This document shows, one piece after another, positions 1 to 64,000 of a stretch of 64,000 nucleotides of DNA. Each line of letters starts with the position of its first letter. Position 1 is the first letter of the stretch. Where the stretch lies: NCBI GenBank assembly GCA_025499705.1, contig JAFMVE010000026.1:1-64000 (forward strand). The letters are read 5' to 3'. The notes under the pieces are model-generated. The model saw nothing but the letters and a program-made list of their open reading frames with translations. It did not search any database and was not told the DNA's origin. Made by a program: the position numbers and the translations under genes. The stretch is from Carboxylicivirga caseinilyticus. Lineage in GTDB: Bacteria > Bacteroidota > Bacteroidia > Bacteroidales > Marinilabiliaceae.

Positions 1-1626
1 TCAATTCAAATCGTCACGCTATTAAAAATCGCTACAAGTACGACTAACAAAGAATTTCAAAGATCGTTTTTTAATCTTAATCGCCCACTAGTGAAAACTG
101 CTAATACAGAAAGAATTGTTAGGGACTTTGTAAAAGAACAGGAAGAAAAAGTAAAGCTACACCAGAGTCTTATCAATGAATCCTACTGGCAAATGGCCCT
201 TCAGGTTCAGAATGAAGATAGTCTTTTAGATTATTTTAGTCTTTTATTACAACAACATTCCATTTATCAGGAATTACAGTCATGTAAAGAACCTCTATTT
301 AATGATTTTTCAGATTTTGAGTTTCTAAAAAAGGTAAGAGAGTCAGGTGTTTTAAAAGATAAACTACTTCTTAAACAAGTTGATGAATTATGGAAGTTAT
401 TTCTTGCTTCACAATTAGGATATAATAAAATAGAAGAACAGCGAGCAGATATACTCAAACAATTATTTGAATTAAACCAAAGAACTCAAAAGGCCTGGAG
501 AAAGAATGATTCTCTTTGGATGTATTATCAATCAAATATATTAAATCTGCATTCAGGGTTGAAAAAACTGGTTTTGTCATCAAATGATTTTGCTACTCAA
601 ATGGGCTATAATAATTACTTCTCTTTAATTCTTGAAGAAAGTAAGATGAATGAGCTGTCTTGGACAAATATGATAGCATCAATTGACAGTATAACGCGAT
701 CAGATTACATAGTAATGAAAAAAGAGTCAGAGAAATTTCTTTGTGACAGTTTAGGTTTAAAAAGAAATGTACTGACATTTAAACATTATGATCTGTTATT
801 TAAACAATGCAGGTGGCCAATAAATTGGCATAAAAGTATTAGTGTGGATGAATTAAAAAATCAAACCAATAAACTTTTTCTTTCATATGGATTAGACCTA
901 AAGCACTATGTTGATAAGAGTAATATCTATTTGGCAAAGAACGACTCAGTTGGTCGTTCAATCGTTCTTAACTGTGATAATTTCTATGATATAAGATGCT
1001 GTTATGCTTCATACAATACTGAACTTGATAAGGTCTTATTTATGACAGAACTTGGTGAGGTTGCAGCTTCTGCAATTATTGATGAAAGTGTACCCTATTT
1101 CTTGAGAGGACCTAACCATGTAGTTGAGAGCGTAATGCGAAATTTATGGGGTAATTTACCATATATTTCTGCAGATGCCCGGCGGGTATTGCATCTAAAT
1201 AAGCCTGAATTCCAAATTGCATTTAGTACAGATCATTCATGGTATTTATACAGATTAAGATATCTTTTGGTTATTGCTCAAATGGAACATGAAGTTTTGG
1301 ATAATCCTGACCAGAATTTTACAAAATTGTATTGGAGTTTAGTTGAAAAATATATGCTTATTAAAGTGCCGGAAAGACTCCAAGATGACTACTGGGTCAA
1401 TGATCGTAATCTCATGTTAATGGATGGATCAGTTCAATACGAATTGATGGGAGCAATTCTCGCCGGGCATATTTGGCATACTATGACAAACGAAGAGGAT
1501 GAGAAATTGATCGAATTACTTTGGTATTCGGCAAGTGATATTGACATGTATAACAAGATTGAGGCATTAACGAAGGAGACTATTAATCCAGCATTTATTA
1601 AAGGACTTTATACAGAGGAGGGATGA
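1..1626 (+). CDS. Degenerate M2-family (ACE-like) peptidase homologue, 5'-partial
   Basis: The reading frame is open to the left edge. The first internal start is a GTG at 91 with no visible ribosome site, so the real start is probably upstream. The protein resembles M2 peptidyl-dipeptidases along its length: an N-terminal helix (FVKEQEEKV), and a late segment YWSLVEKY that matches the family's WWSLRLKY region. The zinc site is broken. Where M2 enzymes have HEMGH it reads TELGE (T319-E323, counted from the GTG), so both His ligands are lost; the Glu ligand of the later HEAIGD motif seems kept (E346). The C-terminal His-containing substrate motif is also absent. By family logic it cannot be a zinc peptidase; I infer a binding or sensing role. 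It ends two bases before a LytS-type kinase, so the three genes look like one operon. Confidence 0.7.
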   Translation, partial: SIQIVTLLKIATSTTNKEFQRSFFNLNRPLVKTANTERIVRDFVKEQEEKVKLHQSLINESYWQMALQVQNEDSLLDYFSLLLQQHSIYQELQSCKEPLFNDFSDFEFLKKVRESGVLKDKLLLKQVDELWKLFLASQLGYNKIEEQRADILKQLFELNQRTQKAWRKNDSLWMYYQSNILNLHSGLKKLVLSSNDFATQMGYNNYFSLILEESKMNELSWTNMIASIDSITRSDYIVMKKESEKFLCDSLGLKRNVLTFKHYDLLFKQCRWPINWHKSISVDELKNQTNKLFLSYGLDLKHYVDKSNIYLAKNDSVGRSIVLNCDNFYDIRCCYASYNTELDKVLFMTELGEVAASAIIDESVPYFLRGPNHVVESVMRNLWGNLPYISADARRVLHLNKPEFQIAFSTDHSWYLYRLRYLLVIAQMEHEVLDNPDQNFTKLYWSLVEKYMLIKVPERLQDDYWVNDRNLMLMDGSVQYELMGAILAGHIWHTMTNEEDEKLIELLWYSASDIDMYNKIEALTKETINPAFIKGLYTEEG

Positions 1627-1627
1627 T

Positions 1628-2713
1628 ATGGGAAATATAAAGTTTCATTTTCAGTTTTGGGTAGTTTACATCACATTAATTGCGGCTCTTGTCAGTCTTG
1701 AAGGAAGTTTTCCATTTACTTTTTATTGGATGCATTTCTTATTGGATTTACCCGCAATTGCAATTTGTGCTTATCCTTTAACCTATTGGATTTATTTATT
1801 ATATGGTTCTAAAAATATTTATTTATTAGGAGGTTTGGCTTTGTTCTTTTTAATCATTGCCAGTATTCTAAAGCTTTTTACAACTTATTACTTATTCTAC
1901 AATATTTATTTGCCAAATGAATTGGCTCCGGATAATCTTTTTTCCTTGGAGCAGTTTGCAAGAAACCTGTTTTGGGTTGCTTTACCTTCAGCTTTATTGT
2001 TGTTATTCAGGTTAAATAAAAGTTGGATTTTTCTGCAGAATGAGCGATCTGAACTCCTAAGGTATCGTTTAGAGGCAGAATTGCAGATGCTTAAATCACA
2101 ATTGAATCCGCATTTTCTGTTTAATGTGCTAAATAACTTGTATGCTCTTGCATTAATCAAGTCAGAGAAAACACCTAATCTGATAGCACGACTGTCAAAT
2201 TTATTCGAGTATATGCTTTATCAAAGCAATAAATCGGTTGTGACCTTAGGAGAAGAATTAGAATTAATAAAAACATATATTGAACTACAGGAAATGAAAT
2301 ATGGAAACAGGTTAAAAGTATCTGTTAAATATGATAAGCATGCTGTTAATTTAAAGGTAGCTCCTCTATTGTTATTTCCTTTTGTTGAAAATTGCTATAA
2401 GCATGGTTGCAGTAATGACCCCATTAATCCTAAAATTAGTATTGAAATTCAAACGAATGGGGATCGAATTGATTATTTTATAGAAAATACAAAACCTGGT
2501 AATACCAATTCAAATAGTCCGAATCAAAAACACGGATTAGGAATAAAAAATACAATCAAACGATTACAAATACTTTACCCAAATAAACATAGTCTTGATA
2601 TCAAAGATGACGAATTTTCTTACAAGGTTCATCTTAGTTTAATCGGGAATCCGTTAAATGAAAGAAAAATTGACAAAAATGTTATTTGGGATACAAACCT
2701 GGCACTAAATTGA
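1628..2713 (+). CDS. LytS/YehU-type sensor histidine kinase
   Basis: A 361-residue membrane histidine kinase of the His_kinase (LytS/AgrC-like) class. Four hydrophobic segments fill roughly residues 8-27, 33-60, 65-92 and 115-137. A short linker (about 138-155) leads to the phosphoacceptor motif QLNPHFLFNVLNNLY, with His162 as the likely phosphorylated residue. The ATP-binding part follows, with the N-box PFVENCYKHG and the glycine-rich KHGLGIKN. There is no periplasmic sensor domain, so input would come through the membrane part or a partner protein. It starts just after the M2-like gene and is followed six bases later by a LytTR regulator, its evident partner. The signal is unknown; the linked peptidase-like protein is a candidate. 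Confidence 0.9.
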   Translation: MGNIKFHFQFWVVYITLIAALVSLEGSFPFTFYWMHFLLDLPAIAICAYPLTYWIYLLYGSKNIYLLGGLALFFLIIASILKLFTTYYLFYNIYLPNELAPDNLFSLEQFARNLFWVALPSALLLLFRLNKSWIFLQNERSELLRYRLEAELQMLKSQLNPHFLFNVLNNLYALALIKSEKTPNLIARLSNLFEYMLYQSNKSVVTLGEELELIKTYIELQEMKYGNRLKVSVKYDKHAVNLKVAPLLLFPFVENCYKHGCSNDPINPKISIEIQTNGDRIDYFIENTKPGNTNSNSPNQKHGLGIKNTIKRLQILYPNKHSLDIKDDEFSYKVHLSLIGNPLNERKIDKNVIWDTNLALN

Positions 2714-2719
2714 GATATA

Positions 2720-3439
2720 ATGAAAACTTTGTGTTTAGTAGTTGATGATGAGCCATTGGCACGACAATTAATACGTGAACATATTGGTAAGATACCTGGT
2801 TTTGAATTATCAGGTGAATGTAGTTCTGCGATGGAAGCAATGGCCTTTTTAAGAGAAGAGCGTGTTGATCTAATTTTTTTAGATATTCAGATGCCTCAAA
2901 TAACAGGTCTGGATTTTTTAAGAACCATCGTAAAAAGACCCAAAGTTATTATTACTTCAGCCTATCGAGACTATGCTTTGGAAGGATTTGATTTGGATGT
3001 TATCGATTATCTTTTGAAACCAATCACTTTTGATCGTTTCTTTAAATCGATTACCAGGTATTGTCAATCAAATCAACCTGGTACATTAAATGAAGTTATA
3101 GTAAATGATAAATCTGCTCAGAACTTTTTATATGTTCGGGAAAACAAGCGATTTGTTAAAGTTGTGTATGATGATGTGCTTTATGTTGAAGGGTTTAGTG
3201 AATATGTAAAGATATATACTACCGAAAAGAGAGTAATAACAAAGCTATCGCTTTCATGGATGGAAGATCAGCTTCCTGAAGATAAATTTATTCGTATTCA
3301 TAAATCATATATAGTGGCTTTAAATAAAATTGATGCCTTTACTTCCGGTTCAATTGAAATAGGAAGTAAAAAATTACCAATAGGTAGAAGTTTCAAGTTT
3401 AGTGTAGCTCATGTTCTTAATTTGGGAGTGGTGCAGTAA
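2720..3439 (+). CDS. LytTR-family response regulator
   Basis: A 239-residue two-domain regulator. Residues 1-120 form a receiver domain with the acidic pair DD (9-10), the phosphoacceptor Asp55 in LIFLDIQMP and the conserved Lys in YLLKPI. Residues about 135-235 form a LytTR DNA-binding domain (FLYVRENKRFVKV, then FIRIHKSYIVAL and the closing IGRSF). It should act as a transcription factor phosphorylated by the kinase encoded directly upstream. Its targets are not visible; LytTR regulators often control their own operon or neighbouring surface genes. No terminator is obvious in the 98 bases before folP. Confidence 0.93.
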   Translation: MKTLCLVVDDEPLARQLIREHIGKIPGFELSGECSSAMEAMAFLREERVDLIFLDIQMPQITGLDFLRTIVKRPKVIITSAYRDYALEGFDLDVIDYLLKPITFDRFFKSITRYCQSNQPGTLNEVIVNDKSAQNFLYVRENKRFVKVVYDDVLYVEGFSEYVKIYTTEKRVITKLSLSWMEDQLPEDKFIRIHKSYIVALNKIDAFTSGSIEIGSKKLPIGRSFKFSVAHVLNLGVVQ

Positions 3440-3537
3440 TAAAGATAGTTTGGAGTTGTTGTGAATATTAAAAGTAAATTGGCTTATTTTGTACTTACTC
3501 ATTAAAAGCAAAGTATCCAATTTCATTTATTGGCAAC

Positions 3538-4386
3538 ATGACTAATCTTAAAGGAAAAACAATAAACCTAAAAGGACAATTATATAACTGGGATATTCCA
3601 ATGGTAATGGGTATCCTTAATATTACACCCGATTCGTTTTTTGATGGAGGCCAATATCAGCATAAGGTTGATATTCTTCATCGTTGTGAACAAATTTTAA
3701 AAGAAGGAGCTCAGATAATCGATATTGGAGCTTATTCAACCAGACCAGGGGCAGAGAATATATCGGAAGCAGAAGAACTTAAACGACTTACGACCTCATT
3801 AGAATGGATAAGAAAAGAATTTCCGGATATTATTATTTCAGTTGATACATTTCGATCGTTTGTAGCAGAAAAAGTTGTTTGTGATTTTGAAGTAGATATC
3901 ATTAATGATATAGCTGCAGGTGAGCTTGATCAAAAAATGTTTAAGACTATTGCCCGTTTAGGGGTTTCTTATATCATGATGCATATGAAAGGAACACCTC
4001 AGAATATGCAGGAGAATCCACAATTTACGAACCTCATTCAGGAGGTGAGTTCTTATTTTTCCAGAAAGGTTGAAGAACTAACATGGCTTGGTGCAAACGA
4101 CATAATTATAGATCCTGGGTTTGGATTTGGAAAAACGCTGGATCATAATTATCAGTTGCTGCGCGAATTAAAGCAATTTCAGCTTTTTGAATTACCTGTT
4201 TTGGTTGGAGTTTCCCGTAAGTCAATGATTTATAAGTTACTTGAGTTAGATGCTGCACATGCATTAAATGGTACATCTGTTATAAATACAATAGCTTTAT
4301 TAAATGGAGCCAATATTTTACGAGTACATGATGTGAAAGAAGCGGTGGAATGTGTTAAATTAGTGCAGCAACTTCAAAATGCTTAA
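3538..4386 (+). CDS. folP: Dihydropteroate synthase
   Basis: A 282-residue TIM-barrel enzyme that joins p-aminobenzoate to 6-hydroxymethyl-dihydropterin diphosphate in folate synthesis, and is the target of sulfonamides. Visible hallmarks are MGILNITPDSFFDGG (about 24-38, pterin and phosphate site), DIGAYSTRPGA (62-72), the VDTF strand, DPGFGFGK (phosphate loop) and GVSRKSM near residue 230. Length and motif order are normal. Six bases separate it from cdaA, and the folP-cdaA pairing suggests one transcript. Confidence 0.97.
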   Translation: MTNLKGKTINLKGQLYNWDIPMVMGILNITPDSFFDGGQYQHKVDILHRCEQILKEGAQIIDIGAYSTRPGAENISEAEELKRLTTSLEWIRKEFPDIIISVDTFRSFVAEKVVCDFEVDIINDIAAGELDQKMFKTIARLGVSYIMMHMKGTPQNMQENPQFTNLIQEVSSYFSRKVEELTWLGANDIIIDPGFGFGKTLDHNYQLLRELKQFQLFELPVLVGVSRKSMIYKLLELDAAHALNGTSVINTIALLNGANILRVHDVKEAVECVKLVQQLQNA

Positions 4387-4392
4387 GATTAG

Positions 4393-5160
4393 ATGACATT
4401 TTTAGAAATTCGATTAATAGATCTTGTAGATATAGTACTTGTAGCGTACCTGATGTTCCGTATCTATAAACTTATAAAAGGTACAGTTGCACTTAATATC
4501 CTAATCGGAATCTTTGCTTTCGTCTTATTATGGCTGTTAATAAAGGCCTTTAATATGGAATTATCTGCCAGTATTATGGATAATTTCGTAAATGTTGGAG
4601 TATTGGCATTTATTGTTGTGTTTCAACAAGAGATAAGACGATTTCTTATTTTATTGGGATCAAAATATAACCTTTCATCGAAGTTTTCGCTTGATAAAGT
4701 TTTTATGAATGAATCCAAAGGAATGATGGATATTTATAACATACCTGTGGTCAGGGCCTGTGAAAATCTTACCAAGACGAAAACCGGAGCACTAATTGTT
4801 ATCTCAAAAAATTCAGAACTAATTGATTATGTACAAACAGGTGAGTTGATTAATGGGGTTATCTCAACTCAATTGCTCGAAAATATATTCTTTAAAAACA
4901 GTCCTTTACATGATGGTGCTGTAATTATTACCCGAAATAAAATAAAAGCAGCTGGTTGTATTTTGCCGGTATCACAAAACAGGAATTTACCGAAAAAAGT
5001 AGGCTTGCGACACAGGGCTGCCATGGGTATTACTGAGGCAACAGATGCCATGGCAATTGTAGTTTCAGAAGAAACCGGGAGAATTTCATTTTTTAGTAAA
5101 GGACAAATGGAAATGGGCGTTAGTCCTGATGAATTAAAAGAACTTTTATTGAATAATTAA
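4393..5160 (+). CDS. cdaA: Diadenylate cyclase, CdaA type (c-di-AMP synthase)
   Basis: A 255-residue membrane-bound DisA_N-domain protein. Hydrophobic helices lie at about 8-25, 33-52 and 63-80, followed by the cyclase domain. The two defining motifs are intact: DGA at 174-176 (LHDGAVIITR) and RHRAA at 206-210 (GLRHRAAMGITE). The enzyme condenses two ATP into cyclic di-AMP, which controls potassium and osmolyte balance and envelope integrity in bacteria that use it. No CdaR-like regulator gene is next to it. It follows folP by six bases. No c-di-AMP phosphodiesterase is in the window. Confidence 0.95.
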   Translation: MTFLEIRLIDLVDIVLVAYLMFRIYKLIKGTVALNILIGIFAFVLLWLLIKAFNMELSASIMDNFVNVGVLAFIVVFQQEIRRFLILLGSKYNLSSKFSLDKVFMNESKGMMDIYNIPVVRACENLTKTKTGALIVISKNSELIDYVQTGELINGVISTQLLENIFFKNSPLHDGAVIITRNKIKAAGCILPVSQNRNLPKKVGLRHRAAMGITEATDAMAIVVSEETGRISFFSKGQMEMGVSPDELKELLLNN

Positions 5161-5195
5161 CGTAAGGCTAATTAATTGATACAATACTGGGTTTA

Positions 5196-6062
5196 ATGAA
5201 GGTGAAAGATAAAATAGCAATTAGTGGAGCTACCGGCTTTATTGGCAAAGAATTAGTTAGTTTTCTTGAGAAAAATGGCTATGAGGTTGTGAAATTGAGT
5301 CGTGAACTATTGCATGAACCTTCAGAATTAACAAAGGCGATAAATGGATCAGACGCTGTAATTAACCTGGCCGGTCATAGTATTGCAGGCAGATGGAATG
5401 AGAAAGTGAAGAAGAAAATTCTTTACAGTCGTTTGAATGTAACACGAAGAATAGTTGATGCAATAGAAGCAGCAGTTGATAAGCCCAATGTTGTTATTTC
5501 AGCTTCTGCAGTTGGAATCTATGATACTTTTGAAGTTCATGATGAATTCTCAACAAATTATGCGAATGATTTTCTGGGTGAAGTTTGTCAGAAATGGGAA
5601 GAAGAAGCTTTGCGATTAGGTCATTCAAAGGATGTTCGTCTTTGTTTAGTTCGTTTGGGAGCCGTGTTGGGTAAAAGTGGAGGAGCATTTCCAAAATTAG
5701 TGAAGCCATTCAAATTTGGTTTAGGTGCGTCAATGGGAGACGGCCATCAGGTATTTCCAATAATTCACATTCAGGATGTATTAAGTAGTATTTGGTATTT
5801 ACTGAAAAGAGAAGCGTCAGGAGGTATTTATAACCTGGTTGCCCCTGAAATGATATCTAACCTTGAATTCAGTGTAGCATTAGCAGAAAAACTAAAACGC
5901 CCTCTTTGGCTGAAATTACCCGAATTTCTATTGAAGTTGTTATTAGGAGAGGGTGCTGTTATTTTATTGGAAGGACAGAAGGTTATACCTAAAAGAATGT
6001 TAAAGGATGATTTTCATTTTTCTTTTCCAACGCTGGAATCAATGCTTGACGATCTTTGTTAA
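5196..6062 (+). CDS. TIGR01777-family NAD(P)-dependent epimerase/SDR protein
   Basis: A 288-residue extended SDR (Rossmann) protein of the YfcH/SulA-like TIGR01777 family. The nucleotide-binding motif SGATGFIGKEL is at about 9-19. NLAGHSIAGRWNEKVKK is typical of the family, as are RLGAVLGKSGGAFPK and GDGHQVFPIIHIQD. The C-terminal DUF1731-like tail (LKRPLWLKLPEFLLKLLLGE) is present. The substrate is unknown across the family. The gene is 35 bases after cdaA on the same strand and converges on xerD, with a shared hairpin in between. Confidence 0.9.
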   Translation: MKVKDKIAISGATGFIGKELVSFLEKNGYEVVKLSRELLHEPSELTKAINGSDAVINLAGHSIAGRWNEKVKKKILYSRLNVTRRIVDAIEAAVDKPNVVISASAVGIYDTFEVHDEFSTNYANDFLGEVCQKWEEEALRLGHSKDVRLCLVRLGAVLGKSGGAFPKLVKPFKFGLGASMGDGHQVFPIIHIQDVLSSIWYLLKREASGGIYNLVAPEMISNLEFSVALAEKLKRPLWLKLPEFLLKLLLGEGAVILLEGQKVIPKRMLKDDFHFSFPTLESMLDDLC

Positions 6063-6090
6063 AACCATCAACAATCTATACAGCATAAAA

Positions 6091-6120
6091 AAGGGCTATC
6101 TTTTCAGATAACCCATTATT
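6091..6120 (-). terminator. Intrinsic terminator of xerD
   Basis: Read on the minus strand, GGGTTATC (6114-6107) pairs with GATAGCCC (6100-6093) with one G-U pair, around a six-base loop, and is followed by a T6 tract. It lies just past the xerD stop. On the plus strand the same hairpin has only a weak T-rich tail, so it may also slow transcripts from the epimerase gene. Confidence 0.8.
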
Positions 6121-6135
6121 CAGTTTTGTTTTTTA

Positions 6136-7035
6136 TTACGATCTTGGATGAAATTGTATTAAAGTATTCTTTAAATACTCTTTATCAAGATGAGTGTAAA
6201 TCTCAGTAGTAATAATAGATTCGTGACCTAACATTTCCTGAACAGCTCTTAAATTAGCACCACCATCAATTAAATGTGTAGCAAACGAATGACGGAAAGT
6301 GTGCGGACTAATGTTTTTCTCAAAACCTAACTTTTTAGTAAGGTTTTTGATGATTGTAAAAATCATTACCCTTGATAATTTCTTTCCTCTTCTATTTAGG
6401 AATAGAATATCTTCGTCATCATGATTTATCTTAAGATTACGACGATATTCACTCAGGTAAAGATTAATTTCTTTAATTGCCTTAGTACTGATTGGAACTA
6501 ATCTTTCTTTGTTTCCTTTTCCTTCAATTTTAATAAAACCTGATTCGAAGAAAAGATTTGAGATTTTAAGGTCAATTAATTCTGAAACACGAAGACCACA
6601 GCTATACAAAGTTTCCAAAATAGCTTTGTTACGTTGTCCTTCTGGTTTCTTGGTGTCTACAGCACTGATGATAGAATCAATTTCCTGAACAGAAAGAATA
6701 TCTGGTAATTTTCTTCCAATTTTAGGTGATTCTAATAATGCAGTTGGATCTTTTTCTACTTTCTCTTCAATTAAAAGAAATTTATAGAAAGATTTAATGC
6801 CACTGATTACCCGGGCTTGAGTTCTTGGACTGATCCCCCTATTACCAATCCATTCCATCATTTCTTTAAGGTCTGCAAGAATGATATCTTCAGGACCTTT
6901 TTTCAACTTCTTATCTTCAAGGAAGGTCACCAGCTTGGTGAGGTCAGTCACATAAGCGTGAATGGAGTTTTCCGATAAACCTTTCTCGATTTTAAGATAG
7001 TTGCGAAACTCATTAATTTCTGATTCCCAATTCAT
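6136..7035 (-). CDS. xerD: Tyrosine recombinase XerD
   Basis: A 299-residue tyrosine recombinase with the SAM-like N-terminal domain (1-90) and the catalytic domain (110-295). All catalytic residues are visible: R149 in SCGLRVSEL, K173 in EGKGNKERLVP, H245 and R248 in HTFRHSFATHL, H271 in LGHESI and the nucleophile Y280 in TTEIYTHL. Length and sequence fit the housekeeping XerD, which resolves chromosome dimers at dif with XerC and FtsK. There are no flanking att repeats or phage genes, so it is not a mobile-element integrase. Its terminator is downstream. Confidence 0.95.
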   Translation of the reverse strand: MNWESEINEFRNYLKIEKGLSENSIHAYVTDLTKLVTFLEDKKLKKGPEDIILADLKEMMEWIGNRGISPRTQARVISGIKSFYKFLLIEEKVEKDPTALLESPKIGRKLPDILSVQEIDSIISAVDTKKPEGQRNKAILETLYSCGLRVSELIDLKISNLFFESGFIKIEGKGNKERLVPISTKAIKEINLYLSEYRRNLKINHDDEDILFLNRRGKKLSRVMIFTIIKNLTKKLGFEKNISPHTFRHSFATHLIDGGANLRAVQEMLGHESIITTEIYTHLDKEYLKNTLIQFHPRS

Positions 7036-7191
7036 AATTTTTTAAGTTTATTACAGTTTCCCAATTGTAAGTATAACCAAAAATAAATATTACAGTAACA
7101 AAGATCAAATATTTTACTAAAAATTACTATTATAAATATTAAAAACTGTTATTGTTAGGTGTTTTAAGTTTTATATTCCAATAAACAATCG

Positions 7192-7199
7192 TAATTTTG
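7192..7199 (+). promoter_or_regulatory. Putative -7 promoter element for aroQ
   Basis: TAATTTTG matches the Bacteroidota -7 consensus TAnnTTTG and sits 25 bases before the aroQ ATG. The -33 element is weak, so this is a moderate call. Confidence 0.5.
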
Positions 7200-7224
7200 C
7201 GGCATTAATATCAAGAGGTATTAT

Positions 7225-7653
7225 ATGAACATACTTATAATTAATGGTCCAAATCTTAATTTATTAGGCAAACGAGAGCCTGGTATATATGGATCGGATA
7301 CTTTTGAAGATTATTTTAATATTCTTCTTGAGAAATTTAATGGTGTTGATTTAGAATATTTTCAATCTAATCATGAAGGCGAAATTATCGACAAGCTTCA
7401 TGAAAAGGGATTTGAAATTGACGGTATTGTTTTAAATGCTGGTGCGTTTACACATACGTCATTAGCAATTGCCGATGCCATTTCTGCCATTAAAAGTCCG
7501 GTTGTTGAAGTACATATTAGTAATGTATTTAAAAGAGAGGCAGTAAGGCATCATTCATTTATAAGTCCGGTATGTATGGGAAGTATATCAGGCTTTGGTC
7601 TTGATTCATATCGTTTAGGAGTTGAGGCTTTATTGAGTATTAAATCAAAATAA
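7225..7653 (+). CDS. aroQ: Type II 3-dehydroquinate dehydratase
   Basis: A 142-residue type II dehydroquinase, which dehydrates 3-dehydroquinate to 3-dehydroshikimate in the shikimate pathway. Motifs are complete: NGPNLNLLGKREPGIYG (7-23) with the catalytic Arg17 and Tyr22, SNHEGEIIDKLHE (48-60), NAGAFTHTS (71-79), and VEVHISN with the catalytic His97. A TAnnTTTG box lies just upstream. The gene stands alone rather than with other aro genes and is followed by pyk after about 105 bases. Confidence 0.97.
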   Translation: MNILIINGPNLNLLGKREPGIYGSDTFEDYFNILLEKFNGVDLEYFQSNHEGEIIDKLHEKGFEIDGIVLNAGAFTHTSLAIADAISAIKSPVVEVHISNVFKREAVRHHSFISPVCMGSISGFGLDSYRLGVEALLSIKSK

Positions 7654-7757
7654 TTGTTACAATTAAATATAGAATTTTATTAATTTTTTGGATCGAGCAG
7701 GGGAAGGGCTGGATTCAATATGTTTAAATAGTTGCATACCTCCAGAAAAATTTAATT

Positions 7758-9185
7758 ATGAAGAAGTTTACGAAAATTGTTGCTACAATTTCAGATCGTG
7801 ATTGCGAAGTTGACTTTTTAAAGCAGTTGTATAAGGCTGGGATGAACGTTGTTCGTTTGAATACCGCTCACCAGGACTTCGAAGGTGTTAAAAAAGTAGT
7901 TGATAATGTGAGAGCTGTTTCTGACAAAATCGCTATTTTGATTGACACTAAAGGCCCGGAAATTAGAACTTCAAAATGTGAAGGTAACCTCAAGTTTAAA
8001 ACGGGTGATGTTGTTAAGGTTAAAGGCGGAATTGAAAATGAATCGTCTAAAGAATGTATCTATGTAAGCTACGAAAGCTTTGTTCAGGATGTACCTGTTG
8101 ATGGTGATATCTTGATTGATGATGGTGAAGTAGCTCTTAAAGTTAATGCAAAAGAAGGTGATGCATTGGTTTGTACTATTACCAATGATGGTGAAGTTGG
8201 AAGTCGTAAGAGTGTGAACGTTCCAGGTGTTCGTATTAACTTACCTTCCGTTACTGAAAAAGACAGAAATTTCATTAAGTATGCAGCTGAGATCGGAATT
8301 GACTTTGTAGCACACTCTTTTGTTCGTAATAAGGAAGATGTTTTAGAAGTTCAGTCTATTCTTGATGAGAAGAACAGCCCGATGAAAATTATTGCTAAGA
8401 TTGAGAATCAGGAAGGTGTTGAAAACCTAGAGGAGATCTTAGAGCATGTTCACGGTATCATGGTTGCTCGTGGAGATTTAGGTATTGAAGTTGCTCAGGA
8501 AAAAATTCCTGGAATTCAGCGTCAAATGATTCGTGCTTGTGTTGAGGCTAAAAAACCGGTTATTGTGGCAACTCAGATGTTACACACAATGATTAAGAAT
8601 CCTCGTCCAACACGTGCTGAGGTTACAGATGTTGCAAATGCTATCTATCACCGTACTGACGCAATCATGTTAAGTGGTGAAACTGCTTATGGTAGTTATC
8701 CTATTGAGGCTGTTAAAACAATGTCAAAAATTGCCAAAGAGGTTGAAGCTGCCAAAGATTCACGTAACGATATTCCTGTGCCTAAAAACGAAGCTGAAGT
8801 TACAGCTTATTTGGCAGATACTGCAGTTAATGCAAGTAAAACATTGGATATTAAAGCCGTGTTAACTGAAGCTTTAACAGGAAAAACAGCTCGTTATATT
8901 GCTGCTTTCCGAGGAACAGCTCCTGTATACGCATTGAGTCACTCTGCTGAAGTTGGTCGTCAATTAGCTCTTTCATATGGTGTTTATCCTCGTGTTATGG
9001 AAGAAGGTGCTGATAGCAACGATATTCTTAAGAAAACCCTTAAAAAACTAATGAAAAAAGAAGTTTTAGAAGGAAATGATTTGGTTGCCTATTTAGGTGG
9101 AAGTTTAGGATTTGGTGGTGGTACCACTTATCTTGAAATTATCACAGCTGATGCTTTACTTAAGAAAATTGATGGAGCAAAATAA
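7758..9185 (+). CDS. pyk: Pyruvate kinase
   Basis: A 475-residue pyruvate kinase, which transfers phosphate from phosphoenolpyruvate to ADP at the end of glycolysis. Evidence: DTKGPEIRT near residue 55, a B-domain insert at about 70-165, the metal and phosphate site MVARGDLGIEV, ATQML, and MLSGETAYG. The C-terminal domain ends normally with a glycine-rich AYLGGSLGFGGG segment. Codon use is smooth and GC is slightly higher than in neighbouring genes, as expected for high expression. A strong terminator follows. Confidence 0.98.
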   Translation: MKKFTKIVATISDRDCEVDFLKQLYKAGMNVVRLNTAHQDFEGVKKVVDNVRAVSDKIAILIDTKGPEIRTSKCEGNLKFKTGDVVKVKGGIENESSKECIYVSYESFVQDVPVDGDILIDDGEVALKVNAKEGDALVCTITNDGEVGSRKSVNVPGVRINLPSVTEKDRNFIKYAAEIGIDFVAHSFVRNKEDVLEVQSILDEKNSPMKIIAKIENQEGVENLEEILEHVHGIMVARGDLGIEVAQEKIPGIQRQMIRACVEAKKPVIVATQMLHTMIKNPRPTRAEVTDVANAIYHRTDAIMLSGETAYGSYPIEAVKTMSKIAKEVEAAKDSRNDIPVPKNEAEVTAYLADTAVNASKTLDIKAVLTEALTGKTARYIAAFRGTAPVYALSHSAEVGRQLALSYGVYPRVMEEGADSNDILKKTLKKLMKKEVLEGNDLVAYLGGSLGFGGGTTYLEIITADALLKKIDGAK

Positions 9186-9207
9186 TTATCACAGATATTA
9201 AAAGGAG

Positions 9208-9235
9208 CGCCATTCTTACGAATGGCGTTTTTTTT
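9208..9235 (+). terminator. Intrinsic terminator of pyk
   Basis: CGCCATTC (9208-9215) pairs perfectly with GAATGGCG (9220-9227) around a four-base loop and is followed by eight T residues. Confidence 0.95.
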
Positions 9236-9321
9236 GATCATTTTTAAATTTTATAAAAAGCTGATAAGCAGTTGTTGTTGGATTTAGTGAAGTTAATTTT
9301 TTAAATGATTTTGAAAATAGG

Positions 9322-9352
9322 TTTGCATATAAGAAAAGAAGAGTTACCTTTG
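9322..9352 (+). promoter_or_regulatory. Consensus promoter for the tRNA-Asp cluster
   Basis: TTTG at 9322-9325, a 19-base spacer, and TACCTTTG at 9345-9352 match the Bacteroidota -33/-7 promoter exactly. Transcription would start near 9358, giving a leader of about 120 bases before the first tRNA. I see no reading frame in the leader that I would call a gene. Confidence 0.85.
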
Positions 9353-9480
9353 CATCGCTTTCAGAAAAGGACATTCTTAGTGATCTGACGAAAGTCTTAC
9401 TAGTTAAGGGGTACAGAAGAAAGCAATTGAATTTCAAATGTGAAGTTCGACAAAAAAAGATGTTGAAAGATATCTAAACT

Positions 9481-9554
9481 GGTCTGGTAGTTCAGCTGGT
9501 TAGAATGCCGGCCTGTCACGCCGGAGGTCGCGGGTTCGAGTCCCGTCCAGACCG
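9481..9554 (+). tRNA. tRNA-Asp (GTC), copy 1
   Basis: A 74-base cloverleaf: acceptor arms GGTCTGG and CCAGACC, D-arm with AGCTGGTTAGA, anticodon stem CCGGC/GCCGG around CTGTCAC (anticodon GTC), T-arm CGGGTTCGAGTCCCG, and discriminator G. The 3' CCA is not encoded. First of four identical copies. Confidence 0.98.
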
Positions 9555-9592
9555 CTAGTTTAGAAAGAAGATTTTGTGATAATCCAAAAGAG

Positions 9593-9666
9593 GGTCTGGT
9601 AGTTCAGCTGGTTAGAATGCCGGCCTGTCACGCCGGAGGTCGCGGGTTCGAGTCCCGTCCAGACCG
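9593..9666 (+). tRNA. tRNA-Asp (GTC), copy 2
   Basis: Identical in all 74 bases to copy 1, with anticodon GTC and no encoded CCA. A 38-base AT-rich spacer separates it from copy 1. The spacers differ, so the repeat unit is the tRNA itself. Confidence 0.98.
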
Positions 9667-9689
9667 CTTTCTTTGACATTATCATTTTA

Positions 9690-9763
9690 GGTCTGGTAGT
9701 TCAGCTGGTTAGAATGCCGGCCTGTCACGCCGGAGGTCGCGGGTTCGAGTCCCGTCCAGACCG
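9690..9763 (+). tRNA. tRNA-Asp (GTC), copy 3
   Basis: Identical to copies 1 and 2 and separated from copy 2 by a 23-base spacer. Anticodon GTC, discriminator G. Confidence 0.98.
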
Positions 9764-9785
9764 CAATCTTTTTTAAAACATCTTA

Positions 9786-9859
9786 GGTCTGGTAGTTCAG
9801 CTGGTTAGAATGCCGGCCTGTCACGCCGGAGGTCGCGGGTTCGAGTCCCGTCCAGACCG
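9786..9859 (+). tRNA. tRNA-Asp (GTC), copy 4
   Basis: Identical to the other three copies and 22 bases after copy 3. A terminator begins seven bases past its end, closing the tRNA transcript. Confidence 0.98.
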
Positions 9860-9865
9860 CAAAAA

Positions 9866-9888
9866 GGGAGCAATTTGCTCCCTTTTTT
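9866..9888. terminator. Terminator after tRNA-Asp cluster, bidirectional
   Basis: GGGAGC (9866-9871) pairs with GCTCCC (9877-9882) around AATTT, with T6 after it on the plus strand and A5 before it. It can end both the tRNA transcript and the convergent thioesterase operon. Confidence 0.9.
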
Positions 9889-9906
9889 GTTTTAATAATT
9901 ATTCTT

Positions 9907-10338
9907 TTAAACCAACACGGTTTTAGTAATCAATCGCTCTTTGATAAATTCAGGTGTCCTTACTGGTTTACCTGAATCTGCTTTGATAAATGCAAGAGTT
10001 ACCATCGCCTCATTAATTAGCTCACTATTTTGGTTAAACGTTCTGTAGGTAAAGGCTAATTTAATGTTTAAAATGTTCTCAACCCTAACTTCTATACTTA
10101 GGTTGTCATCGTAAAAAGCAGGCTTAATAAACTTAAAATCCATGTTTATAACCGGCATGAATAATCCCTTCTCTTCAATAGCAGAATAAGGAATATTAAG
10201 TGATCTGAAAAACTCCCATCTCGCATTTTCATAGATACGCGCATAATTGGAATGATGAAGAAACTGCATTTTATCTGTTTCTGCATAACCAACTCTGTGG
10301 TGGTGGATATAAGAATTGCTTTTTAGTGATGACTGCAT
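9907..10338 (-). CDS. Acyl-CoA thioesterase, YbgC/4-hydroxybenzoyl-CoA thioesterase-like
   Basis: A 143-residue single hotdog-fold protein. The N-terminal motif VGYAETDKMQFLHHSNYARIYE places the likely catalytic Asp (D22) where YbgC-type enzymes have theirs, and is followed by the hotdog helix ENARWEFFRSL. It probably hydrolyses an acyl-CoA thioester; the acyl chain cannot be predicted. Its start overlaps the end of the NifX-like gene by 16 bases, so the two are translationally coupled, although no functional link is obvious. Confidence 0.88.
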   Translation of the reverse strand: MQSSLKSNSYIHHHRVGYAETDKMQFLHHSNYARIYENARWEFFRSLNIPYSAIEEKGLFMPVINMDFKFIKPAFYDDNLSIEVRVENILNIKLAFTYRTFNQNSELINEAMVTLAFIKADSGKPVRTPEFIKERLITKTVLV

Positions 10339-10703
10339 TGATGATCTTCTTTGTTGTTATGACTTGAATGAGAATCACACACTATTTTTGAGTCAATGGC
10401 TTCACCTTTAATGTACGATTGAATAACATCTTCAATCGGACCAGAACATCCTCTTATTACGCGGATATTGGCATTATTTATTTTGTTAACTGCTCCCTGT
10501 CCCATATTTCCTGCAAGCATAACAGTTACACCTTTATTTCTAAGTGTACCGACTATGTCGGTCTTACAGCCACATCCATTGGGTGAAGGAACTTCTTCGA
10601 TATCAACAATTTTATTATTGTCAACTGTAGCTATGCTAAAATATTGACAATGTCCAAAATGATCATCTACTAAATTGTCTTTAGTTGGAATTGCAATTTT
10701 CAT
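10323..10703 (-). CDS. NifX/NifB-like (dinitrogenase iron-molybdenum cofactor) domain protein
   Basis: A 126-residue protein with one Nitro_FeMo-Co domain (about 1-105): MKIAIPTKDNLVDDHFGHC, AGNMGQGAV and the closing IRGCSGPIEDVIQ. Members outside nitrogen fixation are thought to bind metal or FeS clusters, but their role is unclear. Cysteines cluster at CGC (about 44-46). The last 18 residues form a His/Cys-rich tail (CDSHSSHNNKEDHQCSHH), which suggests metal binding. It sits between a DUF134 regulator (15 bases upstream) and a thioesterase (overlapping). No nif genes are present. Confidence 0.9.
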   Translation of the reverse strand: MKIAIPTKDNLVDDHFGHCQYFSIATVDNNKIVDIEEVPSPNGCGCKTDIVGTLRNKGVTVMLAGNMGQGAVNKINNANIRVIRGCSGPIEDVIQSYIKGEAIDSKIVCDSHSSHNNKEDHQCSHH

Positions 10704-10718
10704 AATCTGTATTTTAAA

Positions 10719-11006
10719 TTATTCACTTTGTATATCTTTAATCGCAATAGCCTGACCTTTGATTAATGCTTCGGCTATTTTTTTATGTGCAGAGGTAATA
10801 ATGCGACCAAATGTTTGACGACTAATATTCATTTGTTTGGCAGCTTCTTCCTGATATAATCCCATAAAATCTGCCAGGCGGATACTTTCATATTCATCGA
10901 GAGTTAACTCAATTTCTTCAATATCTCTTAAAGGTACTCCTGCAGGTTTATAGTAGGTTATGGTTGGTTTACCACAAATATGTCGTTGCGTCTTTTTTCT
11001 TGGCAT
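10719..11006 (-). CDS. DUF134-family DNA-binding protein, probable autoregulator
   Basis: A 95-residue DUF134 protein: N-terminal MPRKKTQRHICGKP with YYKPAGVPL, then a sigma-like helix-turn-helix (LTLDEYESIRLADFMGLYQEEAAKQMNIS, split here only by prose: helices at about 35-48 and 52-72) ending in RQTFGRIITSAHKKIAEAL. DUF134 proteins are commonly linked to NifX-like genes, as here. Its promoter carries two copies of GCATATGCTCAT, one between the promoter boxes and one over the start codon. This points to binding of its own promoter, perhaps in response to metal or cluster state. Confidence 0.9.
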   Translation of the reverse strand: MPRKKTQRHICGKPTITYYKPAGVPLRDIEEIELTLDEYESIRLADFMGLYQEEAAKQMNISRQTFGRIITSAHKKIAEALIKGQAIAIKDIQSE

Positions 11007-11014
11007 ATGCTCAT
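11003..11014. promoter_or_regulatory. Putative operator repeat 1 at the DUF134 start codon
   Basis: GCATATGCTCAT, with a palindromic GCATATGC core. It covers the start codon of the DUF134 gene and is repeated exactly 34 bases away at 11037-11048. Confidence 0.55.
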
Positions 11015-11027
11015 TATAAAATCATGA

Positions 11028-11058
11028 CAAATATAAGCATATGCTCATAATATACAAA
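11028..11058 (-). promoter_or_regulatory. Promoter of the DUF134-NifX-thioesterase operon, with embedded operator
   Basis: On the minus strand, TTTG (11058-11055), a 19-base spacer and TATATTTG (11035-11028) match the Bacteroidota promoter exactly. The second copy of GCATATGCTCAT (11037-11048) lies inside the spacer, where a bound protein would block RNA polymerase. Confidence 0.75.
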
Positions 11059-11109
11059 TGAATATGCGTGTTTAAATTTGAAGGTTATTTGTATCTGGTA
11101 TAAAATGAG

Positions 11110-11643
11110 CTAACTAAAGAAACTGAAGTGTACCTTTCCGTATTTTTTTACTTCCTTAAAATAAGGATGAGATTCAAATGTTTTTTTATCCGAATGTTCA
11201 AGAATGAAAATTCCATCTTCTTTCAGTAGGTGCTGTTTAAAAAAGTGGTCAGGAATTGTATCGAAATTTTTTAAGTCAAAAGGAGGATCAGCAAATACAA
11301 GATCGAATTTTTCACTCGTTTTTTGGAGGTATTTAAAAGCATCAGCCTTTAAAATTCTAATGAACTGATCAATTTCAAGTTCTTGTATTGTTTTCTTGAT
11401 GAATATATAATGGTTATAATTTAATTCAATAGTAGTAATGTCTTCACAACCTCTCGAAGCGAATTCATATGAAATACTACCAGTGCCAGCAAATAGATCC
11501 AATACTTTCAATTCTTCAAAGTTTACACGGTTAACTAAGATGTTGAATAAACTTTCGCGTGCTATATCTGTAGTAGGACGAGCTTTAAAGCTTTTGGGTG
11601 GTGAAAATCGTCGGCCTTTTAAAAATCCACTAATTATACGCAT
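11110..11643 (-). CDS. rsmD: 16S rRNA (guanine-966-N2)-methyltransferase
   Basis: A 177-residue class I methyltransferase. The N-terminal MRIISGFLKGRRF and RPTTDIARESLFNIL are signatures of RsmD. The SAM site is LDLFAGTGS (48-56) and the catalytic motif DPPF is at 119-122 (FADPPFDL). It methylates G966 of 16S rRNA during small-subunit assembly. Its start overlaps the end of the upstream DUF3822 gene by ten bases, which indicates coupled translation. Confidence 0.96.
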   Translation of the reverse strand: MRIISGFLKGRRFSPPKSFKARPTTDIARESLFNILVNRVNFEELKVLDLFAGTGSISYEFASRGCEDITTIELNYNHYIFIKKTIQELEIDQFIRILKADAFKYLQKTSEKFDLVFADPPFDLKNFDTIPDHFFKQHLLKEDGIFILEHSDKKTFESHPYFKEVKKYGKVHFSFFS

Positions 11644-12488
11644 ATCGCTAGATTGAAAAGATTGTGATGCTCTTGTTTAACTTGTTCCTTTATCTTTAAT
11701 GTATCACTAAAATTAAAGTGAAAAGATGAATCTGTGATTTTAGTGTTTCTTAAATAATTTTTAAGAGCTACATAATTAGGATTTTGTCTGTCGTAAATAC
11801 CGTGTAAGTGAATTTTTGTATTATCGGTTGACATTTTTAACTGTTCAAATGCAAAAAGAACAAAATAGACAAAGTCGTTGGTATTAGTAAATTTAAATGA
11901 ATTGCATAGTTTGAGTGATCTTGATTCCATAACAACAATATCAAAAAAGTTTTGATGAAGATTAATGTGAATACTATTCTCCTGCTTTTGATTTTGAGCA
12001 GATAGCAAGCACCCTTCAACAAAAGGTGAATATTGCTGATAAAATGATACAGAATCAAATTGGTTACTTATCAGGTAATAAAGAAACTTAGGGATTGCAA
12101 AAATATTCCAGGCATCTGCCATTTTTATTTTTTGATCCTTTAGAATCCAATCATCCGTTGTTATACTATGATTTAAATTGTATAATTCGCGCTTTTTTGC
12201 AGGATCATATAAGGCTGATGGAACTAATGTTGCATAAGGTGTTTCTATCATGAATAATACCTTCTTATAAGGTAAATTCAGAAGTTTCTCTGTGATTAAA
12301 AGCTCCTGCGTTTTAATATGATCTGTGCTTGTATCTCTGAACGGAATATCTGCGTAGGCAATATAGGTATTCGTTACAGGATCAAGAACACAAAAAGAAA
12401 GTCCATCCGAAGCAGATCGGATGGACAAAAAATAAGAAGTTGTAATGCTTTCGTCGAATGACGGAGATACAACGTATGTTTTGGTCAT
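11634..12488 (-). CDS. DUF3822-family protein
   Basis: A soluble protein of about 284 residues matching the DUF3822 family of Bacteroidota, whose members have an actin/ASKHA-like look but no established function. I prefer the ATG at 12488 (MTKTYVVSPSFDES) over the ATG at 12512, because it falls just after the stop of the upstream gene (12493) rather than inside it. It overlaps rsmD, so the pair is one operon; the constant pairing with rsmD suggests a ribosome- or RNA-related role, but that is inference. Confidence 0.8.
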   Translation of the reverse strand: MTKTYVVSPSFDESITTSYFLSIRSASDGLSFCVLDPVTNTYIAYADIPFRDTSTDHIKTQELLITEKLLNLPYKKVLFMIETPYATLVPSALYDPAKKRELYNLNHSITTDDWILKDQKIKMADAWNIFAIPKFLYYLISNQFDSVSFYQQYSPFVEGCLLSAQNQKQENSIHINLHQNFFDIVVMESRSLKLCNSFKFTNTNDFVYFVLFAFEQLKMSTDNTKIHLHGIYDRQNPNYVALKNYLRNTKITDSSFHFNFSDTLKIKEQVKQEHHNLFNLAICV

Positions 12489-12492
12489 ATTA

Positions 12493-13122
12493 CTATTCCC
12501 AGTTACCAGCATTATTGTTAGCTTCCTCTAATGAACCTACTTTAAGTCCAGGATATTTTTCAAATTTCTGAGTCTTGTCATTTAAGTTGATAATTTCCTG
12601 TTCTTCAAGTCCTTTTAGATAAATGTTGTTGTGTACTTTAGCTTCAAATACATGAACTTTAACACCTGAACCTGTTTCAACAACTCCGGCTCCCATTTCA
12701 TATTTTTCGCCGTCAACAAAAGGAATAAATGGTAATGAATCAACCGAATATCCTACTGGAAATAAAGAGTCTTTAACACTAACGCGAATAGTGTCCCTTG
12801 TAATTATGCCTAATGCTAAAGCTTTTACTTCAGTCATACCAGCCTCCAACATACTGTCGGTTAAACTACCTTCTTTCATAACTAGCGGTAGTGAATCGTT
12901 TTTGATAAAATTAATCAAAGTGTCGAAGCTTCCTGTATATTTGTTGTAAACAGACTTGTACGCAACCTGTGCATCGCGCATAAACATCAACTTTTCCACA
13001 TTAGCTTTCTTTCTCAATTCATGAGCATCCTGAAAGCGGATTGGTTTTTGAATACTCTCAACACACAAATAGCCTAAAGCAATAATAGCAACTGTAAGGA
13101 CAATCTGAATCACTGTTTTCAT
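12493..13122 (-). CDS. Membrane-anchored protein of unknown function
   Basis: A 209-residue protein with one N-terminal membrane helix (about 4-22, IQIVLTVAIIALGYLCV), then a charged helical stretch (EKLMFMRDAQVAYKSVYNKY) and a beta-rich C-terminal half with a repeated DSL/VDSLPF pattern. The layout (N-terminal anchor plus early helix) resembles pilin-like or type II secretion minor proteins, but no prepilin cleavage site is clear. It is the first gene of the DUF3822-rsmD operon. No function can be assigned. Confidence 0.75.
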   Translation of the reverse strand: MKTVIQIVLTVAIIALGYLCVESIQKPIRFQDAHELRKKANVEKLMFMRDAQVAYKSVYNKYTGSFDTLINFIKNDSLPLVMKEGSLTDSMLEAGMTEVKALALGIITRDTIRVSVKDSLFPVGYSVDSLPFIPFVDGEKYEMGAGVVETGSGVKVHVFEAKVHNNIYLKGLEEQEIINLNDKTQKFEKYPGLKVGSLEEANNNAGNWE

Positions 13123-13212
13123 TATCTTCGGAATTTTGTTTTAGTTTGAATGCCCCAAAGTTAAAAAAAAAATCAAATTATGATTTTTTGTGAGGCTTTA
13201 TATACAATAAAA

Positions 13213-14637
13213 ATGCTAAATAAACATATAAGTAACTTAATTAAGGAAGGGTTTCAATTCGAACCAACACCTTCTCAAAGCAAATTGATTGAAGGTTTAG
13301 CTGATTTTGTTGTTTCGGAAGAAAGTGAAAGTGTCTGTCTTATAAAAGGATATGCAGGAACAGGTAAAACAACTTTAATGAAAGCATTCACTGATATGCT
13401 AAATCAGTTGGAAATTCCGTTTCAGCAGATGGCTCCAACCGGAAGAGCTGCAAAAGTATTAAGTAGTTATACTGGAAAACCTGCATATACTATACACAAG
13501 CAAATTTATAGACGGGAATCATCCAATAACGATTTTAGTAATTTTCATCTAAACTATAATAAATCAAAGGATGCAATTTTTATTGTTGATGAGGCATCAA
13601 TGATTTCCAATAGTAGCTTGGAATATACATCCTTTGGGTCTGGTAGGTTATTAGAGGATTTATTGAATTTTGTTTTTGGCAAAGGGAATTGTAAACTTAT
13701 ATTAATTGGAGATATCGCTCAGTTACCTCCTGTAGGTTTTGATGATAGTCCGGCATTAGACAAAGATAACCTGCGCAGCCTTGGATTAAATGTTCATGAT
13801 TATTTTTTAAGTGAAGTAGTTCGACAGGAGGGCAATAGTGGTATTCTTCATAATGCAACTAAGCTGAGATCTAAAATGGAAGAATCTTTTTTTGATCTTG
13901 GATTCCCCGAATTGGAAACAAAAGGATTTGTTGATTTTAAAAGAATTACCGGTGAAGAACTCATTGATGAATTAAACTGGTGTCAGGAACATTACGGTTT
14001 GGATGAGACATTGGTCGTTTGTCGTTCTAATAAAAGAGCAAATCTTTTTAATAAAGGCATTCGAAACAGTATTTTATACCGGGAAGAAGAATTAACCTCT
14101 ACAGATCATTTATTGATTGTAAAAAACAATTATCATTGGTTGAAAGATAGTAAAGAAGCTGATTTTATTGCAAATGGTGATATTGCAGAGGTTGTTCGAA
14201 TCAACGGCTATGAGGAATTGTATGATCGACGATTTGCCAATGTAACATTAAGGTTGACTGATTATAAATATCTGGAAATTGATGCAAAAATTGTTTTGGA
14301 TGTTTTACATACCGATACGGCTGGTTTTTCAAAAGATGAACAGGAAGCCTTCTTTAATACAGTAATGGAAGATTATCAGTTTGAAAGATCAAAGCAGAAG
14401 CAATATGAATTATTGAAGCAGAATCCTTATTACAATGCTCTTCAGGTAAAGTATGCTTATGCCATGACTTGTCATAAATCGCAAGGTGGACAGTGGAAGG
14501 CTGTTTTTATTGATCAGGGTTATGTGCCAGAAGAACAAATGGGGAAAGGGTATTTTCGTTGGTTATATACAGCGATTACCAGAGCTACAGAGAGGGTTTA
14601 TCTGGTTAATTTTAAAGATGACTTCTTCGATGATTAA
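13213..14637 (+). CDS. PIF1/RecD-like superfamily 1 DNA helicase
   Basis: An SF1 helicase of about 474 residues. I take the ATG at 13213 (MLNKHISNLIKEGF); the frame extends to an ATG at 13180, but that adds a poorly conserved tail. Walker A is GYAGTGKTT (about 46-54), Walker B is FIVDEASM (about 130), followed by LIGDIAQLPPVG, and the C-terminal UvrD_C_2 motif is AYAMTCHKSQGGQW, ending in YTAITRATERVYLV. It unwinds DNA using ATP, probably in repair or recombination. It diverges from the DUF3822 operon and ends at a bidirectional terminator. Confidence 0.93.
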   Translation: MLNKHISNLIKEGFQFEPTPSQSKLIEGLADFVVSEESESVCLIKGYAGTGKTTLMKAFTDMLNQLEIPFQQMAPTGRAAKVLSSYTGKPAYTIHKQIYRRESSNNDFSNFHLNYNKSKDAIFIVDEASMISNSSLEYTSFGSGRLLEDLLNFVFGKGNCKLILIGDIAQLPPVGFDDSPALDKDNLRSLGLNVHDYFLSEVVRQEGNSGILHNATKLRSKMEESFFDLGFPELETKGFVDFKRITGEELIDELNWCQEHYGLDETLVVCRSNKRANLFNKGIRNSILYREEELTSTDHLLIVKNNYHWLKDSKEADFIANGDIAEVVRINGYEELYDRRFANVTLRLTDYKYLEIDAKIVLDVLHTDTAGFSKDEQEAFFNTVMEDYQFERSKQKQYELLKQNPYYNALQVKYAYAMTCHKSQGGQWKAVFIDQGYVPEEQMGKGYFRWLYTAITRATERVYLVNFKDDFFDD

Positions 14638-14647
14638 ATCAAAAAAA

Positions 14648-14672
14648 ACTCCGCTCAAGGCGGAGATTTTTT
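14648..14672. terminator. Bidirectional terminator between helicase and phosphoglucomutase
   Basis: CTCCGC (14648-14653) pairs with GCGGAG (14659-14664). A T7 tract follows after one A, and A7 precedes it. It serves both converging genes. Confidence 0.92.
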
Positions 14673-14687
14673 GATTATCTTTTAGAA

Positions 14688-16433
14688 TTAAATTCCTAAG
14701 TCTTTTACCATGTTTGCAATGATTTCATCTGCTTTTTCGTTAGCAGACTGGAACTCATCTTTACTATTCATGAGTACCTGAACTTCAAAATAGAACTTAA
14801 TTTTTGGCTCAGTACCTGAAGGACGAACAGATACTTTATATCCTTTTTCGGTGAAGAATTGTAATACATCAGAAGTTTCAGGTAAATCAATTGCTACATT
14901 TTTGTCCTCTAAAACATATTGCGCGTTTAATTTCGAATAATCTTTAATGATACTTACCTTGTCGCCACCTAATGATTGAGGCGGTGTAGTTCTGAAATCT
15001 TTCATTAGTTGTTTGATTTCATCTGCACCACTCTTGCCTTCACGAACAATATAAATCATTTTCTCCTTTGAGAAACCATATTCCATGTAGATGTCCTGTA
15101 AAACTTCATACAATGATTTACCATTATCTTTTGCCCATGCAGCAATTTCAGCTGTAATTGTAATGGCTGCAACAGCGTCTTTGTCACGAACATAGTCGCC
15201 AGGAAGGAATCCATAAGATTCTTCACCACCACAAATGTATTTTTTCCTACCTTCTAATTCGCGAATGACTTTTGCAATCCATTTAAAACCTGTGTAAACA
15301 TCAAAGTATTCAACACCACTTTTAACCGCGATTTCTTTTAAAAGCTCAGAAGTAACGATTGTTTTAACAATAAACTCATTGCCTGTTAAACGACCTTGTT
15401 CTTTCCATTTTTTAAGAATGTACCAAGTCAAAAGGGTAGCAGTTTGATTACCATTAACCAATACAAATTCTCCTTTATCATTTCTTACCGCAATGCCCAA
15501 ACGATCACTGTCAGGATCTGAAGCCATAACAAGATCAGCGTTTGTTTCGTTGGCTTTGTTAATAGCCATTTCAAGAGCAGCAGGTTCTTCAGGATTTGGT
15601 GAAACAACTGTTGGGAAATCTCCGCTAACAACATCTTGTTCCGGAACGTTAATGATATTTTCAAATCCACATAAACGTAATGCTACAGGAATCATTTTTA
15701 CACCAGTTCCGTGAATCGGAGAGTAGACAATTTTAATATCCTTGTTGCGGTTGATAACTTCCTGGTCTAAAACCAAAGATTGAACTTGTTTAAGAAATTT
15801 GTTATCCATTTCTTCACCAAGAATTTCAATCAAATCTTTGTTTCCTTCGAATTTAATATCAGCAACAGAAGTAATTTTATTAACCTCGTCAATAACATTT
15901 GTATCATGAGGTGCTGTTAACTGAGCTCCATCGTTCCAGTATGCCTTATAACCGTTGTATGCTTTAGGGTTATGAGAAGCCGTGATAATAACACCACTCT
16001 GGCAACCCAACTGACGAATGGCATACGAAATTTCCGGTGTTGGACGTAGATCTTCAAATAGATATGCCTTGATTCCATTGGCACTGAAAATATCAGCAAC
16101 AACTTCTGCAAATAATCGGCTGTTATTACGACAATCATGTCCGATAACAACACTTATCTGATCAAGATTTGAAAATTCAATGTTCAAGTAATTAGCCAAT
16201 CCTTGAGTAGCAGCTCCAACTGTGTATCGATTCATTCGATTTGAACCCGGCCCCATGATACCTCTTAAACCACCTGTTCCGAATTCTAAATCTTTATAAA
16301 ATGAATCAATAAGTGCAGTTTTATCTTCATTGTCCATCATTTTTTTGATGGCATTCTTTGTTTCTTCATCGTAAGCTCCATCCAACCAGGATTGTGCTTT
16401 TTCTACTACTGAATTTAATACGTCCTTTTGCAT
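14688..16433 (-). CDS. pgcA: Phosphoglucomutase/phosphomannomutase, PgcA type
   Basis: A 581-residue alpha-D-phosphohexomutase, long like other PgcA enzymes. The active-site serine is S153 in TASHNP (151-156); the metal loop is DPDSDRLG (about 306), the sugar-binding loop GGEESYG, and the phosphate loop SVRPSGTEPKIKFY is near the C-terminus. It interconverts glucose-6-phosphate and glucose-1-phosphate. As the last gene of the rfb block it would supply glucose-1-phosphate to RfbA. Confidence 0.95.
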   Translation of the reverse strand: MQKDVLNSVVEKAQSWLDGAYDEETKNAIKKMMDNEDKTALIDSFYKDLEFGTGGLRGIMGPGSNRMNRYTVGAATQGLANYLNIEFSNLDQISVVIGHDCRNNSRLFAEVVADIFSANGIKAYLFEDLRPTPEISYAIRQLGCQSGVIITASHNPKAYNGYKAYWNDGAQLTAPHDTNVIDEVNKITSVADIKFEGNKDLIEILGEEMDNKFLKQVQSLVLDQEVINRNKDIKIVYSPIHGTGVKMIPVALRLCGFENIINVPEQDVVSGDFPTVVSPNPEEPAALEMAINKANETNADLVMASDPDSDRLGIAVRNDKGEFVLVNGNQTATLLTWYILKKWKEQGRLTGNEFIVKTIVTSELLKEIAVKSGVEYFDVYTGFKWIAKVIRELEGRKKYICGGEESYGFLPGDYVRDKDAVAAITITAEIAAWAKDNGKSLYEVLQDIYMEYGFSKEKMIYIVREGKSGADEIKQLMKDFRTTPPQSLGGDKVSIIKDYSKLNAQYVLEDKNVAIDLPETSDVLQFFTEKGYKVSVRPSGTEPKIKFYFEVQVLMNSKDEFQSANEKADEIIANMVKDLGI

Positions 16434-16459
16434 CTTTCTTTAATATACAGTGTGTTAGA

Positions 16460-17332
16460 TTACTGATTAATGTTTGCTATACATTCCTTTAAACTGTCTT
16501 TCCAGTATGGAATATCTACATTATAAACTGTTTTGATCTTTGATTTATTCAAAACACTATAATGTGGTCTTGGTGCAGCTGTTGGGTAATCTTTACTTTC
16601 AATAGGTTTAACATTACAGGTAATATTAGCTATCTCGTGGATCGTTCTGGTGAAATCGAACCATGAACAAACGCCTTCATTACTATAATGGTAAATGCCA
16701 CTCTGAAAAGAAATTTCAAAGGTAATGTCTTTTTCTATAATATTCAGAATGACTTTTGCTAAATCTCTGGCAAAAGTAGGGGAGCCAACCTGATCAAAAA
16801 TTACATTTAGATCAGATCTTTCTTTGCCTAACGTTAACATGGTTTTTACAAAATTATTTCCAAACATTGAATACAACCATGATGTGCGCAGTATGATCGA
16901 ATTAGCATTTGCATTCATCAATGCCTTTTCACCAGCTAGTTTGGTTTTACCATAAACTGAATTGGGAGATGTTACATCAATTTCAGTATACGGCTTATAG
17001 TTTGTGCCATCAAAGACATAATCAGTGGATACATGAATTACTTTTGCACCAATTTCAGAAGCGCTTTTACCAATTGTTTTTAAAGCCTGATGATTTATTT
17101 GATCGGCTAAGGCCTGATCACTCTCCGCTTTGTCAACTGCCGTGTAAGCAGTGCAATTTATAATGTAACTATAAGAATCAGACGTAATCTGGTTTGTTAA
17201 ATCAGTTTGATTGGTTACGTCAAGCGATTCTATGGTTGTAAAAGTAAATTCCGCTTTATCGAAATTGGAGTGAAGTAATTTTAATTCACTACCTAATTGT
17301 CCTTCTGATCCAATTACTAATATCTTTTTCAT
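16460..17332 (-). CDS. rfbD: dTDP-4-dehydrorhamnose reductase
   Basis: A 290-residue extended SDR: nucleotide site VIGSEGQLGSEL (5-16), INCTAYTAVDKAE, the catalytic YGKTK with HVSTDYVFDG before it, and RTSWLYSMFGNNFV. It reduces dTDP-4-dehydro-L-rhamnose to dTDP-L-rhamnose with NADPH. It starts two bases after the rfbC stop. It completes an A-C-D set from which rfbB is missing locally. Confidence 0.95.
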   Translation of the reverse strand: MKKILVIGSEGQLGSELKLLHSNFDKAEFTFTTIESLDVTNQTDLTNQITSDSYSYIINCTAYTAVDKAESDQALADQINHQALKTIGKSASEIGAKVIHVSTDYVFDGTNYKPYTEIDVTSPNSVYGKTKLAGEKALMNANANSIILRTSWLYSMFGNNFVKTMLTLGKERSDLNVIFDQVGSPTFARDLAKVILNIIEKDITFEISFQSGIYHYSNEGVCSWFDFTRTIHEIANITCNVKPIESKDYPTAAPRPHYSVLNKSKIKTVYNVDIPYWKDSLKECIANINQ

Positions 17333-17334
17333 TT

Positions 17335-17886
17335 TTAAACAAAGTTATGTTCTGCCTCCTTTAGAATAGGTAGAATATTATCTTTCTGAGATACGATGAC
17401 TTTGTCTGTAGGTATTTTCCAGTCTATATTTAATGCAGGATCATTATATGCCAGACCTCTTTCTGCTTCACGATTGTAATAATTATCGCATTTATACATG
17501 AAAAGGGCTGTTTCACTTAAAACCGAAAATCCATGAGCAAAGCCTTGTGGTATAAAAAACTGAATTTTGTTTTCGGCTGTTAGTTCAATCGCATAATGTT
17601 GACCAAATGTTGGAGATTTTTTTCTCAGGTCAACAGCTACATCCAAAACCTTACCTTCTAACACCTGAACCAATTTAGACTGAGAAAAAGGAGCCAATTG
17701 ATAATGCAATCCCCTAACAGTACCATAACATGATCTTGAAATATTATCCTGAACAAAGTGTGGAAGTACTTCATTTTCAAAATATCTGGATTCATTGTAT
17801 GATTCCATGAAAAAGCCTCGGTCATCAGCAAAAATCTGAGGCTGAATAATTACCAATCCTGGTATATGTGTTTTTTTTATTTCCAT
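17335..17886 (-). CDS. rfbC: dTDP-4-dehydrorhamnose 3,5-epimerase
   Basis: A 183-residue cupin-fold epimerase. Family marks: PQIFADDRGFFMESYN (about 16-31), FVQDNISRSCYGTVRGLHYQ (catalytic His in RGLHYQ), VLDVAVDLRKKSPTFGQH, FIPQGFAHGFSVLSE and YNDPALNIDW. It acts between RfbB and RfbD in dTDP-rhamnose synthesis. A 69-base gap separates it from rfbA upstream. Confidence 0.97.
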   Translation of the reverse strand: MEIKKTHIPGLVIIQPQIFADDRGFFMESYNESRYFENEVLPHFVQDNISRSCYGTVRGLHYQLAPFSQSKLVQVLEGKVLDVAVDLRKKSPTFGQHYAIELTAENKIQFFIPQGFAHGFSVLSETALFMYKCDNYYNREAERGLAYNDPALNIDWKIPTDKVIVSQKDNILPILKEAEHNFV

Positions 17887-17955
17887 TTAAAGTTGATTGA
17901 ATTGCAAAAATAACAATGCTGATTTAATTGTACATCATTACGGGGAGTTTCATCA

Positions 17956-18828
17956 TTATTTTGCTATACGAATCAGATATTTTCCGTACTCGTTTTTCTT
18001 TAATGGTTCTGCTAATTGTAATAATTGGTCTCTATTTATATATCCTTTATTAAAAGCAATTTCTTCAATGCAGGCAACTTTCAATCCTTGTCTATTTTCA
18101 ATGGTAGAAATAAAATTACTTGCTTGTAATAAACTATCGTGTGTGCCTGTATCGAGCCATGCTGTTCCCCTTCCAAGTTTGCTTAATTGCAATCTCTTTT
18201 CATTTAAGTAAAGCATGTTTAAGTCTGTAATTTCTAATTCGCCACGTTTTGATGGTTTTAAACTTTTAGCCTTCTCAACAACATCATTAGGGTAGAAGTA
18301 TAAACCGGTTACGGCATAGTTTGATTTGGGTATTTCTGGTTTTTCTTCAATAGAAGTTACCATTCCTGACTGATCAAATTCTGCAACTCCGTATCTCTCC
18401 GGATCTGTAACGTAATAACCAAAAACTACTGCTGCATCTTCTGTTTTTGATACTCTTGAAAGTGTTTCGCTAAAAGCATAGCTATAAAAGATGTTATCCC
18501 CCAGAACCATTGCAACGTTACTGTCCCCAATAAACTCTTCCCCAATAATAAAAGCCTGAGCTAAACCGTCAGGTGATGGTTGTTCTGCATAACTAATTTG
18601 TAAACCAAGATCAGAACCATCTCCAAAGAGATTTTTGTATAGAGGCAGGTCGTGAGGGGTGCTAATAATCAGTATTTCCTTTATGTCAGCCAGCATTAAA
18701 ACTGATAGAGGGTAATAAATCATTGGTTTGTCATAAACAGGTATGATCTGTTTTGAAATACTTTTAGTTGCAGGATATAATCTTGTGCCAGAACCACCTG
18801 CCAGGATGATGCCTTTTCTTTTATTCAT
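17956..18828 (-). CDS. rfbA: Glucose-1-phosphate thymidylyltransferase
   Basis: A 290-residue nucleotidyltransferase with the signature [17 protein letters not shown] near residue 10, [18 protein letters not shown], and [20 protein letters not shown]. It makes dTDP-glucose from dTTP and glucose-1-phosphate. It follows the UDP-xylose synthase gene by 18 bases, so one transcript probably covers both nucleotide-sugar branches. Confidence 0.97.
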
Positions 18829-18846
18829 AGGATTTAGTTTAATATT

Positions 18847-19806
18847 TTATTTTCTTGTCCAACCTTGTTTAAGTAAACCATCAAAATATTCAATGGTTTT
18901 AGTTAGACCTTCTCTTAGTTGAATTTTAGGTTCCCAACCATTTAATTCCTTTTGAGCAAGTGAAATATCAGGTTGGCGTTGAGTTGGGTCATCAGCTGGT
19001 AGAGGTTCGAAAGATAGTTTAGATTTTGAGTTAGTTAATTCAAGTATCGTATTTGCCAATTCAATCATTGTGAATTCATTCGGGTTGCCAATGTTAACGG
19101 GACCAACAAATTCCTTGCCTGTAGCCATCATTCTGATCATTCCTTCTACCAAATCATCAACATATTGAAAACTGCGGGTTTGTTTACCATCACCAAAAAT
19201 AGTAATGTTTTCACCTAAAAGTGCCTGTACAATAAAATTTGAAACCACACGTCCATCCTCAGGATTCATCTTAGGGCCATATGTATTAAAGATTCTGATG
19301 ATCTTTATATCAACATTATTTTGTACGTGGTAATTAACAAATAAACTTTCTGCACAACGTTTACCTTCATCGTAACAAGAGCGGATTCCAATAGGATTCA
19401 CATTCCCCCAATAGGATTCCGGTTGTGGGTGGATTAATGGATCACCATATACTTCGCTTGTCGAAGCTTGAAGGATACGGGCTTTAATACGTTTGGCCAG
19501 ACCTAACATATTGATCGCTCCCATCACTGAAGTTTTTATTGTTTTGATCGAGTTGTATTGGTAATGCACAGGTGAAGCGGGACAAGCCAAATTGTAAATT
19601 TCATCAACTTCAATGAAATAAGGGTGAGTAACATCGTGACGAATTAATTCAAAGTAGTGATTGTCAAGCAGATGTACTATATTGTCTTTAGCGCCTGTAA
19701 AGTAATTGTCCATACAAATCACTTCATTGCCTTCACTTAATAATCTTTCACATAAGTGAGAACCAATAAATCCAGCCCCTCCTGTTATTAAAACTCTTTT
19801 TTTCAT
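18847..19806 (-). CDS. UDP-glucuronate decarboxylase (UDP-xylose synthase)
   Basis: A 319-residue extended SDR. It has [14 protein letters not shown] (9-22) and features that separate UXS from other epimerases: [35 protein letters not shown], and the catalytic tyrosine in [11 protein letters not shown]. It oxidises and decarboxylates UDP-glucuronate to UDP-xylose. The enzyme making its substrate, Ugd, is encoded directly upstream. It is not RfbB: the dTDP-glucose dehydratase motifs are absent. Confidence 0.93.
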
Positions 19807-19878
19807 TGAAGATATTTAAATCACTACTTTTTAAAGTAGAATGAATATTAATTGCAATATTATGAAATTAAATAAAAA

Positions 19879-19905
19879 AAGTCTGGAAAAGATTTGTCCA
19901 GACTT
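19879..19905 (-). terminator. Terminator downstream of ugd
   Basis: On the minus strand AAGTCTGG (19905-19898) pairs with CCAGACTT (19886-19879), with a T7 tract after it. It lies between ugd and the UDP-xylose synthase gene, so ugd can be expressed apart from the rest. Confidence 0.85.
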
Positions 19906-19926
19906 CTTATTATGGGAATAGTTTTA

Positions 19927-21237
19927 TTAACGACCTATACCATAGTAGGTAAATCCATTTTCTTTAATTTCAGCAGGGTCGTAAATATTACGGCCGTCAA
20001 AAATTACTTTTTCATTCATTAATTTTTCCATCACCTTAAAGTTTGGCATTCTGAATTCAGGCCATTCCGTGATTAATATTAATGCATCAGTATCAATTAA
20101 TGCATCATATTGATCTTTACCATATTCAATGGAATCACCTAATATTTTATGAGCCTCTTCAATTGCTACAGGATCGTATGCTTTAACTTTGGCACCAGCT
20201 TCTATTAAAGCCTCAGCAATTACCACAGATGGCGCCTCGCGCATATCGTCAGTTTGTGGTTTAAAAGATAGTCCCCACATACCAAATGTTTTACCTTTGA
20301 TATCACCAAAATGGCTCATGATCTTTTTTACAATCACCTTCTTTTGATCATTGTTTACATCTTCAACAGATTCTAACAATCTTAATCGGTAATTATATTG
20401 TTGTGCTGTTTTAATTATTGCTTTCACATCTTTAGGAAAACAAGAACCTCCATATCCAGCACCTGCATAAATGAATTTATTACCAATTCTTGAATCAGAT
20501 CCGATGCCACGACGAACATTTGAAACATCAGCACCAACTATTTCACATAGGTTGGCAATGTCATTCATGAAACTGATTTTTGTTGCAAGCATTGCATTAG
20601 CTGCATATTTTGTCATTTCTGCTGATGGGATATCCATGAAAAGAATCGGATGGCCATTTAACACAAATGGTTTGTACAACCGTTGCATTATTTTTTCTGC
20701 TTTTTCAGATTCTATTCCCACAACAATTCTATCCGGTTTAAGAAAGTCTTCAATGGCATTTCCTTCTTTTAAGAATTCAGGATTAGATGCAACATCAAAG
20801 TCAATTTGTACACCTCTTTTTTCTAATTCATCCTGTATCGCAGCTTTAACTTTTTTAGCAGTCCCAATCGGCACAGTACTTTTGGTAACCACTACTATAT
20901 GATTATTAATATGTTTTCCTATCTCGCGGGCTACAGATAATACGTGACTTAGATCTGCGCTACCATCTTCTTCTGGAGGGGTGCCAACAGCAATAAAAAC
21001 TGCTTCTGCACCTTCAATACTGTCTTTTAAACTTGTTGTGAAATGCAGTCTGTCTTTTTCTACATTTGAAAGAACCATTCTGTCTAAGCCTGGTTCATAG
21101 ATAGGTATTATACCTTTTTTAAGTTTTTCAATTTTGTCCTTATTTATATCAACGCAAGTTACATAAATACCTGTGTCAGAGAAGCATGTTCCTGTAACTA
21201 GTCCAACATAACCAGTCCCTATAATTGAAATTTTCAT
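19927..21237 (-). CDS. ugd: UDP-glucose 6-dehydrogenase
   Basis: A 436-residue enzyme of normal length. The NAD site is IGTGYVGLVTG (6-16), with VAVGTPPEEDG, NPEFLKEGNAIEDFLKPDR, and the catalytic cysteine in GYGGSCFPKD; the C-terminal UDP-binding domain begins near GKTFGMWGLSFKP. It oxidises UDP-glucose twice to UDP-glucuronate. A -7 like box TATTTTTG is at 21302-21295 upstream on the minus strand. A terminator separates it from the decarboxylase gene. Confidence 0.97.
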   Translation of the reverse strand: MKISIIGTGYVGLVTGTCFSDTGIYVTCVDINKDKIEKLKKGIIPIYEPGLDRMVLSNVEKDRLHFTTSLKDSIEGAEAVFIAVGTPPEEDGSADLSHVLSVAREIGKHINNHIVVVTKSTVPIGTAKKVKAAIQDELEKRGVQIDFDVASNPEFLKEGNAIEDFLKPDRIVVGIESEKAEKIMQRLYKPFVLNGHPILFMDIPSAEMTKYAANAMLATKISFMNDIANLCEIVGADVSNVRRGIGSDSRIGNKFIYAGAGYGGSCFPKDVKAIIKTAQQYNYRLRLLESVEDVNNDQKKVIVKKIMSHFGDIKGKTFGMWGLSFKPQTDDMREAPSVVIAEALIEAGAKVKAYDPVAIEEAHKILGDSIEYGKDQYDALIDTDALILITEWPEFRMPNFKVMEKLMNEKVIFDGRNIYDPAEIKENGFTYYGIGR

Positions 21238-21600
21238 AATTCTTATTTATTCTGTTTAGAAATAAAGTTGATTGAGTATTGATCTTTCAATCTTCAAAAA
21301 TAGAAAATATTATATGAATTGAACAGTCTAATATTGTGGATTCATATTTGATGATGTAAAAGTGGTAGATAATCAGATGTCTGAGTAATGAGTGATGGTT
21401 GAGAAAATATTTGGATGAAACTTAATATATGTGGTTTTTAATAATATAAACATCTTGACAAAAATTTATTCTCCAATTATTTTTAATACTTAGCTTAAAT
21501 TATTGGCTTAGAAAGTTTTTTAACTCAGAAAAAGTTAATAATTTTGCACGGATTTTTACAATATAATGTCTAACTACTAGTTATTTAACGATTTAGAGAA
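21238..21600. other. Divergent intergenic region between ugd and rpsA
   Basis: A 363-base AT-rich region with no credible gene. It holds the ugd promoter element near 21300 and the rpsA promoter near 21540. The middle (about 21340-21500) shows no repeat, strong hairpin or reading frame that I can support. Confidence 0.7.
21516..21546 (+). promoter_or_regulatory. Putative rpsA promoter
   Basis: TTTT at 21516-21519 (one mismatch to TTTG), a 19-base spacer, and TAATTTTG at 21539-21546, a full match to TAnnTTTG. The leader to the rpsA ATG would be about 48 bases. Confidence 0.6.
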
Positions 21601-23469
21601 ATGGCAGAAGAAAAAGAAAATGTTCAGGAGCCTGTAGAAAATACTCCTGAAGTAAACGAAACTCCTGTTGCTAACGAGCCAGTTGCAACTGTTCCAGCTG
21701 ATGATTTTGACTGGGATAGCTATGAAGCAGGTGATGTATTAGGCGCTGGTGCATCAAAAGAAGAATTGGCTAAAATGTATGACGAAACTTTATCAACTAT
21801 TTCTGAAAAAGAAGTAATTGAAGGAGAAGTTATCGCATTAACAAAACGTGAAGTTGTTATTAATATCGGATTCAAATCTGATGGTATCGTTAGCCGTAAC
21901 GAATTTCGTTACAATCCGGAATTAAAAGTTGGCGATAAAGTAGAAGTTTACGTTGAAAGTCAAGAGGACAAAAAAGGACAATTAGTTCTTTCTCACAAAA
22001 AAGCAAGAGCATTACGTTCTTGGGATCGCGTAAACGAAGCTTTGGATAACGATGAAGTTATCAAGGGTTACATCAAGTGTCGTACTAAAGGTGGTATGAT
22101 TGTGGATGTATTTGGTATTGAGGCTTTCTTGCCAGGTTCACAAATTGATGTTAAGCCTATTCGCGATTACGATATGTATGTAGGTAAAACTATGGAATTC
22201 AAAGTGGTGAAAATCAACCCAGAATTCAAAAACGTAGTTGTATCTCATAAAGCACTTATTGAAGCTGAACTTGAGCAGCAGAAAAAAGACATTATTTCTA
22301 AGCTTGAAAAAGGTCAGGTTCTTGAAGGAACCGTTAAAAACATCACTTCTTATGGTGTATTTATCGACCTTGGTGGCGTAGATGGTTTGATTCACATTAC
22401 TGACCTTTCTTGGGGCCGTGTGACTCATCCGGAAGAAATTGTTCAATTAGATCAGAAATTGAACGTTGTAATTCTTGATTTCGATGATGAAAAGAAAAGA
22501 ATTGCATTAGGTTTGAAACAATTGACTTCTCATCCTTGGGATTCATTGGATTCAGAGCTTAAAGTTGGTGATGTAGTGAAAGGTAAAGTGGTTGTTATGG
22601 CTGACTATGGTGCATTTGTAGAAATTGCTCCAGGTGTAGAAGGTTTGATCCACGTTTCTGAAATGTCATGGTCACAACACTTACGTAGCGCTCAGGATTT
22701 CTTGAAAGTGGGCGACGATGTAGAGGCAATGGTATTGACTTTAGATCGCGACGAGCGTAAGATGTCTCTTGGTATTAAGCAATTAAAAGCTGATCCATGG
22801 GAGAAAATCGAAGATGTATATGCTGTTGGAACTAAACACAAAGCATATGTACGTAACTTCACTAACTTCGGTGTGTTTGTAGAAATTGAAGAAGGAATTG
22901 ACGGATTGATCCACATTTCTGATTTATCTTGGACGAAGAAAATTAAGCACCCAGCAGAATTTACTGCAATTGGTGACGAAATTGATGTAGTAGTTCTTGA
23001 AATCGACAAAGAAAACCGTCGTTTGAGTTTAGGTCACAAACAACTTGAAGAAAATCCATGGGATGTATTCGAAACTATCTTCACTGTTGATTCAGTTCAT
23101 GAAGGTACTATTGTTGATATTTTCGACAAAGGTGCTGTAATTGCATTGCAATACGGTGTTGAAGGATTTGCTACTCCACGTCACCTTGTAAAAGAAGACG
23201 GAGCTCAGGCTAAAGTGGAAGAAAAACTTGATTTTAAAGTGATTGAGTTCAATAAGGCTGCTAAGCGTATCATACTATCGCATTCACGTATTTTCGAAGA
23301 TGTACAGAAAGATGAAGAAGTAGCTGCTAAGAAAGCTCAAACTAAAGCCACTAAAAAAGGTGTGAAGAAGTTGAATGATAACTTAGAAAAAACTACTTTA
23401 GGAGATATTTCTGAATTAGCTGCCTTGAAAGATCAATTGGAAGCTGATGAGAAATCATCTAAAGAATAG
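21601..23469 (+). CDS. rpsA: 30S ribosomal protein S1
   Basis: A 622-residue protein with six S1 RNA-binding repeats after an acidic N-terminal extension (1-60, rich in E, P and V). The repeats begin at about 73, 158, 242, 327, 414 and 500; repeats 3-5 are the most regular (YGVFIDLGGVDGLIHITDLSW, and similar at YGAFVEIAPG and FGVFVEIEEG). S1 binds mRNA on the 30S subunit, which matters in a phylum that makes little use of Shine-Dalgarno pairing. The C-terminus is Lys-rich, then acidic. Codon use suggests high expression. Confidence 0.96.
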   Translation: MAEEKENVQEPVENTPEVNETPVANEPVATVPADDFDWDSYEAGDVLGAGASKEELAKMYDETLSTISEKEVIEGEVIALTKREVVINIGFKSDGIVSRNEFRYNPELKVGDKVEVYVESQEDKKGQLVLSHKKARALRSWDRVNEALDNDEVIKGYIKCRTKGGMIVDVFGIEAFLPGSQIDVKPIRDYDMYVGKTMEFKVVKINPEFKNVVVSHKALIEAELEQQKKDIISKLEKGQVLEGTVKNITSYGVFIDLGGVDGLIHITDLSWGRVTHPEEIVQLDQKLNVVILDFDDEKKRIALGLKQLTSHPWDSLDSELKVGDVVKGKVVVMADYGAFVEIAPGVEGLIHVSEMSWSQHLRSAQDFLKVGDDVEAMVLTLDRDERKMSLGIKQLKADPWEKIEDVYAVGTKHKAYVRNFTNFGVFVEIEEGIDGLIHISDLSWTKKIKHPAEFTAIGDEIDVVVLEIDKENRRLSLGHKQLEENPWDVFETIFTVDSVHEGTIVDIFDKGAVIALQYGVEGFATPRHLVKEDGAQAKVEEKLDFKVIEFNKAAKRIILSHSRIFEDVQKDEEVAAKKAQTKATKKGVKKLNDNLEKTTLGDISELAALKDQLEADEKSSKE

Positions 23470-23494
23470 TTATTACTAAGTTAAAACGATAAGA

Positions 23495-23851
23495 ATGGAC
23501 TTTAAAATTGATAAATTAGACGGATTTACATTGGTTCAGGTTTTGAAAGAAAAGTTGGATACGCATATTGCACCAACGCTGAAATCAGAGTTAGTGTTAC
23601 TTTCGGGTAATGGTGAGAAAAATATTCTGCTTGATCTTGGAAAGTGTAATTATTGCGATTCGTCTGGTTTAAGTGCCATTCTTGTTGCTAACAGACTTTG
23701 TAAAAATGCCGATGGGGTATTTGTATTAGCAGGATTACAGCCTGCGGTTGAGAGATTAATCTCGGTTTCGCAGTTGGATTCTGTTTTAAACATAGCCCCG
23801 TCATTAAATGACGGAACTGAAATGATACGTAAAGCGATTGATTCGAACTAA
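23495..23851 (+). CDS. STAS-domain protein (anti-sigma factor antagonist-like)
   Basis: A 118-residue single STAS domain with the conserved loop CDSSGLSAIL (about 53-62), where the second Ser is the phosphorylation site in SpoIIAA-like proteins. It probably takes part in partner switching with a serine kinase or anti-sigma factor, neither of which is in the window. It lies 25 bases after rpsA and just before rnz. Confidence 0.88.
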   Translation: MDFKIDKLDGFTLVQVLKEKLDTHIAPTLKSELVLLSGNGEKNILLDLGKCNYCDSSGLSAILVANRLCKNADGVFVLAGLQPAVERLISVSQLDSVLNIAPSLNDGTEMIRKAIDSN

Positions 23852-23855
23852 TTCG

Positions 23856-24773
23856 ATGAGTAGCTTTTCAGTAACCATTTTAGGAAGTAATTCAGCATTA
23901 CCAACATCGGATAGATATCCTACCGCTCAGATACTACGTGTATCTGAGCGTTTTTTTTTGATTGATTGCGGTGAAGGAACACAGATGCAGTTGAGGAAGA
24001 ATAAGATTAATTTTTCCAAAATTCATCATATTTTTCTTTCTCATCTACATGGCGATCATGTTTTTGGTTTAATGGGTTTAATATCAACTTTTGGATTATT
24101 GGGTAGGAATAAAAAACTTACTATTCATGCACATCCAGATTTGAAAACATTATTAAAACCACATTTGGATTATTTTTGTGAAGATCTTCCGTTTGCCATT
24201 GAATTCAATGATCTAACATACGATTCATCTAAAGTTATTTATGAGGATAAAAAGGTGACTGTTGAGTCATTTCCTTTGTCTCATCGCATACCTACTTGTG
24301 GTTTTCTTTTTAAAGAGAAAGAAAAGGAACCAAACATTCGTAAGGAAGCCATATTCAAATTCAATTTAGGTATTGCCGATATTGTATCAATAAAGAATGG
24401 GAATCCATATTTTGATGAGGATGGGAGAGAGGTTAATCAGAAAGAGTTAATTATTCCTGCGCCTAAAGCACGTTCATATGCTTTTTGTTCAGATACAAAA
24501 TATTTCAGAAAAATCATTCCTGTAATTCAAGGCGTCGATCTTTTGTATCATGAAGCTACCTTTTTGCATGAATTAAAAAGTCTTGCAAAATCGTCTAGTC
24601 ATACAACTGCACATCAGGCTGCCACAATAGCAAAGGATGCTGCTGTTGGTAAGTTACTAATTGGACATTTCTCCAGTAGATATTTCGATCTTACACCTCT
24701 TAAGGAAGAAGCCTCTGCAGTATTTGAGAATGTTGAGTTAGCCCTGGATAATAATGAGTATTTTATCGATTAG
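23856..24773 (+). CDS. rnz: Ribonuclease Z
   Basis: A 305-residue metallo-beta-lactamase fold tRNA 3' endonuclease. The zinc motif is HLHGDHVFG, with DCGEGTQMQLRK before it, SFPLSHRIPTCGF, FCSDTKYF, YHEATFLHE, HTTAHQAATIAKDA and LIGHFSSRY. I take the ATG at 23856 (MSSFSVTILGS), four bases after the STAS stop, over an in-frame TTG at 23838 that lies inside it. It trims 3' trailers of tRNAs that lack an encoded CCA, as the four tRNA-Asp genes here do. Confidence 0.95.
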   Translation: MSSFSVTILGSNSALPTSDRYPTAQILRVSERFFLIDCGEGTQMQLRKNKINFSKIHHIFLSHLHGDHVFGLMGLISTFGLLGRNKKLTIHAHPDLKTLLKPHLDYFCEDLPFAIEFNDLTYDSSKVIYEDKKVTVESFPLSHRIPTCGFLFKEKEKEPNIRKEAIFKFNLGIADIVSIKNGNPYFDEDGREVNQKELIIPAPKARSYAFCSDTKYFRKIIPVIQGVDLLYHEATFLHELKSLAKSSSHTTAHQAATIAKDAAVGKLLIGHFSSRYFDLTPLKEEASAVFENVELALDNNEYFID

Positions 24774-24781
24774 ATAAGCGT

Positions 24782-25291
24782 TTAACTTTCTTTTGTAAAG
24801 GAAGCGTCGGCTAAATCAACTACCAGGGTATAACCAATATTACTGATTCTTAGATATAGCTTTTTAGCACCTTGTACTTCCAATACTTCGCCAGTTATAC
24901 CTTTTAGTGGCCCTGATGTAACAGTTATTGTCTGACCTTTTTTAAGTTGGTCTGTTTCGACATCAAAATCCAATTGATTCTCTATGGTGCGTCTCATGGC
25001 TTCAATATCAGAATCAGGAATAGTACAGGCATGTCCTTTATAGGATACATAAGCAACCACACCATTTGCTTCAAATACTTTACGGTAATCTTCTTTGAGG
25101 ATGTTTACGAAGATGTATGAACTGATTACTGGCATTTCAACCCATTTCTTGCGATCGCTCCATTGACGAAGGATTTTTTTCATGGGAAGATATGCTTTAA
25201 TACCCATATTGGTTAATTGTTCCAATACCTTCTTCTCAGCTCTTGACTTGGTATAAAGGGCATACCAGGTGTATTTCTTCTTATCGTCCAA
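24782..25291 (-). CDS. UpxY-like NusG-family transcription antiterminator
   Basis: A 169-residue NusG paralogue. The NGN domain (about 5-105) starts with WYALYTKSRAEKKV and has AYLPMKKILRQWSDRKKW and SYIFVNI; the KOW motif follows (VTSGPLKGITGEVLEVQG, about 127-144). It resembles the UpxY/RfaH-type factors that help polymerase through long polysaccharide operons. It is not the housekeeping NusG, which would sit among ribosomal protein genes. It is a single-gene unit about 3.5 kb from the nucleotide-sugar block, on the same strand but downstream of it. Confidence 0.88.
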   Translation of the reverse strand: MDDKKKYTWYALYTKSRAEKKVLEQLTNMGIKAYLPMKKILRQWSDRKKWVEMPVISSYIFVNILKEDYRKVFEANGVVAYVSYKGHACTIPDSDIEAMRRTIENQLDFDVETDQLKKGQTITVTSGPLKGITGEVLEVQGAKKLYLRISNIGYTLVVDLADASFTKES

Positions 25292-25357
25292 AATAGTTCG
25301 TGTATGTTTGTCGCGAAGGTAATAAATTTGCCTTTTTTGACATGATAAAACAAAAAA

Positions 25358-25384
25358 AAGAGCACTTGTTCAATGCTCTTTTTT
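25358..25384 (-). terminator. Terminator downstream of fprA
   Basis: On the minus strand AAGAGCA (25380-25374) pairs with TGCTCTT (25364-25358), with a T8 tract after it (25359-25352). It separates the flavoprotein gene from the UpxY-like gene. Confidence 0.85.
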
Positions 25385-25403
25385 GTTAGTTTATTATACT
25401 CGA

Positions 25404-26594
25404 TTAACTTCTTAATTTGTCGGCCATGGCTACACCTAATTGCCAGCAGGCTTCGTATTTGTCTTCTTTAAGCGAGTGTTTCTCTTCAACAGGTTCAGCA
25501 ACAGCTTCCCATTTTAGTGACTCCGCTGCTTCATTTAGTTTCTTAACTGAAGCCCCGGCCCATGTGTAAGAACCAAGTATTCCATAGTAGTGATTAGTTA
25601 CGCCCATATGTTGAAGTTTTGAAACCAACGCTTCCATGTTAGGATGTAATTCATTGCTATACGTTGGACTTCCCAAAATAATTCCTTTGAATTTGAAGAT
25701 GTCTGAAATTATGTAGGATGGATGTGTTTTACTTACATCATAAACTCTTACATTTTTAATCCCTGATTCAGCCAGTGCTCTCGCAGCTACTTCAGCCATC
25801 TCTTCGGTATTACCATACATCGATGCATAAGCAACAACAACGCCTTCTTCACCTTCATATTGACTCCATTGATTGTACCAATTAATCATTTGAGTAATGT
25901 TTTCGCGGTATATTGGTCCATGAGAAGGGGCAATCATTTTCATTTCTAAGCTACCTAATTTTTGAAGTGCTTTTTGAACAGGATTTCCATATTTACCCAC
26001 AATATTGGAGTAATAGCGTCGCATTTCATCTTTGAAATATTCAAAATCCAATTCATCATCAAAAATGCCACCATCTAATGTTCCAAAGCTTCCAAAAGCA
26101 TCAGAAGAAAATAGTATCTGGTTGGTTTCTTCAAAACATACCATTGATTCAGGCCAGTGAACCATTGGGACCGTATAAAATGTTAATTTGTTCTTGCCTA
26201 ATTCAAGAGTGTCTCCTTCTTTAATTTCTTTAAAGTTAGAGCTTATGCCATAATACCCTTCTATCATGGGAAGTGTTTTTTTGTTCCCAACAATTTCCAT
26301 ATCAGGATATAATTCTGTAAGAATGCGAATTGCCCCTGAGTGGTCGGGTTCCATATGATTAACGATGAGGTAGTCAATAGGACGATCATTGATAACAGCG
26401 CGTACTTTGGCAATCCATTTTTCAAAATGACCGGCTTCAACAGTGTCTATTACAGCTACTTTTTCATCGGCAATAAGGTATGAGTTATATGAGACTCCAC
26501 GATCTAAGGGCCACATGTTTTCAAACAATGCTGTTCGGCGGTCGTTTACTCCAACGTAGAAAATTTGTTCAGATAGATTTACTGGTCTATACAT
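25404..26594 (-). CDS. FprA-type flavodiiron protein (A-type flavoprotein)
   Basis: A 396-residue flavodiiron protein. The metallo-beta-lactamase domain (1-250) has the diiron ligands in NHMEPDHSG, then VHWPESMV and SHGPIYR. The flavodoxin domain (about 255-395) has YASMYGNTEEMA and GSPTYSNELHP. These enzymes reduce oxygen to water or NO to N2O in anaerobes and microaerophiles, taking electrons from rubredoxin or similar. No rubredoxin gene is nearby. A TATTTTTG box (26652-26645, minus strand) is a likely promoter element. Confidence 0.95.
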   Translation of the reverse strand: MYRPVNLSEQIFYVGVNDRRTALFENMWPLDRGVSYNSYLIADEKVAVIDTVEAGHFEKWIAKVRAVINDRPIDYLIVNHMEPDHSGAIRILTELYPDMEIVGNKKTLPMIEGYYGISSNFKEIKEGDTLELGKNKLTFYTVPMVHWPESMVCFEETNQILFSSDAFGSFGTLDGGIFDDELDFEYFKDEMRRYYSNIVGKYGNPVQKALQKLGSLEMKMIAPSHGPIYRENITQMINWYNQWSQYEGEEGVVVAYASMYGNTEEMAEVAARALAESGIKNVRVYDVSKTHPSYIISDIFKFKGIILGSPTYSNELHPNMEALVSKLQHMGVTNHYYGILGSYTWAGASVKKLNEAAESLKWEAVAEPVEEKHSLKEDKYEACWQLGVAMADKLRS

Positions 26595-26678
26595 CTTGAA
26601 TCTGGTTTTATCTTTAATTGTTACTAATTCGGTATTTGAATGCGCAAAAATAAAAAAAAGATAGTGGTTAAAATAAAA

Positions 26679-26700
26679 AAAGCTCCTGAAAAGGAGCTTT
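26679..26700 (-). terminator. Terminator downstream of the SPOR lipoprotein gene
   Basis: AAAGCTCCT (26679-26687) pairs with AGGAGCTTT (26692-26700) around GAAA. On the minus strand it runs into a T7 tract. It lies just upstream of the fprA promoter element. Confidence 0.88.
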
Positions 26701-26717
26701 TAAGTCTTATTTAAATT

Positions 26718-27167
26718 TTACATTTTTCTAATTAATAACCATACATCACTATATTTTTCATAGTTAGCACGTATACTTCCAATCTTTGTGCGGGCTGGAT
26801 TTTCATCGTTATAAGCTGCAACTGAAACACGGTATAATCCATTTTCATTTTCAAGTATAACGGGCGTAAAACCTTCGTTGATTAATTGTTGTTTGTAGTT
26901 TTTTGCATTATCAAGTACTTTAAAAGAACCAATGATGACATAGTATTTAAATACTTCGTCTTCGTTGGCATCAACGGTTTTTACTTTCTCCTCTTTAACA
27001 ACAATTTCTTTTTCAGGTTTTGGTTGTTCCTTAACCTTTGGCTTCGTTTCTTCTGTAACATACGGACTGTCACTATCATCGAAGCTAGAAGAGCCTTTTT
27101 TTAAGGATGCACAAGAAGCCAAAATGGATATTGAAATAAGTAAGGTGAAGATGGTTGATAATTTCAT
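26718..27167 (-). CDS. SPOR-domain lipoprotein
   Basis: A 149-residue lipoprotein. The signal peptide ends in the lipobox ILASC (Cys19). A Lys/Glu/Pro-rich linker (about 35-70, KPKVKEQPKPEKE) spans the periplasm, and residues about 72-148 form a SPOR domain (YYVIIGSFKVLDNAKNYKQQL, VSVAAYNDENPA). SPOR domains bind denuded peptidoglycan at division sites. The mltG and murB genes nearby fit a cell-wall role. Confidence 0.9.
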   Translation of the reverse strand: MKLSTIFTLLISISILASCASLKKGSSSFDDSDSPYVTEETKPKVKEQPKPEKEIVVKEEKVKTVDANEDEVFKYYVIIGSFKVLDNAKNYKQQLINEGFTPVILENENGLYRVSVAAYNDENPARTKIGSIRANYEKYSDVWLLIRKM

Positions 27168-27270
27168 ATACTATTGTTTTATCAGGTTACTGTATTATTC
27201 TAAAATGATTTTCAGTTTACGAAAATAATTCAATTTTCTATTAAAGTTACGTTAGGCGTTAAAATAAAAA

Positions 27271-28338
27271 CTATCGATAGATCTTTCTTTTATTAAGGGC
27301 TTTCTGAAATTTGGCAGCATTCTGATTATGCTGTTTTAATGTTTTTGCAAAGTTGTGGTATCCCGAGAAGTCTTCTTTTGCACACATGTATAGGTAATCA
27401 TGTTTTGTGTGATTTAGTACAGCATTAATTCCCGAAATTGAAGGAATTCTTATTGGTCCAGGAGGAAGACCACCATATTTGTAGGTATTATAGGGTGAGT
27501 TTATTTCCAAATCTTTTGTAAGAATTCTTTGGATACTAAAGTCGCCTAATGCATATTTAACCGTGGGGTCAGCTTGAAGACGTATGTTCTTTTTTAGTCG
27601 ATTGAGATATAAACCGGCAACCATTGGTTTTTCATCAGGTTTGATAGTTTCTTCATCTACTATGGCAGCCAAAATACTAACTTGTTTTGGAGTTAGGCTT
27701 AATGCCTTTGCTTTTGCTGTTTTTTCATCATCCCAAAACTTTTGATATTCAGCGTTCATTCTTTTAATAAACTTTTCTGCTGTTGTATTCCACCACAATT
27801 CATATGTATTCGGTAAAAACAAGGAGAGAATGGTTTCAGAATTGACTCCTAATTCACTCAGTAGTACCGGATCATTTAAACTCTCAAGTAAACTAATACT
27901 ATCTGCTTCGATATAATGACTAATTGTGCCTGCTAGCTCTTGTTTGGTTCGGATGTTATTAAAAGTAACTTTGACTGGAGTCTGTTTACCTGAACGAAGA
28001 AGATTAATTAAGGTGTTGTTCGACATTCCTTCTTTTATCTGGTATCGACCAGGTTTTACTGTATTGAACTTCTTAATGGTGGCGACCCATTCAAATGATT
28101 TTTTGTTTAAGAGCAATTCATTCTCGTCAAGAATTGTTTGCAGATCTTCAAATGTAGAGTGTGTTGGTATATATAGAAATTCTGCTTGCTTATCAGATAA
28201 ATTAATGTTGTCGGAAAATATCCATTTGTAATACTTCAATCCCATTAAACCAACAATTGCAAATACACCAAGTATAATAGTAAGCCCAATTAAAAGCTTA
28301 CCTGTTTTCTTCTTTTTATTACGCTGTTTTATTGTCAT
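27271..28338 (-). CDS. mltG: Endolytic murein transglycosylase MltG
   Basis: A 355-residue YceG/MltG protein. After a basic start there is one membrane helix (about 15-33), a LysM-like region, and the catalytic domain with ILAAIVDEETIKPDEKP followed by VAGLYLNRL, LQADPTVKYALG, NSPYNTYKYGGLPPGPI and the C-terminal YHNFAKTLKQHNQNA. It cuts nascent glycan strands and so sets their length. It sits between the SPOR lipoprotein and murB on the same strand. Confidence 0.95.
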   Translation of the reverse strand: MTIKQRNKKKKTGKLLIGLTIILGVFAIVGLMGLKYYKWIFSDNINLSDKQAEFLYIPTHSTFEDLQTILDENELLLNKKSFEWVATIKKFNTVKPGRYQIKEGMSNNTLINLLRSGKQTPVKVTFNNIRTKQELAGTISHYIEADSISLLESLNDPVLLSELGVNSETILSLFLPNTYELWWNTTAEKFIKRMNAEYQKFWDDEKTAKAKALSLTPKQVSILAAIVDEETIKPDEKPMVAGLYLNRLKKNIRLQADPTVKYALGDFSIQRILTKDLEINSPYNTYKYGGLPPGPIRIPSISGINAVLNHTKHDYLYMCAKEDFSGYHNFAKTLKQHNQNAAKFQKALNKRKIYR

Positions 28339-28413
28339 TTAATAATTTTGTTTGGATGATAAAATTAATCATTCCGACCTCTTTAATCAACGGTAATTTT
28401 TCGTGATTATTTT

Positions 28414-29427
28414 CTAAATGATGTTAACTTCTGGTTCCAAAGTAATTCCAAAACGGTTATTTATGTCAGTGATAATGTTGTTAGCCAGATTGATAATGTC
28501 CTGTGCCTTAGCCTTATTTTGGTTGATTAAAACCAATGCTTGTTTTTCATGTACAGCTGCTCCGCCAAATGATTTACCTTTCCAACCACTTGTTTCAATT
28601 AACCATCCGGCAGGTATTTTTATTAAGTCTTCTGACAAAATATAGTTCGGAATTTGTGGAAAGTCTTTTTGTAAAGAATCGAACTGACTTTTTGTAACAA
28701 CAGGATTTTTAAAGAAAGAACCTGCATTTCCTATTTCGGAAGGTTCAGGTAATTTACTTTTTCTAATTTCTATTATTGTCTCCCTTAATGTTTTTAAATC
28801 TCTTTCGTCCTTTTTAAATAATTCATCTTTTACCGGACCATAGGAGAGGTTTAATTCACCTGCTTTATCAAGTTTATAAACCACAGATGTGATTATAACT
28901 TTATTTTTTAGTTCATTTTTAAAAATGCTGTAACGATAATCAAACATACATTCATCATTGTCCATTGTAAATGGCGTTGCATCCTCAATATAAATTCCGT
29001 TTACTTCTTCAATGCAATCTTTTACTTCAACACCATATGCGCCAATATTTTGAACAGGTGATGCGCCAACATTACCGGGTATATACGAAAGATTTTCGAG
29101 TCCATAGAAGTTGTGGTTGACACAAAAAGCTACTAAATCATCCCAATTCTCTCCAGCACCGGCTTCAATCCAAATGTGTTTTGGATCTTCTTTAATTACT
29201 TTAATGCCTTTTATTGTTGGATGGATAATAATTCCATCAAAATCCTTTGAAAATAAAAGATTACTTCCACCACCCAGAATAAGATAAGATGTTGGGTTTT
29301 TATGCAAATAAGTTATGATTTCAAGTAAACTTTCATGATCAGGGCAAATGGCCAGTTGATTGGCTTTTACTTCAAGGCCAAATGTATTATAGGGTTTTAG
29401 ATTAGCGTTTTTTTCTATCGAAAGCAT
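28414..29427 (-). CDS. murB: UDP-N-acetylenolpyruvoylglucosamine reductase
   Basis: A MurB of about 337 residues. I use the ATG at 29427 (MLSIEKNANLKPYNTFGLE), because the 24 residues available upstream are not family-like. FAD-binding marks are LILGGGSNLLF and NVGASPVQNIGAYGVEVKD; the catalytic serine lies in NAGSFFKNP, and the C-terminal Glu is in LEPEV. It makes UDP-MurNAc with NADPH. Length and motifs fit the type I enzymes. Confidence 0.95.
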   Translation of the reverse strand: MLSIEKNANLKPYNTFGLEVKANQLAICPDHESLLEIITYLHKNPTSYLILGGGSNLLFSKDFDGIIIHPTIKGIKVIKEDPKHIWIEAGAGENWDDLVAFCVNHNFYGLENLSYIPGNVGASPVQNIGAYGVEVKDCIEEVNGIYIEDATPFTMDNDECMFDYRYSIFKNELKNKVIITSVVYKLDKAGELNLSYGPVKDELFKKDERDLKTLRETIIEIRKSKLPEPSEIGNAGSFFKNPVVTKSQFDSLQKDFPQIPNYILSEDLIKIPAGWLIETSGWKGKSFGGAAVHEKQALVLINQNKAKAQDIINLANNIITDINNRFGITLEPEVNII

Positions 29428-29516
29428 ATTGTGTGTTTTGAAATGCAAATATAGTTGATTCCTATTCTCATGAAAATTATGAACTTTTTTCAGGTTCAAT
29501 AATTATTACAAATATG

Positions 29517-29524
29517 TACTTTTG
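29517..29524 (+). promoter_or_regulatory. Putative -7 element for the menA operon
   Basis: TACTTTTG matches TAnnTTTG and lies 17 bases before the menA ATG. No good -33 TTTG is seen at the expected distance. Confidence 0.5.
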
Positions 29525-29541
29525 CCTCAAATAGTTTAAAT

Positions 29542-30447
29542 ATGTCATCAACTAAAGCCTGGATAACAGCTTTTCGTTTACGTACCTTGCCACTCGCTTT
29601 TTCATCAATCTTGATGGGGAGTTTTATCGCAGCCTATTATGGTAAATTTCAATGGAGTATTTTATTGCTTGCATTGTTAACAACCTTGTTTCTGCAGATA
29701 CTGTCAAACTTGGCAAATGATTATGGTGATAGCGTTAATGGAGCTGATCATGATGGAAGACAAGGTCCTCAAAGAATGGTTCAAAGTGGGGCTATATCAT
29801 TGAATCAAATGAAAATTGCCATCATTATTTTTACACTTTTGTCTCTAGGTTCAGGTATTGGTTTAATTTATGCTTCTTTTGGAGGTTTAATTCAAATTCG
29901 ATTCTTACTTTTTTTGCTTATTGGATTGGGTGCTATTGCGGCTGCTTTAAAATATACTATGGGTTCGAATCCATATGGATACAAGGGTTTAGGTGATGTT
30001 TTTGTACTAATATTTTTTGGATTGGCCGGAGTTGGAGGTACCTACTTTTTGCATGCCAATGATTGGGATTGGAGAGTTTTATTACCAGCACTGAGTGTTG
30101 GTTTTTTGAGTTCAGGTGTTCTGAATGTGAATAATATGCGTGATATTGAAAGTGATCGTACGGCAGGCAAGAAAACGATAGTTGTGAAAATGGGCTTGAA
30201 AGCAGCGAAGGTTTATCATTATGTATTAATTTCATTCTCATTTATCTTTTTATTGATTTTTGTTTTAATCAATGATTTTAGGTTGATTCATCTACTTTTT
30301 ATAGCCAGTATGCCATTATTTCTTAGTCATATCTTATCCATTAAAAAGGCATGGGTGGCCGATGATTTTGATCCTCAGCTTAAGAAGCTAGCTATATCAA
30401 CATTAATTTTTGTGCTGTTTATGGGAGCAGGATTAAACATGTTCTAG
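29542..30447 (+). CDS. menA: 1,4-dihydroxy-2-naphthoate polyprenyltransferase
   Basis: A 301-residue integral membrane UbiA-family enzyme with eight or nine hydrophobic helices. Prenyl-diphosphate binding motifs are NLANDYGDSVNGADHDGR and the second aspartate-rich motif NNMRDIESDRTAGKKT. It attaches the isoprenoid tail to dihydroxynaphthoate in menaquinone synthesis. One base separates it from menC, so the three men genes form an operon; the other men genes are not in the window. Confidence 0.96.
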   Translation: MSSTKAWITAFRLRTLPLAFSSILMGSFIAAYYGKFQWSILLLALLTTLFLQILSNLANDYGDSVNGADHDGRQGPQRMVQSGAISLNQMKIAIIIFTLLSLGSGIGLIYASFGGLIQIRFLLFLLIGLGAIAAALKYTMGSNPYGYKGLGDVFVLIFFGLAGVGGTYFLHANDWDWRVLLPALSVGFLSSGVLNVNNMRDIESDRTAGKKTIVVKMGLKAAKVYHYVLISFSFIFLLIFVLINDFRLIHLLFIASMPLFLSHILSIKKAWVADDFDPQLKKLAISTLIFVLFMGAGLNMF

Positions 30448-30448
30448 T

Positions 30449-31495
30449 ATGTTGGAAGCTGATTTTAAAAAGCATATTCTCAAGTTTAATTTTCCTGGTG
30501 GGACATCGCGAGGGGTGCTTTATGAAAAGCCAAGCTGGTATCTCAGATTGCGGGATGATAATGGAAAAACCGGGATAGGAGAAATTTCAGTTATACCCGG
30601 ATTGAGTCCTGATGAAGAAAGTCATTTAGATGAAATGTTGCCGGAGCTATGCAGTAATATAAATACAATAATTCCTGAATTTCATACGAAATATAAGAGT
30701 TTACCAGCATTGCGTTTTGGAATAGAAATGGCATTGCAAAGCTTACAGGCTAAATCAACATTTGAATTATTTGAATCGAGCTTTACAATTTGCAGTGATT
30801 CAATAAAAATCAATGGTTTAATATGGATGGGTGATATCCCGAATATGAATCGTCAGATTGAATCTAAACTGGAACAAGGTTTTTCTTGTCTAAAAATGAA
30901 AATCGGAGCCTTGAATTTTGAAGATGAGTTAAAGGTGCTTCAAGGAATCAGACAAAGGTTTTCAAAAGATGTGCTTGAAATAAGGGTTGATGCAAATGGA
31001 TCCTTTCAGATGGAAGATACAATGAATAAGCTCGATCAATTGGCAGCATTGCATTTGCATTCAATAGAACAACCAATTAAGGCAGGGCAATGGGAGAAGA
31101 TGTCAGAGATATGCAGTAAAACGCCATTACCTATTGCATTGGATGAAGAATTGATTGGAGTTCATGATTCTGAAGAACGAAATAAGATGCTTTCCTTAAT
31201 TAAACCTCAATACATCATTTTAAAGCCAAGTTTGACAGGCGGTTTTGCATCTTCAACTGAATGGATAAAATTGGCAGAAGAAAGAAGAGTCGGTTGGTGG
31301 GTAACGTCAGCCTTGGAAGGCAATATAGGTTTAAATGCAATTGCTCAATGGGTATACACATTAAATAATAAAATGCCACAGGGTTTGGGCACTGGTCAAG
31401 TTTTTGGCAATAATATTGAATCACCATTGTATTTAAAAGGTGACAATTTGAATTATAATCCAACGAAGTCATGGGTTAATCCGTTTGATGAATAA
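30449..31495 (+). CDS. menC: o-Succinylbenzoate synthase
   Basis: A 348-residue enolase-superfamily enzyme. The catalytic lysine motif is CLKMKIG, metal ligands fall in RVDANGSF, EQPI and ALDEEL, and the second lysine is in ILKPSLTGG. It dehydrates SHCHC to o-succinylbenzoate. Its stop overlaps the menE start by one base. Confidence 0.95.
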   Translation: MLEADFKKHILKFNFPGGTSRGVLYEKPSWYLRLRDDNGKTGIGEISVIPGLSPDEESHLDEMLPELCSNINTIIPEFHTKYKSLPALRFGIEMALQSLQAKSTFELFESSFTICSDSIKINGLIWMGDIPNMNRQIESKLEQGFSCLKMKIGALNFEDELKVLQGIRQRFSKDVLEIRVDANGSFQMEDTMNKLDQLAALHLHSIEQPIKAGQWEKMSEICSKTPLPIALDEELIGVHDSEERNKMLSLIKPQYIILKPSLTGGFASSTEWIKLAEERRVGWWVTSALEGNIGLNAIAQWVYTLNNKMPQGLGTGQVFGNNIESPLYLKGDNLNYNPTKSWVNPFDE

Positions 31496-32601
31496 TGAAA
31501 GAAGAATTACTTCATAAAAAGTATTTGACACTTAATTTCAATCATCAATTATATGAAGATGAAGAAGGATTGAGTAAACTTATTTATCTGTTGAAGAAAG
31601 AAGCCGATAGAAACGATTGGAAATTGGCTTTAAGTAGCTTTTTGGAAGAGTGGATGAATGAATCTGTACATATTGAATTGTTCACATCAGGTAGTACTGG
31701 AAGTCCTAAGAAGATTATTATGTCAAAGGCTTCCATGATTTATTCAGCGCAACGAACATTGGAATTCTTTCATTTGAAGGAAGGGGATAAGGCATTGTTG
31801 TGTTTATCGGTTAATTATATCGCCGGTAAAATGATGGTGGTACGTGCTCTGATTGGAGGGCTTCATCTGATCACAAGTGGAGTGCAATCAAATCCGTTTG
31901 TTGATCTGGAGGAAGAAATTGATTTTGCTGCTTTTGTTCCAACTCAGGCACTATGTGCATTTGAGCGATCGAAAGAGAAGTTTCAATTGGTAAAGACAAT
32001 GATTCTTGGTGGTGCAAAAGTTGATAAGAATCTTGCTGATAAGATGTGTCAGGTATCATCAAAAGTATGGGAAACCTATGGAATGACTGAAACAGTATCG
32101 CACATTGCCTTAAAGCGAGTTAAAAATGACGTGAATGAGCCTTTTACTGTTTTAAATAACATCCAAATATCTACAGATAATAGGTCATGCCTGGTTATTG
32201 AGCCTTCTGATATTAATCCTGAATTGATAGTTACAAATGATATTGTGGAACTAATCGGAGCAAATCAATTTATCTTGAGAGGACGTTTCGATAATGTAAT
32301 CAATTCGGGAGGAATTAAAATCTTTCCTGAAGAGCTGGAGGCTAAGTTATCTGTTTTTATCAATATTAATTTTGTAATAATCGGATTACCTGACGAAAAA
32401 TGGGGAGAGTCTGTTGTATTAGTGTTAGAATCGAAAGAAAGCATAGCGATTGAGAATTCTATGCTTGATTCTATAAATAGTTACGAAAAGCCAAAGAGAA
32501 TTTATTGTTTGGATACTTTTCCAAGAACCGAGAGTGGGAAAGTCAAAAGAGGAGAGATAAAAGAAAAAATAGTTAACAACATTAATTCAAATATAGCATA
32601 A
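31495..32601 (+). CDS. menE: o-Succinylbenzoate-CoA ligase
   Basis: A 368-residue AMP-forming ligase, short for the superfamily but usual for Bacteroidota MenE. The AMP-binding loop is FTSGSTGSPKKI; later come ETYGMTETVSHIAL, RGRFDNVINSGGIKIFPEE, and the C-terminal catalytic lysine in RTESGKVKR. It activates o-succinylbenzoate for ring closure by MenB. Confidence 0.95.
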   Translation: MKEELLHKKYLTLNFNHQLYEDEEGLSKLIYLLKKEADRNDWKLALSSFLEEWMNESVHIELFTSGSTGSPKKIIMSKASMIYSAQRTLEFFHLKEGDKALLCLSVNYIAGKMMVVRALIGGLHLITSGVQSNPFVDLEEEIDFAAFVPTQALCAFERSKEKFQLVKTMILGGAKVDKNLADKMCQVSSKVWETYGMTETVSHIALKRVKNDVNEPFTVLNNIQISTDNRSCLVIEPSDINPELIVTNDIVELIGANQFILRGRFDNVINSGGIKIFPEELEAKLSVFININFVIIGLPDEKWGESVVLVLESKESIAIENSMLDSINSYEKPKRIYCLDTFPRTESGKVKRGEIKEKIVNNINSNIA

Positions 32602-32644
32602 GGCAATAATGTTATATTTGTATGAATGGATAGAAAATAATGTA

Positions 32645-34393
32645 ATGAACCGAATTCACATCACCATACTTCTTGCCTTATTCTTAACAGCGTGTTATAA
32701 TCAACGTCCTAAATTAGAGATTAAAACTTATAAAGAGGCTGAAATAATGCCTGATGCAGAAGATCTTTTATGGGAAAAGACTGGGAGAGGTCTGCATGCT
32801 TCATTTGGATCAACTGATATGCGTTATTCAAAGTATCAGGTTCCAATGGAGATTGTAGTTAAAGATATGGAACTGTCTGCCTGGAGAGGTGAACGAATAA
32901 ATATGCAATTGGTTTTGTGGACGGTTTCTGATTTAAAGCAGGTTGAATGTGTTTGGCAACCCTTGGTGAATGAGTCCGGAGATAGTATCATTACTGATAA
33001 TATTAATACGCGTTTTATACGGTATGTTGTTGCAGATGAGTATAAAAATGGTTGTGGGCTACGTTCAAATGACCTTGAATCTGCTCACCTGGAGCCGGAT
33101 GTTCTGGATAATTTGTCAGCAATGGATATGGCCGGTAAAACAGTTAGGCCGGTATGGATTTGTATTGATGTTCCGCAAACTGCTCAACCAGGTATTTACA
33201 GTTCATCAGTTAAGATTTACTCAAAAATGAATTCGCCACAGGAATTAAGGATTAAATTATATGTTCAGGATAGAACAATACCCTCTATTGCCAATCGCGA
33301 GTTTCACCTTAATCTTAAGCAAAATCCCTTAGCAATAGCTTTGTGGCATGATGTTAAACCATGGAGTGAGGAACATTTTGAGGCAATGAAGCCTTATATG
33401 CAACTTTTAGCCAAATCGGGCCAGAAAAGTGTAAGCTGTTTATTGTATGAAGGTGTAAGTGAAGATGTGACTTTCAATACACCAACCTCGATGATAAAAT
33501 GGTCTAAGACAAGTGATGGTAATTGGAAGTTTGATTTCAGTATACTTGAACGATGGATTCGGTATATGGATGCAATGGGGATTAATAAGCACATAAATCT
33601 GTATTCTATTTTACCATTAAACAAGCAACTGTTTTATCACAATGAAATTAATGGTACCAATACACTAATTTCACTACAGGAAGATAGTGATGCAAGAAGA
33701 AAAATATTGAAGGCTTATTTTTCAAATCTTAGTCAGTTTTTGACTGAACAGGGGTGGATGGATAAAACAAGTATTGTTATTGAAGATAAGAATCAGGAGA
33801 ATCTAGCTGATTTTATTTATTGGATGAGAAAATATGAGCCTGAATTTCAGATTACTTTAATTACCAAAAGATATCGTCCAGAATTACTTGATAGTGTTCA
33901 ACATTTGGGATTATCAGCGCAATATATTACAGCTGAGTCGATGATTGAAATGAAAAAGACTGATGATACAAAAACAAGTCTTACTATTGACTGTTCGTTG
34001 GAAAGACCTAATTTATTTACTTTTTCTTCCCCTTCGGAAGCTGCCTGGTTTGGTTGGTTTGCTGCTGCTCATCGTCTTGATGGATTATATTATTCAGGAT
34101 TCAATGATTGGACTGCAGAACCATTGATTGATGGAAGAACAACAGACGCTCCTTCCGGAGCGAATTCTCTTATATATCCTGATTGTCGTAGTTCAGTAAG
34201 ATTTGAAAAATTGATGGAAGGAATTCAAGACTATGAAAAATTAAATCTTCTGGAAAAAGACTTAACTAGTATCCAGTTGGAGGAATTGCATAAACTTCAG
34301 TCACGTTTTACAGTGCATCGCATGGATGATAACGAAGCGGCCATTGTTGTTCGTAAAGGCCGTGAAATTATTAATCGTTTATCTGATCTGTAA
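32645..34393 (+). CDS. DUF4091 (GH123-like) lipoprotein
   Basis: A lipoprotein of about 582 residues; the ATG at 32645 gives a proper signal ending in the lipobox FLTAC. The N-terminal half is beta-rich, and the C-terminal half is a DUF4091/GH123-type barrel: LFTFSSPSEAAWFGWFAAA, LDGLYYSGFNDW and SSVRFEKLMEGIQDYEKL are family hallmarks. Where relatives have a conserved Asp-Glu (MDERP-like) pair, this protein reads IEDKN, so the pair seems swapped or lost. It may bind or cut amino-sugar glycans. It lies close behind menE, probably on the same transcript, without a metabolic link. Confidence 0.82.
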   Translation: MNRIHITILLALFLTACYNQRPKLEIKTYKEAEIMPDAEDLLWEKTGRGLHASFGSTDMRYSKYQVPMEIVVKDMELSAWRGERINMQLVLWTVSDLKQVECVWQPLVNESGDSIITDNINTRFIRYVVADEYKNGCGLRSNDLESAHLEPDVLDNLSAMDMAGKTVRPVWICIDVPQTAQPGIYSSSVKIYSKMNSPQELRIKLYVQDRTIPSIANREFHLNLKQNPLAIALWHDVKPWSEEHFEAMKPYMQLLAKSGQKSVSCLLYEGVSEDVTFNTPTSMIKWSKTSDGNWKFDFSILERWIRYMDAMGINKHINLYSILPLNKQLFYHNEINGTNTLISLQEDSDARRKILKAYFSNLSQFLTEQGWMDKTSIVIEDKNQENLADFIYWMRKYEPEFQITLITKRYRPELLDSVQHLGLSAQYITAESMIEMKKTDDTKTSLTIDCSLERPNLFTFSSPSEAAWFGWFAAAHRLDGLYYSGFNDWTAEPLIDGRTTDAPSGANSLIYPDCRSSVRFEKLMEGIQDYEKLNLLEKDLTSIQLEELHKLQSRFTVHRMDDNEAAIVVRKGREIINRLSDL

Positions 34394-34548
34394 TTCATCA
34401 AAAAAATATAAAACCATGAATAATGTCATAAATTTTATGGCAACTGTGTGGTTATTTTGTTCAAATTGAAAACAAACCCTTGTTTTTTTAGTGTACATTA
34501 CTAAAAACGATGTTTTTATCGTTAGAGGGATAAATAAACCTTTATTAT

Positions 34549-35733
34549 ATGAAAGTATTAATTACGTTATTAATGGGATTATTTTCTGTGGCAATAATTG
34601 CACAGGATAAATCCGAAGGATATCAATTTGAGACAATCTATGATCTGGATGCGACATGTGTAAAAGACCAATATCGTTCAGGAACCTGTTGGAGCTTTTC
34701 CGGATTAGGCTTTTTTGAATCAGAGATGATCCGATTGGGTAAGAATCCAGCAAACCTTTCTGAAATGTTTGTGGTTCGTCACTGTTATTCTGATAAGGCT
34801 GAAAAATATGTAAGACTGCATGGATCTTTGAATTTTGCTGGTGGAGGTGCTTTTCATGATGTTGTTTATGTTTTGAAGAACTACGGCATGGTGCCGGAAG
34901 ACGTATACTCAGGACTAAACTACGGCGAAAAGAATCACGTTCATGGCGAGATGGATGAAGTATTAAAAGGGTATGTAGATGGTGTTTTAAAAAATAGGAA
35001 TAAGAAACTTACAACAGCCTGGAAAAATGGTTTAGAAGGTATTTTGGATGCGTATTTAGGAGAGTTGCCAGAAACTTTTGAGGTAGAAGGTAAAACATAC
35101 ACTCCACAAAGGTATGTGAAAGAAGCTATGGGAATCAATCCTGATGATTATATTCAGGTTTCATCTTACTCGCATCATCCATTCTATTCAAAATTTATTA
35201 TAGAAGTACCTGATAACTGGATGTGGGGAGAAGTATATAATGTGCCTTTAGATGATTTAATGAGTATTTTCGAAAATTCCTTGAAAAGCGGTTATACTGT
35301 TGGATGGGCAGCTGATGTTAGTGAAAAGGGATTCTCTTATAGAAATGGATTAGCCATTGTTCCTGAAAGTAATATAGAAGAATTAGCCGATTCGGAACAA
35401 TCTAAGTGGGAAGCAATGACAGAAGCTGAGCGTCAAAAAAGATTGTATAGTTTTGATGAACCTGTTACAGAAATGAAAATTACGCAGGAGATTCGTCAGG
35501 AGGCATATGATAACTATGAAACAACTGATGATCATGGAATGCAAATTACCGGTATGGTAAAAGATCAGAATGGAACCATTTATTATAAGGTTAAAAATTC
35601 ATGGAATACTAATAATAAATATGAAGGTTATTTGTATGCTTCAGATGCGTTTGTTAGATATAAAACCATGTCAATAATGATTCATAAGGATGCTTTAACT
35701 AAGGAATTGAAAAAGAAATTAGGGATTAAGTAA
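34549..35733 (+). CDS. Exported C1B-family cysteine peptidase (bleomycin hydrolase/PepC-like)
   Basis: A 394-residue papain-like peptidase of the bleomycin hydrolase family. The catalytic Cys is in RSGTCWSFSG (about residue 48), the His in TDDHGMQITG and the Asn in VKNSWNT. An N-terminal signal-like segment (MKVLITLLMGLFSVAIIAQ) shows it is probably exported, whereas classical PepC is cytosolic. It is shorter than the usual 440-450 residues. It ends with a strong terminator, and the 155-base gap before it suggests its own promoter. Confidence 0.92.
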   Translation: MKVLITLLMGLFSVAIIAQDKSEGYQFETIYDLDATCVKDQYRSGTCWSFSGLGFFESEMIRLGKNPANLSEMFVVRHCYSDKAEKYVRLHGSLNFAGGGAFHDVVYVLKNYGMVPEDVYSGLNYGEKNHVHGEMDEVLKGYVDGVLKNRNKKLTTAWKNGLEGILDAYLGELPETFEVEGKTYTPQRYVKEAMGINPDDYIQVSSYSHHPFYSKFIIEVPDNWMWGEVYNVPLDDLMSIFENSLKSGYTVGWAADVSEKGFSYRNGLAIVPESNIEELADSEQSKWEAMTEAERQKRLYSFDEPVTEMKITQEIRQEAYDNYETTDDHGMQITGMVKDQNGTIYYKVKNSWNTNNKYEGYLYASDAFVRYKTMSIMIHKDALTKELKKKLGIK

Positions 35734-35757
35734 AACTTATCAAAAATGCTAAGAGAA

Positions 35758-35784
35758 GGGCGATTTACAAATCGTCCTTTTTTT
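35758..35784 (+). terminator. Terminator of the C1B peptidase gene
   Basis: GGGCGATT (35758-35765) pairs with AATCGTCC (35770-35777), one G-U pair, loop TACA, followed by T7. Confidence 0.88.
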
Positions 35785-35937
35785 ATGCCAATTCAATATT
35801 TCAATATCTTTCTCTAATGAAAGCAAGAGTTAATTTTTTAATTGAATTTAATTGTGTGTAACCGTTTGGCTCGGTGTGTAATAGTAATTAGGTAATGAAT
35901 TATTTCAATATACAAGGGTAAAGATTTTTTAAAAAAG

Positions 35938-35968
35938 TTTCCATTTTTAAAAAAAAGTTCCATATTTG
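35938..35968 (+). promoter_or_regulatory. Putative promoter of the candidate non-coding RNA
   Basis: TTTC (35938-35941), a 19-base spacer and CATATTTG (35961-35968), each one base off the Bacteroidota consensus. The predicted start, near 35973, coincides with the first base of a long hairpin. Confidence 0.55.
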
Positions 35969-35972
35969 CATA

Positions 35973-36199
35973 TGTTAAAATGTGTAAACAAAAGATGATA
36001 TTTAGTTGTTTACATTAACAAAAGGAACAAGATTACATTGTTGAGTTAAAAAAGGTTAATTAATTAAATTAAGGTTGCTAAGTTTATAACCTTTTTAAGT
36101 CAATTTAGTATAAAGAGTTATGAAGCTTTCTTCATAAGTTAGGGTTAAGGTTAGGTTGAAGAAGGAATGTTCGAAATGTCGGGCATTCCTCTTTTTTTT
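35973..36199 (+). ncRNA. Candidate structured non-coding RNA, about 227 nt
   Basis: There is no credible gene here, but four hairpins in order. (1) 35973-36020: 15 base pairs (TGTTAA + TGTAAACAA against TTGTTTACATTAACA) with a four-base bulge. (2) 36046-36098: TTAAAAAAGGTTA against TAACCTTTTTAA, one bulge. (3) 36118-36137: TTATGAAG/CTTCATAA, perfect. (4) 36163-36190: an 11-pair terminator stem with T8. A G-rich unpaired stretch (36138-36162) lies between hairpins 3 and 4. A promoter sits at the right place. The next coding gene is on the other strand, so this is not an mRNA leader. I do not recognise a known family. Confidence 0.55.
36163..36199 (+). terminator. Intrinsic terminator of the candidate RNA
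   Basis: AGGAATGTTCG (36163-36173) pairs with CGGGCATTCCT (36180-36190), two G-U pairs, loop AAATGT, followed after one C by T8 (36192-36199). Confidence 0.9.
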
Positions 36200-36257
36200 A
36201 ACAGTTATTCGAACAATTAGATTGGATTAGATGTTATATAATAGAAGAATTTATTCA

Positions 36258-36318
36258 TAGATTTGGATTTTAAGTTAGGGTTAGATGAAAAGAGAGGATA
36301 GCAGAGTCCTCTCTTTTT
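36258..36318 (+). ncRNA. Second short candidate RNA unit with terminator
   Basis: TAGATTTG at 36258-36265 matches the -7 consensus. The stretch after it begins with TAAGTTAGGGTTA (36271-36283), identical to 36135-36147 in the upstream RNA, and ends in a terminator. If transcribed alone it would be only about 45 bases; it could instead be a second end of the longer transcript. No -33 box is clear. Confidence 0.35.
36288..36318. terminator. Bidirectional terminator between RNA locus and macro-domain gene
   Basis: AAAAGAGAGGA (36288-36298) pairs with TCCTCTCTTTT (36307-36317) around an eight-base loop. T-rich on both strands, it also sits two bases past the end of the macro-domain gene. Confidence 0.85.
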
Positions 36319-36320
36319 AT

Positions 36321-36821
36321 TTAAACATTAAGCTTTTCTTCGTATATCCTGAAATTTTCAAGATCAAATACTGCAAAAATAAGCTCGTTCGGTACCTTAC
36401 TCGATTCTAAAAAATGTCTAACCGTATTTATTGCTATGTCAGCAGCCAATGATTTGGGATATCCATAAACCCCAGTGCTAATATTTGGAAATGCAATTGA
36501 CCAGAGATTATGTTTTTGTGCTAATAATAGACTATTGTAGTAACAATTGGCAAGCAATACATCTTCGTTATCATTTCCTCCATGCCATACAGGACCTACT
36601 GTGTGTATCACAAATCTGGACGGTAAGTTGTATCCTTTAGTTATTTTAGCCTCACCCGTAGGACAGCCATTCAGATTTCGGCATTCTTTTAGTAATTCCG
36701 GGCCGGCTGCACGATGTATGGCACCGTCAACACCTCCACCTCCTAATAATGAAGAGTTAGCTGCGTTTACTATGGCATCTACCTTTAGTTGGGTAATATC
36801 GGTTTGTATTAATCGTATCAT
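36321..36821 (-). CDS. Macro-domain protein (O-acetyl-ADP-ribose deacetylase-like)
   Basis: A 166-residue single macro domain. Ligand-binding motifs: [21 protein letters not shown] (split: DIT at 8-10, [18 protein letters not shown] at about 20-37), HTVGPVW, and [10 protein letters not shown]-type loop [17 protein letters not shown]. MacroD-type enzymes remove ADP-ribose from proteins or hydrolyse O-acetyl-ADP-ribose. It is a single-gene unit. Confidence 0.93.
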
Positions 36822-36937
36822 AATGGAAGCTCTTTATTAATTAAATTTATAATAAGAATTAAATTATATCAAAATTTGAGAGATAAGATCAGACAAGTTT
36901 GAACTTTTGGATCATGATTTAGTGATTGTAGTAATAC

Positions 36938-36968
36938 AAAAAAAGCGAAGCCTTTCGACCTCGCTTTT
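36938..36968 (-). terminator. Terminator of pheT
   Basis: On the minus strand GCGAGGTC pairs with GGCTTCGC (two G-U pairs) around a GAAA tetraloop, flanked by A4/T8. It spans 36964-36945 plus the T tract. Confidence 0.9.
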
Positions 36969-37044
36969 ATTTATTTTTAATTGTTAAATCTGTATCGCAA
37001 TAGTACTTCTAACAAACTACTGACTACAGACTAAAAACTTAATC

Positions 37045-39492
37045 TTATTTTCTAATCTGTGCACCCAACTGATGCTCGTATGTCGACATTAGCTTATTCA
37101 TAATTTTATCAATCTGCTTATCTTTCAGGGTTGAGGTTTCATCCTGAAGAATAAAGCTAACTGCGTAAGATTTTTTACCTTCACCCAGTTTTTCGCCTTC
37201 AAATACGTCAAATAACGAAACACTTTTCAATAGTTTCTTTTCTGTTTTTAGGGCTATTTGTTTAACCTGGGCAAATTTTACATCCTTGTTAAGTACAAGA
37301 GCTAAGTCGCGTTTTACCTCTGGAAATTTCGAAATCTCCTTATAGATAATCTCTTTCTTAGCACTTTTCTTTAATAGCAAGTCCCAATCGATTTCGGCAT
37401 AGTAAACAGCTGCATCAATATCAAATGCCTTTAAAAGCTTGCCATTGACTGTGCCAAATGTTATAACTGTTTTGCCTGCAGAATAAGCTAATCCTTCACC
37501 CAATAAATCAGAAGTTGTATCTTCTTCTTTAAAATCATCGAACGACAATCCTAAACGAACCAGGATGTTTTCGATATGATTTTTTAAATCGAAAAAGCTG
37601 GTTGCTTGTTCCGAAGTGTTCCAGTTGGTTTGTGTTTTATTTCCGGTAAGAAATAAAGCCAGACGCTGGCCTTCGCTATAATTATTTAAATCTGTTTTTT
37701 CTGATTCCGGTTTAATGGAGTAGCAATTACCGAATTCGAAAAACTTAAGATCTGAATTTCTACGGTTACGGTTGTGCTGAATTGATTCCAAACCGCCAAA
37801 TATTAATGTCTGGCGCATGCCATTCAAGTCGTTGCTTAAAGGATTGGCTAATTCAACTACCTGATTGCGTGGATAGGATTCCAAACCTTCGTAATAATCT
37901 GCTTTAGTCAATGAGTTACACATGATTTCATTGTAACCAACCGACATTAATTGATTGGCAATACGGTTTTTTACTTTATGATCATCAGGCTTTTGTGAAT
38001 ACACAATGGTGCTGTGCACCGTATTGGGCATCTCGATATTATTGTATCCGTAAATTCTTAAAATGTCTTCAATTACATCTGCTTCACGTTGCACATCTAC
38101 ACGGTAAGGAGGAACTGATAGTTTTAAACCTTCAGTTGTTTCTTCTGTGATTTCCATTTCCAATGCAGTCACAATTGCTTTAATTCTGTCTGTACCTATT
38201 TCTTTACCAATTAAGCGTGCCACATTCTTGTAGGAAATGGCTACCTCAAATGGTTGAACAGGAGACGGGTAAATGTCAGTTATCTCGCTTGAAATGGTCC
38301 CTCCGGCTACTTCTTTAATCAATAAAGCAGCACGTTTAAGAGCATAAATGGTAATGTTTGGATCAATACCGCGTTCGAAACGGAAGCTGGCATCTGTGCT
38401 TAAGGTATGACGTTTGGCTGTTTTACGAACCCAAACCGGATTGAAGTAAGCACTTTCCAAAAATACTTTGGTAGTAGCTTCACTAACACCACTTTTACTG
38501 CCTCCGAAAACACCGGCAATACACATTCCTTCTTCTGCATTACAAATCATCAGGTCATTATCTGATAATTCGCGTTTCATCTCATCCAATGTCTCAAATT
38601 GAGTTCCATCAGCCAGAGTCTTTACAATAACCTTATCGCCTGTAATTGCTCCATCAAAAGCATGAAGCGGCTGACCAAGCTCGTGTAAAATAAAGTTGGT
38701 AACATCAACAATGTTATTGATAGGGTTCAGACCAATTGCTTTTAAACGGTTTTGTAGCCATTCTGGTGATTCTCCAACTTTTACATCGCTAATGGTAACA
38801 CCACAGTATCGGGGACATGCCTCATTATTTTCAACGGTTACAGTAACCGGAAAATTATTATTATCAATTTTAAAATCGTCAATAGAAGGAAGAGTTAATT
38901 CAACAGCTTCGCCACTTTGTTTAAGGTAAGCTGCTAAATCGCGGGCAACACCATAGTGAGATGCGGCATCTATACGGTTTGGAGTAAGATCTACTTCAAA
39001 AACAGTATCATTTTCTATTTTAAAATGATCTTTGGCCAGAGTGCCTACCTGAACATCAGAAGGCAAAACCATAATTCCGGCATGACTTGTTCCCAAACCA
39101 ATTTCATCTTCGGCACAGATCATACCTTCAGAGACTTCACCACGGATTTTTGATTTTTTAATGGTGAAACTTTCATCTCCATCATACAAAACTGTTCCAA
39201 CAGTGGCAACGACTACTTTCTGACCGGCAGCTACATTGGGAGCGCCGCAAACGATTGGAAGAGGTTCATCTCCGCCAACATTAACAGTAGTAACACTTAA
39301 TTTATCAGCATTAGGGTGACGTTCACAGGTAAGAACTTCGCCAATTACCAAACCTTCCAATCCGCCTTTCACAGACTGAATCTCCTCAACGCTTCCAACT
39401 TCCAAACCAATAGAGGTAAGTATTTCAGAAATTTTTGTCGGAGCTAAATCAATGTTTAAATAGTTTTTAAGCCAGTTGTATGAAATGTTCAT
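37045..39492 (-). CDS. pheT: Phenylalanine-tRNA ligase beta subunit
   Basis: An 815-residue beta subunit of normal length. Order of domains: an N-terminal part starting MNISYNWLKNYLNIDL, a tRNA-binding EMAP-like domain (about 40-150, HPNADKLSVTTVNVG), the B3/B4 editing domain (CPRYCGVTISDV and NIVDVTNFILHELGQPLHAFD), a B5 domain, a catalytic-like core, and the FDX-ACB anticodon-binding domain (FPEVKRDLALVLNKDV). It pairs with PheS, which is encoded elsewhere. A TACTTTTG box (39637-39630, minus strand) may be its promoter, with a leader of about 130 bases. Confidence 0.97.
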   Translation of the reverse strand: MNISYNWLKNYLNIDLAPTKISEILTSIGLEVGSVEEIQSVKGGLEGLVIGEVLTCERHPNADKLSVTTVNVGGDEPLPIVCGAPNVAAGQKVVVATVGTVLYDGDESFTIKKSKIRGEVSEGMICAEDEIGLGTSHAGIMVLPSDVQVGTLAKDHFKIENDTVFEVDLTPNRIDAASHYGVARDLAAYLKQSGEAVELTLPSIDDFKIDNNNFPVTVTVENNEACPRYCGVTISDVKVGESPEWLQNRLKAIGLNPINNIVDVTNFILHELGQPLHAFDGAITGDKVIVKTLADGTQFETLDEMKRELSDNDLMICNAEEGMCIAGVFGGSKSGVSEATTKVFLESAYFNPVWVRKTAKRHTLSTDASFRFERGIDPNITIYALKRAALLIKEVAGGTISSEITDIYPSPVQPFEVAISYKNVARLIGKEIGTDRIKAIVTALEMEITEETTEGLKLSVPPYRVDVQREADVIEDILRIYGYNNIEMPNTVHSTIVYSQKPDDHKVKNRIANQLMSVGYNEIMCNSLTKADYYEGLESYPRNQVVELANPLSNDLNGMRQTLIFGGLESIQHNRNRRNSDLKFFEFGNCYSIKPESEKTDLNNYSEGQRLALFLTGNKTQTNWNTSEQATSFFDLKNHIENILVRLGLSFDDFKEEDTTSDLLGEGLAYSAGKTVITFGTVNGKLLKAFDIDAAVYYAEIDWDLLLKKSAKKEIIYKEISKFPEVKRDLALVLNKDVKFAQVKQIALKTEKKLLKSVSLFDVFEGEKLGEGKKSYAVSFILQDETSTLKDKQIDKIMNKLMSTYEHQLGAQIRK

Positions 39493-39876
39493 ATGTAAAT
39501 ATTTTCTCTCGTTAATTTCAGTAATTCAGCTACCCGAGTGGGATTATAAGGAGTAAAAAGAGCTAATTCAATCACATTGTTTTCAGCCTTTAATCACTCA
39601 CTAAAACTGATTGTTTTTTTAACAGCCAACAAAAGTAATGATTTTGATTTCTGATTGCTAATAATGAAGTTAATTTTCAAATAATCAGATATTGAAATTT
39701 ACTGGTAGAAATTAATGCTAAAAAAAATATCATTTAATAATGATATGAAAATTGATTATTATTAATTGTTTCATGGATTCACTCTCAGTGCTTATACAAC
39801 AATTGGATGTTTTTTTTGTAGCTTTTTGTAGCTATATTAACAATACATATCTTTGAAGAATAAAGATAAAAGAAAA
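39493..39876. other. Divergent intergenic region between pheT and surE
   Basis: A 384-base region with no credible gene. On the minus side lies the probable pheT leader with a TACTTTTG box at 39637-39630; it shows only a small CCC-ACTC-GGG hairpin and no T-box-like signature. On the surE side I see AT-rich sequence with short imperfect repeats (GTAGCTTTTTGTAGCTAT near 39816) and no clear promoter. Confidence 0.55.
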
Positions 39877-40653
39877 ATGCAAAACGCTTCGGACGGTAAA
39901 CCCTTAATATTAGTAACAAATGATGACGGTATTAAGGCTGGTGGATTGGTTGCACTGGTAAATATGTTAGTTGAGTTTGGAGATGTGGTGGTGGTGGCAC
40001 CTAATCAATCATATTCTGGTATGTCGCATGCTATTACGGTTAATCACCCTTTGTATGCAAAGTTAGTCAGAGAAAAAGAAAACCTGAAGGTATATAAAGT
40101 AAATGGCACACCAGTTGACTGTGTTAAATTAGCTATTAATCAATTGCTTAATAAAAAGCCGGATTTACTGGTTTCCGGAATAAATCATGGAGCTAATTCA
40201 AGCATCAGTCTGCATTATTCCGGCACCATGGGTGCAGCACGAGAAGGTGCTTTGAGTAAGGTTCCTTCCATTGGTTTGTCATTACTGGATTACAGTTATG
40301 AAGCCGATTTTACCGAAGCGGTAGTGTATGCCCGTAAAATAATTAAAAAGGTTCTTATGAATGGATTGTCTGCCGGTGCATATCTGAATGTTAATGTTCC
40401 GGAAACATCTCCATTAAAAGGTTTGAAGGTTGTTAGACAAGCGAATGGAAAGTGGAAAGAGGACTTTATCGAGCGTACTGATCCTCGTGGCAGAACCTAT
40501 TATTGGTTAACCGGTCGATTTGAAAACCTTGAGCCGGATGCAACTGATACAGATGAATATGTTTTGTCTCAGGGTTATGTTTCGGTGGTGCCTTGTAAAC
40601 TTGATTCTACTGATCATGAGTTGATTCCTCAATTGAAAGATTATGAATTGTAA
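39877..40653 (+). CDS. surE: 5'/3'-nucleotidase SurE
   Basis: About 258 residues from the ATG at 39877 (MQNASDGKPLILVTNDDG); an in-frame TTG at 39853 is less likely. The metal site LVTNDDGI is followed by APNQSYSGMSHAIT, VNGTPVDCV, and SGINHGANSSISLHYSGTMGAA, all typical of SurE. It removes phosphate from nucleotides and short polyphosphates. It overlaps a small membrane protein gene by 11 bases. Confidence 0.95.
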   Translation: MQNASDGKPLILVTNDDGIKAGGLVALVNMLVEFGDVVVVAPNQSYSGMSHAITVNHPLYAKLVREKENLKVYKVNGTPVDCVKLAINQLLNKKPDLLVSGINHGANSSISLHYSGTMGAAREGALSKVPSIGLSLLDYSYEADFTEAVVYARKIIKKVLMNGLSAGAYLNVNVPETSPLKGLKVVRQANGKWKEDFIERTDPRGRTYYWLTGRFENLEPDATDTDEYVLSQGYVSVVPCKLDSTDHELIPQLKDYEL

Positions 40654-40939
40654 ATGCAATAAACTGATTATTGGCCTTGCCATTGGATTGATCGTACCCA
40701 TTTTAATGTCTGTATTGTTATACCATTCCCTTTATCATGGAGAAAAGACTTATTGGCCATTTTTGCAGGAATTGGTTCGGATGGGTAATATAGGCAAACT
40801 ACTAAGCATAAGTGTACTGCCTAATTTGATCATTTTTTTTATTGCAGTTAATAAAGAACGATTACTGGCCGCAAGAGGAATTGTTACAGCAACATTAGTA
40901 TATGCGATTGTTGTGCTGATTTTTAAATTTATGTTGTAA
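40643..40939 (+). CDS. Small membrane protein between surE and lpxB
   Basis: A 98-residue protein with three hydrophobic helices (about 8-26, 52-70 and 76-96) and a short polar loop with HGEKTYWPFLQELVRMG. The start overlaps the surE end by 11 bases and lpxB starts 25 bases later, so it is likely real and cotranscribed. I do not recognise a named family. The position beside lpxB suggests an envelope role, by inference only. Confidence 0.75.
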   Translation: MNCKCNKLIIGLAIGLIVPILMSVLLYHSLYHGEKTYWPFLQELVRMGNIGKLLSISVLPNLIIFFIAVNKERLLAARGIVTATLVYAIVVLIFKFML

Positions 40940-40963
40940 ACATATCATAGAAAGATATTATTC

Positions 40964-42106
40964 ATGCGATATTATTTAATTGCAGGTGAAGCTTCGGGCG
41001 ATTTACATTCGTCTAATTTAATGAGAGCCATCAAAGAGAAAGATCCTGAAGCTGAATTTCGGTATTGGGGTGGTGATTTGATGAAGGCACAAGGAGGTAC
41101 ATTAGTTCGCCATTATAAAGATACTGCAGTAATGGGAGCATGGGATGTATTGATGAATTTGGGTAAGATCAAAAAGAATTTTGATTTATGTCAGACTGAT
41201 TTGATGGATTATAAACCAGATGTGCTTATTTTGGTTGATTATGCCGGATTTAACCTTCGCATGGCAAAATTTGCGCATCAGCATAATATTTTGGTTTACT
41301 ATTATATTTCTCCCAAAGTGTGGGCCTGGAATCAAAGTAGGGTAAAGAAGATAAAGGCTTCTGTTGATCGTATGTTCACCATTTTACCTTTCGAAACTAA
41401 GTTTTTCGAAAAGCATGGAGTTGATGTAAAGTATAGTGGTAATCCTGTATTGGATGCCATCCATAATCGACCTAATAAAGAGGAATCATTTGATACCTTT
41501 ATTGAAAGAAATAAATTAGATAATCGACCCAAAGTTGCATTGCTGGCAGGCAGCCGGATAAGTGAAATAAATTACAACCTGCCTGATATGTTGAAGATGG
41601 TTGATAAATTTCCACAGTATCAGTTTGTGATAGCCGGTGCACCATCGTTTGAGCTTAAAGATTATCAACCATTTATAGAAGATGCAGATGTTGCTGTTGT
41701 TTTTCAGCAAACCTATGAATTGGTGCAAAATGCAAGAGCTGCATTGGTTACTTCAGGTACGGCTACTCTGGAAACAGCTTTACTTAATTGTCCGCAGGTA
41801 GTGTGTTATAAAATGTGGGGTGGTGGATTTACCGACTTTGTTGCCAAAAAGATTTTAATTAAGGTAGCTTATATTTCTCTGGTCAATCTTATTCTGGATA
41901 AAGAGGCAGTGAAAGAACTGTTCCAGAAATCGTTTACTCTGGAGAAGCTTGAGAATGAATTAAAAGCCTTGCTGGATGATTCGCCTGTTCGAAAACAGAT
42001 GTTATTGGATTACGAAGAATTACATCGTATTATGGGCGGACCCGGATCAAGTTTAAAAACAGCAACTTTAATGTTGGAATCATTGAAAATAGATAAAGAA
42101 AAATAG
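40964..42106 (+). CDS. lpxB: Lipid-A-disaccharide synthase
   Basis: A 380-residue GT19 glycosyltransferase. AGEASGDLHSSNLM (7-20) is the signature, followed by YWGGDLM, LVDYAGFNLRMAKFAH, YYISPKVWAWNQSRVKKI, and LLAGSRISEI with a later VTSGTATLETALL. It joins two acylated glucosamines to form the lipid A disaccharide. It shares a transcript with surE and the small membrane protein, and gldF starts eight bases after it. Confidence 0.96.
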   Translation: MRYYLIAGEASGDLHSSNLMRAIKEKDPEAEFRYWGGDLMKAQGGTLVRHYKDTAVMGAWDVLMNLGKIKKNFDLCQTDLMDYKPDVLILVDYAGFNLRMAKFAHQHNILVYYYISPKVWAWNQSRVKKIKASVDRMFTILPFETKFFEKHGVDVKYSGNPVLDAIHNRPNKEESFDTFIERNKLDNRPKVALLAGSRISEINYNLPDMLKMVDKFPQYQFVIAGAPSFELKDYQPFIEDADVAVVFQQTYELVQNARAALVTSGTATLETALLNCPQVVCYKMWGGGFTDFVAKKILIKVAYISLVNLILDKEAVKELFQKSFTLEKLENELKALLDDSPVRKQMLLDYEELHRIMGGPGSSLKTATLMLESLKIDKEK

Positions 42107-42114
42107 AATTACCT

Positions 42115-42846
42115 ATGATAGCATTATTAAAACGCGAAATTTCTTCTTTTTTCAGTTCGATTACCGGAGCACTTGTGGTTTCGGTATTTCTGTTGATTAC
42201 AGGTTTGTTTATTTGGGTTATCCCGGGTGATTTAAACCTGATATTTGGCGAATACGCTACATTAGATTCGTTGTTTTATATTGCTCCCTGGGTTTATTTG
42301 TTTTTAGTTCCGGCCGTTACCATGCGTTTGTTTGCTGATGAAAAAAAATCGGGTACCCTGGATTTATTATTAACCCGCCCTATTTCTTCATTTGAAATTG
42401 TTTGGGCTAAGTTTTTGGCAGGACTACTGGTAGTAATAATTAGTTTATTGCCAACATTCATCTACATGTTTTCGGTTTATCAATTAGGTAATCCGGTTGG
42501 TAATATGGATATGGGAGGAACCTGGGGTTCATACATTGGATTGTTTTTTCTTGCTACAATCTATGTTGCCATTGGAACATTTTCATCAGCCTTAAGCGAT
42601 AACCAGATTGTTGCTTTTGTCATCGCAGTTGTACTCAGCTTTGTTTTTTATACGGGTTTTGATTCTGTCTCAGGTATTCAAAGTTTAAAAGGAATAGCTG
42701 AAGCCATCCGGCAATTGGGGATTGATGCACATTACAGTTCGTTGAGTCGTGGAGTCGTTGATTCACGTGATGTAATTTATTTCTTCTCCGTGGTTTTTGC
42801 CTTTTTGTATTTTACCAAAATGGTTTTGTCGACAAAGAAAAACTAA
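42115..42846 (+). CDS. gldF: GldF-like ABC transporter permease
   Basis: A 243-residue ABC-2 permease with six hydrophobic helices. The first cytoplasmic loop has FADEKKSGTLDLLLTRPISSFEIVWAKF, here noted by its key residues E-KKSGT and TRP, the typical ABC-2 pattern. GldF works with GldA and GldG in flavobacterial gliding, though homologues also occur in non-gliding species. No ATPase gene is adjacent; the nearest GldA-type ATPase is at 50114. It is followed by gldG after 23 bases. Confidence 0.9.
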   Translation: MIALLKREISSFFSSITGALVVSVFLLITGLFIWVIPGDLNLIFGEYATLDSLFYIAPWVYLFLVPAVTMRLFADEKKSGTLDLLLTRPISSFEIVWAKFLAGLLVVIISLLPTFIYMFSVYQLGNPVGNMDMGGTWGSYIGLFFLATIYVAIGTFSSALSDNQIVAFVIAVVLSFVFYTGFDSVSGIQSLKGIAEAIRQLGIDAHYSSLSRGVVDSRDVIYFFSVVFAFLYFTKMVLSTKKN

Positions 42847-42869
42847 ACCCAGTCAAAATTGATTAAGCA

Positions 42870-44558
42870 ATGAAATTCAATATAAAAGCCATAACTCAGT
42901 TAGTCGTTTTATTAGCCGGATTGATCATCCTCAATCTAATAGCATCTCAGTGGTTTTTTCGCATCGATTTAACTTCTGAAAAGCGACATACTTTATCCTC
43001 TACTTCTGTAAATATGCTAAAAGAATTACCATCAGAGGTGTTAATTAAAGTATATCTGGGAGGAGAATTAAATGTTGGATTTCAAAAACTTTCACGCGCT
43101 ACAAAAGAGATGCTGGAAGAGTTTCAGAGTGTTGGTAAGAAAAAGATTGATTTTCGTTTTCTTGATCCAAATGATGGAAATGCCGATGAGAAAAAAGCCT
43201 TATTAGAACAGCTTCGGGAATATGGATTTGAACCACAACCAGTTTTTGAGAATGCGGAAGACGGACGTCAGATACAATCATATGTTTTTCCTTATGCTTT
43301 GATCAATTTTAACGATCGTATAATTGGTGTCAATTTATTGGAGAATCTACCTGGTAAAGGAGGAGCTGAAAATCTTAATATTTCTATTGAAAGTCTCGAG
43401 TATAAGCTAACTGATGCTATTCGTCGATTAACAACAGATGAAATGCCAAAAGTTGCTTTCCTCGAAGGACATGGTGAGTTGGATGAACTGGATGTTATTG
43501 AAGCAACCGATGCATTATCCCATTACTATCAGGTTGATCGGGGACGATTAGGAACCGATGTTACAATATTAAACGATTATAAGGCAGTTATTGTGGCCAA
43601 GCCTTCAAAGTCTTTCTCCGAAAAAGATAAGTTCATTCTGGATCAATACCTGATGAATGGAGGGCGTTTACTTTATCTGATCGACGCTGTTAATATCACT
43701 TTGGATAGTCTTAGGAAGGAGCCACAAACGCTTGGTTTATACAATGATGTAAACCTTGATGATCAATTGTTTCGTTACGGTATCAGGGTTAATCCGGTTT
43801 TGGTAGAAGACATACAGGCCGGACGAATTCTTATGAATGCCCGTCCGAACGGACAACCTCAATTGGTTCCTGTACCTTGGTTATACAGTCCTTTGTTAAC
43901 TCCTTCGGGTGATCATCCGGTTACACGAAACATTAATATGGTGCGTGGTGATTTTACCTGTACTATTGACACTGTCGGTTCTGAACTTAATTTGAAAAGA
44001 ACGGTGTTATTAACTACTTCACGCTATACAAAACTAAATGGAACGCCTGTTTTTGTTACAATGGCTGATTTTAATAAGAAACCGGTTCAGGAGGAATTTA
44101 GTGCTTCTTTTATGCCTACAGCTATAATAGAAGAAGGTGTTTTTACATCCGTTTTTCAGAATAGACCTGTGCCTAATGAATTAAATTATGCTTCATCTAA
44201 GGTTAGGACTTCAAGTTTGCCAACGCGATTAATGGTCATTGCAGATGGTGATATAATCAAAAATGAAGTACGTTTCAAAGAAAGTAATCCCAGGATTACA
44301 CCATTGGGATATGATGAAGGCTCTCAGCAGGTTTATGGCAACAAGGATTTTATTGTGAACGCGGTTAACTATCTGTGCGACGATGATGGTTGGATGCAAT
44401 TAAGAGGTCGTCATTTAACATTGCGATTGCTTGATCGTGCAAAATTATCTCAGGGCACAGCTAAATGGAAATGGTTAAATGTTGGTCTACCTGTTGTTTT
44501 GGTAATATTCGGTAGTTTATTATTCTTTGTTATCAGAAAGAAGAGATACGGTAAATAA
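42870..44558 (+). CDS. gldG: GldG-like ABC transporter auxiliary protein
   Basis: A 562-residue membrane protein with an N-terminal helix (about 8-30), a large periplasmic part of the GldG/IFT52-like type, and a C-terminal helix (about 535-555) ending in a basic RKKRYGK tail. WFFRIDLTSEKRHTLSSTS near the start is the family signature. The periplasmic part includes VAFLEGHGELDELD and YLMNGGRLLYLID. It is the longer of two GldG paralogues here and resembles canonical GldG best. It pairs with gldF upstream. Confidence 0.92.
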   Translation: MKFNIKAITQLVVLLAGLIILNLIASQWFFRIDLTSEKRHTLSSTSVNMLKELPSEVLIKVYLGGELNVGFQKLSRATKEMLEEFQSVGKKKIDFRFLDPNDGNADEKKALLEQLREYGFEPQPVFENAEDGRQIQSYVFPYALINFNDRIIGVNLLENLPGKGGAENLNISIESLEYKLTDAIRRLTTDEMPKVAFLEGHGELDELDVIEATDALSHYYQVDRGRLGTDVTILNDYKAVIVAKPSKSFSEKDKFILDQYLMNGGRLLYLIDAVNITLDSLRKEPQTLGLYNDVNLDDQLFRYGIRVNPVLVEDIQAGRILMNARPNGQPQLVPVPWLYSPLLTPSGDHPVTRNINMVRGDFTCTIDTVGSELNLKRTVLLTTSRYTKLNGTPVFVTMADFNKKPVQEEFSASFMPTAIIEEGVFTSVFQNRPVPNELNYASSKVRTSSLPTRLMVIADGDIIKNEVRFKESNPRITPLGYDEGSQQVYGNKDFIVNAVNYLCDDDGWMQLRGRHLTLRLLDRAKLSQGTAKWKWLNVGLPVVLVIFGSLLFFVIRKKRYGK

Positions 44559-44696
44559 TACCTTAAGATAGGTTTTTAATAAATACATTGATATTGTTAA
44601 AAACTTATGAAAAAAGGATTGAACTGGCACTTTATTCATGTATGTATTTTAGTATCTTTCGGCTTGTAAACAGATATGAATAAAAGATTTTATTAA

Positions 44697-44729
44697 TCTG
44701 TCTAATTAACTGTTTTTTTGATATATTTG
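44697..44729 (+). promoter_or_regulatory. Putative dnaN promoter
   Basis: TATATTTG (44722-44729) is a full match to the -7 consensus; TCTG at 44697-44700 is a weak -33 at 21 bases. It lies 25 bases before the dnaN ATG, in a 195-base gap after gldG. Confidence 0.55.
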
Positions 44730-44753
44730 ATAAAAACTTAAATATTAGAATAA

Positions 44754-45881
44754 ATGAAATTTGTAGTTTCCAGTACAGAATTACTTTCACATTTACAAGC
44801 TATCAGCCGCGTAATAAGTAACAAAAGTACTTTACCTATCCTCGATAATTTTTTATTCGACTTAAAAGATAATAAGCTGGTTTTAACAGCATCAGATTTG
44901 GAAGTAACAATGGTAACTTCACTTGATCTGGAAAATTCCGACGGAGAGGGTATAATTGCTTTACCTTCGCGTATTTTGCTGGAAACCCTTAAGAAATTTC
45001 CTGAACAGCCATTGAATTTCGATATTAACATGGATAACTATGGTGTTAGTATCATTACCGAAAAAGGTAAATTTAGTGTTGTAGGTCAAAATGGTGAAGA
45101 TTTTCCTGAATTACCAAATCTGGATGGAGACAAAAGTTCAAGTCTGCAAGTATCTGTTGATTTGCTTCAAATGGGTATCAACAAAACTTTATTTGCTACA
45201 GCCGATGATGAGCTTCGTCCGGTGATGAATGGTATTTTGGTTGAGTTGTCACCAGAAAATATGACATTTGTGGCTTCCGATTCTCACAAATTGGTTCGAT
45301 ATCGCAGAATGGATGCAAAAACTGATTTTGAAGCCTCATTCATTCTACCTAAAAAACCGGCTGGTTTATTGAAGAATGTATTACCAAAGGAAACAGGTGA
45401 CGTGGTTGTTGAGTTTGATGACAAAAATGCCTTCTTTACCTTGCCCAATTACAAATTGGTTTGTCGTTTGGTAGAAGGAAATTACCCAAGCTACAATGCT
45501 GTAATTCCTCAGGATAATCCTTATAAGGTAATTATTGATCGTAGTGAATTCCATAATACTTTGGGTCGTGTTTCTATTTTCTCTAATCAGGCAAGTAACC
45601 TGGTGAAATTGAAGATGGCAAATAACGAATTAACTGTATCTGCTCAGGATATCGACTTTAGTATTTCAGCATACGAACGTATCAGTTGTCAATATGAAGG
45701 TGATGAAATGGAGATTGGTTTTAAATCAGGTTTTCTGGCTGATATTTTGGATAATCTTAATTCAACTGATGTAATTCTTGAATTGTCAGATCCATCTCGT
45801 GCTGGTATTTTATTGCCTTTTGAAAATGGAGAAAACGAAGATGAGTTAATGTTGTTAATGCCAATGATGATTAATGTATAA
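44754..45881 (+). CDS. dnaN: DNA polymerase III beta subunit (sliding clamp)
   Basis: A 375-residue clamp subunit with three repeated domains (about 1-120, 128-245 and 248-375). Typical segments are MKFVVSSTELLSHLQAIS, KSTLPILDNFLF, LFATADDELRPVMNGILVE, FVASDSHKLVRYR, VEGNYPSYNAVIP and the end LMLLMPMMIN. The ring holds the polymerase on DNA. It stands next to gldFG with its own promoter and terminator, not beside dnaA or recF. Confidence 0.97.
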   Translation: MKFVVSSTELLSHLQAISRVISNKSTLPILDNFLFDLKDNKLVLTASDLEVTMVTSLDLENSDGEGIIALPSRILLETLKKFPEQPLNFDINMDNYGVSIITEKGKFSVVGQNGEDFPELPNLDGDKSSSLQVSVDLLQMGINKTLFATADDELRPVMNGILVELSPENMTFVASDSHKLVRYRRMDAKTDFEASFILPKKPAGLLKNVLPKETGDVVVEFDDKNAFFTLPNYKLVCRLVEGNYPSYNAVIPQDNPYKVIIDRSEFHNTLGRVSIFSNQASNLVKLKMANNELTVSAQDIDFSISAYERISCQYEGDEMEIGFKSGFLADILDNLNSTDVILELSDPSRAGILLPFENGENEDELMLLMPMMINV

Positions 45882-45900
45882 TTCATTTATTTATATAGAG

Positions 45901-45931
45901 ATCCGCTTCTAAACAGAAGCGGATTTTTTTT
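45901..45931 (+). terminator. Terminator of dnaN
   Basis: ATCCGCTTCT (45901-45910) pairs perfectly with AGAAGCGGAT (45915-45924) around AAAC and runs into a T8 tract. Confidence 0.95.
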
Positions 45932-45970
45932 GCTCTCTACTTTACTTTTAACTTTTCTTTAACTGTGTTT

Positions 45971-45985
45971 AACCCAACCTTAACC
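45971..45985 (+). other. Sequence complementary to the candidate RNA
   Basis: AACCCAACCTTAACC is the reverse complement, with one mismatch in 15, of the unpaired G-rich stretch 36143-36157 of the candidate RNA. It lies between the dnaN terminator and the 112-residue gene. Whether it is transcribed is not clear, because a TAAATTTG box (46007-46014) lies after it. Confidence 0.3.
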
Positions 45986-46057
45986 AAATCGTTTGGAGCT
46001 GTTTAATAAATTTGGATCAACAAAATGAATAAATAATAATTGTAAATCGAAAAGAAA

Positions 46058-46396
46058 ATGAAACGGTTTGGATTATTAATACTAGTAGCAGTTTATGGGA
46101 GTGCACTAACTATTGGTACATTCAATGTTTTAGACTTAAAAAGTAATCAGATTGTAAAATCAGAAATAGTTTCTGCCTTTTCTAATGGTGGAATATTGTT
46201 TGATTTTAATCAACAAGGAGATGTTGACTCAATTGAGTTCGACGATATTTCTGACGATGTGTTACCGGTGGGCGAAATATCTACATCTTCGCAGCTTTCA
46301 TTCTTCAGTAATTATCATCAACAGATTTATGTAAGCTCCTTTCTTACCTGTTTTGACAACGATCCTTTTAGTCAAATGTACAGGTCTTCAGTATAG
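46058..46396 (+). CDS. Small secreted or membrane-anchored protein, unknown
   Basis: A 112-residue protein with an N-terminal hydrophobic segment (about 4-22) that is either a signal peptide or an anchor. The rest is polar and acidic (GDVDSIEFDDISDDVLPVGE), with two cysteine-free aromatic patches near the end and a lone Cys in LTCFDNDPF. A TAAATTTG box at 46007-46014 may drive it. No family recognised. Confidence 0.6.
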   Translation: MKRFGLLILVAVYGSALTIGTFNVLDLKSNQIVKSEIVSAFSNGGILFDFNQQGDVDSIEFDDISDDVLPVGEISTSSQLSFFSNYHQQIYVSSFLTCFDNDPFSQMYRSSV

Positions 46397-46484
46397 AGTT
46401 TTCCAACTCTCATTTCATCAATTATCATTTTTTGCTTTTGTCTTTACAGGCAATGTTTTGTTTAACCTTTTAACGTAAAAGAAT

Positions 46485-46685
46485 ATGTTAGAAAGTTGTA
46501 AAACTGTATTAAATGGTGTTCATGACGACAAGTTCCTTTTTCGCAAAGAATTGATTAAATCTCTTTCATGGCTTGAGGCTGATGATCAAGTGAAACTACA
46601 GGCATGGGTTAGAAAGAATTTCTATAGTGAACACGCAGATATAATTGAAGAAATATTGAATACAAAGTACAATTTTGCTTCATAG
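46485..46685 (+). CDS. Small helical protein, unknown
   Basis: A 66-residue, mostly helical protein without signal or membrane segment: LFRKELIKSLSWLEADDQVKLQAWVRKNF is its core. The A-rich stretch before the ATG (GTAAAAGAAT) is a plausible ribosome site. It lies 88 bases after the previous small gene and precedes a hairpin-rich gap. No family recognised. Confidence 0.55.
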   Translation: MLESCKTVLNGVHDDKFLFRKELIKSLSWLEADDQVKLQAWVRKNFYSEHADIIEEILNTKYNFAS

Positions 46686-46935
46686 CTACATCTCAATAGT
46701 GTGTGTCATTTTATATGGCACATGCTTAATCTGTTAACATTTTCAGATAAGATCATCATGTTGTAAGAATTATATTCTCTTACCAACAAGTGATGCACAT
46801 ACACTCTAATTCTATTAAACTATGGGATATTGAGTTTGTATGTTAAATCCGAACGGTATACAGCGAGCTATGAGGTCAATTTTAGCAAAGTTTTTTAATT
46901 CTAATTATTAATAAAATCAGTTTAAAAAGACCTTT
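46686..46935 (+). other. Hairpin-rich gap before the NEW3/ABC cluster
   Basis: 250 bases without a gene. Hairpin A (46698-46726) follows the small gene: TGTGTCAT against ATGGCACA, extended to about 12 pairs with G-U pairs, and no T tract. Hairpin B (46754-46795) has three five-pair blocks (CATCA/TGATG, TGTTG/CAACA, TAAGA/TCTTA) separated by small bulges. The last 100 bases, AT-rich, may hold the promoter of the cluster, but no consensus box is clear. Confidence 0.5.
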
Positions 46936-48084
46936 ATGAAAAGAATTAATTTCTACCTGAGATTATTATTGTTGGCGGTTTTACTTCTGAATTTCAAACA
47001 GAATATTCTTGCTGCCGATATCAATCTGGAAATATATACACCATTTACTAAAGTGTCTGTATCTCCCGGAAGTACTGTAAATTATAAATTGGATGTGATT
47101 AATAATGGTGATCAAACCATTAAAGAAAACATCAATTTAACAAATATTCCCCGATCGTGGACATATACACTTACTGCAAGTGGTTTAAATATTAATCAGA
47201 TTGCGGTGTTAGGCAAAGAGAAAAAAACTCTTGATCTGAAGGTGGAAGTGCCTTTTCAGGTGCGAAAAGGATACTACACTTTCTATGCAAAGTTAGGTGA
47301 TAGAGTAAGTTTGCCTTTAACCATTAATGTTACTACCGCAGGATCAAACGAAACTGAGCTTACCTGTGATCAGAAAAATATGGAAGGAACTTCCAAGTCG
47401 AATTTTAATTTTAATGCAGTTCTCAAAAATAAAACACCTAATAAGCAGAATTATGCATTAATGGCAACTCCGCCAAAAGGTTGGACTGTTTTGATTAAGC
47501 CAAATCATAAACAGGCAACTTCAACAGAAGTAGATGCAAATGGGACTAAAAATATTTCATATGAAATAAAAGCTCCTTATAATGTTAAAGCCGGCACCTA
47601 TAAAATACCAGTAAAAGCAATTTCCGGATCCACATCAGCTGAGATGGAACTTGAAGTTGTGATCACAGGAACTTATGAAATGTCGTTTACAACACCCACA
47701 GGTTTATTAAGTGCAAAAACAACTGCAGGGGAAGAAAAGAAAATAGAATTACGGGTTAAAAATGCTGGTTCGACTAAACTAAAGGATATAGAGTTGACTG
47801 CCAGTAAACCTAAAAATTGGGAGGTTACCTTTGATATTTCAAAAATCGAAAGTCTTGAACCGGGAAGTTCAGCAACAATTTATGCGACCATAAAAGCAGA
47901 TAAGAAGGCGATTCCTGGAGATTACATAACGAATATAAAAGCAAAAACTGCAGAAACTAACCATGAGTTGTCTTTCAGGATAATGGTTAAAACGCCTATG
48001 TTAATGGGATGGTTGGGTATCATCATTATTCTTGCTGCTATTGGGGGTGTTTATTTTTTAGTGCGAAAATTCGGAAGGAGGTAA
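46936..48084 (+). CDS. NEW3-domain repeat protein with C-terminal membrane anchor
   Basis: A 382-residue envelope protein: signal peptide (about 1-27, cleaved near ILAAD), three NEW3/Ig-like repeats (about 28-132, 135-245 and 250-350), each with a PKGW/PRSW/PKNW motif and a GTYKIP/GDYITN/GYYTFY turn, then a membrane helix (about 355-375) and a short basic tail. Such repeats are adhesive or scaffold-like. It is the first gene of a run of seven on one strand; the next gene, an ABC ATPase, starts three bases after it, so it probably serves that transporter as its periplasmic part. Confidence 0.85.
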   Translation: MKRINFYLRLLLLAVLLLNFKQNILAADINLEIYTPFTKVSVSPGSTVNYKLDVINNGDQTIKENINLTNIPRSWTYTLTASGLNINQIAVLGKEKKTLDLKVEVPFQVRKGYYTFYAKLGDRVSLPLTINVTTAGSNETELTCDQKNMEGTSKSNFNFNAVLKNKTPNKQNYALMATPPKGWTVLIKPNHKQATSTEVDANGTKNISYEIKAPYNVKAGTYKIPVKAISGSTSAEMELEVVITGTYEMSFTTPTGLLSAKTTAGEEKKIELRVKNAGSTKLKDIELTASKPKNWEVTFDISKIESLEPGSSATIYATIKADKKAIPGDYITNIKAKTAETNHELSFRIMVKTPMLMGWLGIIIILAAIGGVYFLVRKFGRR

Positions 48085-48087
48085 GTT

Positions 48088-49053
48088 ATGGATGATTCTG
48101 TAATCCAATTGAATAATGTTACAAAAAAATATGGTGGTTTCAAGGCAGTAAATCAATTGAGTTTAACCATTAACAAAGGAGAAATATTTGGACTGTTGGG
48201 TCCTAATGGTGCCGGAAAATCTACTACCATATTAATGTTAATGGGATTGACTGAGCCATCAGAAGGCCGCGTTCAAGTTTGTGGTATTAATTCAACCACA
48301 CATCCCATTGAAGTGAAGCGAAAAGTGGGGTATTTACCTGAAGATGTAGGTTTTTATGATGATTGGTCGGGACTGGATAATCTTATTTATACGGCACGTT
48401 TAAATGGTTTGAACCCTCAGGATGCTAAGAAAAAAGCAAATGATTTGATGGAACGTGTTGGGTTAAGTACGCAAAAGGATAAAAAAACAGGTAAATATTC
48501 CAAGGGGATGCGCCAACGCTTAGGTTTAGCCGATGTTCTGATTAAAAATCCGGAAGTTATCATTTTGGATGAACCTACAACAGGTATCGATCCCAAAGGT
48601 GTGCAAGAGTTGTTAAGTCTTATTGTAGAGTTACGAAACGAGCATAATATAACTGTTTTGTTTTCGTCACATAACCTTCATCAGGTTCAGCAGGTGTGCG
48701 ACAGGGTTGGCATTTTTGTCGAAGGAAAACTTCTGGCAGAAGGTAAGATTGAAGAACTATCAAAGAAACTCTTTACGCACGGAATGTATTTAATTGAACT
48801 GGGATTAGATACCGATCATAAAAAAGTGCCGGACAAAGAAGTGTTGCAAAGTTTATTGGAGCCACTCGATGGTATTCAGTCTGTAAAAAAAGAGCAGGAA
48901 CATTTTGCCATCGAATGTTCATCCGATTTATCATCGGGGATTGCACAGGCGGTAATGAATGCAGATTACAAGCTAAATTATCTGAATAAAAAAGAGTATG
49001 GTTTGGATGCCATCTATAACCGGTATTTTGAAGGAGGGCTAAGTCATGTATAA
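48088..49053 (+). CDS. ABC transporter ATP-binding protein (first pair)
   Basis: A 321-residue ABC ATPase: Walker A GPNGAGKST (about 38-46), signature YSKGMRQRLGLA, Walker B VIILDEPTTGIDP and H-loop SSHNLHQ. The C-terminal extension (about 230-321) is that of ABC-2 type export ATPases. It overlaps the permease gene by eight bases. Substrate unknown. Confidence 0.93.
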   Translation: MDDSVIQLNNVTKKYGGFKAVNQLSLTINKGEIFGLLGPNGAGKSTTILMLMGLTEPSEGRVQVCGINSTTHPIEVKRKVGYLPEDVGFYDDWSGLDNLIYTARLNGLNPQDAKKKANDLMERVGLSTQKDKKTGKYSKGMRQRLGLADVLIKNPEVIILDEPTTGIDPKGVQELLSLIVELRNEHNITVLFSSHNLHQVQQVCDRVGIFVEGKLLAEGKIEELSKKLFTHGMYLIELGLDTDHKKVPDKEVLQSLLEPLDGIQSVKKEQEHFAIECSSDLSSGIAQAVMNADYKLNYLNKKEYGLDAIYNRYFEGGLSHV

Positions 49054-50011
49054 ATCACAGACAGTTAGTAATCCGTTCTGGATTATGGTTGGAAAGGAAA
49101 TATCTGACACTGTTCGTAGCTGGAAATTTTTAATTATGGTTGGACTGGTGTTGTTGACCTGTCTGGGATCGCTGTATACTTCATTAAGTGATTTTACTGA
49201 AGCAATAAAAGGAGCCAGTGCTGATGAAGATTTTTTCTTTCTCAAGTTATTTACTCATTCTGATGGTTCAATGCCATCATACATTGTTTTTGTAAGCTTT
49301 TTAGGGCCTTTATTGGGTATCAGCATGGGATTTGATAGTGTGAATTCTGAACAAAACAAGGGAACACTTAGTCGGGTGCTGGCACAACCAATCTATCGCG
49401 ATTATATATTAAATACAAAGTTTACAGCATCTCTGATTGTGTTGAGTTCATTGTTTCTGGCATTGAGTTTCCTTGTTTTAGGTTTTGGTTTAATCTTTTT
49501 GGGAATTCCTCCAACAGCTGATGAGTTTTTGCGAATATTCATCTTCTCCATTGTAAGTATTGTTTATGTCGCATTCTGGTTGAATTTGTCCATACTTTTT
49601 TCAGTGAAGTTCAGGCAAACAGCAACTTCTGCATTGGCTGGGATATCTATATGGCTGTTTTTTACCATCTTCTATAATATCATTGTCAACTTAATTGCAA
49701 AGGGACTGGCACCGGTAAGATTTGTTAGCGAAAATCAGGTTGTTAAGTTTCAGGGATTCATTCAAAACCTGATGCGTTTTAATCCTGGTCAGTTATTTAA
49801 TGATGCTACCACAACCTTATTAAGGCCATCTATCAGAAGTCTTGGGCCACTAACAACAGAACAAACAATAGGTGCCATACCTAATCCTTTGCCGTTAGGT
49901 CAGAGTTTGATGTTGGTATGGCCACAGGTAACAGCATTGATAGGAGGTACTATTCTATTTTTTGCAATTGCCTATACTTTATTTATGCGTCGTGAAATAC
50001 GCTCAAGATAG
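49046..50011 (+). CDS. ABC-2 type permease (first pair)
   Basis: A 321-residue permease of the ABC2_membrane_2 class. It has an N-terminal helix (about 27-47), an extracytoplasmic loop (about 48-85) and five further helices, with SEQNKGTLSRVLAQPIYRD after the second one as the ABC-2 hallmark. It starts inside the ATPase gene (eight-base overlap) and ends before a strong hairpin. Confidence 0.9.
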   Translation: MYKSQTVSNPFWIMVGKEISDTVRSWKFLIMVGLVLLTCLGSLYTSLSDFTEAIKGASADEDFFFLKLFTHSDGSMPSYIVFVSFLGPLLGISMGFDSVNSEQNKGTLSRVLAQPIYRDYILNTKFTASLIVLSSLFLALSFLVLGFGLIFLGIPPTADEFLRIFIFSIVSIVYVAFWLNLSILFSVKFRQTATSALAGISIWLFFTIFYNIIVNLIAKGLAPVRFVSENQVVKFQGFIQNLMRFNPGQLFNDATTTLLRPSIRSLGPLTTEQTIGAIPNPLPLGQSLMLVWPQVTALIGGTILFFAIAYTLFMRREIRSR

Positions 50012-50017
50012 ATCGCT

Positions 50018-50051
50018 TTAAATGGTTTCAATTTATGTTGAAGCCATTTAA
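50018..50051 (+). other. Strong hairpin between the two ABC pairs
   Basis: A 14-pair stem (TTAAATGGTTTCAA against TTGAAGCCATTTAA, one G-U pair) with a six-base loop. Only a weak T-rich tail follows, so it may be an RNA-stability or attenuation element rather than a full terminator. Confidence 0.6.
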
Positions 50052-50113
50052 TGTTTAAGTTTTAATTATGATGAATTCTGTAAGTGAAATAATAAATCAA
50101 ACTAAAAGTAACA

Positions 50114-51037
50114 ATGGACATTTCTGTTAAAAACGTTACAAAAATGTACGGTACTCAAAAAGCTTTGGACAATCTTTCGTTTGAGGTAAAAACAGGAGAG
50201 ATACTTGGTTTTTTGGGACCCAATGGAGCCGGAAAAACAACCACAATGAAAGCAATAACCTGCTATATATCACCTAATGAAGGAGATATTCTTTTGGGTG
50301 GAACTTCTGTGGCTAAATCTCCTGATCTGGTGAAGAAAAGTATTGGGTATTTGCCCGAAAGTAATCCTTTGTATCTGGATATGCCTGTGATGGATTACCT
50401 GGCTTTTATTGGTGAATTACAAGGTGTAAGTAAGGAGATTATTGAATTTCAGGTGCAAAAAATGGTTCGTATATGTGGGTTAAACCTGGAAAAACACAAA
50501 AAGATAGGCGAGCTATCCAAAGGATTTAAGCAAAGAGTTGGTTTGGCTCAGGCTTTAATTCACGATCCTGAGGTATTGATATTAGATGAACCAACTACGG
50601 GACTCGACCCTAACCAGATAATAGAGATTCGTGAATTGATTAAGGAAATAGGAAAGGAGAAGACGGTTATATTAAGTTCTCATATTCTGGCCGAGGTCGA
50701 GGCTACCTGCGATCGTGTTTTAATTATCAACAAAGGAAAGATAGTTGCTGATGGTACTCCGGAATCTTTGCGTAAAGAAGCTCAGGGTAAAGAAATTCTT
50801 AAAGTAGGTGTGAATGCTAACGACAGGAATGACGTGTTTACATCATTGCAACAATTGCCCGAAGTAGATTTGGTGTCTTTTGTTGATGATAGCAAACTAT
50901 TTGAAATTGAAAGTAAGGTGGGGATGTCATCTGTAGAATCAATTTTCAGAATGTGTGTTGATAAAGGATGGTTTCTTACACAACTTACTCCCGTTGAAAA
51001 GAATCTGGAAGATGTATTTAGAGAACTTACCAAATAA
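50114..51037 (+). CDS. gldA: GldA-like ABC transporter ATP-binding protein
   Basis: A 307-residue ABC ATPase: Walker A GPNGAGKTT (about 36-44), signature LSKGFKQRVGLAQ, Walker B VLILDEPTTGLDP, and H-loop SSHILAE. The C-terminal part (about 215-307) matches the GldA type. It is 30 bases before a GldF-like permease and could also serve the ATPase-less gldFG pair at 42.1-44.6 kb. Whether gliding occurs cannot be told from this window. Confidence 0.88.
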   Translation: MDISVKNVTKMYGTQKALDNLSFEVKTGEILGFLGPNGAGKTTTMKAITCYISPNEGDILLGGTSVAKSPDLVKKSIGYLPESNPLYLDMPVMDYLAFIGELQGVSKEIIEFQVQKMVRICGLNLEKHKKIGELSKGFKQRVGLAQALIHDPEVLILDEPTTGLDPNQIIEIRELIKEIGKEKTVILSSHILAEVEATCDRVLIINKGKIVADGTPESLRKEAQGKEILKVGVNANDRNDVFTSLQQLPEVDLVSFVDDSKLFEIESKVGMSSVESIFRMCVDKGWFLTQLTPVEKNLEDVFRELTK

Positions 51038-51067
51038 CAGAATCAGTATTGCTTAAACAAATACATT

Positions 51068-51793
51068 ATGAAGCAAATTTGGATTATAACTAAAAAAGAA
51101 CTCAAGGGATATTTCGATTCCCTGATGGCATATATACTAATAGTGGTGTTTTTAGGATTAAGTGGATTTTTTACGTGGTTATATGGCAGTTTTGATGTAT
51201 TCTATATCAATCAGGCTACCATGCAACCATTTTTTAGTGTTGCCTATTGGACACTGTTTATTTTTATTCCGGCTTTAACCATGAAGCAACTCGCCGAAGA
51301 ATACAAAACAGGTACCATCGAATTGTTATTGACAAAACCGGTATCAGACTGGCAAGTGGTTACCGGAAAGTTTCTGGCAACCTTTTTGTTGATTGCAACT
51401 ACTTTGGCATTAACGCTACCATATTATATTTCAATAGCGTCTATTGGTCCCATTGATCATGGCTCTGTATTAACCGGATATCTGGGCTTGCTTTTAATGA
51501 GTGCTGCTTATATAAGCCTGGGAATCTTTGCAAGTAGCATTACCTCTAATCAAATTGTGGCATTTTTGTTAGCATTGATTATTGGTGTTTTCTTCCAAAT
51601 CTTATTTGGAATTATGTCCGGTGCATTTCCGGGAACTATAGGTGATGTGATTTCATACATGGATATGCAATACCACTATCATAGCATTACGCGTGGTGTA
51701 ATAGATAGTAAGAACATCATCTATTTTGCTACAATCATTATGGCTGGTTTAATGGCCTCTGAACTTTCACTTGTTAAACGAAACATTAACTAA
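51068..51793 (+). CDS. GldF-like ABC permease (second copy)
   Basis: A 241-residue six-helix ABC-2 permease, homologous over its length to the protein at 42115: LAEEYKTGTIELLLTKPVSDW matches ADEKKSGTLDLLLTRPISSF, and HYHSITRGVIDSKNIIYF matches HYSSLSRGVVDSRDVIYF. It follows the GldA-like ATPase and precedes a GldG-like gene by 11 bases. Confidence 0.9.
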   Translation: MKQIWIITKKELKGYFDSLMAYILIVVFLGLSGFFTWLYGSFDVFYINQATMQPFFSVAYWTLFIFIPALTMKQLAEEYKTGTIELLLTKPVSDWQVVTGKFLATFLLIATTLALTLPYYISIASIGPIDHGSVLTGYLGLLLMSAAYISLGIFASSITSNQIVAFLLALIIGVFFQILFGIMSGAFPGTIGDVISYMDMQYHYHSITRGVIDSKNIIYFATIIMAGLMASELSLVKRNIN

Positions 51794-51804
51794 TAAGAGT
51801 AATC

Positions 51805-53304
51805 ATGATTGATAAACGCAGATTTAATTTATATATCATCCTGGTTGTAGGTATTTTAATACTCGTTAATGTACTTGCCAATAGGTTTTTCTTCCGGATA
51901 GATTTTACCGAAGACCAGCGATACACCCTTAGCGAAACAACAAAAGATATACTTAAGGGAATTAACGAGCCGGTAACTGTTACTGCTTATTTTTCAGAAG
52001 GTCTTCAGCCACAGTTTGATCAGTTGCGCAAAGATTTCAAAGATCTACTAACAGAATATGCAACCCGCTCTAAGAATCAGGTAGTTTATGAATTTATTAA
52101 TCCCAATGAAGATCCTGCACAGGAGCAAAAAGCTGTGCAGGAAGGGATTCAGACAGTGATGATTCAGGATAGGGAGAAAGATCAGTCAACGACTAAGAAA
52201 GCTTATATGGGAGCTGTGATTCAGATTGGCGAGCAAACAGAGACGATACCTTTTATTCAGCCAGGTGCTCAAATGGAATATGCTTTAACAACAGCAATCA
52301 AAAAGATGATTGTGCCGGATAAAGCAGCTATCGGGTTTATAACTGGGCATGGAGAAGCATCTATCAGTGAGATGGTTCAGGTAATGCAGGGGTTAGATGT
52401 GTTATATGTACCCGAGGAAGTTATTCTTTCGGATAGTGTTAATTTAAGTAAATATAAAACACTGGCCTGGATCAACCCGCAGGATTCTATTCCATCAGAA
52501 GCCTTTAAATATGTGGATGATTATTTAAATCAGGGAGGTAACCTATTTGTAGCTTTCAATAGGGTAGATGCACAGCTGAATAGAGGAATGGGTTTTGCCA
52601 AATATACAGGATTGGCGGATTGGTTGAAAAAAAGAGGAATCACTGTAAATGAAGATTTTGTGATAGATGTTACCTGTGGTCAGATTAATGTGCAGCAACA
52701 TCAGGGTATGTTTACTGTTAATCGTCCAATTAGTTTTCCATATCTGCCTGTACTGTCAAATTTTGCCGATCATCCTGTCACAAAGGGATTAGGTACAATG
52801 ATGATGCAGTTTGGTAGTTCAATGACTTATAATAATGATTCTACCCGGAGTTTTACTCCATTGGTTTTTACTTCTGATAAATCAGGAACGCAAGCCAGTC
52901 CGGTCTATTTCAATATCGATAAACAATGGACTCAAAATGATTTCTCATCTCCTAAGTTGACTGTAGCTGGTTTACTGGAGGAAGGTAATCATAAGATAAT
53001 AGTAATAAGCGATGGTGATTTAGCCATTAATGGCTCAGGTGAAAATATGCGTCAGGTGCAACCTGATAATGCAAATTTTGTCGTAAATGCTATCGATTTT
53101 ATGAGTGACGATACTGGACTGATTCAACTCAGAAGTAAGCAGGTTAAGATGCGTCCTTTGGAGCAACTGGAAGATGGAGATAAGAACTTTCTGAAAATTC
53201 TCAATTTTGTATTACCACTCATTGTCATTCTTGGTTTTGGTGTTTACCGTTATCAGAAAAGGAAATACGTTCGACTAAAAAGGAAAGGAGAGAGCTATGT
53301 TTAG
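51805..53304 (+). CDS. GldG-like ABC auxiliary protein (second copy)
   Basis: A 499-residue paralogue of the GldG at 42870: the N-terminal helix is followed by FFFRIDFTEDQRYTLSETT, and the periplasmic domain has IGFITGHGEASI and YLNQGGNLFVAFN. A C-terminal helix (about 463-483) precedes a basic tail. It is about 60 residues shorter than the first copy. The next gene overlaps its end by eight bases. Confidence 0.9.
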   Translation: MIDKRRFNLYIILVVGILILVNVLANRFFFRIDFTEDQRYTLSETTKDILKGINEPVTVTAYFSEGLQPQFDQLRKDFKDLLTEYATRSKNQVVYEFINPNEDPAQEQKAVQEGIQTVMIQDREKDQSTTKKAYMGAVIQIGEQTETIPFIQPGAQMEYALTTAIKKMIVPDKAAIGFITGHGEASISEMVQVMQGLDVLYVPEEVILSDSVNLSKYKTLAWINPQDSIPSEAFKYVDDYLNQGGNLFVAFNRVDAQLNRGMGFAKYTGLADWLKKRGITVNEDFVIDVTCGQINVQQHQGMFTVNRPISFPYLPVLSNFADHPVTKGLGTMMMQFGSSMTYNNDSTRSFTPLVFTSDKSGTQASPVYFNIDKQWTQNDFSSPKLTVAGLLEEGNHKIIVISDGDLAINGSGENMRQVQPDNANFVVNAIDFMSDDTGLIQLRSKQVKMRPLEQLEDGDKNFLKILNFVLPLIVILGFGVYRYQKRKYVRLKRKGESYV

Positions 53305-54262
53305 AAAACTGAATATAAAATTACTGGGACTTGTTTTTTTAGGGTTGCTGGTTGTTACTGTACTTGTAAAAGTTATTGATGGCTCAAAGGGTATCAATAC
53401 TTTAAAAGATAAATTATTTAGTGTAGATGAGACTAAAATAACATCGGTAGTTATTCAACCAAAAATGTTGAATGGCCAGCCTATTGAGTTGAAAAAAGAG
53501 AATGATAGCTGGAAAGTGTTATTTGAAGGTAAATCGTATCAGGGTGATAAGAATTTGATTGAAAGTTTAATAAGTCAGGTAAATGGATTAAAGCCATTGC
53601 GTCTGGCTGCACAAAGTACAGAAAGATGGGTAAATTATGAACTTACTGATTCATTAGCCACGAAGGTTCAACTAATGGGTTCTGGTGGTGAATTAGCAAC
53701 ATTATATATCGGTAAGTTTTCTTATCAGCAACCTAAACAAACTGCCATGATGCAGCAAAATCCATACATGCAGCAAAGAGGAACAATGACAACCTATGTT
53801 CGAAGTGGAAACGATTCGGAAGTATATGCAGTTGCTGGATTTTTGGGTAGTTCAGCAAACAGAGATGCCAATTCTTTCAGGGATAAGACGATTGTGAAAG
53901 TGGATAAAGGAAGTATTAATAAGATTGATTTTACTACTCCTGAAACTTCTTTTACCATGGTAAAGAATGAGAATACCTGGATGGTTGATGGAACAGCATT
54001 AGATTCAACAGCCGTTGCAAAATATTTAACCGAAATATCATCGTTAAAAGGAACTTCTTTTGTAAATGATAATACAGGTAGTTTCTCTCATAAACTTACC
54101 ATTTTTTCCGACAATGGAGAGAATATTGAAATAAATGCGATTATTAAGGATGAGGATGTTGTTTTAACTTCAAGTCAAAATTCAGGTTCCGTTTTTAAGG
54201 AGAAGAAAGACAGAATTTTTAAGAAGTTATTTGTATTGAAGAGTGATCTGGAAAATAAATAA
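53297..54262 (+). CDS. DUF4340-domain membrane-anchored protein
   Basis: A 321-residue protein with an N-terminal membrane helix (about 8-26) and a DUF4340 periplasmic part: ITSVVIQPKMLNGQPIELKK, a W-x-V motif in DSWKVLFEGKSYQGD, LYIGKFS, and a second half beginning NKIDFTTPETSFTMVK. An inserted Gln/Met-rich loop (about 145-165, MMQQNPYMQQRG) is notable. DUF4340 proteins often follow GldG in such clusters. It closes the operon and is followed by a terminator. Confidence 0.85.
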   Translation: MFRKLNIKLLGLVFLGLLVVTVLVKVIDGSKGINTLKDKLFSVDETKITSVVIQPKMLNGQPIELKKENDSWKVLFEGKSYQGDKNLIESLISQVNGLKPLRLAAQSTERWVNYELTDSLATKVQLMGSGGELATLYIGKFSYQQPKQTAMMQQNPYMQQRGTMTTYVRSGNDSEVYAVAGFLGSSANRDANSFRDKTIVKVDKGSINKIDFTTPETSFTMVKNENTWMVDGTALDSTAVAKYLTEISSLKGTSFVNDNTGSFSHKLTIFSDNGENIEINAIIKDEDVVLTSSQNSGSVFKEKKDRIFKKLFVLKSDLENK

Positions 54263-54282
54263 ATTCTATTTTACTTCCATTG

Positions 54283-54314
54283 AAAACCGTCTCTAATCTG
54301 GGACGGTTTTATTG
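54283..54314 (+). terminator. Terminator of the NEW3/ABC/Gld cluster
   Basis: AAAACCGTC (54283-54291) pairs with GACGGTTTT (54302-54310), extended inward by further pairs, with a short T-rich tail. Confidence 0.8.
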
Positions 54315-54478
54315 TATCAAGACCATTCATAATGAAAGTATTTTTTATTGTCTTTAGTGGTAATTGTAAATATATTGCGCTTGTGTGTTGATAAATGAAA
54401 ATAAAAAGTACATATAAGTTACAAATAGAAATAAAAAATCTATTTATATTTACAATCGTTAAACTAAACTATAAAAAT

Positions 54479-54697
54479 ATGTCAAAGGAAAGCGTACAAC
54501 AATTACTGGACAAAGGAGGTGACGATAGACAATTTCGTATTAAGTACGATAACACCTTTTCTGAAGAAAAATTTGTAGACTTAGCCAAAGAAGATGGCTT
54601 TGATTTTACAGTTGAAGAATTAAAAGAAGTACTTCGTGAGAATGGCGATAACTTCGAATCTTATGGTAACCCGCCAAAAAAGGGTATTTGGGTATAA
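54479..54697 (+). CDS. Nif11-like small protein
   Basis: A 72-residue protein from the ATG at 54479 (MSKESVQQLLDKG); an in-frame ATG at 54395 adds an unlikely tail. The sequence has the Nif11 pattern: an N-terminal helix, FSEEKFVDLAKEDGFDFTVEELKEVL (described by its AKEDGFDFT core at about 34-42), and a short end ESYGNPPKKGIWV. Nif11 proteins include leader peptides of ribosomally made natural products, but there is no Gly-Gly cleavage site, no Cys/Ser/Thr-rich core, and no modifying enzyme or transporter next to it. Confidence 0.75.
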   Translation: MSKESVQQLLDKGGDDRQFRIKYDNTFSEEKFVDLAKEDGFDFTVEELKEVLRENGDNFESYGNPPKKGIWV

Positions 54698-54749
54698 CTG
54701 ATCTTGATGATTTAAACGATGGTTTTATACCCACTTATGAAAAAATATT

Positions 54750-54795
54750 CGGGACCCTTATTGCAGTTATGCATAAAATGGGGCCCGTTTTATTT
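54750..54795 (+). terminator. Terminator of the Nif11-like gene
   Basis: CGGGACCC (54750-54757) pairs with GGGGCCCG (54780-54787), one mismatch, loop of 22 bases, followed by a T-rich run. It lies just before the end of the converging GNAT gene. Confidence 0.65.
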
Positions 54796-55233
54796 TATCC
54801 AAAAATCACAATTCATCTCAGTGTCATCAACTATTGCACCTAATTTTTTGTAAAAGCTAATTGCATTTTTGTTCCAACCTGATACCTGCCAATGAACCTT
54901 TTTACAACTATCAACTTTTGCTTTATCAATAACAGATTCAATCAATTTTTGACCATAACCATTTCCCCGGTAAGCAGGTTTTACATACAAATCATCCATG
55001 TATAGCGATTTGCCAGTCCAGGTGTAGTAAGCATAAAAGTAAGTAGCATATCCAATTAACTCTCCTTTATCTTTTTCAAGAACGAATCCATTTACGAAAT
55101 CCGATTCTTGTTCCATTTGTTCAACTGAATTCTTCATCCTATCAGCCGATTTTTGAAAGGTGGCAAATTCTTTGAACATAGCAATCATTTGGATATAGTC
55201 TGTTTTTTGCAATGGCCTTATTTGAATATTCAT
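54790..55233 (-). CDS. GNAT-family N-acetyltransferase
   Basis: A 147-residue acetyltransferase. The acetyl-CoA motif is LYVKPAYRGNGYGQKLIESV (R/Q-x-x-G-x-G/A at about 97-102), and WNKNAISFYKKLGA is the usual C-terminal helix and strand. Substrate not predictable. It converges on the Nif11-like gene. Confidence 0.9.
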   Translation of the reverse strand: MNIQIRPLQKTDYIQMIAMFKEFATFQKSADRMKNSVEQMEQESDFVNGFVLEKDKGELIGYATYFYAYYTWTGKSLYMDDLYVKPAYRGNGYGQKLIESVIDKAKVDSCKKVHWQVSGWNKNAISFYKKLGAIVDDTEMNCDFWIK

Positions 55234-55368
55234 TTAAGTCTCAGAATTAATAATTACAAAAAATTCATTTAGAATTTAAATCTCTCAAATTTAGTAAAAG
55301 AAGCTATGTTATTTATAATATTAATTGCTTAAGAGAGTGCTAATCATATAAATGTTTTAAACTTCAGT

Positions 55369-56043
55369 TTATGAAGCCATCTGATCCATTAAATTGATAT
55401 CTATGAGGCCATGTTTCAGACTATAAAATATCAGTTCCATTACATTCTTACAATGTGTCTTTTTTAAAATATTTTCTTTGTGTTTATCAACAGTTCGTTC
55501 AGAAATAAAGAAACGATTGCTAATTTCTTTTCTAGATAATCCTGCACAAAACACTTTTAATAATTGAACTTCTCTTTCCGATAATTCAGCAGGTATGCCA
55601 GTATAATGTGTAGACACACCACTAACTATTTGTTTTGAGAGTTTAATGATTACTCGGGGAGAGAAATAACTTTCACCCTTAAGTACTGTTTCTGTTGCAG
55701 TAACTAAATCTTTAAGAGATGTATCTTTTAGAATATAACCATTTACCCCTGCTTTAATCATATTTTCAATGAACTCAAGACTTTCGCTGGAAGAAATGGC
55801 TATAATTTTAATGTCTGGGAATTGCTTTTTTATAAACATTGTTGCAGTAATGCCATCTGTGTCAGGCATTAGTATATCCATGAATATTAAGTCAATTAAT
55901 TGATCTTTTTCTATGTGTTTGATTATTTCTTTACCATCACTGAACTCAAGAAATTTATATTGAGAACCTGATATTTCTAATGTATATCTAAAACCTTCGC
56001 GGAATAAAGGATGATCATCTACAATTGCAAGGGTGTAATTCAT
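55369..56043 (-). CDS. NarL/LuxR-type response regulator, orphan
   Basis: A 224-residue regulator. The receiver (1-125) has DDHP at about 9-12, the phosphoacceptor Asp in LIFMDILMPDTDG (about 55), and a Lys in GYILKDTS. The C-terminal helix-turn-helix (about 150-215) reads LSEREVQLLKVFCAGLSRKEIS, then SERTVDKHKENILKK. No histidine kinase gene is adjacent, so its partner is elsewhere. Confidence 0.94.
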   Translation of the reverse strand: MNYTLAIVDDHPLFREGFRYTLEISGSQYKFLEFSDGKEIIKHIEKDQLIDLIFMDILMPDTDGITATMFIKKQFPDIKIIAISSSESLEFIENMIKAGVNGYILKDTSLKDLVTATETVLKGESYFSPRVIIKLSKQIVSGVSTHYTGIPAELSEREVQLLKVFCAGLSRKEISNRFFISERTVDKHKENILKKTHCKNVMELIFYSLKHGLIDINLMDQMAS

Positions 56044-56334
56044 AAAACTAGGATTTAATCATTAATTAATGTAATGATTACGTTATAAGCTAGTAACAAA
56101 TCTTAAGCAATTTGGATCATTGACATGTAAAAAAAACAATAATAATATACATATATATAGATGTATATAGTAAATTTAAGTTCTCATTTTTATTAAAATC
56201 GATCTATTTATCATTTAGAAAAGGAAAGTTCTGGTTGTAGCAATGATTATAACAGACGAATACCAAACCTCAATATGTATGTTTATTTTGATGTATGGAA
56301 TTAGTATGTAAATATTAAATAATTTTGCAAGTGA
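56044..56334. other. Intergenic region upstream of the NarL-type regulator
   Basis: 291 AT-rich bases, no gene. It contains the inverted repeat ATATACAT (56145-56152) / ATGTATAT (56161-56168), spacer eight bases, about 100 bases before the regulator's start; this could be an operator for the regulator. No consensus promoter box found. Confidence 0.45.
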
Positions 56335-57183
56335 TTAGTTACAGCGAACTTTGTTACGAACCAATGCATATTGTGTATTTCCAATTCTCCATCTGCCAGC
56401 TTTTAAATAATTGATGTTATAAACGTTGGTACTTGTTTCGCCATTATCGTACTGTAAAAATACGGCAGGCTGACCTTCGTAGGTAATCAGTTTCCATGTG
56501 CCAGTTTCGTGCGAGCTGGATGCGCCACCTGCATATCCGCCATAATTACCCGATACACTGAACGAACCGTCGTAGTTGATCGAAAAACGACCGTTAGGGC
56601 AAAAGTTTACATAGGTAATGGAGCTTGCAAGATTGTCGCTAACGTAAGAAGTACGTTGGTAGTATACTAGCTGGCTTCCTGATATCAAATTAAGTAATTC
56701 CTGGTTCTGGTTATTTTGTGTTTGGTATTGTGTGTTGTTATTTGTAGCTGTTTGATTATTCTGCTGTAGCTGTTCACTACCTGAATATTGATTTTGATTA
56801 TTAGCATACTTCTGGCTAAAATCAACCATGTAAGGAGTTAAATCAAGGTTGGCAATGTAATGTACGTCGGCTAGTTTATAGAACGATTCATTACTTCCTG
56901 CCGAATTTAATGTAAGGTTGGTTCCCTGTAAGGTAGCCGTAAAGTCAAATGGTCCGTTCATGCCATAAATAGTACCAACCAATTGATTATTATTTAATTG
57001 AGCTTTCATGGCAAAGTTGGTGCCAGCAGTAGAAAGCATTCCATGATAATCTTTATCCATTTTTTTAAACTGCAACGATATGTTATTGCTATTATTCATA
57101 AATGTACCCTCAAAAGAAGAAGTTTGGGCATTCATCACTAAACTTATCAGCAATACTGTTAATAGGGTCAAAGTCTTTGCCAT
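56335..57183 (-). CDS. Secreted protein with Asn/Gln-rich linker, unknown
   Basis: A 282-residue protein: signal peptide (about 1-19, ending MNAQ), a beta-rich N-terminal domain (20-105, with SLQFKKMDKDYHGMLS), an Asn/Gln-rich low-complexity linker (about 125-162) and a C-terminal beta-rich domain (165-282) with SVSGNYGGYAGGASSSHETGTW and a final CN. The second domain resembles lipocalin-like or 'extracellular beta' domains in that it measures out a W-K-L-I-T pattern, but no family is certain. Confidence 0.7.
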   Translation of the reverse strand: MAKTLTLLTVLLISLVMNAQTSSFEGTFMNNSNNISLQFKKMDKDYHGMLSTAGTNFAMKAQLNNNQLVGTIYGMNGPFDFTATLQGTNLTLNSAGSNESFYKLADVHYIANLDLTPYMVDFSQKYANNQNQYSGSEQLQQNNQTATNNNTQYQTQNNQNQELLNLISGSQLVYYQRTSYVSDNLASSITYVNFCPNGRFSINYDGSFSVSGNYGGYAGGASSSHETGTWKLITYEGQPAVFLQYDNGETSTNVYNINYLKAGRWRIGNTQYALVRNKVRCN

Positions 57184-57283
57184 TTCTTTTTTTTTCTAAA
57201 GAAACTATTAATTGGGCTTATTGTTTTAAATAAAACATCTGTTTTTTATTGTTGTGTTAATGTTATTGATATTGCGATTGGTT

Positions 57284-58180
57284 TCAAATATTTTCGCCTG
57301 GTTTATAAAATCTTGTTGTGGGATAAGCAAAATCAATATCAGAATGTTGTTTAAACTGTTGGAGTATATCTTGCCAGATCTCATCTTCAGAACCTCGTCG
57401 ACGCCTTGGATTACATAAATAACGAATGGTGAGCTCTACACCTGAATCTTTTACTTTTGTATAAATAATAGGGGTAAGATTCTTATAATATATCATATAG
57501 TTTTTACTTGCTTCAAAAATATCTTTTTCAGCTCCTTTGCTAATATGCTCAGCATGTTGATTGATGATTTCCTGAAGAATATTTTTTGCTTTCTCCCAAT
57601 CACTTTCAAATGTAAGCAAAACCGGAATTTCGTTCCAGATGTACTCAAAAGCAGTACTGTAATTAGCTTGCGATTCCAATAATACTTTCCCGTTTGGTAT
57701 ATGTATTATTCTACCTGTGCTTTGGTCGGCATCAACCCAATTACCAATTTCAAGAATGGTAAACTGAAAAAGTCGAATATCGATTACATCACCGGCATGT
57801 TGTCCGATCTGAATTCTGTCACCAACGGCAAAAGGTTTACGAAAAGTAATGAAGAACCAGGCTGCCAGATTAGTCAACGGATCTTTTAGAGAAATAGCCA
57901 GACCTGCAGAAAATAATCCCAGAAAGGCACCAAACTGTTTGAAAGCATGCATCCATATACCAGCTATCAAAACAAAACCTAAAAGAGGAATAATTATAGA
58001 TAAAGCTCTTTTCCACTGATAGCGAATCTTAATGTTTTTATTTTGCCGCCAAACTATTTGAAGGATAATTAAGCGAAGTAGCCATAAGATTAGTATGGTT
58101 ATTACAGATACTATTATTTTATTCAGACTAGCATCGCTGAGTCCGATATGCTCGTTTAAGTAACTCTCAAATGTTTGCAT
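57284..58180 (-). CDS. MscS-family mechanosensitive channel
   Basis: A 298-residue small-conductance channel. Two or three N-terminal helices (about 20-42, 57-77 and 80-105), with the pore helix around GAFLGLFSAGLAISLKDPL, and then the MscS beta domain (RKPFAVGDRIQIGQHAGDV, about 116-134) and a mixed alpha/beta C-terminus. It releases solutes on osmotic downshock. Single-gene unit. Confidence 0.92.
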   Translation of the reverse strand: MQTFESYLNEHIGLSDASLNKIIVSVITILILWLLRLIILQIVWRQNKNIKIRYQWKRALSIIIPLLGFVLIAGIWMHAFKQFGAFLGLFSAGLAISLKDPLTNLAAWFFITFRKPFAVGDRIQIGQHAGDVIDIRLFQFTILEIGNWVDADQSTGRIIHIPNGKVLLESQANYSTAFEYIWNEIPVLLTFESDWEKAKNILQEIINQHAEHISKGAEKDIFEASKNYMIYYKNLTPIIYTKVKDSGVELTIRYLCNPRRRRGSEDEIWQDILQQFKQHSDIDFAYPTTRFYKPGENI

Positions 58181-58326
58181 TTTTGTAACTGATAATGATA
58201 CTATTAAAAGTTACGAAATAGTTTTTGTATTTGCAGATGTGATTTTGTCAATGAATAGGAAGCAAGGAATATTATTCCTCGCTAAAGTGACTTAGAATAA
58301 TCTTTTTAAGTTTTAGGATATGGAAT

Positions 58327-58761
58327 TTAAGTAGCTTTTTTTACTCGTTCTGCGCGCAATTTAAGCTCATCGTTCATTTGAATAAAACTTTGTTTTGTGT
58401 CTTCATACATTTTCTTAGGAAAAAGGTGTATTAAAATACCAGTAAACTTTTCACTTTGTTCCAAAGTAGTACTTCCATCTGTGTTGGTTTTTAGATGAAA
58501 TTTATGCTCTCCATCAAATAGTCCTTTTAATCCAAGATGGCCTAACCATTTAAATTCGCTATTCTTTTCATACTTTAATATAGTAGGTTTAAATACCATG
58601 TTATTCAGCTTAACAGTAATTTGGTTACCGGTTTCCACCTTTCCCGAAAGAGATTTTATAAAAGGATTCCATTCGGGATAACGATCAAAGTCTGTTAAGA
58701 TTTTCCAGATTAATTCTTTACTTGCATTGATCTGTAATGATGTTTTAATATACTTTGCCAT
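58327..58761 (-). CDS. SRPBCC-family protein
   Basis: About 144 residues from the ATG at 58761 (MAKYIKTSLQINASKELIW); the frame reaches a TTG at 58821 that I consider less likely. The Bet v 1-like (SRPBCC) pattern is clear: INASKELIWKILTDFDRYPEWNPFI and later GLKGLFDGEHKF and TTLEQSEKFTG. These bind lipids or polyketides; ligand unknown. It lies 56 bases after a Crp/Fnr gene and is probably cotranscribed with it. Confidence 0.85.
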   Translation of the reverse strand: MAKYIKTSLQINASKELIWKILTDFDRYPEWNPFIKSLSGKVETGNQITVKLNNMVFKPTILKYEKNSEFKWLGHLGLKGLFDGEHKFHLKTNTDGSTTLEQSEKFTGILIHLFPKKMYEDTKQSFIQMNDELKLRAERVKKAT

Positions 58762-58817
58762 AACGATTAATTTTAGGCAAAGTTGGGGCAAAAATGAGCT
58801 GACACTTTTGACAAATG

Positions 58818-59387
58818 TCAAGAAATCTTTTTATTTCGAATTCTACTAAAAGTTTCTGCCGACATACCTAACATTGATGCAATATATTGAAGGGGTACCT
58901 GATTAAATAACTCTTTGTTCTGCTGAAAAAATTGCTCATATCTTTCTTCAGCTGTTAATGAAAGGTGATTAAAAACACGATCTTCCAGTGTAATAAAACA
59001 TCCGGCAATAAATTGCTTTTCCATTACAGGCCAATTTGGAAGAATCTTATTAAGAAGATTATAATTATCTTTTTCTATGGTGAATAACTTACAGTCGGTC
59101 AAGGCCTGCATATTATATCGGGCTCTTTGCTTAAATATAAAACTGTTTAACTCAGTGATAAAATAACCCTTCGTTGAGATCCATTGTGTAACTTCCTTAT
59201 TATTAAAAGTCGAATATATCCTTACATATCCACTTTGGACAAAACTTAGTTTATCACAATATTGCCCAATTTTTAAAAAGTAATCGCCCTTTTTGAGTTC
59301 AGTTTCTTTAAAAAGGGCTGCTACTTTTTGCATATCATCTTCAGAGATACCAAAATAGGTAGTAATGTATTTTTGTAAGTCTTTCAT
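58818..59387 (-). CDS. Crp/Fnr-family transcriptional regulator
   Basis: A 189-residue regulator of the short Bacteroidota type: a cyclic-nucleotide-binding fold (about 5-120, LKKGDYFLKIGQYCDKLSFVQSGYVRIY) and a C-terminal helix-turn-helix (about 160-187) ending VPLQYIASMLGMSAETFSRIRNKK. No Cys cluster for an FeS site. It likely controls the adjacent SRPBCC gene. Confidence 0.9.
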   Translation of the reverse strand: MKDLQKYITTYFGISEDDMQKVAALFKETELKKGDYFLKIGQYCDKLSFVQSGYVRIYSTFNNKEVTQWISTKGYFITELNSFIFKQRARYNMQALTDCKLFTIEKDNYNLLNKILPNWPVMEKQFIAGCFITLEDRVFNHLSLTAEERYEQFFQQNKELFNQVPLQYIASMLGMSAETFSRIRNKKIS

Positions 59388-59537
59388 ATAATACTATTGT
59401 AAGGTTATCCGTTAAAGAGAACATAGCATATTGATCTACTTATTAAATAACATTTACATGATTATTCAGTTTTGGCTTTTCAAATATCTTTTATGAGAAT
59501 TCTGTTTTTTTCTAAAATGTGTTCCTTTAATCCTGGT

Positions 59538-61541
59538 TTATAACTTCTTTACGACGGCAGCAAAACCACCACCTTTAGCCATTTTAATAGTTAATTTTTT
59601 TGTTGTGTCAACTTCAATTTCACGTTGAACGGCATGCGATGGATATTCATTTGAATCAGCAGCGTCTTCAAATAGAATAGCTTTGTATTTTCCTTCTTTT
59701 AAAAAGTCTAAATCGATGGTTAGTTCGCGTTCATCTGCATCAGTCATGCTCCCAATATACCAGTCATCTCCTGAACGGCGTGCTATTGTAAGGTAATTAC
59801 CGACAGAGGCATTCAGAACTTTAGTATCATCCCAGGTAGTTGGAACAGCCTTCAGAAAATCAATTCCAACTCCATTACGGTACCTGTCAGGAGAATCACA
59901 GAATACAGTAAAAGCACTTTCGTAAACAACCGGCATTGCCAGTTGATGACAACGGGTCGACATCACCATTGGAGCTTGATCACTGGCTTTATCTTCGGTT
60001 ACAAACTGATCAGGTCTTACATTATTAAAAGATACCGGCGTGTAATCCATTTCGCCCAATAATCCACGTGTGAATGGAAGTGTAACGTTATGCTCTGCAG
60101 TCACATCGTGGCTCCATTTATTATATTCGTTACCCATTACCCCTTCACGGGTAATCAGGTTAGGATAAGTCCGACTAAAACCTGTTGGTTTATATGCCCC
60201 ATGAAAATCAACCAGCAAATGATGTTCTGCAGCCTTCTTAACCAGTTTATGATAGTAATTTACCATTTCCTGATCCTGACGATCCATAAAGTCTATCTTA
60301 ATTCCTGCAACACCCCATTTTTCATATAATGCCAGGGCTTCCTCCATTTGTTTATCCATCGATTTCCAATGTCCCCAAACAATTATTTTAACATTTTTAG
60401 AATGAGCATATTTAACCAATTCTTCGATGTTGATTCCGTCAATACAAGTTGTGATATCTGCATCAGTATTTGCATCACCATCTGGCCCAAATGGTTCTCC
60501 GTACCATTGCCAGTCTACAATCTGATATTCCCAACCCATTTCAGATGCAAAGTCGATATAATACTTCATTGTTTCCTGATTTGGTCCTAATTCAAAATTG
60601 GCGCCAGGCGCATATTTATTGCTCCACCACCAGTCCCAGGCTGAAGCTCCTGGTTGAATCCAGGATATATCGCCCAATGCTACAGGCTCGTTTAAATTAG
60701 CGATCAGGTCCGATTCAATTAATTCACCAGGTTTACTAGCCAACATAATGGTTCGCCATGGAGAAAGTGCTGGTGTGTTGCGAATAACACAAACCGAACT
60801 ATCATTATGAAGTGGAGCTAAATCGGTGGTAACAGTGTTTTTATTTGATTCATCTGTTCGTAAAAAAGCACCAGACCAATCAGTAAGGTTAGCTTCTGTA
60901 ATAACCACATAATTTTTGTTTGTGGTTTCTACCAATAATGGCATACCGATTAAATGTTGTGGTTGAATATCGCTTATTTTACCTTCTAAAAATGGCTGTT
61001 CCTGAGATGATTTATACATTTTGTAATCGGCTTTCCAAACCTTATAATTATCCTTAAATGCAAACTGAGTTTTTTCAGTGGTAATTTCAACTTTAGATAA
61101 TCCATCTTGTTCAGGGAAACCATATCGAATTGCAACACCGTCGTTGTAGGCGCGAACATACAAATCGATAATTATATTACTTCTTATTTCTTTAAGTTGA
61201 AGCTGTATTTCATTAAAATGATCTGTAACTGATTTTCGCTTTCCCCACACACGTTGCCAATTATTATTGACAGTTCTTTTTATTACTTGTGTTACCTCAA
61301 AATATTCTAACTTACCAAATTCCTTAAGAGTGATAGCTATTTTAGAATTTTCCAGGACAGTATCGTTGTTAAAAATAACAGAATAATGTAACCCGTTTTC
61401 GTTGCTTACAATTGCTTTAACAATGCCATTAGGTGAAGAAATATTTCTCGATTCTGTTGTTTTGCAAGAAAAGAATATAAATAAGCTAATTGCAATAAAT
61501 AGAAAATGATTGCTTTTTGTCGTGGAAAGAATGGATTTCAT
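59538..61541 (-). CDS. GH97 glycoside hydrolase lipoprotein (alpha-galactosidase-like)
   Basis: A 667-residue GH97 enzyme. A lipoprotein signal (lipobox FFSC, about 25-28) leads to an N-terminal beta-sandwich (35-290), a TIM barrel (about 300-560: GASAWDWWWSNKYAPG, YQIVDWQWYGEPFGP, IVWGHWKSMDK) and a C-terminal beta domain. The barrel strand AGIKIDFMDRQDQE has Asp where retaining GH97 alpha-galactosidases carry the nucleophile; SusB-type enzymes use Glu instead. It probably acts on alpha-galactosides. No SusCD pair is next to it. Confidence 0.9.
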   Translation of the reverse strand: MKSILSTTKSNHFLFIAISLFIFFSCKTTESRNISSPNGIVKAIVSNENGLHYSVIFNNDTVLENSKIAITLKEFGKLEYFEVTQVIKRTVNNNWQRVWGKRKSVTDHFNEIQLQLKEIRSNIIIDLYVRAYNDGVAIRYGFPEQDGLSKVEITTEKTQFAFKDNYKVWKADYKMYKSSQEQPFLEGKISDIQPQHLIGMPLLVETTNKNYVVITEANLTDWSGAFLRTDESNKNTVTTDLAPLHNDSSVCVIRNTPALSPWRTIMLASKPGELIESDLIANLNEPVALGDISWIQPGASAWDWWWSNKYAPGANFELGPNQETMKYYIDFASEMGWEYQIVDWQWYGEPFGPDGDANTDADITTCIDGINIEELVKYAHSKNVKIIVWGHWKSMDKQMEEALALYEKWGVAGIKIDFMDRQDQEMVNYYHKLVKKAAEHHLLVDFHGAYKPTGFSRTYPNLITREGVMGNEYNKWSHDVTAEHNVTLPFTRGLLGEMDYTPVSFNNVRPDQFVTEDKASDQAPMVMSTRCHQLAMPVVYESAFTVFCDSPDRYRNGVGIDFLKAVPTTWDDTKVLNASVGNYLTIARRSGDDWYIGSMTDADERELTIDLDFLKEGKYKAILFEDAADSNEYPSHAVQREIEVDTTKKLTIKMAKGGGFAAVVKKL

Positions 61542-61644
61542 AAAAACTGCTTGTTAATAATTGATTTTTATGACTTAAAAGTAAAGGCTGAATTGCTGCT
61601 TTCCAAAAGTTTGTTTGGTATTATTCAATCAAATGCCAATGAAA

Positions 61645-62268
61645 TCATTTTCTGATTTCGAGTTCAGAAAGGTCAATTTCTCCTTCCAAAACCATTACAG
61701 CATAAATGGGTACACCTTTTTTAAGGACTTTGTCACTAATCTCAAGATTCACAAGGTTATTAAGTAGTTGCCTGTTGGCTTCCTTCCGGTTTTGATTGTT
61801 TATTTCTGCCATTCTCATTGATGAAGGAGCTCCTTCTCCAATATCAATATCCAGGTTTTCATAGGTAGCATCTCTGAATATCATCTCAATTAAACCTAAA
61901 GGAATTGCTAATAGTCCTAATCCATTTATCTTTTGACGTGCTTTTTTTGCAACCCATTCATTACGTATGGGTGTCAGTTTCTTCCCCTGGTAATAATATT
62001 TTAACTGGTAGCCTTTGGTAAATTCAGTACTGGCATTTGTTACTTCAAAACCTATTAAAGAATAATTTTTACGTTTGGCCCAACGTTGCAGTCTTTTGTT
62101 ATCTGATTTCTGAAGAATATCTTCAAAATATCCATAATAGAGGCTGTCTGAAGAATTAAATTTGATATTGTCAATAGCGACAGACGGTAATTTAGGAATC
62201 ACCTTATGCGGTGTCGCACATGACGCACAAATATATACAATGCTAAGGATTAAAAAGGTTGGTTTCAT
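61645..62268 (-). CDS. Putative lipoprotein, unknown
   Basis: A 207-residue protein with a signal and lipobox (ICASC, Cys17). Mixed polar body with two basic segments ([13 protein letters not shown] and [11 protein letters not shown]) and a single short hydrophobic stretch (about 112-123, [12 protein letters not shown]). It ends in a beta strand [17 protein letters not shown]. It diverges from mnmA. No family recognised. Confidence 0.7.
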
Positions 62269-62324
62269 GTAATTCAGACAAGTATTGCTTGACTCACACT
62301 TATTCTAAACTCAATAAAAAACTG

Positions 62325-62332
62325 TATTTTTG
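62325..62332 (+). promoter_or_regulatory. Putative -7 element for mnmA
   Basis: TATTTTTG matches TAnnTTTG and lies 28 bases before the mnmA ATG at 62361. The -33 region is weak. Confidence 0.5.
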
Positions 62333-62360
62333 TCCGCTAATTGCAATTTTTAAAGATTCG

Positions 62361-63563
62361 ATGCAAAAGAAGAAAGTAGTTATAGGTTTATCAGGTGGTG
62401 TTGATTCAAGTGTTGCCGCTTATGTGTTGAAGGAGCAAGGGTACGAAGTAATTGGCTTGTTTATGAAAAACTGGCACGATACAACCGGAGTACTGAAGGC
62501 TGATTGTCCCTGGCTGGATGATAAATTTGATGCACAGGCTGTGGCAATGAAACTGGGGATTCCTTTTCATGTGGTTGATTTAAGCGATCATTATCGCAAG
62601 CGTGTGGTTGACTATATGTTTGCCGAATATGAAAAAGGTCGAACTCCCAACCCTGATGTGCTTTGTAATCGCGAAATTAAATTTGATGTTTTTTTAGATA
62701 AAGCATTGGAGTTAGGTGCGGATTATGTAGCTACCGGTCATTATTGCCGTAAAGAAACAATTATTGTAGACGGTAAAGAAGTGCATCGACTTTTAGCCGG
62801 AAGCGACGATAATAAAGATCAAAGCTATTTTTTGTGTCAGCTAAGTCAAAAGCAGTTATCAAAAGCAATGTTCCCGATTGGGGATATTGTTAAACCTGAA
62901 GTTCGTCGTATTGCCAATGAACTTAAATTGGTGACGGCTCATAAAAAAGACTCTCAGGGAATATGCTTTGTGGGTAAAGTTGATTTACCTGTTTTCTTAC
63001 AACAAAAACTGGAGCCAAAGCAAGGACGGGTTTTTAATATTGATGCTCATAGCGAATTATTTGTGCGTAATTGGTCAAAAGCAGAAGTTGAGAATCCAAC
63101 AGACGAAGATCTGATGGAATTATCACAGCCATATGCATTTCATCCTAAATATGGTAAAAAAATTGGAGAGCACAATGGAGCACATTTTTATACTATCGGT
63201 CAGCGTAAAGGTTTAAATATAGGAGGTTTTGCCGAGCCATTATTTATCATCGGAACCAATGTTGATTTCAACCAGGTTTATACCGGAATGGGTAAGCAGC
63301 ATCCGGGATTGTTTCGAAAAGTATTGCGAGTAAATGCTGATGAGATTCATTGGGTACGTGAGGATCTGGAGATGAGAGTAGGGGAGTCGCGACGATTGAA
63401 ATTGCGTATTCGTTATCGTCAGCCCTTGCAGACAGGTGTGCTTCATAGACGTGAAGCGGGTATGTTTTTGGTTTTTGATCAGCCACAGAGAGGAATCACA
63501 TCAGGTCAGTTTGCTTCGTGGTACGATGAGGATGAGTTGATTGGTTCAGGAGTGATTAGTTAA
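62361..63563 (+). CDS. mnmA: tRNA-specific 2-thiouridylase MnmA
   Basis: About 400 residues from the ATG at 62361 ([17 protein letters not shown]); an earlier in-frame ATG at 62259 lies inside the divergent lipoprotein gene. PP-loop: [13 protein letters not shown] (about 9-21). The two catalytic cysteines are in [12 protein letters not shown] and [10 protein letters not shown]-terminal marks: [28 protein letters not shown]. It installs 2-thiouridine at position 34 of Glu, Gln and Lys tRNAs, with sulfur from IscS/Tus-like donors. Confidence 0.96.
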
Positions 63564-63699
63564 TCAAGATAAAAGTAGAAAGGCAAAAGATCTAAGTTAA
63601 ATGTTAAGCTGTTAGTTTGTTGGATGGTTGAATTGTTATTATGAGTAATTCAAATCATCAAATAGTCAACTCATCAACTCAACCGAAAAAATAAAATCT

Positions 63700-64000
63700 A
63701 TGAAATCATATAATCCTGAAATGCATACGGCTGAACATGTTTTGAACAGAACCATGGTGAATATGTTTGGTTGTGATCGTTCGTTTTCGAATCATCTTGA
63801 AAAGAAAAAGTCGAAGTGTGATTATCATTTTGATCGGGCATTAACACCGGAAGAAGAACAGGTAATTGAAGCAAAGGTGAATGAGGTATTAGCCCAACAT
63901 CTTGATGTAAATGGTTATGATATTTCGAGGGAAGATGCCCAGACTAAATTTAAACTGGATCGTTTACCTGAAGAGGCAGGTGAAGAGTTAAGAGTTGTTA
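63700..64000 (+). CDS. AlaX-like alanyl-tRNA editing protein, 3'-partial
   Basis: The frame from ATG 63700 runs off the window end after 100 residues. It begins MKSYNPEMHTAEHVLNRTMV; the HTAEH motif is the HxxxH zinc site of alanyl-tRNA synthetase editing (SAD) domains, followed by CDYHFDRALTPEEEQVIE and RLPEEAGEELRVV. It likely deacylates mischarged tRNA-Ala. The rest, with the CxxxH half of the site, is outside the window. Confidence 0.85.
   Translation, partial: MKSYNPEMHTAEHVLNRTMVNMFGCDRSFSNHLEKKKSKCDYHFDRALTPEEEQVIEAKVNEVLAQHLDVNGYDISREDAQTKFKLDRLPEEAGEELRVV

Follow-up and report, generated by a model that had tools for sequence, protein, structure and literature searches.

The window analysed here is a 64,000-nucleotide stretch of the Carboxylicivirga caseinilyticus genome (contig JAFMVE010000026.1), and the region of interest is the gap at positions 35734–36320, located between a C1-family peptidase gene and an opposite-strand gene for a macro-domain protein, beyond which lies pheT. 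No ORF of 60 aa or longer was found across 35734–36320, in agreement with the original description of a gap without a gene. Since the next gene, as had been stated, lies on the other strand, a riboswitch or mRNA leader was ruled out. At the gathering score, Rfam gave no family match within the gap, in line with the earlier remark that it was not recognised as 6S, tmRNA, RNase P or SRP RNA. The only tRNA genes of the window are four tandem copies of tRNA-Asp (GTC) at 9481–9860. All promoter and RNA features of the gap given below are on the plus strand.

FopS RNAs of Bacteroides thetaiotaomicron are described as paralogous sRNAs whose pairing with the start region of susC prevents its translation and which the RRM protein RbpB antagonises (PMC11697453). 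A relaxed Rfam search placed FopS (RF04319) at two tandem positions in the gap, 36125–36201 with 23.3 bits and 36247–36325 with 22.9 bits. Neither position reached the FopS gathering score of 56 bits, and of the 20 matches obtained in these 591 bases with E values up to 10, most are due to chance. As each FopS-like match ends in a terminator hairpin, the gap was read as two RNA units in tandem, RNA A and RNA B, rather than one. The second unit (∼36245–36320) and a second conserved promoter (36086–36115), which immediately precedes the G-rich stretch, had been overlooked in the original prediction.

The short form of RNA A would span 36119–36199, its 5′ end being predicted from the promoter boxes, and it scored 86.3 bits with R2, a covariance model built from 28 A-type units. 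At its start lies an eight-pair hairpin, TTATGAAG-CTTT-CTTCATAA (hairpin 3, 36118–36137), seen in the MFE structure and the pair probabilities. The seed (36124–36161) is antisense to a translation start; its G-rich part is mostly unpaired (probabilities ∼0.5–0.95), and its start-codon part is masked by pairing within hairpin 3, the 5′ arm of which copies the target start TTATGAAG. A mini-ORF, ATG-AAG-CTT-TCT-TCA-TAA, is readable in hairpin 3 in Carboxylicivirga and was rejected as a candidate, since the start codon is missing from several paralogues (by eye). The unit closes with an intrinsic terminator with T8 (36163–36199), present in the fold. The strong terminator originally proposed was recovered by a simple scan (36163–36190 plus the T-run), which flagged no other site in 35500–36700 (shuffles, mean 0.4). 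RNA B (36245–36320) carries a seed at 36248–36290, antisense to ..CCAAATCT-ATG-AATAAA, and a terminator hairpin at 36285–36320, which has 15 pairs in the fold and was unflagged by the simple terminator scan.

When 40 relatives were searched at the DNA level, RNA A was detected in 12 of the 13 other genomes of the genus, the exception being G007; these genomes are mostly labelled Carboxylicivirga and one is labelled Saccharicrinis. More divergent copies were found in three genomes of the same family (G022, G014 and G017). The stretch 36107–36167 was nearly invariant, with 59 of 61 positions identical in all 14 aligned loci, and RNA B was conserved together with RNA A in 14/14 loci and was listed as an R2 match in several relatives. 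The location was also maintained: in 13 of the 14 loci the C1 peptidase, pheT or both were close to RNA A, neither being seen on the G004 stretch, further copies near pheT were present in Breznakibacter, SZUA-609 and SZUA-582, and in G017 a diverged RNA pair lay between the same two genes, C1 peptidase and pheT. Viral contigs gave no match to either seed pattern. The gap very probably contains an RNA gene equipped with a promoter and a terminator of its own, as judged from these alignments. Conservation across species and genera strongly supports this part of the original prediction, whereas its emphasis on structure, its count of one and its full novelty fit less well.

The region 35978–36199 folded at −53.7 kcal/mol, compared with −35.6 ± 3.6 for 200 dinucleotide shuffles, none of which was as low (z −5.0), and the fold contained all four hairpins named earlier. 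Hairpin 1 (35982–36015) folds in the C. caseinilyticus sequence, with z −2.9 for the 5′ part and 12 pairs in the MFE structure instead of the 15 first counted. Over the 14 loci, z ranged from −3.8 to +0.5 and the sequence was variable and gapped; hairpin 1 is not a conserved structure. Hairpin 2 (36041–36105), an inverted repeat running into the second promoter, had its stem in the MFE structure of 14/14 loci (z −1.4 to −3.6). Its outer pairs vary by clade, UGA:UCA versus CGC:GCG, with the alignment offset by one base between clades. The clade-specific pairs are present despite the overlap with the RNA A promoter, and the repeat may be either a structure of a long RNA form or a DNA operator. 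The hairpin conservation called for by the original prediction was seen for the stem of hairpin 2, hairpin 3 and the terminator, and not for hairpin 1. Changes on both sides were found at two pairs of the RNA A terminator among the 14 loci, and none in hairpin 3, which is invariant in 14/14 loci and therefore carries no covariation information.

Upstream, a putative promoter of the housekeeping Bacteroidota type spans 35937–35968, with the −7 box CATATTTG at 35961–35968. The promoter first proposed here was retained in this form, whereas a sigma-70 reading was rejected, as a simple scan of 35938–35970 gave no plus-strand match. Both the CATATTTG box and TGTTAAAA, shortly 3′ of it, were invariant in 14/14 aligned loci. 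Because the box is invariant, it is possible that this promoter would give a long RNA A of ∼220 nt. The strong fold, the persistent hairpin 2 stem with its clade-specific outer pairs and the invariant upstream box would all be expected of a single long structured RNA at 35978–36199 with the fold as its functional element. We nevertheless regard this as unlikely, given that hairpin 1 is not conserved and that the Breznakibacter and SZUA-609 paralogues place a promoter right before the seed and terminator, without hairpins 1 and 2. With the antisense seed and the terminator as the most constrained part, hairpin 1 unconserved, hairpin 2 overlapping a promoter and two RNAs present, the locus is not best described as a "new structured RNA".

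The two tandem candidate sRNA units are each preceded by a two-box, ECF-like promoter. For RNA A (36086–36115), the boxes are ATAACCTTT (36086–36094) and AGTATAAAG (36107–36115), with N16 after AAC; for RNA B (36210–36240), they are CGAACAATT and TGTTATATA, with N17 after AAC. An AAC at −35 is a mark of ECF promoters and part of their consensus. The pattern AAC-N16/17-[ACG]GT[AT] was found at a fixed distance from the seed in 23 of 28 unique A-type units, after collapsing identical 70-base units and excluding one unit truncated at a record end; shuffles gave a mean of 0.18 and a maximum of 3. Nine of the 28 are pheT-locus orthologues related by descent, and the boxes were also present in 14 of the 19 others. 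Among the five units without the two boxes, three were Breznakibacter units with a housekeeping-like TATATTTG or TATCTTTG (by eye). For RNA B, AAC-N16/17-NGT[TA] was found in 14/14 loci, a count made without a shuffle control. The second box reads AGTATAAAG in RNA A of this genome, CGTTAAAG or CGTTATAAG in Breznakibacter and AGTAATAG in SZUA-609. The arrangement of an ECF-type promoter, namely an AAC-type −35 and a GT-type −10 at fixed spacing, was thereby found, and the boxes suggest that RNA A and RNA B are probably transcribed under an ECF sigma factor. In Flavobacterium psychrophilum, a CGT box at −10 is described as assigned to ECF factors, and one promoter of the SM6 class is described as preceding a putative regulatory RNA, Rfp11 (PMC9723704). 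CGT occurs in the Breznakibacter copies, whereas RNA A of Carboxylicivirga has AGT (AGTA).

Seeds of this kind occur in many copies. Scanning named genomes with a seed pattern returned 30 matches spread over 25 stretches, all 30 in sRNA orientation and followed by a hairpin with a copy-specific stem (by eye), including one at L281 whose record ends within the stem. Ten seed matches were found in SZUA-609, and Breznakibacter xylanolyticus (G014) holds A-type clusters of three units on L048 and six on L049, each unit with its own terminator. R2 matched in 35 of 36 family genomes, C. caseinilyticus included, and weakly (E 2e-4 or worse) in 6 of 24 genomes of other families. One R2 match in C. caseinilyticus, on contig C87, is antisense to an apparent coding start and has no terminator, and R2 also matched in reverse on the 39-aa peptide start (see below) of G010 and G013; for these reasons R2 match counts are not sRNA counts.

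Two further classes were distinguished by their seeds and promoters. A third class, TTTCATAGATTTGGGTT..AGGTTA, gave 58 matches in 13/14 genus genomes and none with the reversed pattern. A strict GG[CT]A-N6-TTGC box lay 10–25 nt before the seed in 20 of 30 unique copies from 28 loci (shuffles, mean 0.02, maximum 1); by its sequence the box is of sigma-54 type, and the seed is similar to that of RNA A. A fourth class occurs as a tandem pair on contig C134 of C. caseinilyticus and also in G014, with housekeeping-like boxes, e.g., CATCTTTG or CATATTTG, before the seed (by eye). The candidate sRNA pair on C134 (L088) is on the minus strand, with the seed TTCATAGATTT, and has relatives in at least four congeners.

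The reverse complement of 36124–36161 reads as a translation start, CTTCAACCTAACCTTAACCCTAACTT-ATG-AAGAAAGCT, comprising a 5′ UTR plus ATGAAGAAAGCT and including ..CCTAACCTTAACCCTAACTT-ATG-AAGAAAG. A seed pattern search gave 23 matches in 13/14 genomes, of which 13 were RNA A itself (reversed-pattern control, 3), and this search, together with a BLAST side match, led to one gene start in three congeners. Its product is a 39-aa peptide that is hydrophobic in its C-terminal half and matches no Pfam family; the gene was found in 8 of the 14 genus genomes (L123–L130; E 9e-9 or better). GG-N10-GC boxes of the sigma-54 type lie upstream of it in 8/8 cases (by eye). RNA A pairs with the peptide start at −33.2 to −51.4 kcal/mol in six of the eight genomes having the peptide: −45.3 in G006, −48.2 in G010, −51.4 in G013, −35.7 in G011, −36.5 in G009 and −33.2 in G007, where the target site is present and RNA A was not found. 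The pairing was weak in G004 (−22.8) and G008 (−17.4), both of which have RNA A; shuffled seeds gave means of −12.4 to −14.5 kcal/mol. The genome of C. caseinilyticus has no clear homologue of the peptide, the best weak match (E 0.73) pairing at −24.8. The complementarity points to the 39-aa putative membrane peptide, itself with a sigma-54-type promoter, as the best conserved candidate target.

A sequence-only model was built from the peptide sites and two antisense seeds, which it recovers by construction. Of the next 11 loci inspected, seven begin an ORF, with duplexes of −22.8 to −38.3. At L258 (G001 C148, ∼1496–1560), a stretch pairing with RNA A at −38.3 kcal/mol has no ORF after it; the stop codon of a long ORF lies on one side and a terminator-like hairpin on the other. 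This stretch could be a 3′-UTR sponge.

Targets in the genome of C. caseinilyticus were scored at 1382 ORF starts in 2.02 Mb (36% of the genome). RNA A had 31 starts at −24 or lower, compared with a mean of 7.5 and a maximum of 12 for 10 full dinucleotide shuffles, and RNA B had 70 starts at −20 or lower, compared with a mean of 23.7 and a maximum of 37. When the TTCAT-containing 5′ part was kept and the rest shuffled, the comparison became 29 starts at −24 or lower for RNA A (shuffle mean 17.7, maximum 24) and 49 starts for RNA B (mean 30.6, maximum 39). The excess shrinks under these fixed-core shuffles, and most of the target signal is therefore that of the anti-start core. In a start-independent site scan of the 2.02 Mb, RNA A did no better than two shuffles, and target claims are thus confined to start regions, where the scores tentatively suggest targets in this genome. 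The best of them for RNA A, at −31.8, was L159, where the start belongs to a 517-aa protein whose N-terminus resembles a signal peptide; the start of a similar protein in G002 scored −32.0. An enrichment of signal peptides was considered and rejected: 42% of the RNA A top 60 were positive, compared with a mean of 32% and a maximum of 43% for shuffled seeds, by a crude classifier that scores 40% of all genes as positive.

The kind of RNA represented by RNA A and RNA B is not wholly new, since their layout and seed resemble those of the Bacteroides FopS sRNAs. A start-region antisense seed adjoining an intrinsic terminator and the presence of multiple copies were found here; FopS is likewise ∼70–80 nt long with a start-region antisense seed, a Rho-independent terminator and many copies per genome. 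In a Breznakibacter unit, which aligns to the FopS model over its full length (38.6 bits), the elements UUCAU..UUAG..UUAAGGUUA are in register. FopS is described as single-stranded 5′ of the terminator (PMC11697453); in the RNA A of this genus, hairpin 3 takes up the start-codon portion of the seed, the G-rich portion being mostly unpaired. GibS, also of B. thetaiotaomicron, is described as having the FopS R1 seed in common and as repressing by pairing at the translation initiation region, and is set apart in its description by two seeds and a PM2 promoter (PMC7366714, PMC11697453).

This resemblance extends to similar seed, length and copy number as described for FopS (PMC11697453), and FopS scores below the cut-off were obtained for both RNAs and across the family. 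These points would be in keeping with a bona fide FopS orthologue by descent that acts on the same targets, the susC-type glycan transporters. The best FopS match in the genome of C. caseinilyticus reached 32.5 bits, at another place, and in nine genus genomes eight matches were listed at E 0.05 or better, four being RNA B, three third-class copies and one, on contig C65 of C. caseinilyticus, neither. Descent with the same targets is nonetheless quite improbable: only one match in 60 family genomes exceeded the FopS cut-off, and that in G086, outside this genus; own-genome SusC-family starts paired only moderately (best −24.5 for RNA A and −26.1 for RNA B among the 30 scored out of 57 listed matches); and the ECF-like and sigma-54-like boxes seen here differ from the canonical sigma-ABfr promoters described for FopS (PMC11697453). 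The G086 match (L368, C41:116–182) scored 76.8 bits and lies at a contig start; it is possibly contamination. We class RNA A and RNA B as FopS-like, putative start-codon-blocking sRNAs outside the curated FopS family, perhaps homologous to FopS. It is very improbable that the gap has no RNA gene and merely combines chance with the terminators and repeats of its neighbours. Terminators are indeed expected between converging genes, and hairpin 2 might reflect a palindrome in the DNA. However, promoter boxes, seed and terminator recur jointly in many copies and contexts, and a separate hairpin with a T-run, ending near 35786, belongs to the C1-peptidase gene.

Considering the conservation, copy number, promoter boxes, terminators and complementarity observed, we think it likely that RNA A and RNA B are tandem, trans-acting, start-blocking sRNAs switched by an ECF sigma factor and belonging to a multi-copy Marinilabiliaceae family. 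In the proposed mechanism, both RNAs would probably be switched on by an ECF-type sigma factor, and for RNA A the upstream housekeeping promoter may additionally yield a long form. The seed, which covers the bases before the AUG, the AUG and the first codons, would pair with mRNA start regions, most likely including those of envelope and membrane protein mRNAs, and the pairing would keep ribosomes from entering, in the manner of FopS in Bacteroides. C. caseinilyticus has one RRM_1 protein, and an RRM protein could perhaps act as a partner or antagonist. Other family members with sigma-54 or housekeeping promoters may let different signals feed similar start-blocking seeds. What looks new is this promoter wiring of FopS-like units.

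MicA and RybB of the enterobacterial sigma-E response are ECF-controlled, Hfq-dependent sRNAs that pair at the starts of outer-membrane-protein mRNAs. RNA A and RNA B would resemble them in ECF control and start-region pairing, both deduced here from sequence; they belong to another phylum, and no sequence relation is claimed. Bacteroidota are described as a phylum without classical sRNA chaperones (PMC11697453), and its start-region-blocking sRNAs GibS and FopS were described from Bacteroides (PMC7366714, PMC11697453). We see about an even chance that start-codon-antisense sRNAs of Marinilabiliaceae, wired to ECF-like, sigma-54 and housekeeping sigma classes, form a Bacteroidota counterpart of the sigma-E/MicA/RybB envelope system. 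If so, it would become testable how stress is linked to translation in a phylum that lacks the classical chaperones, and whether the mode of action of FopS predates the gut Bacteroidaceae. This marine Marinilabiliaceae relative would offer a seed that has hardly changed, a copy kept in synteny with pheT and promoters of three sigma classes for such work, and the 39-aa peptide, with a predicted duplex of ∼30 pairs, would provide a concrete target.
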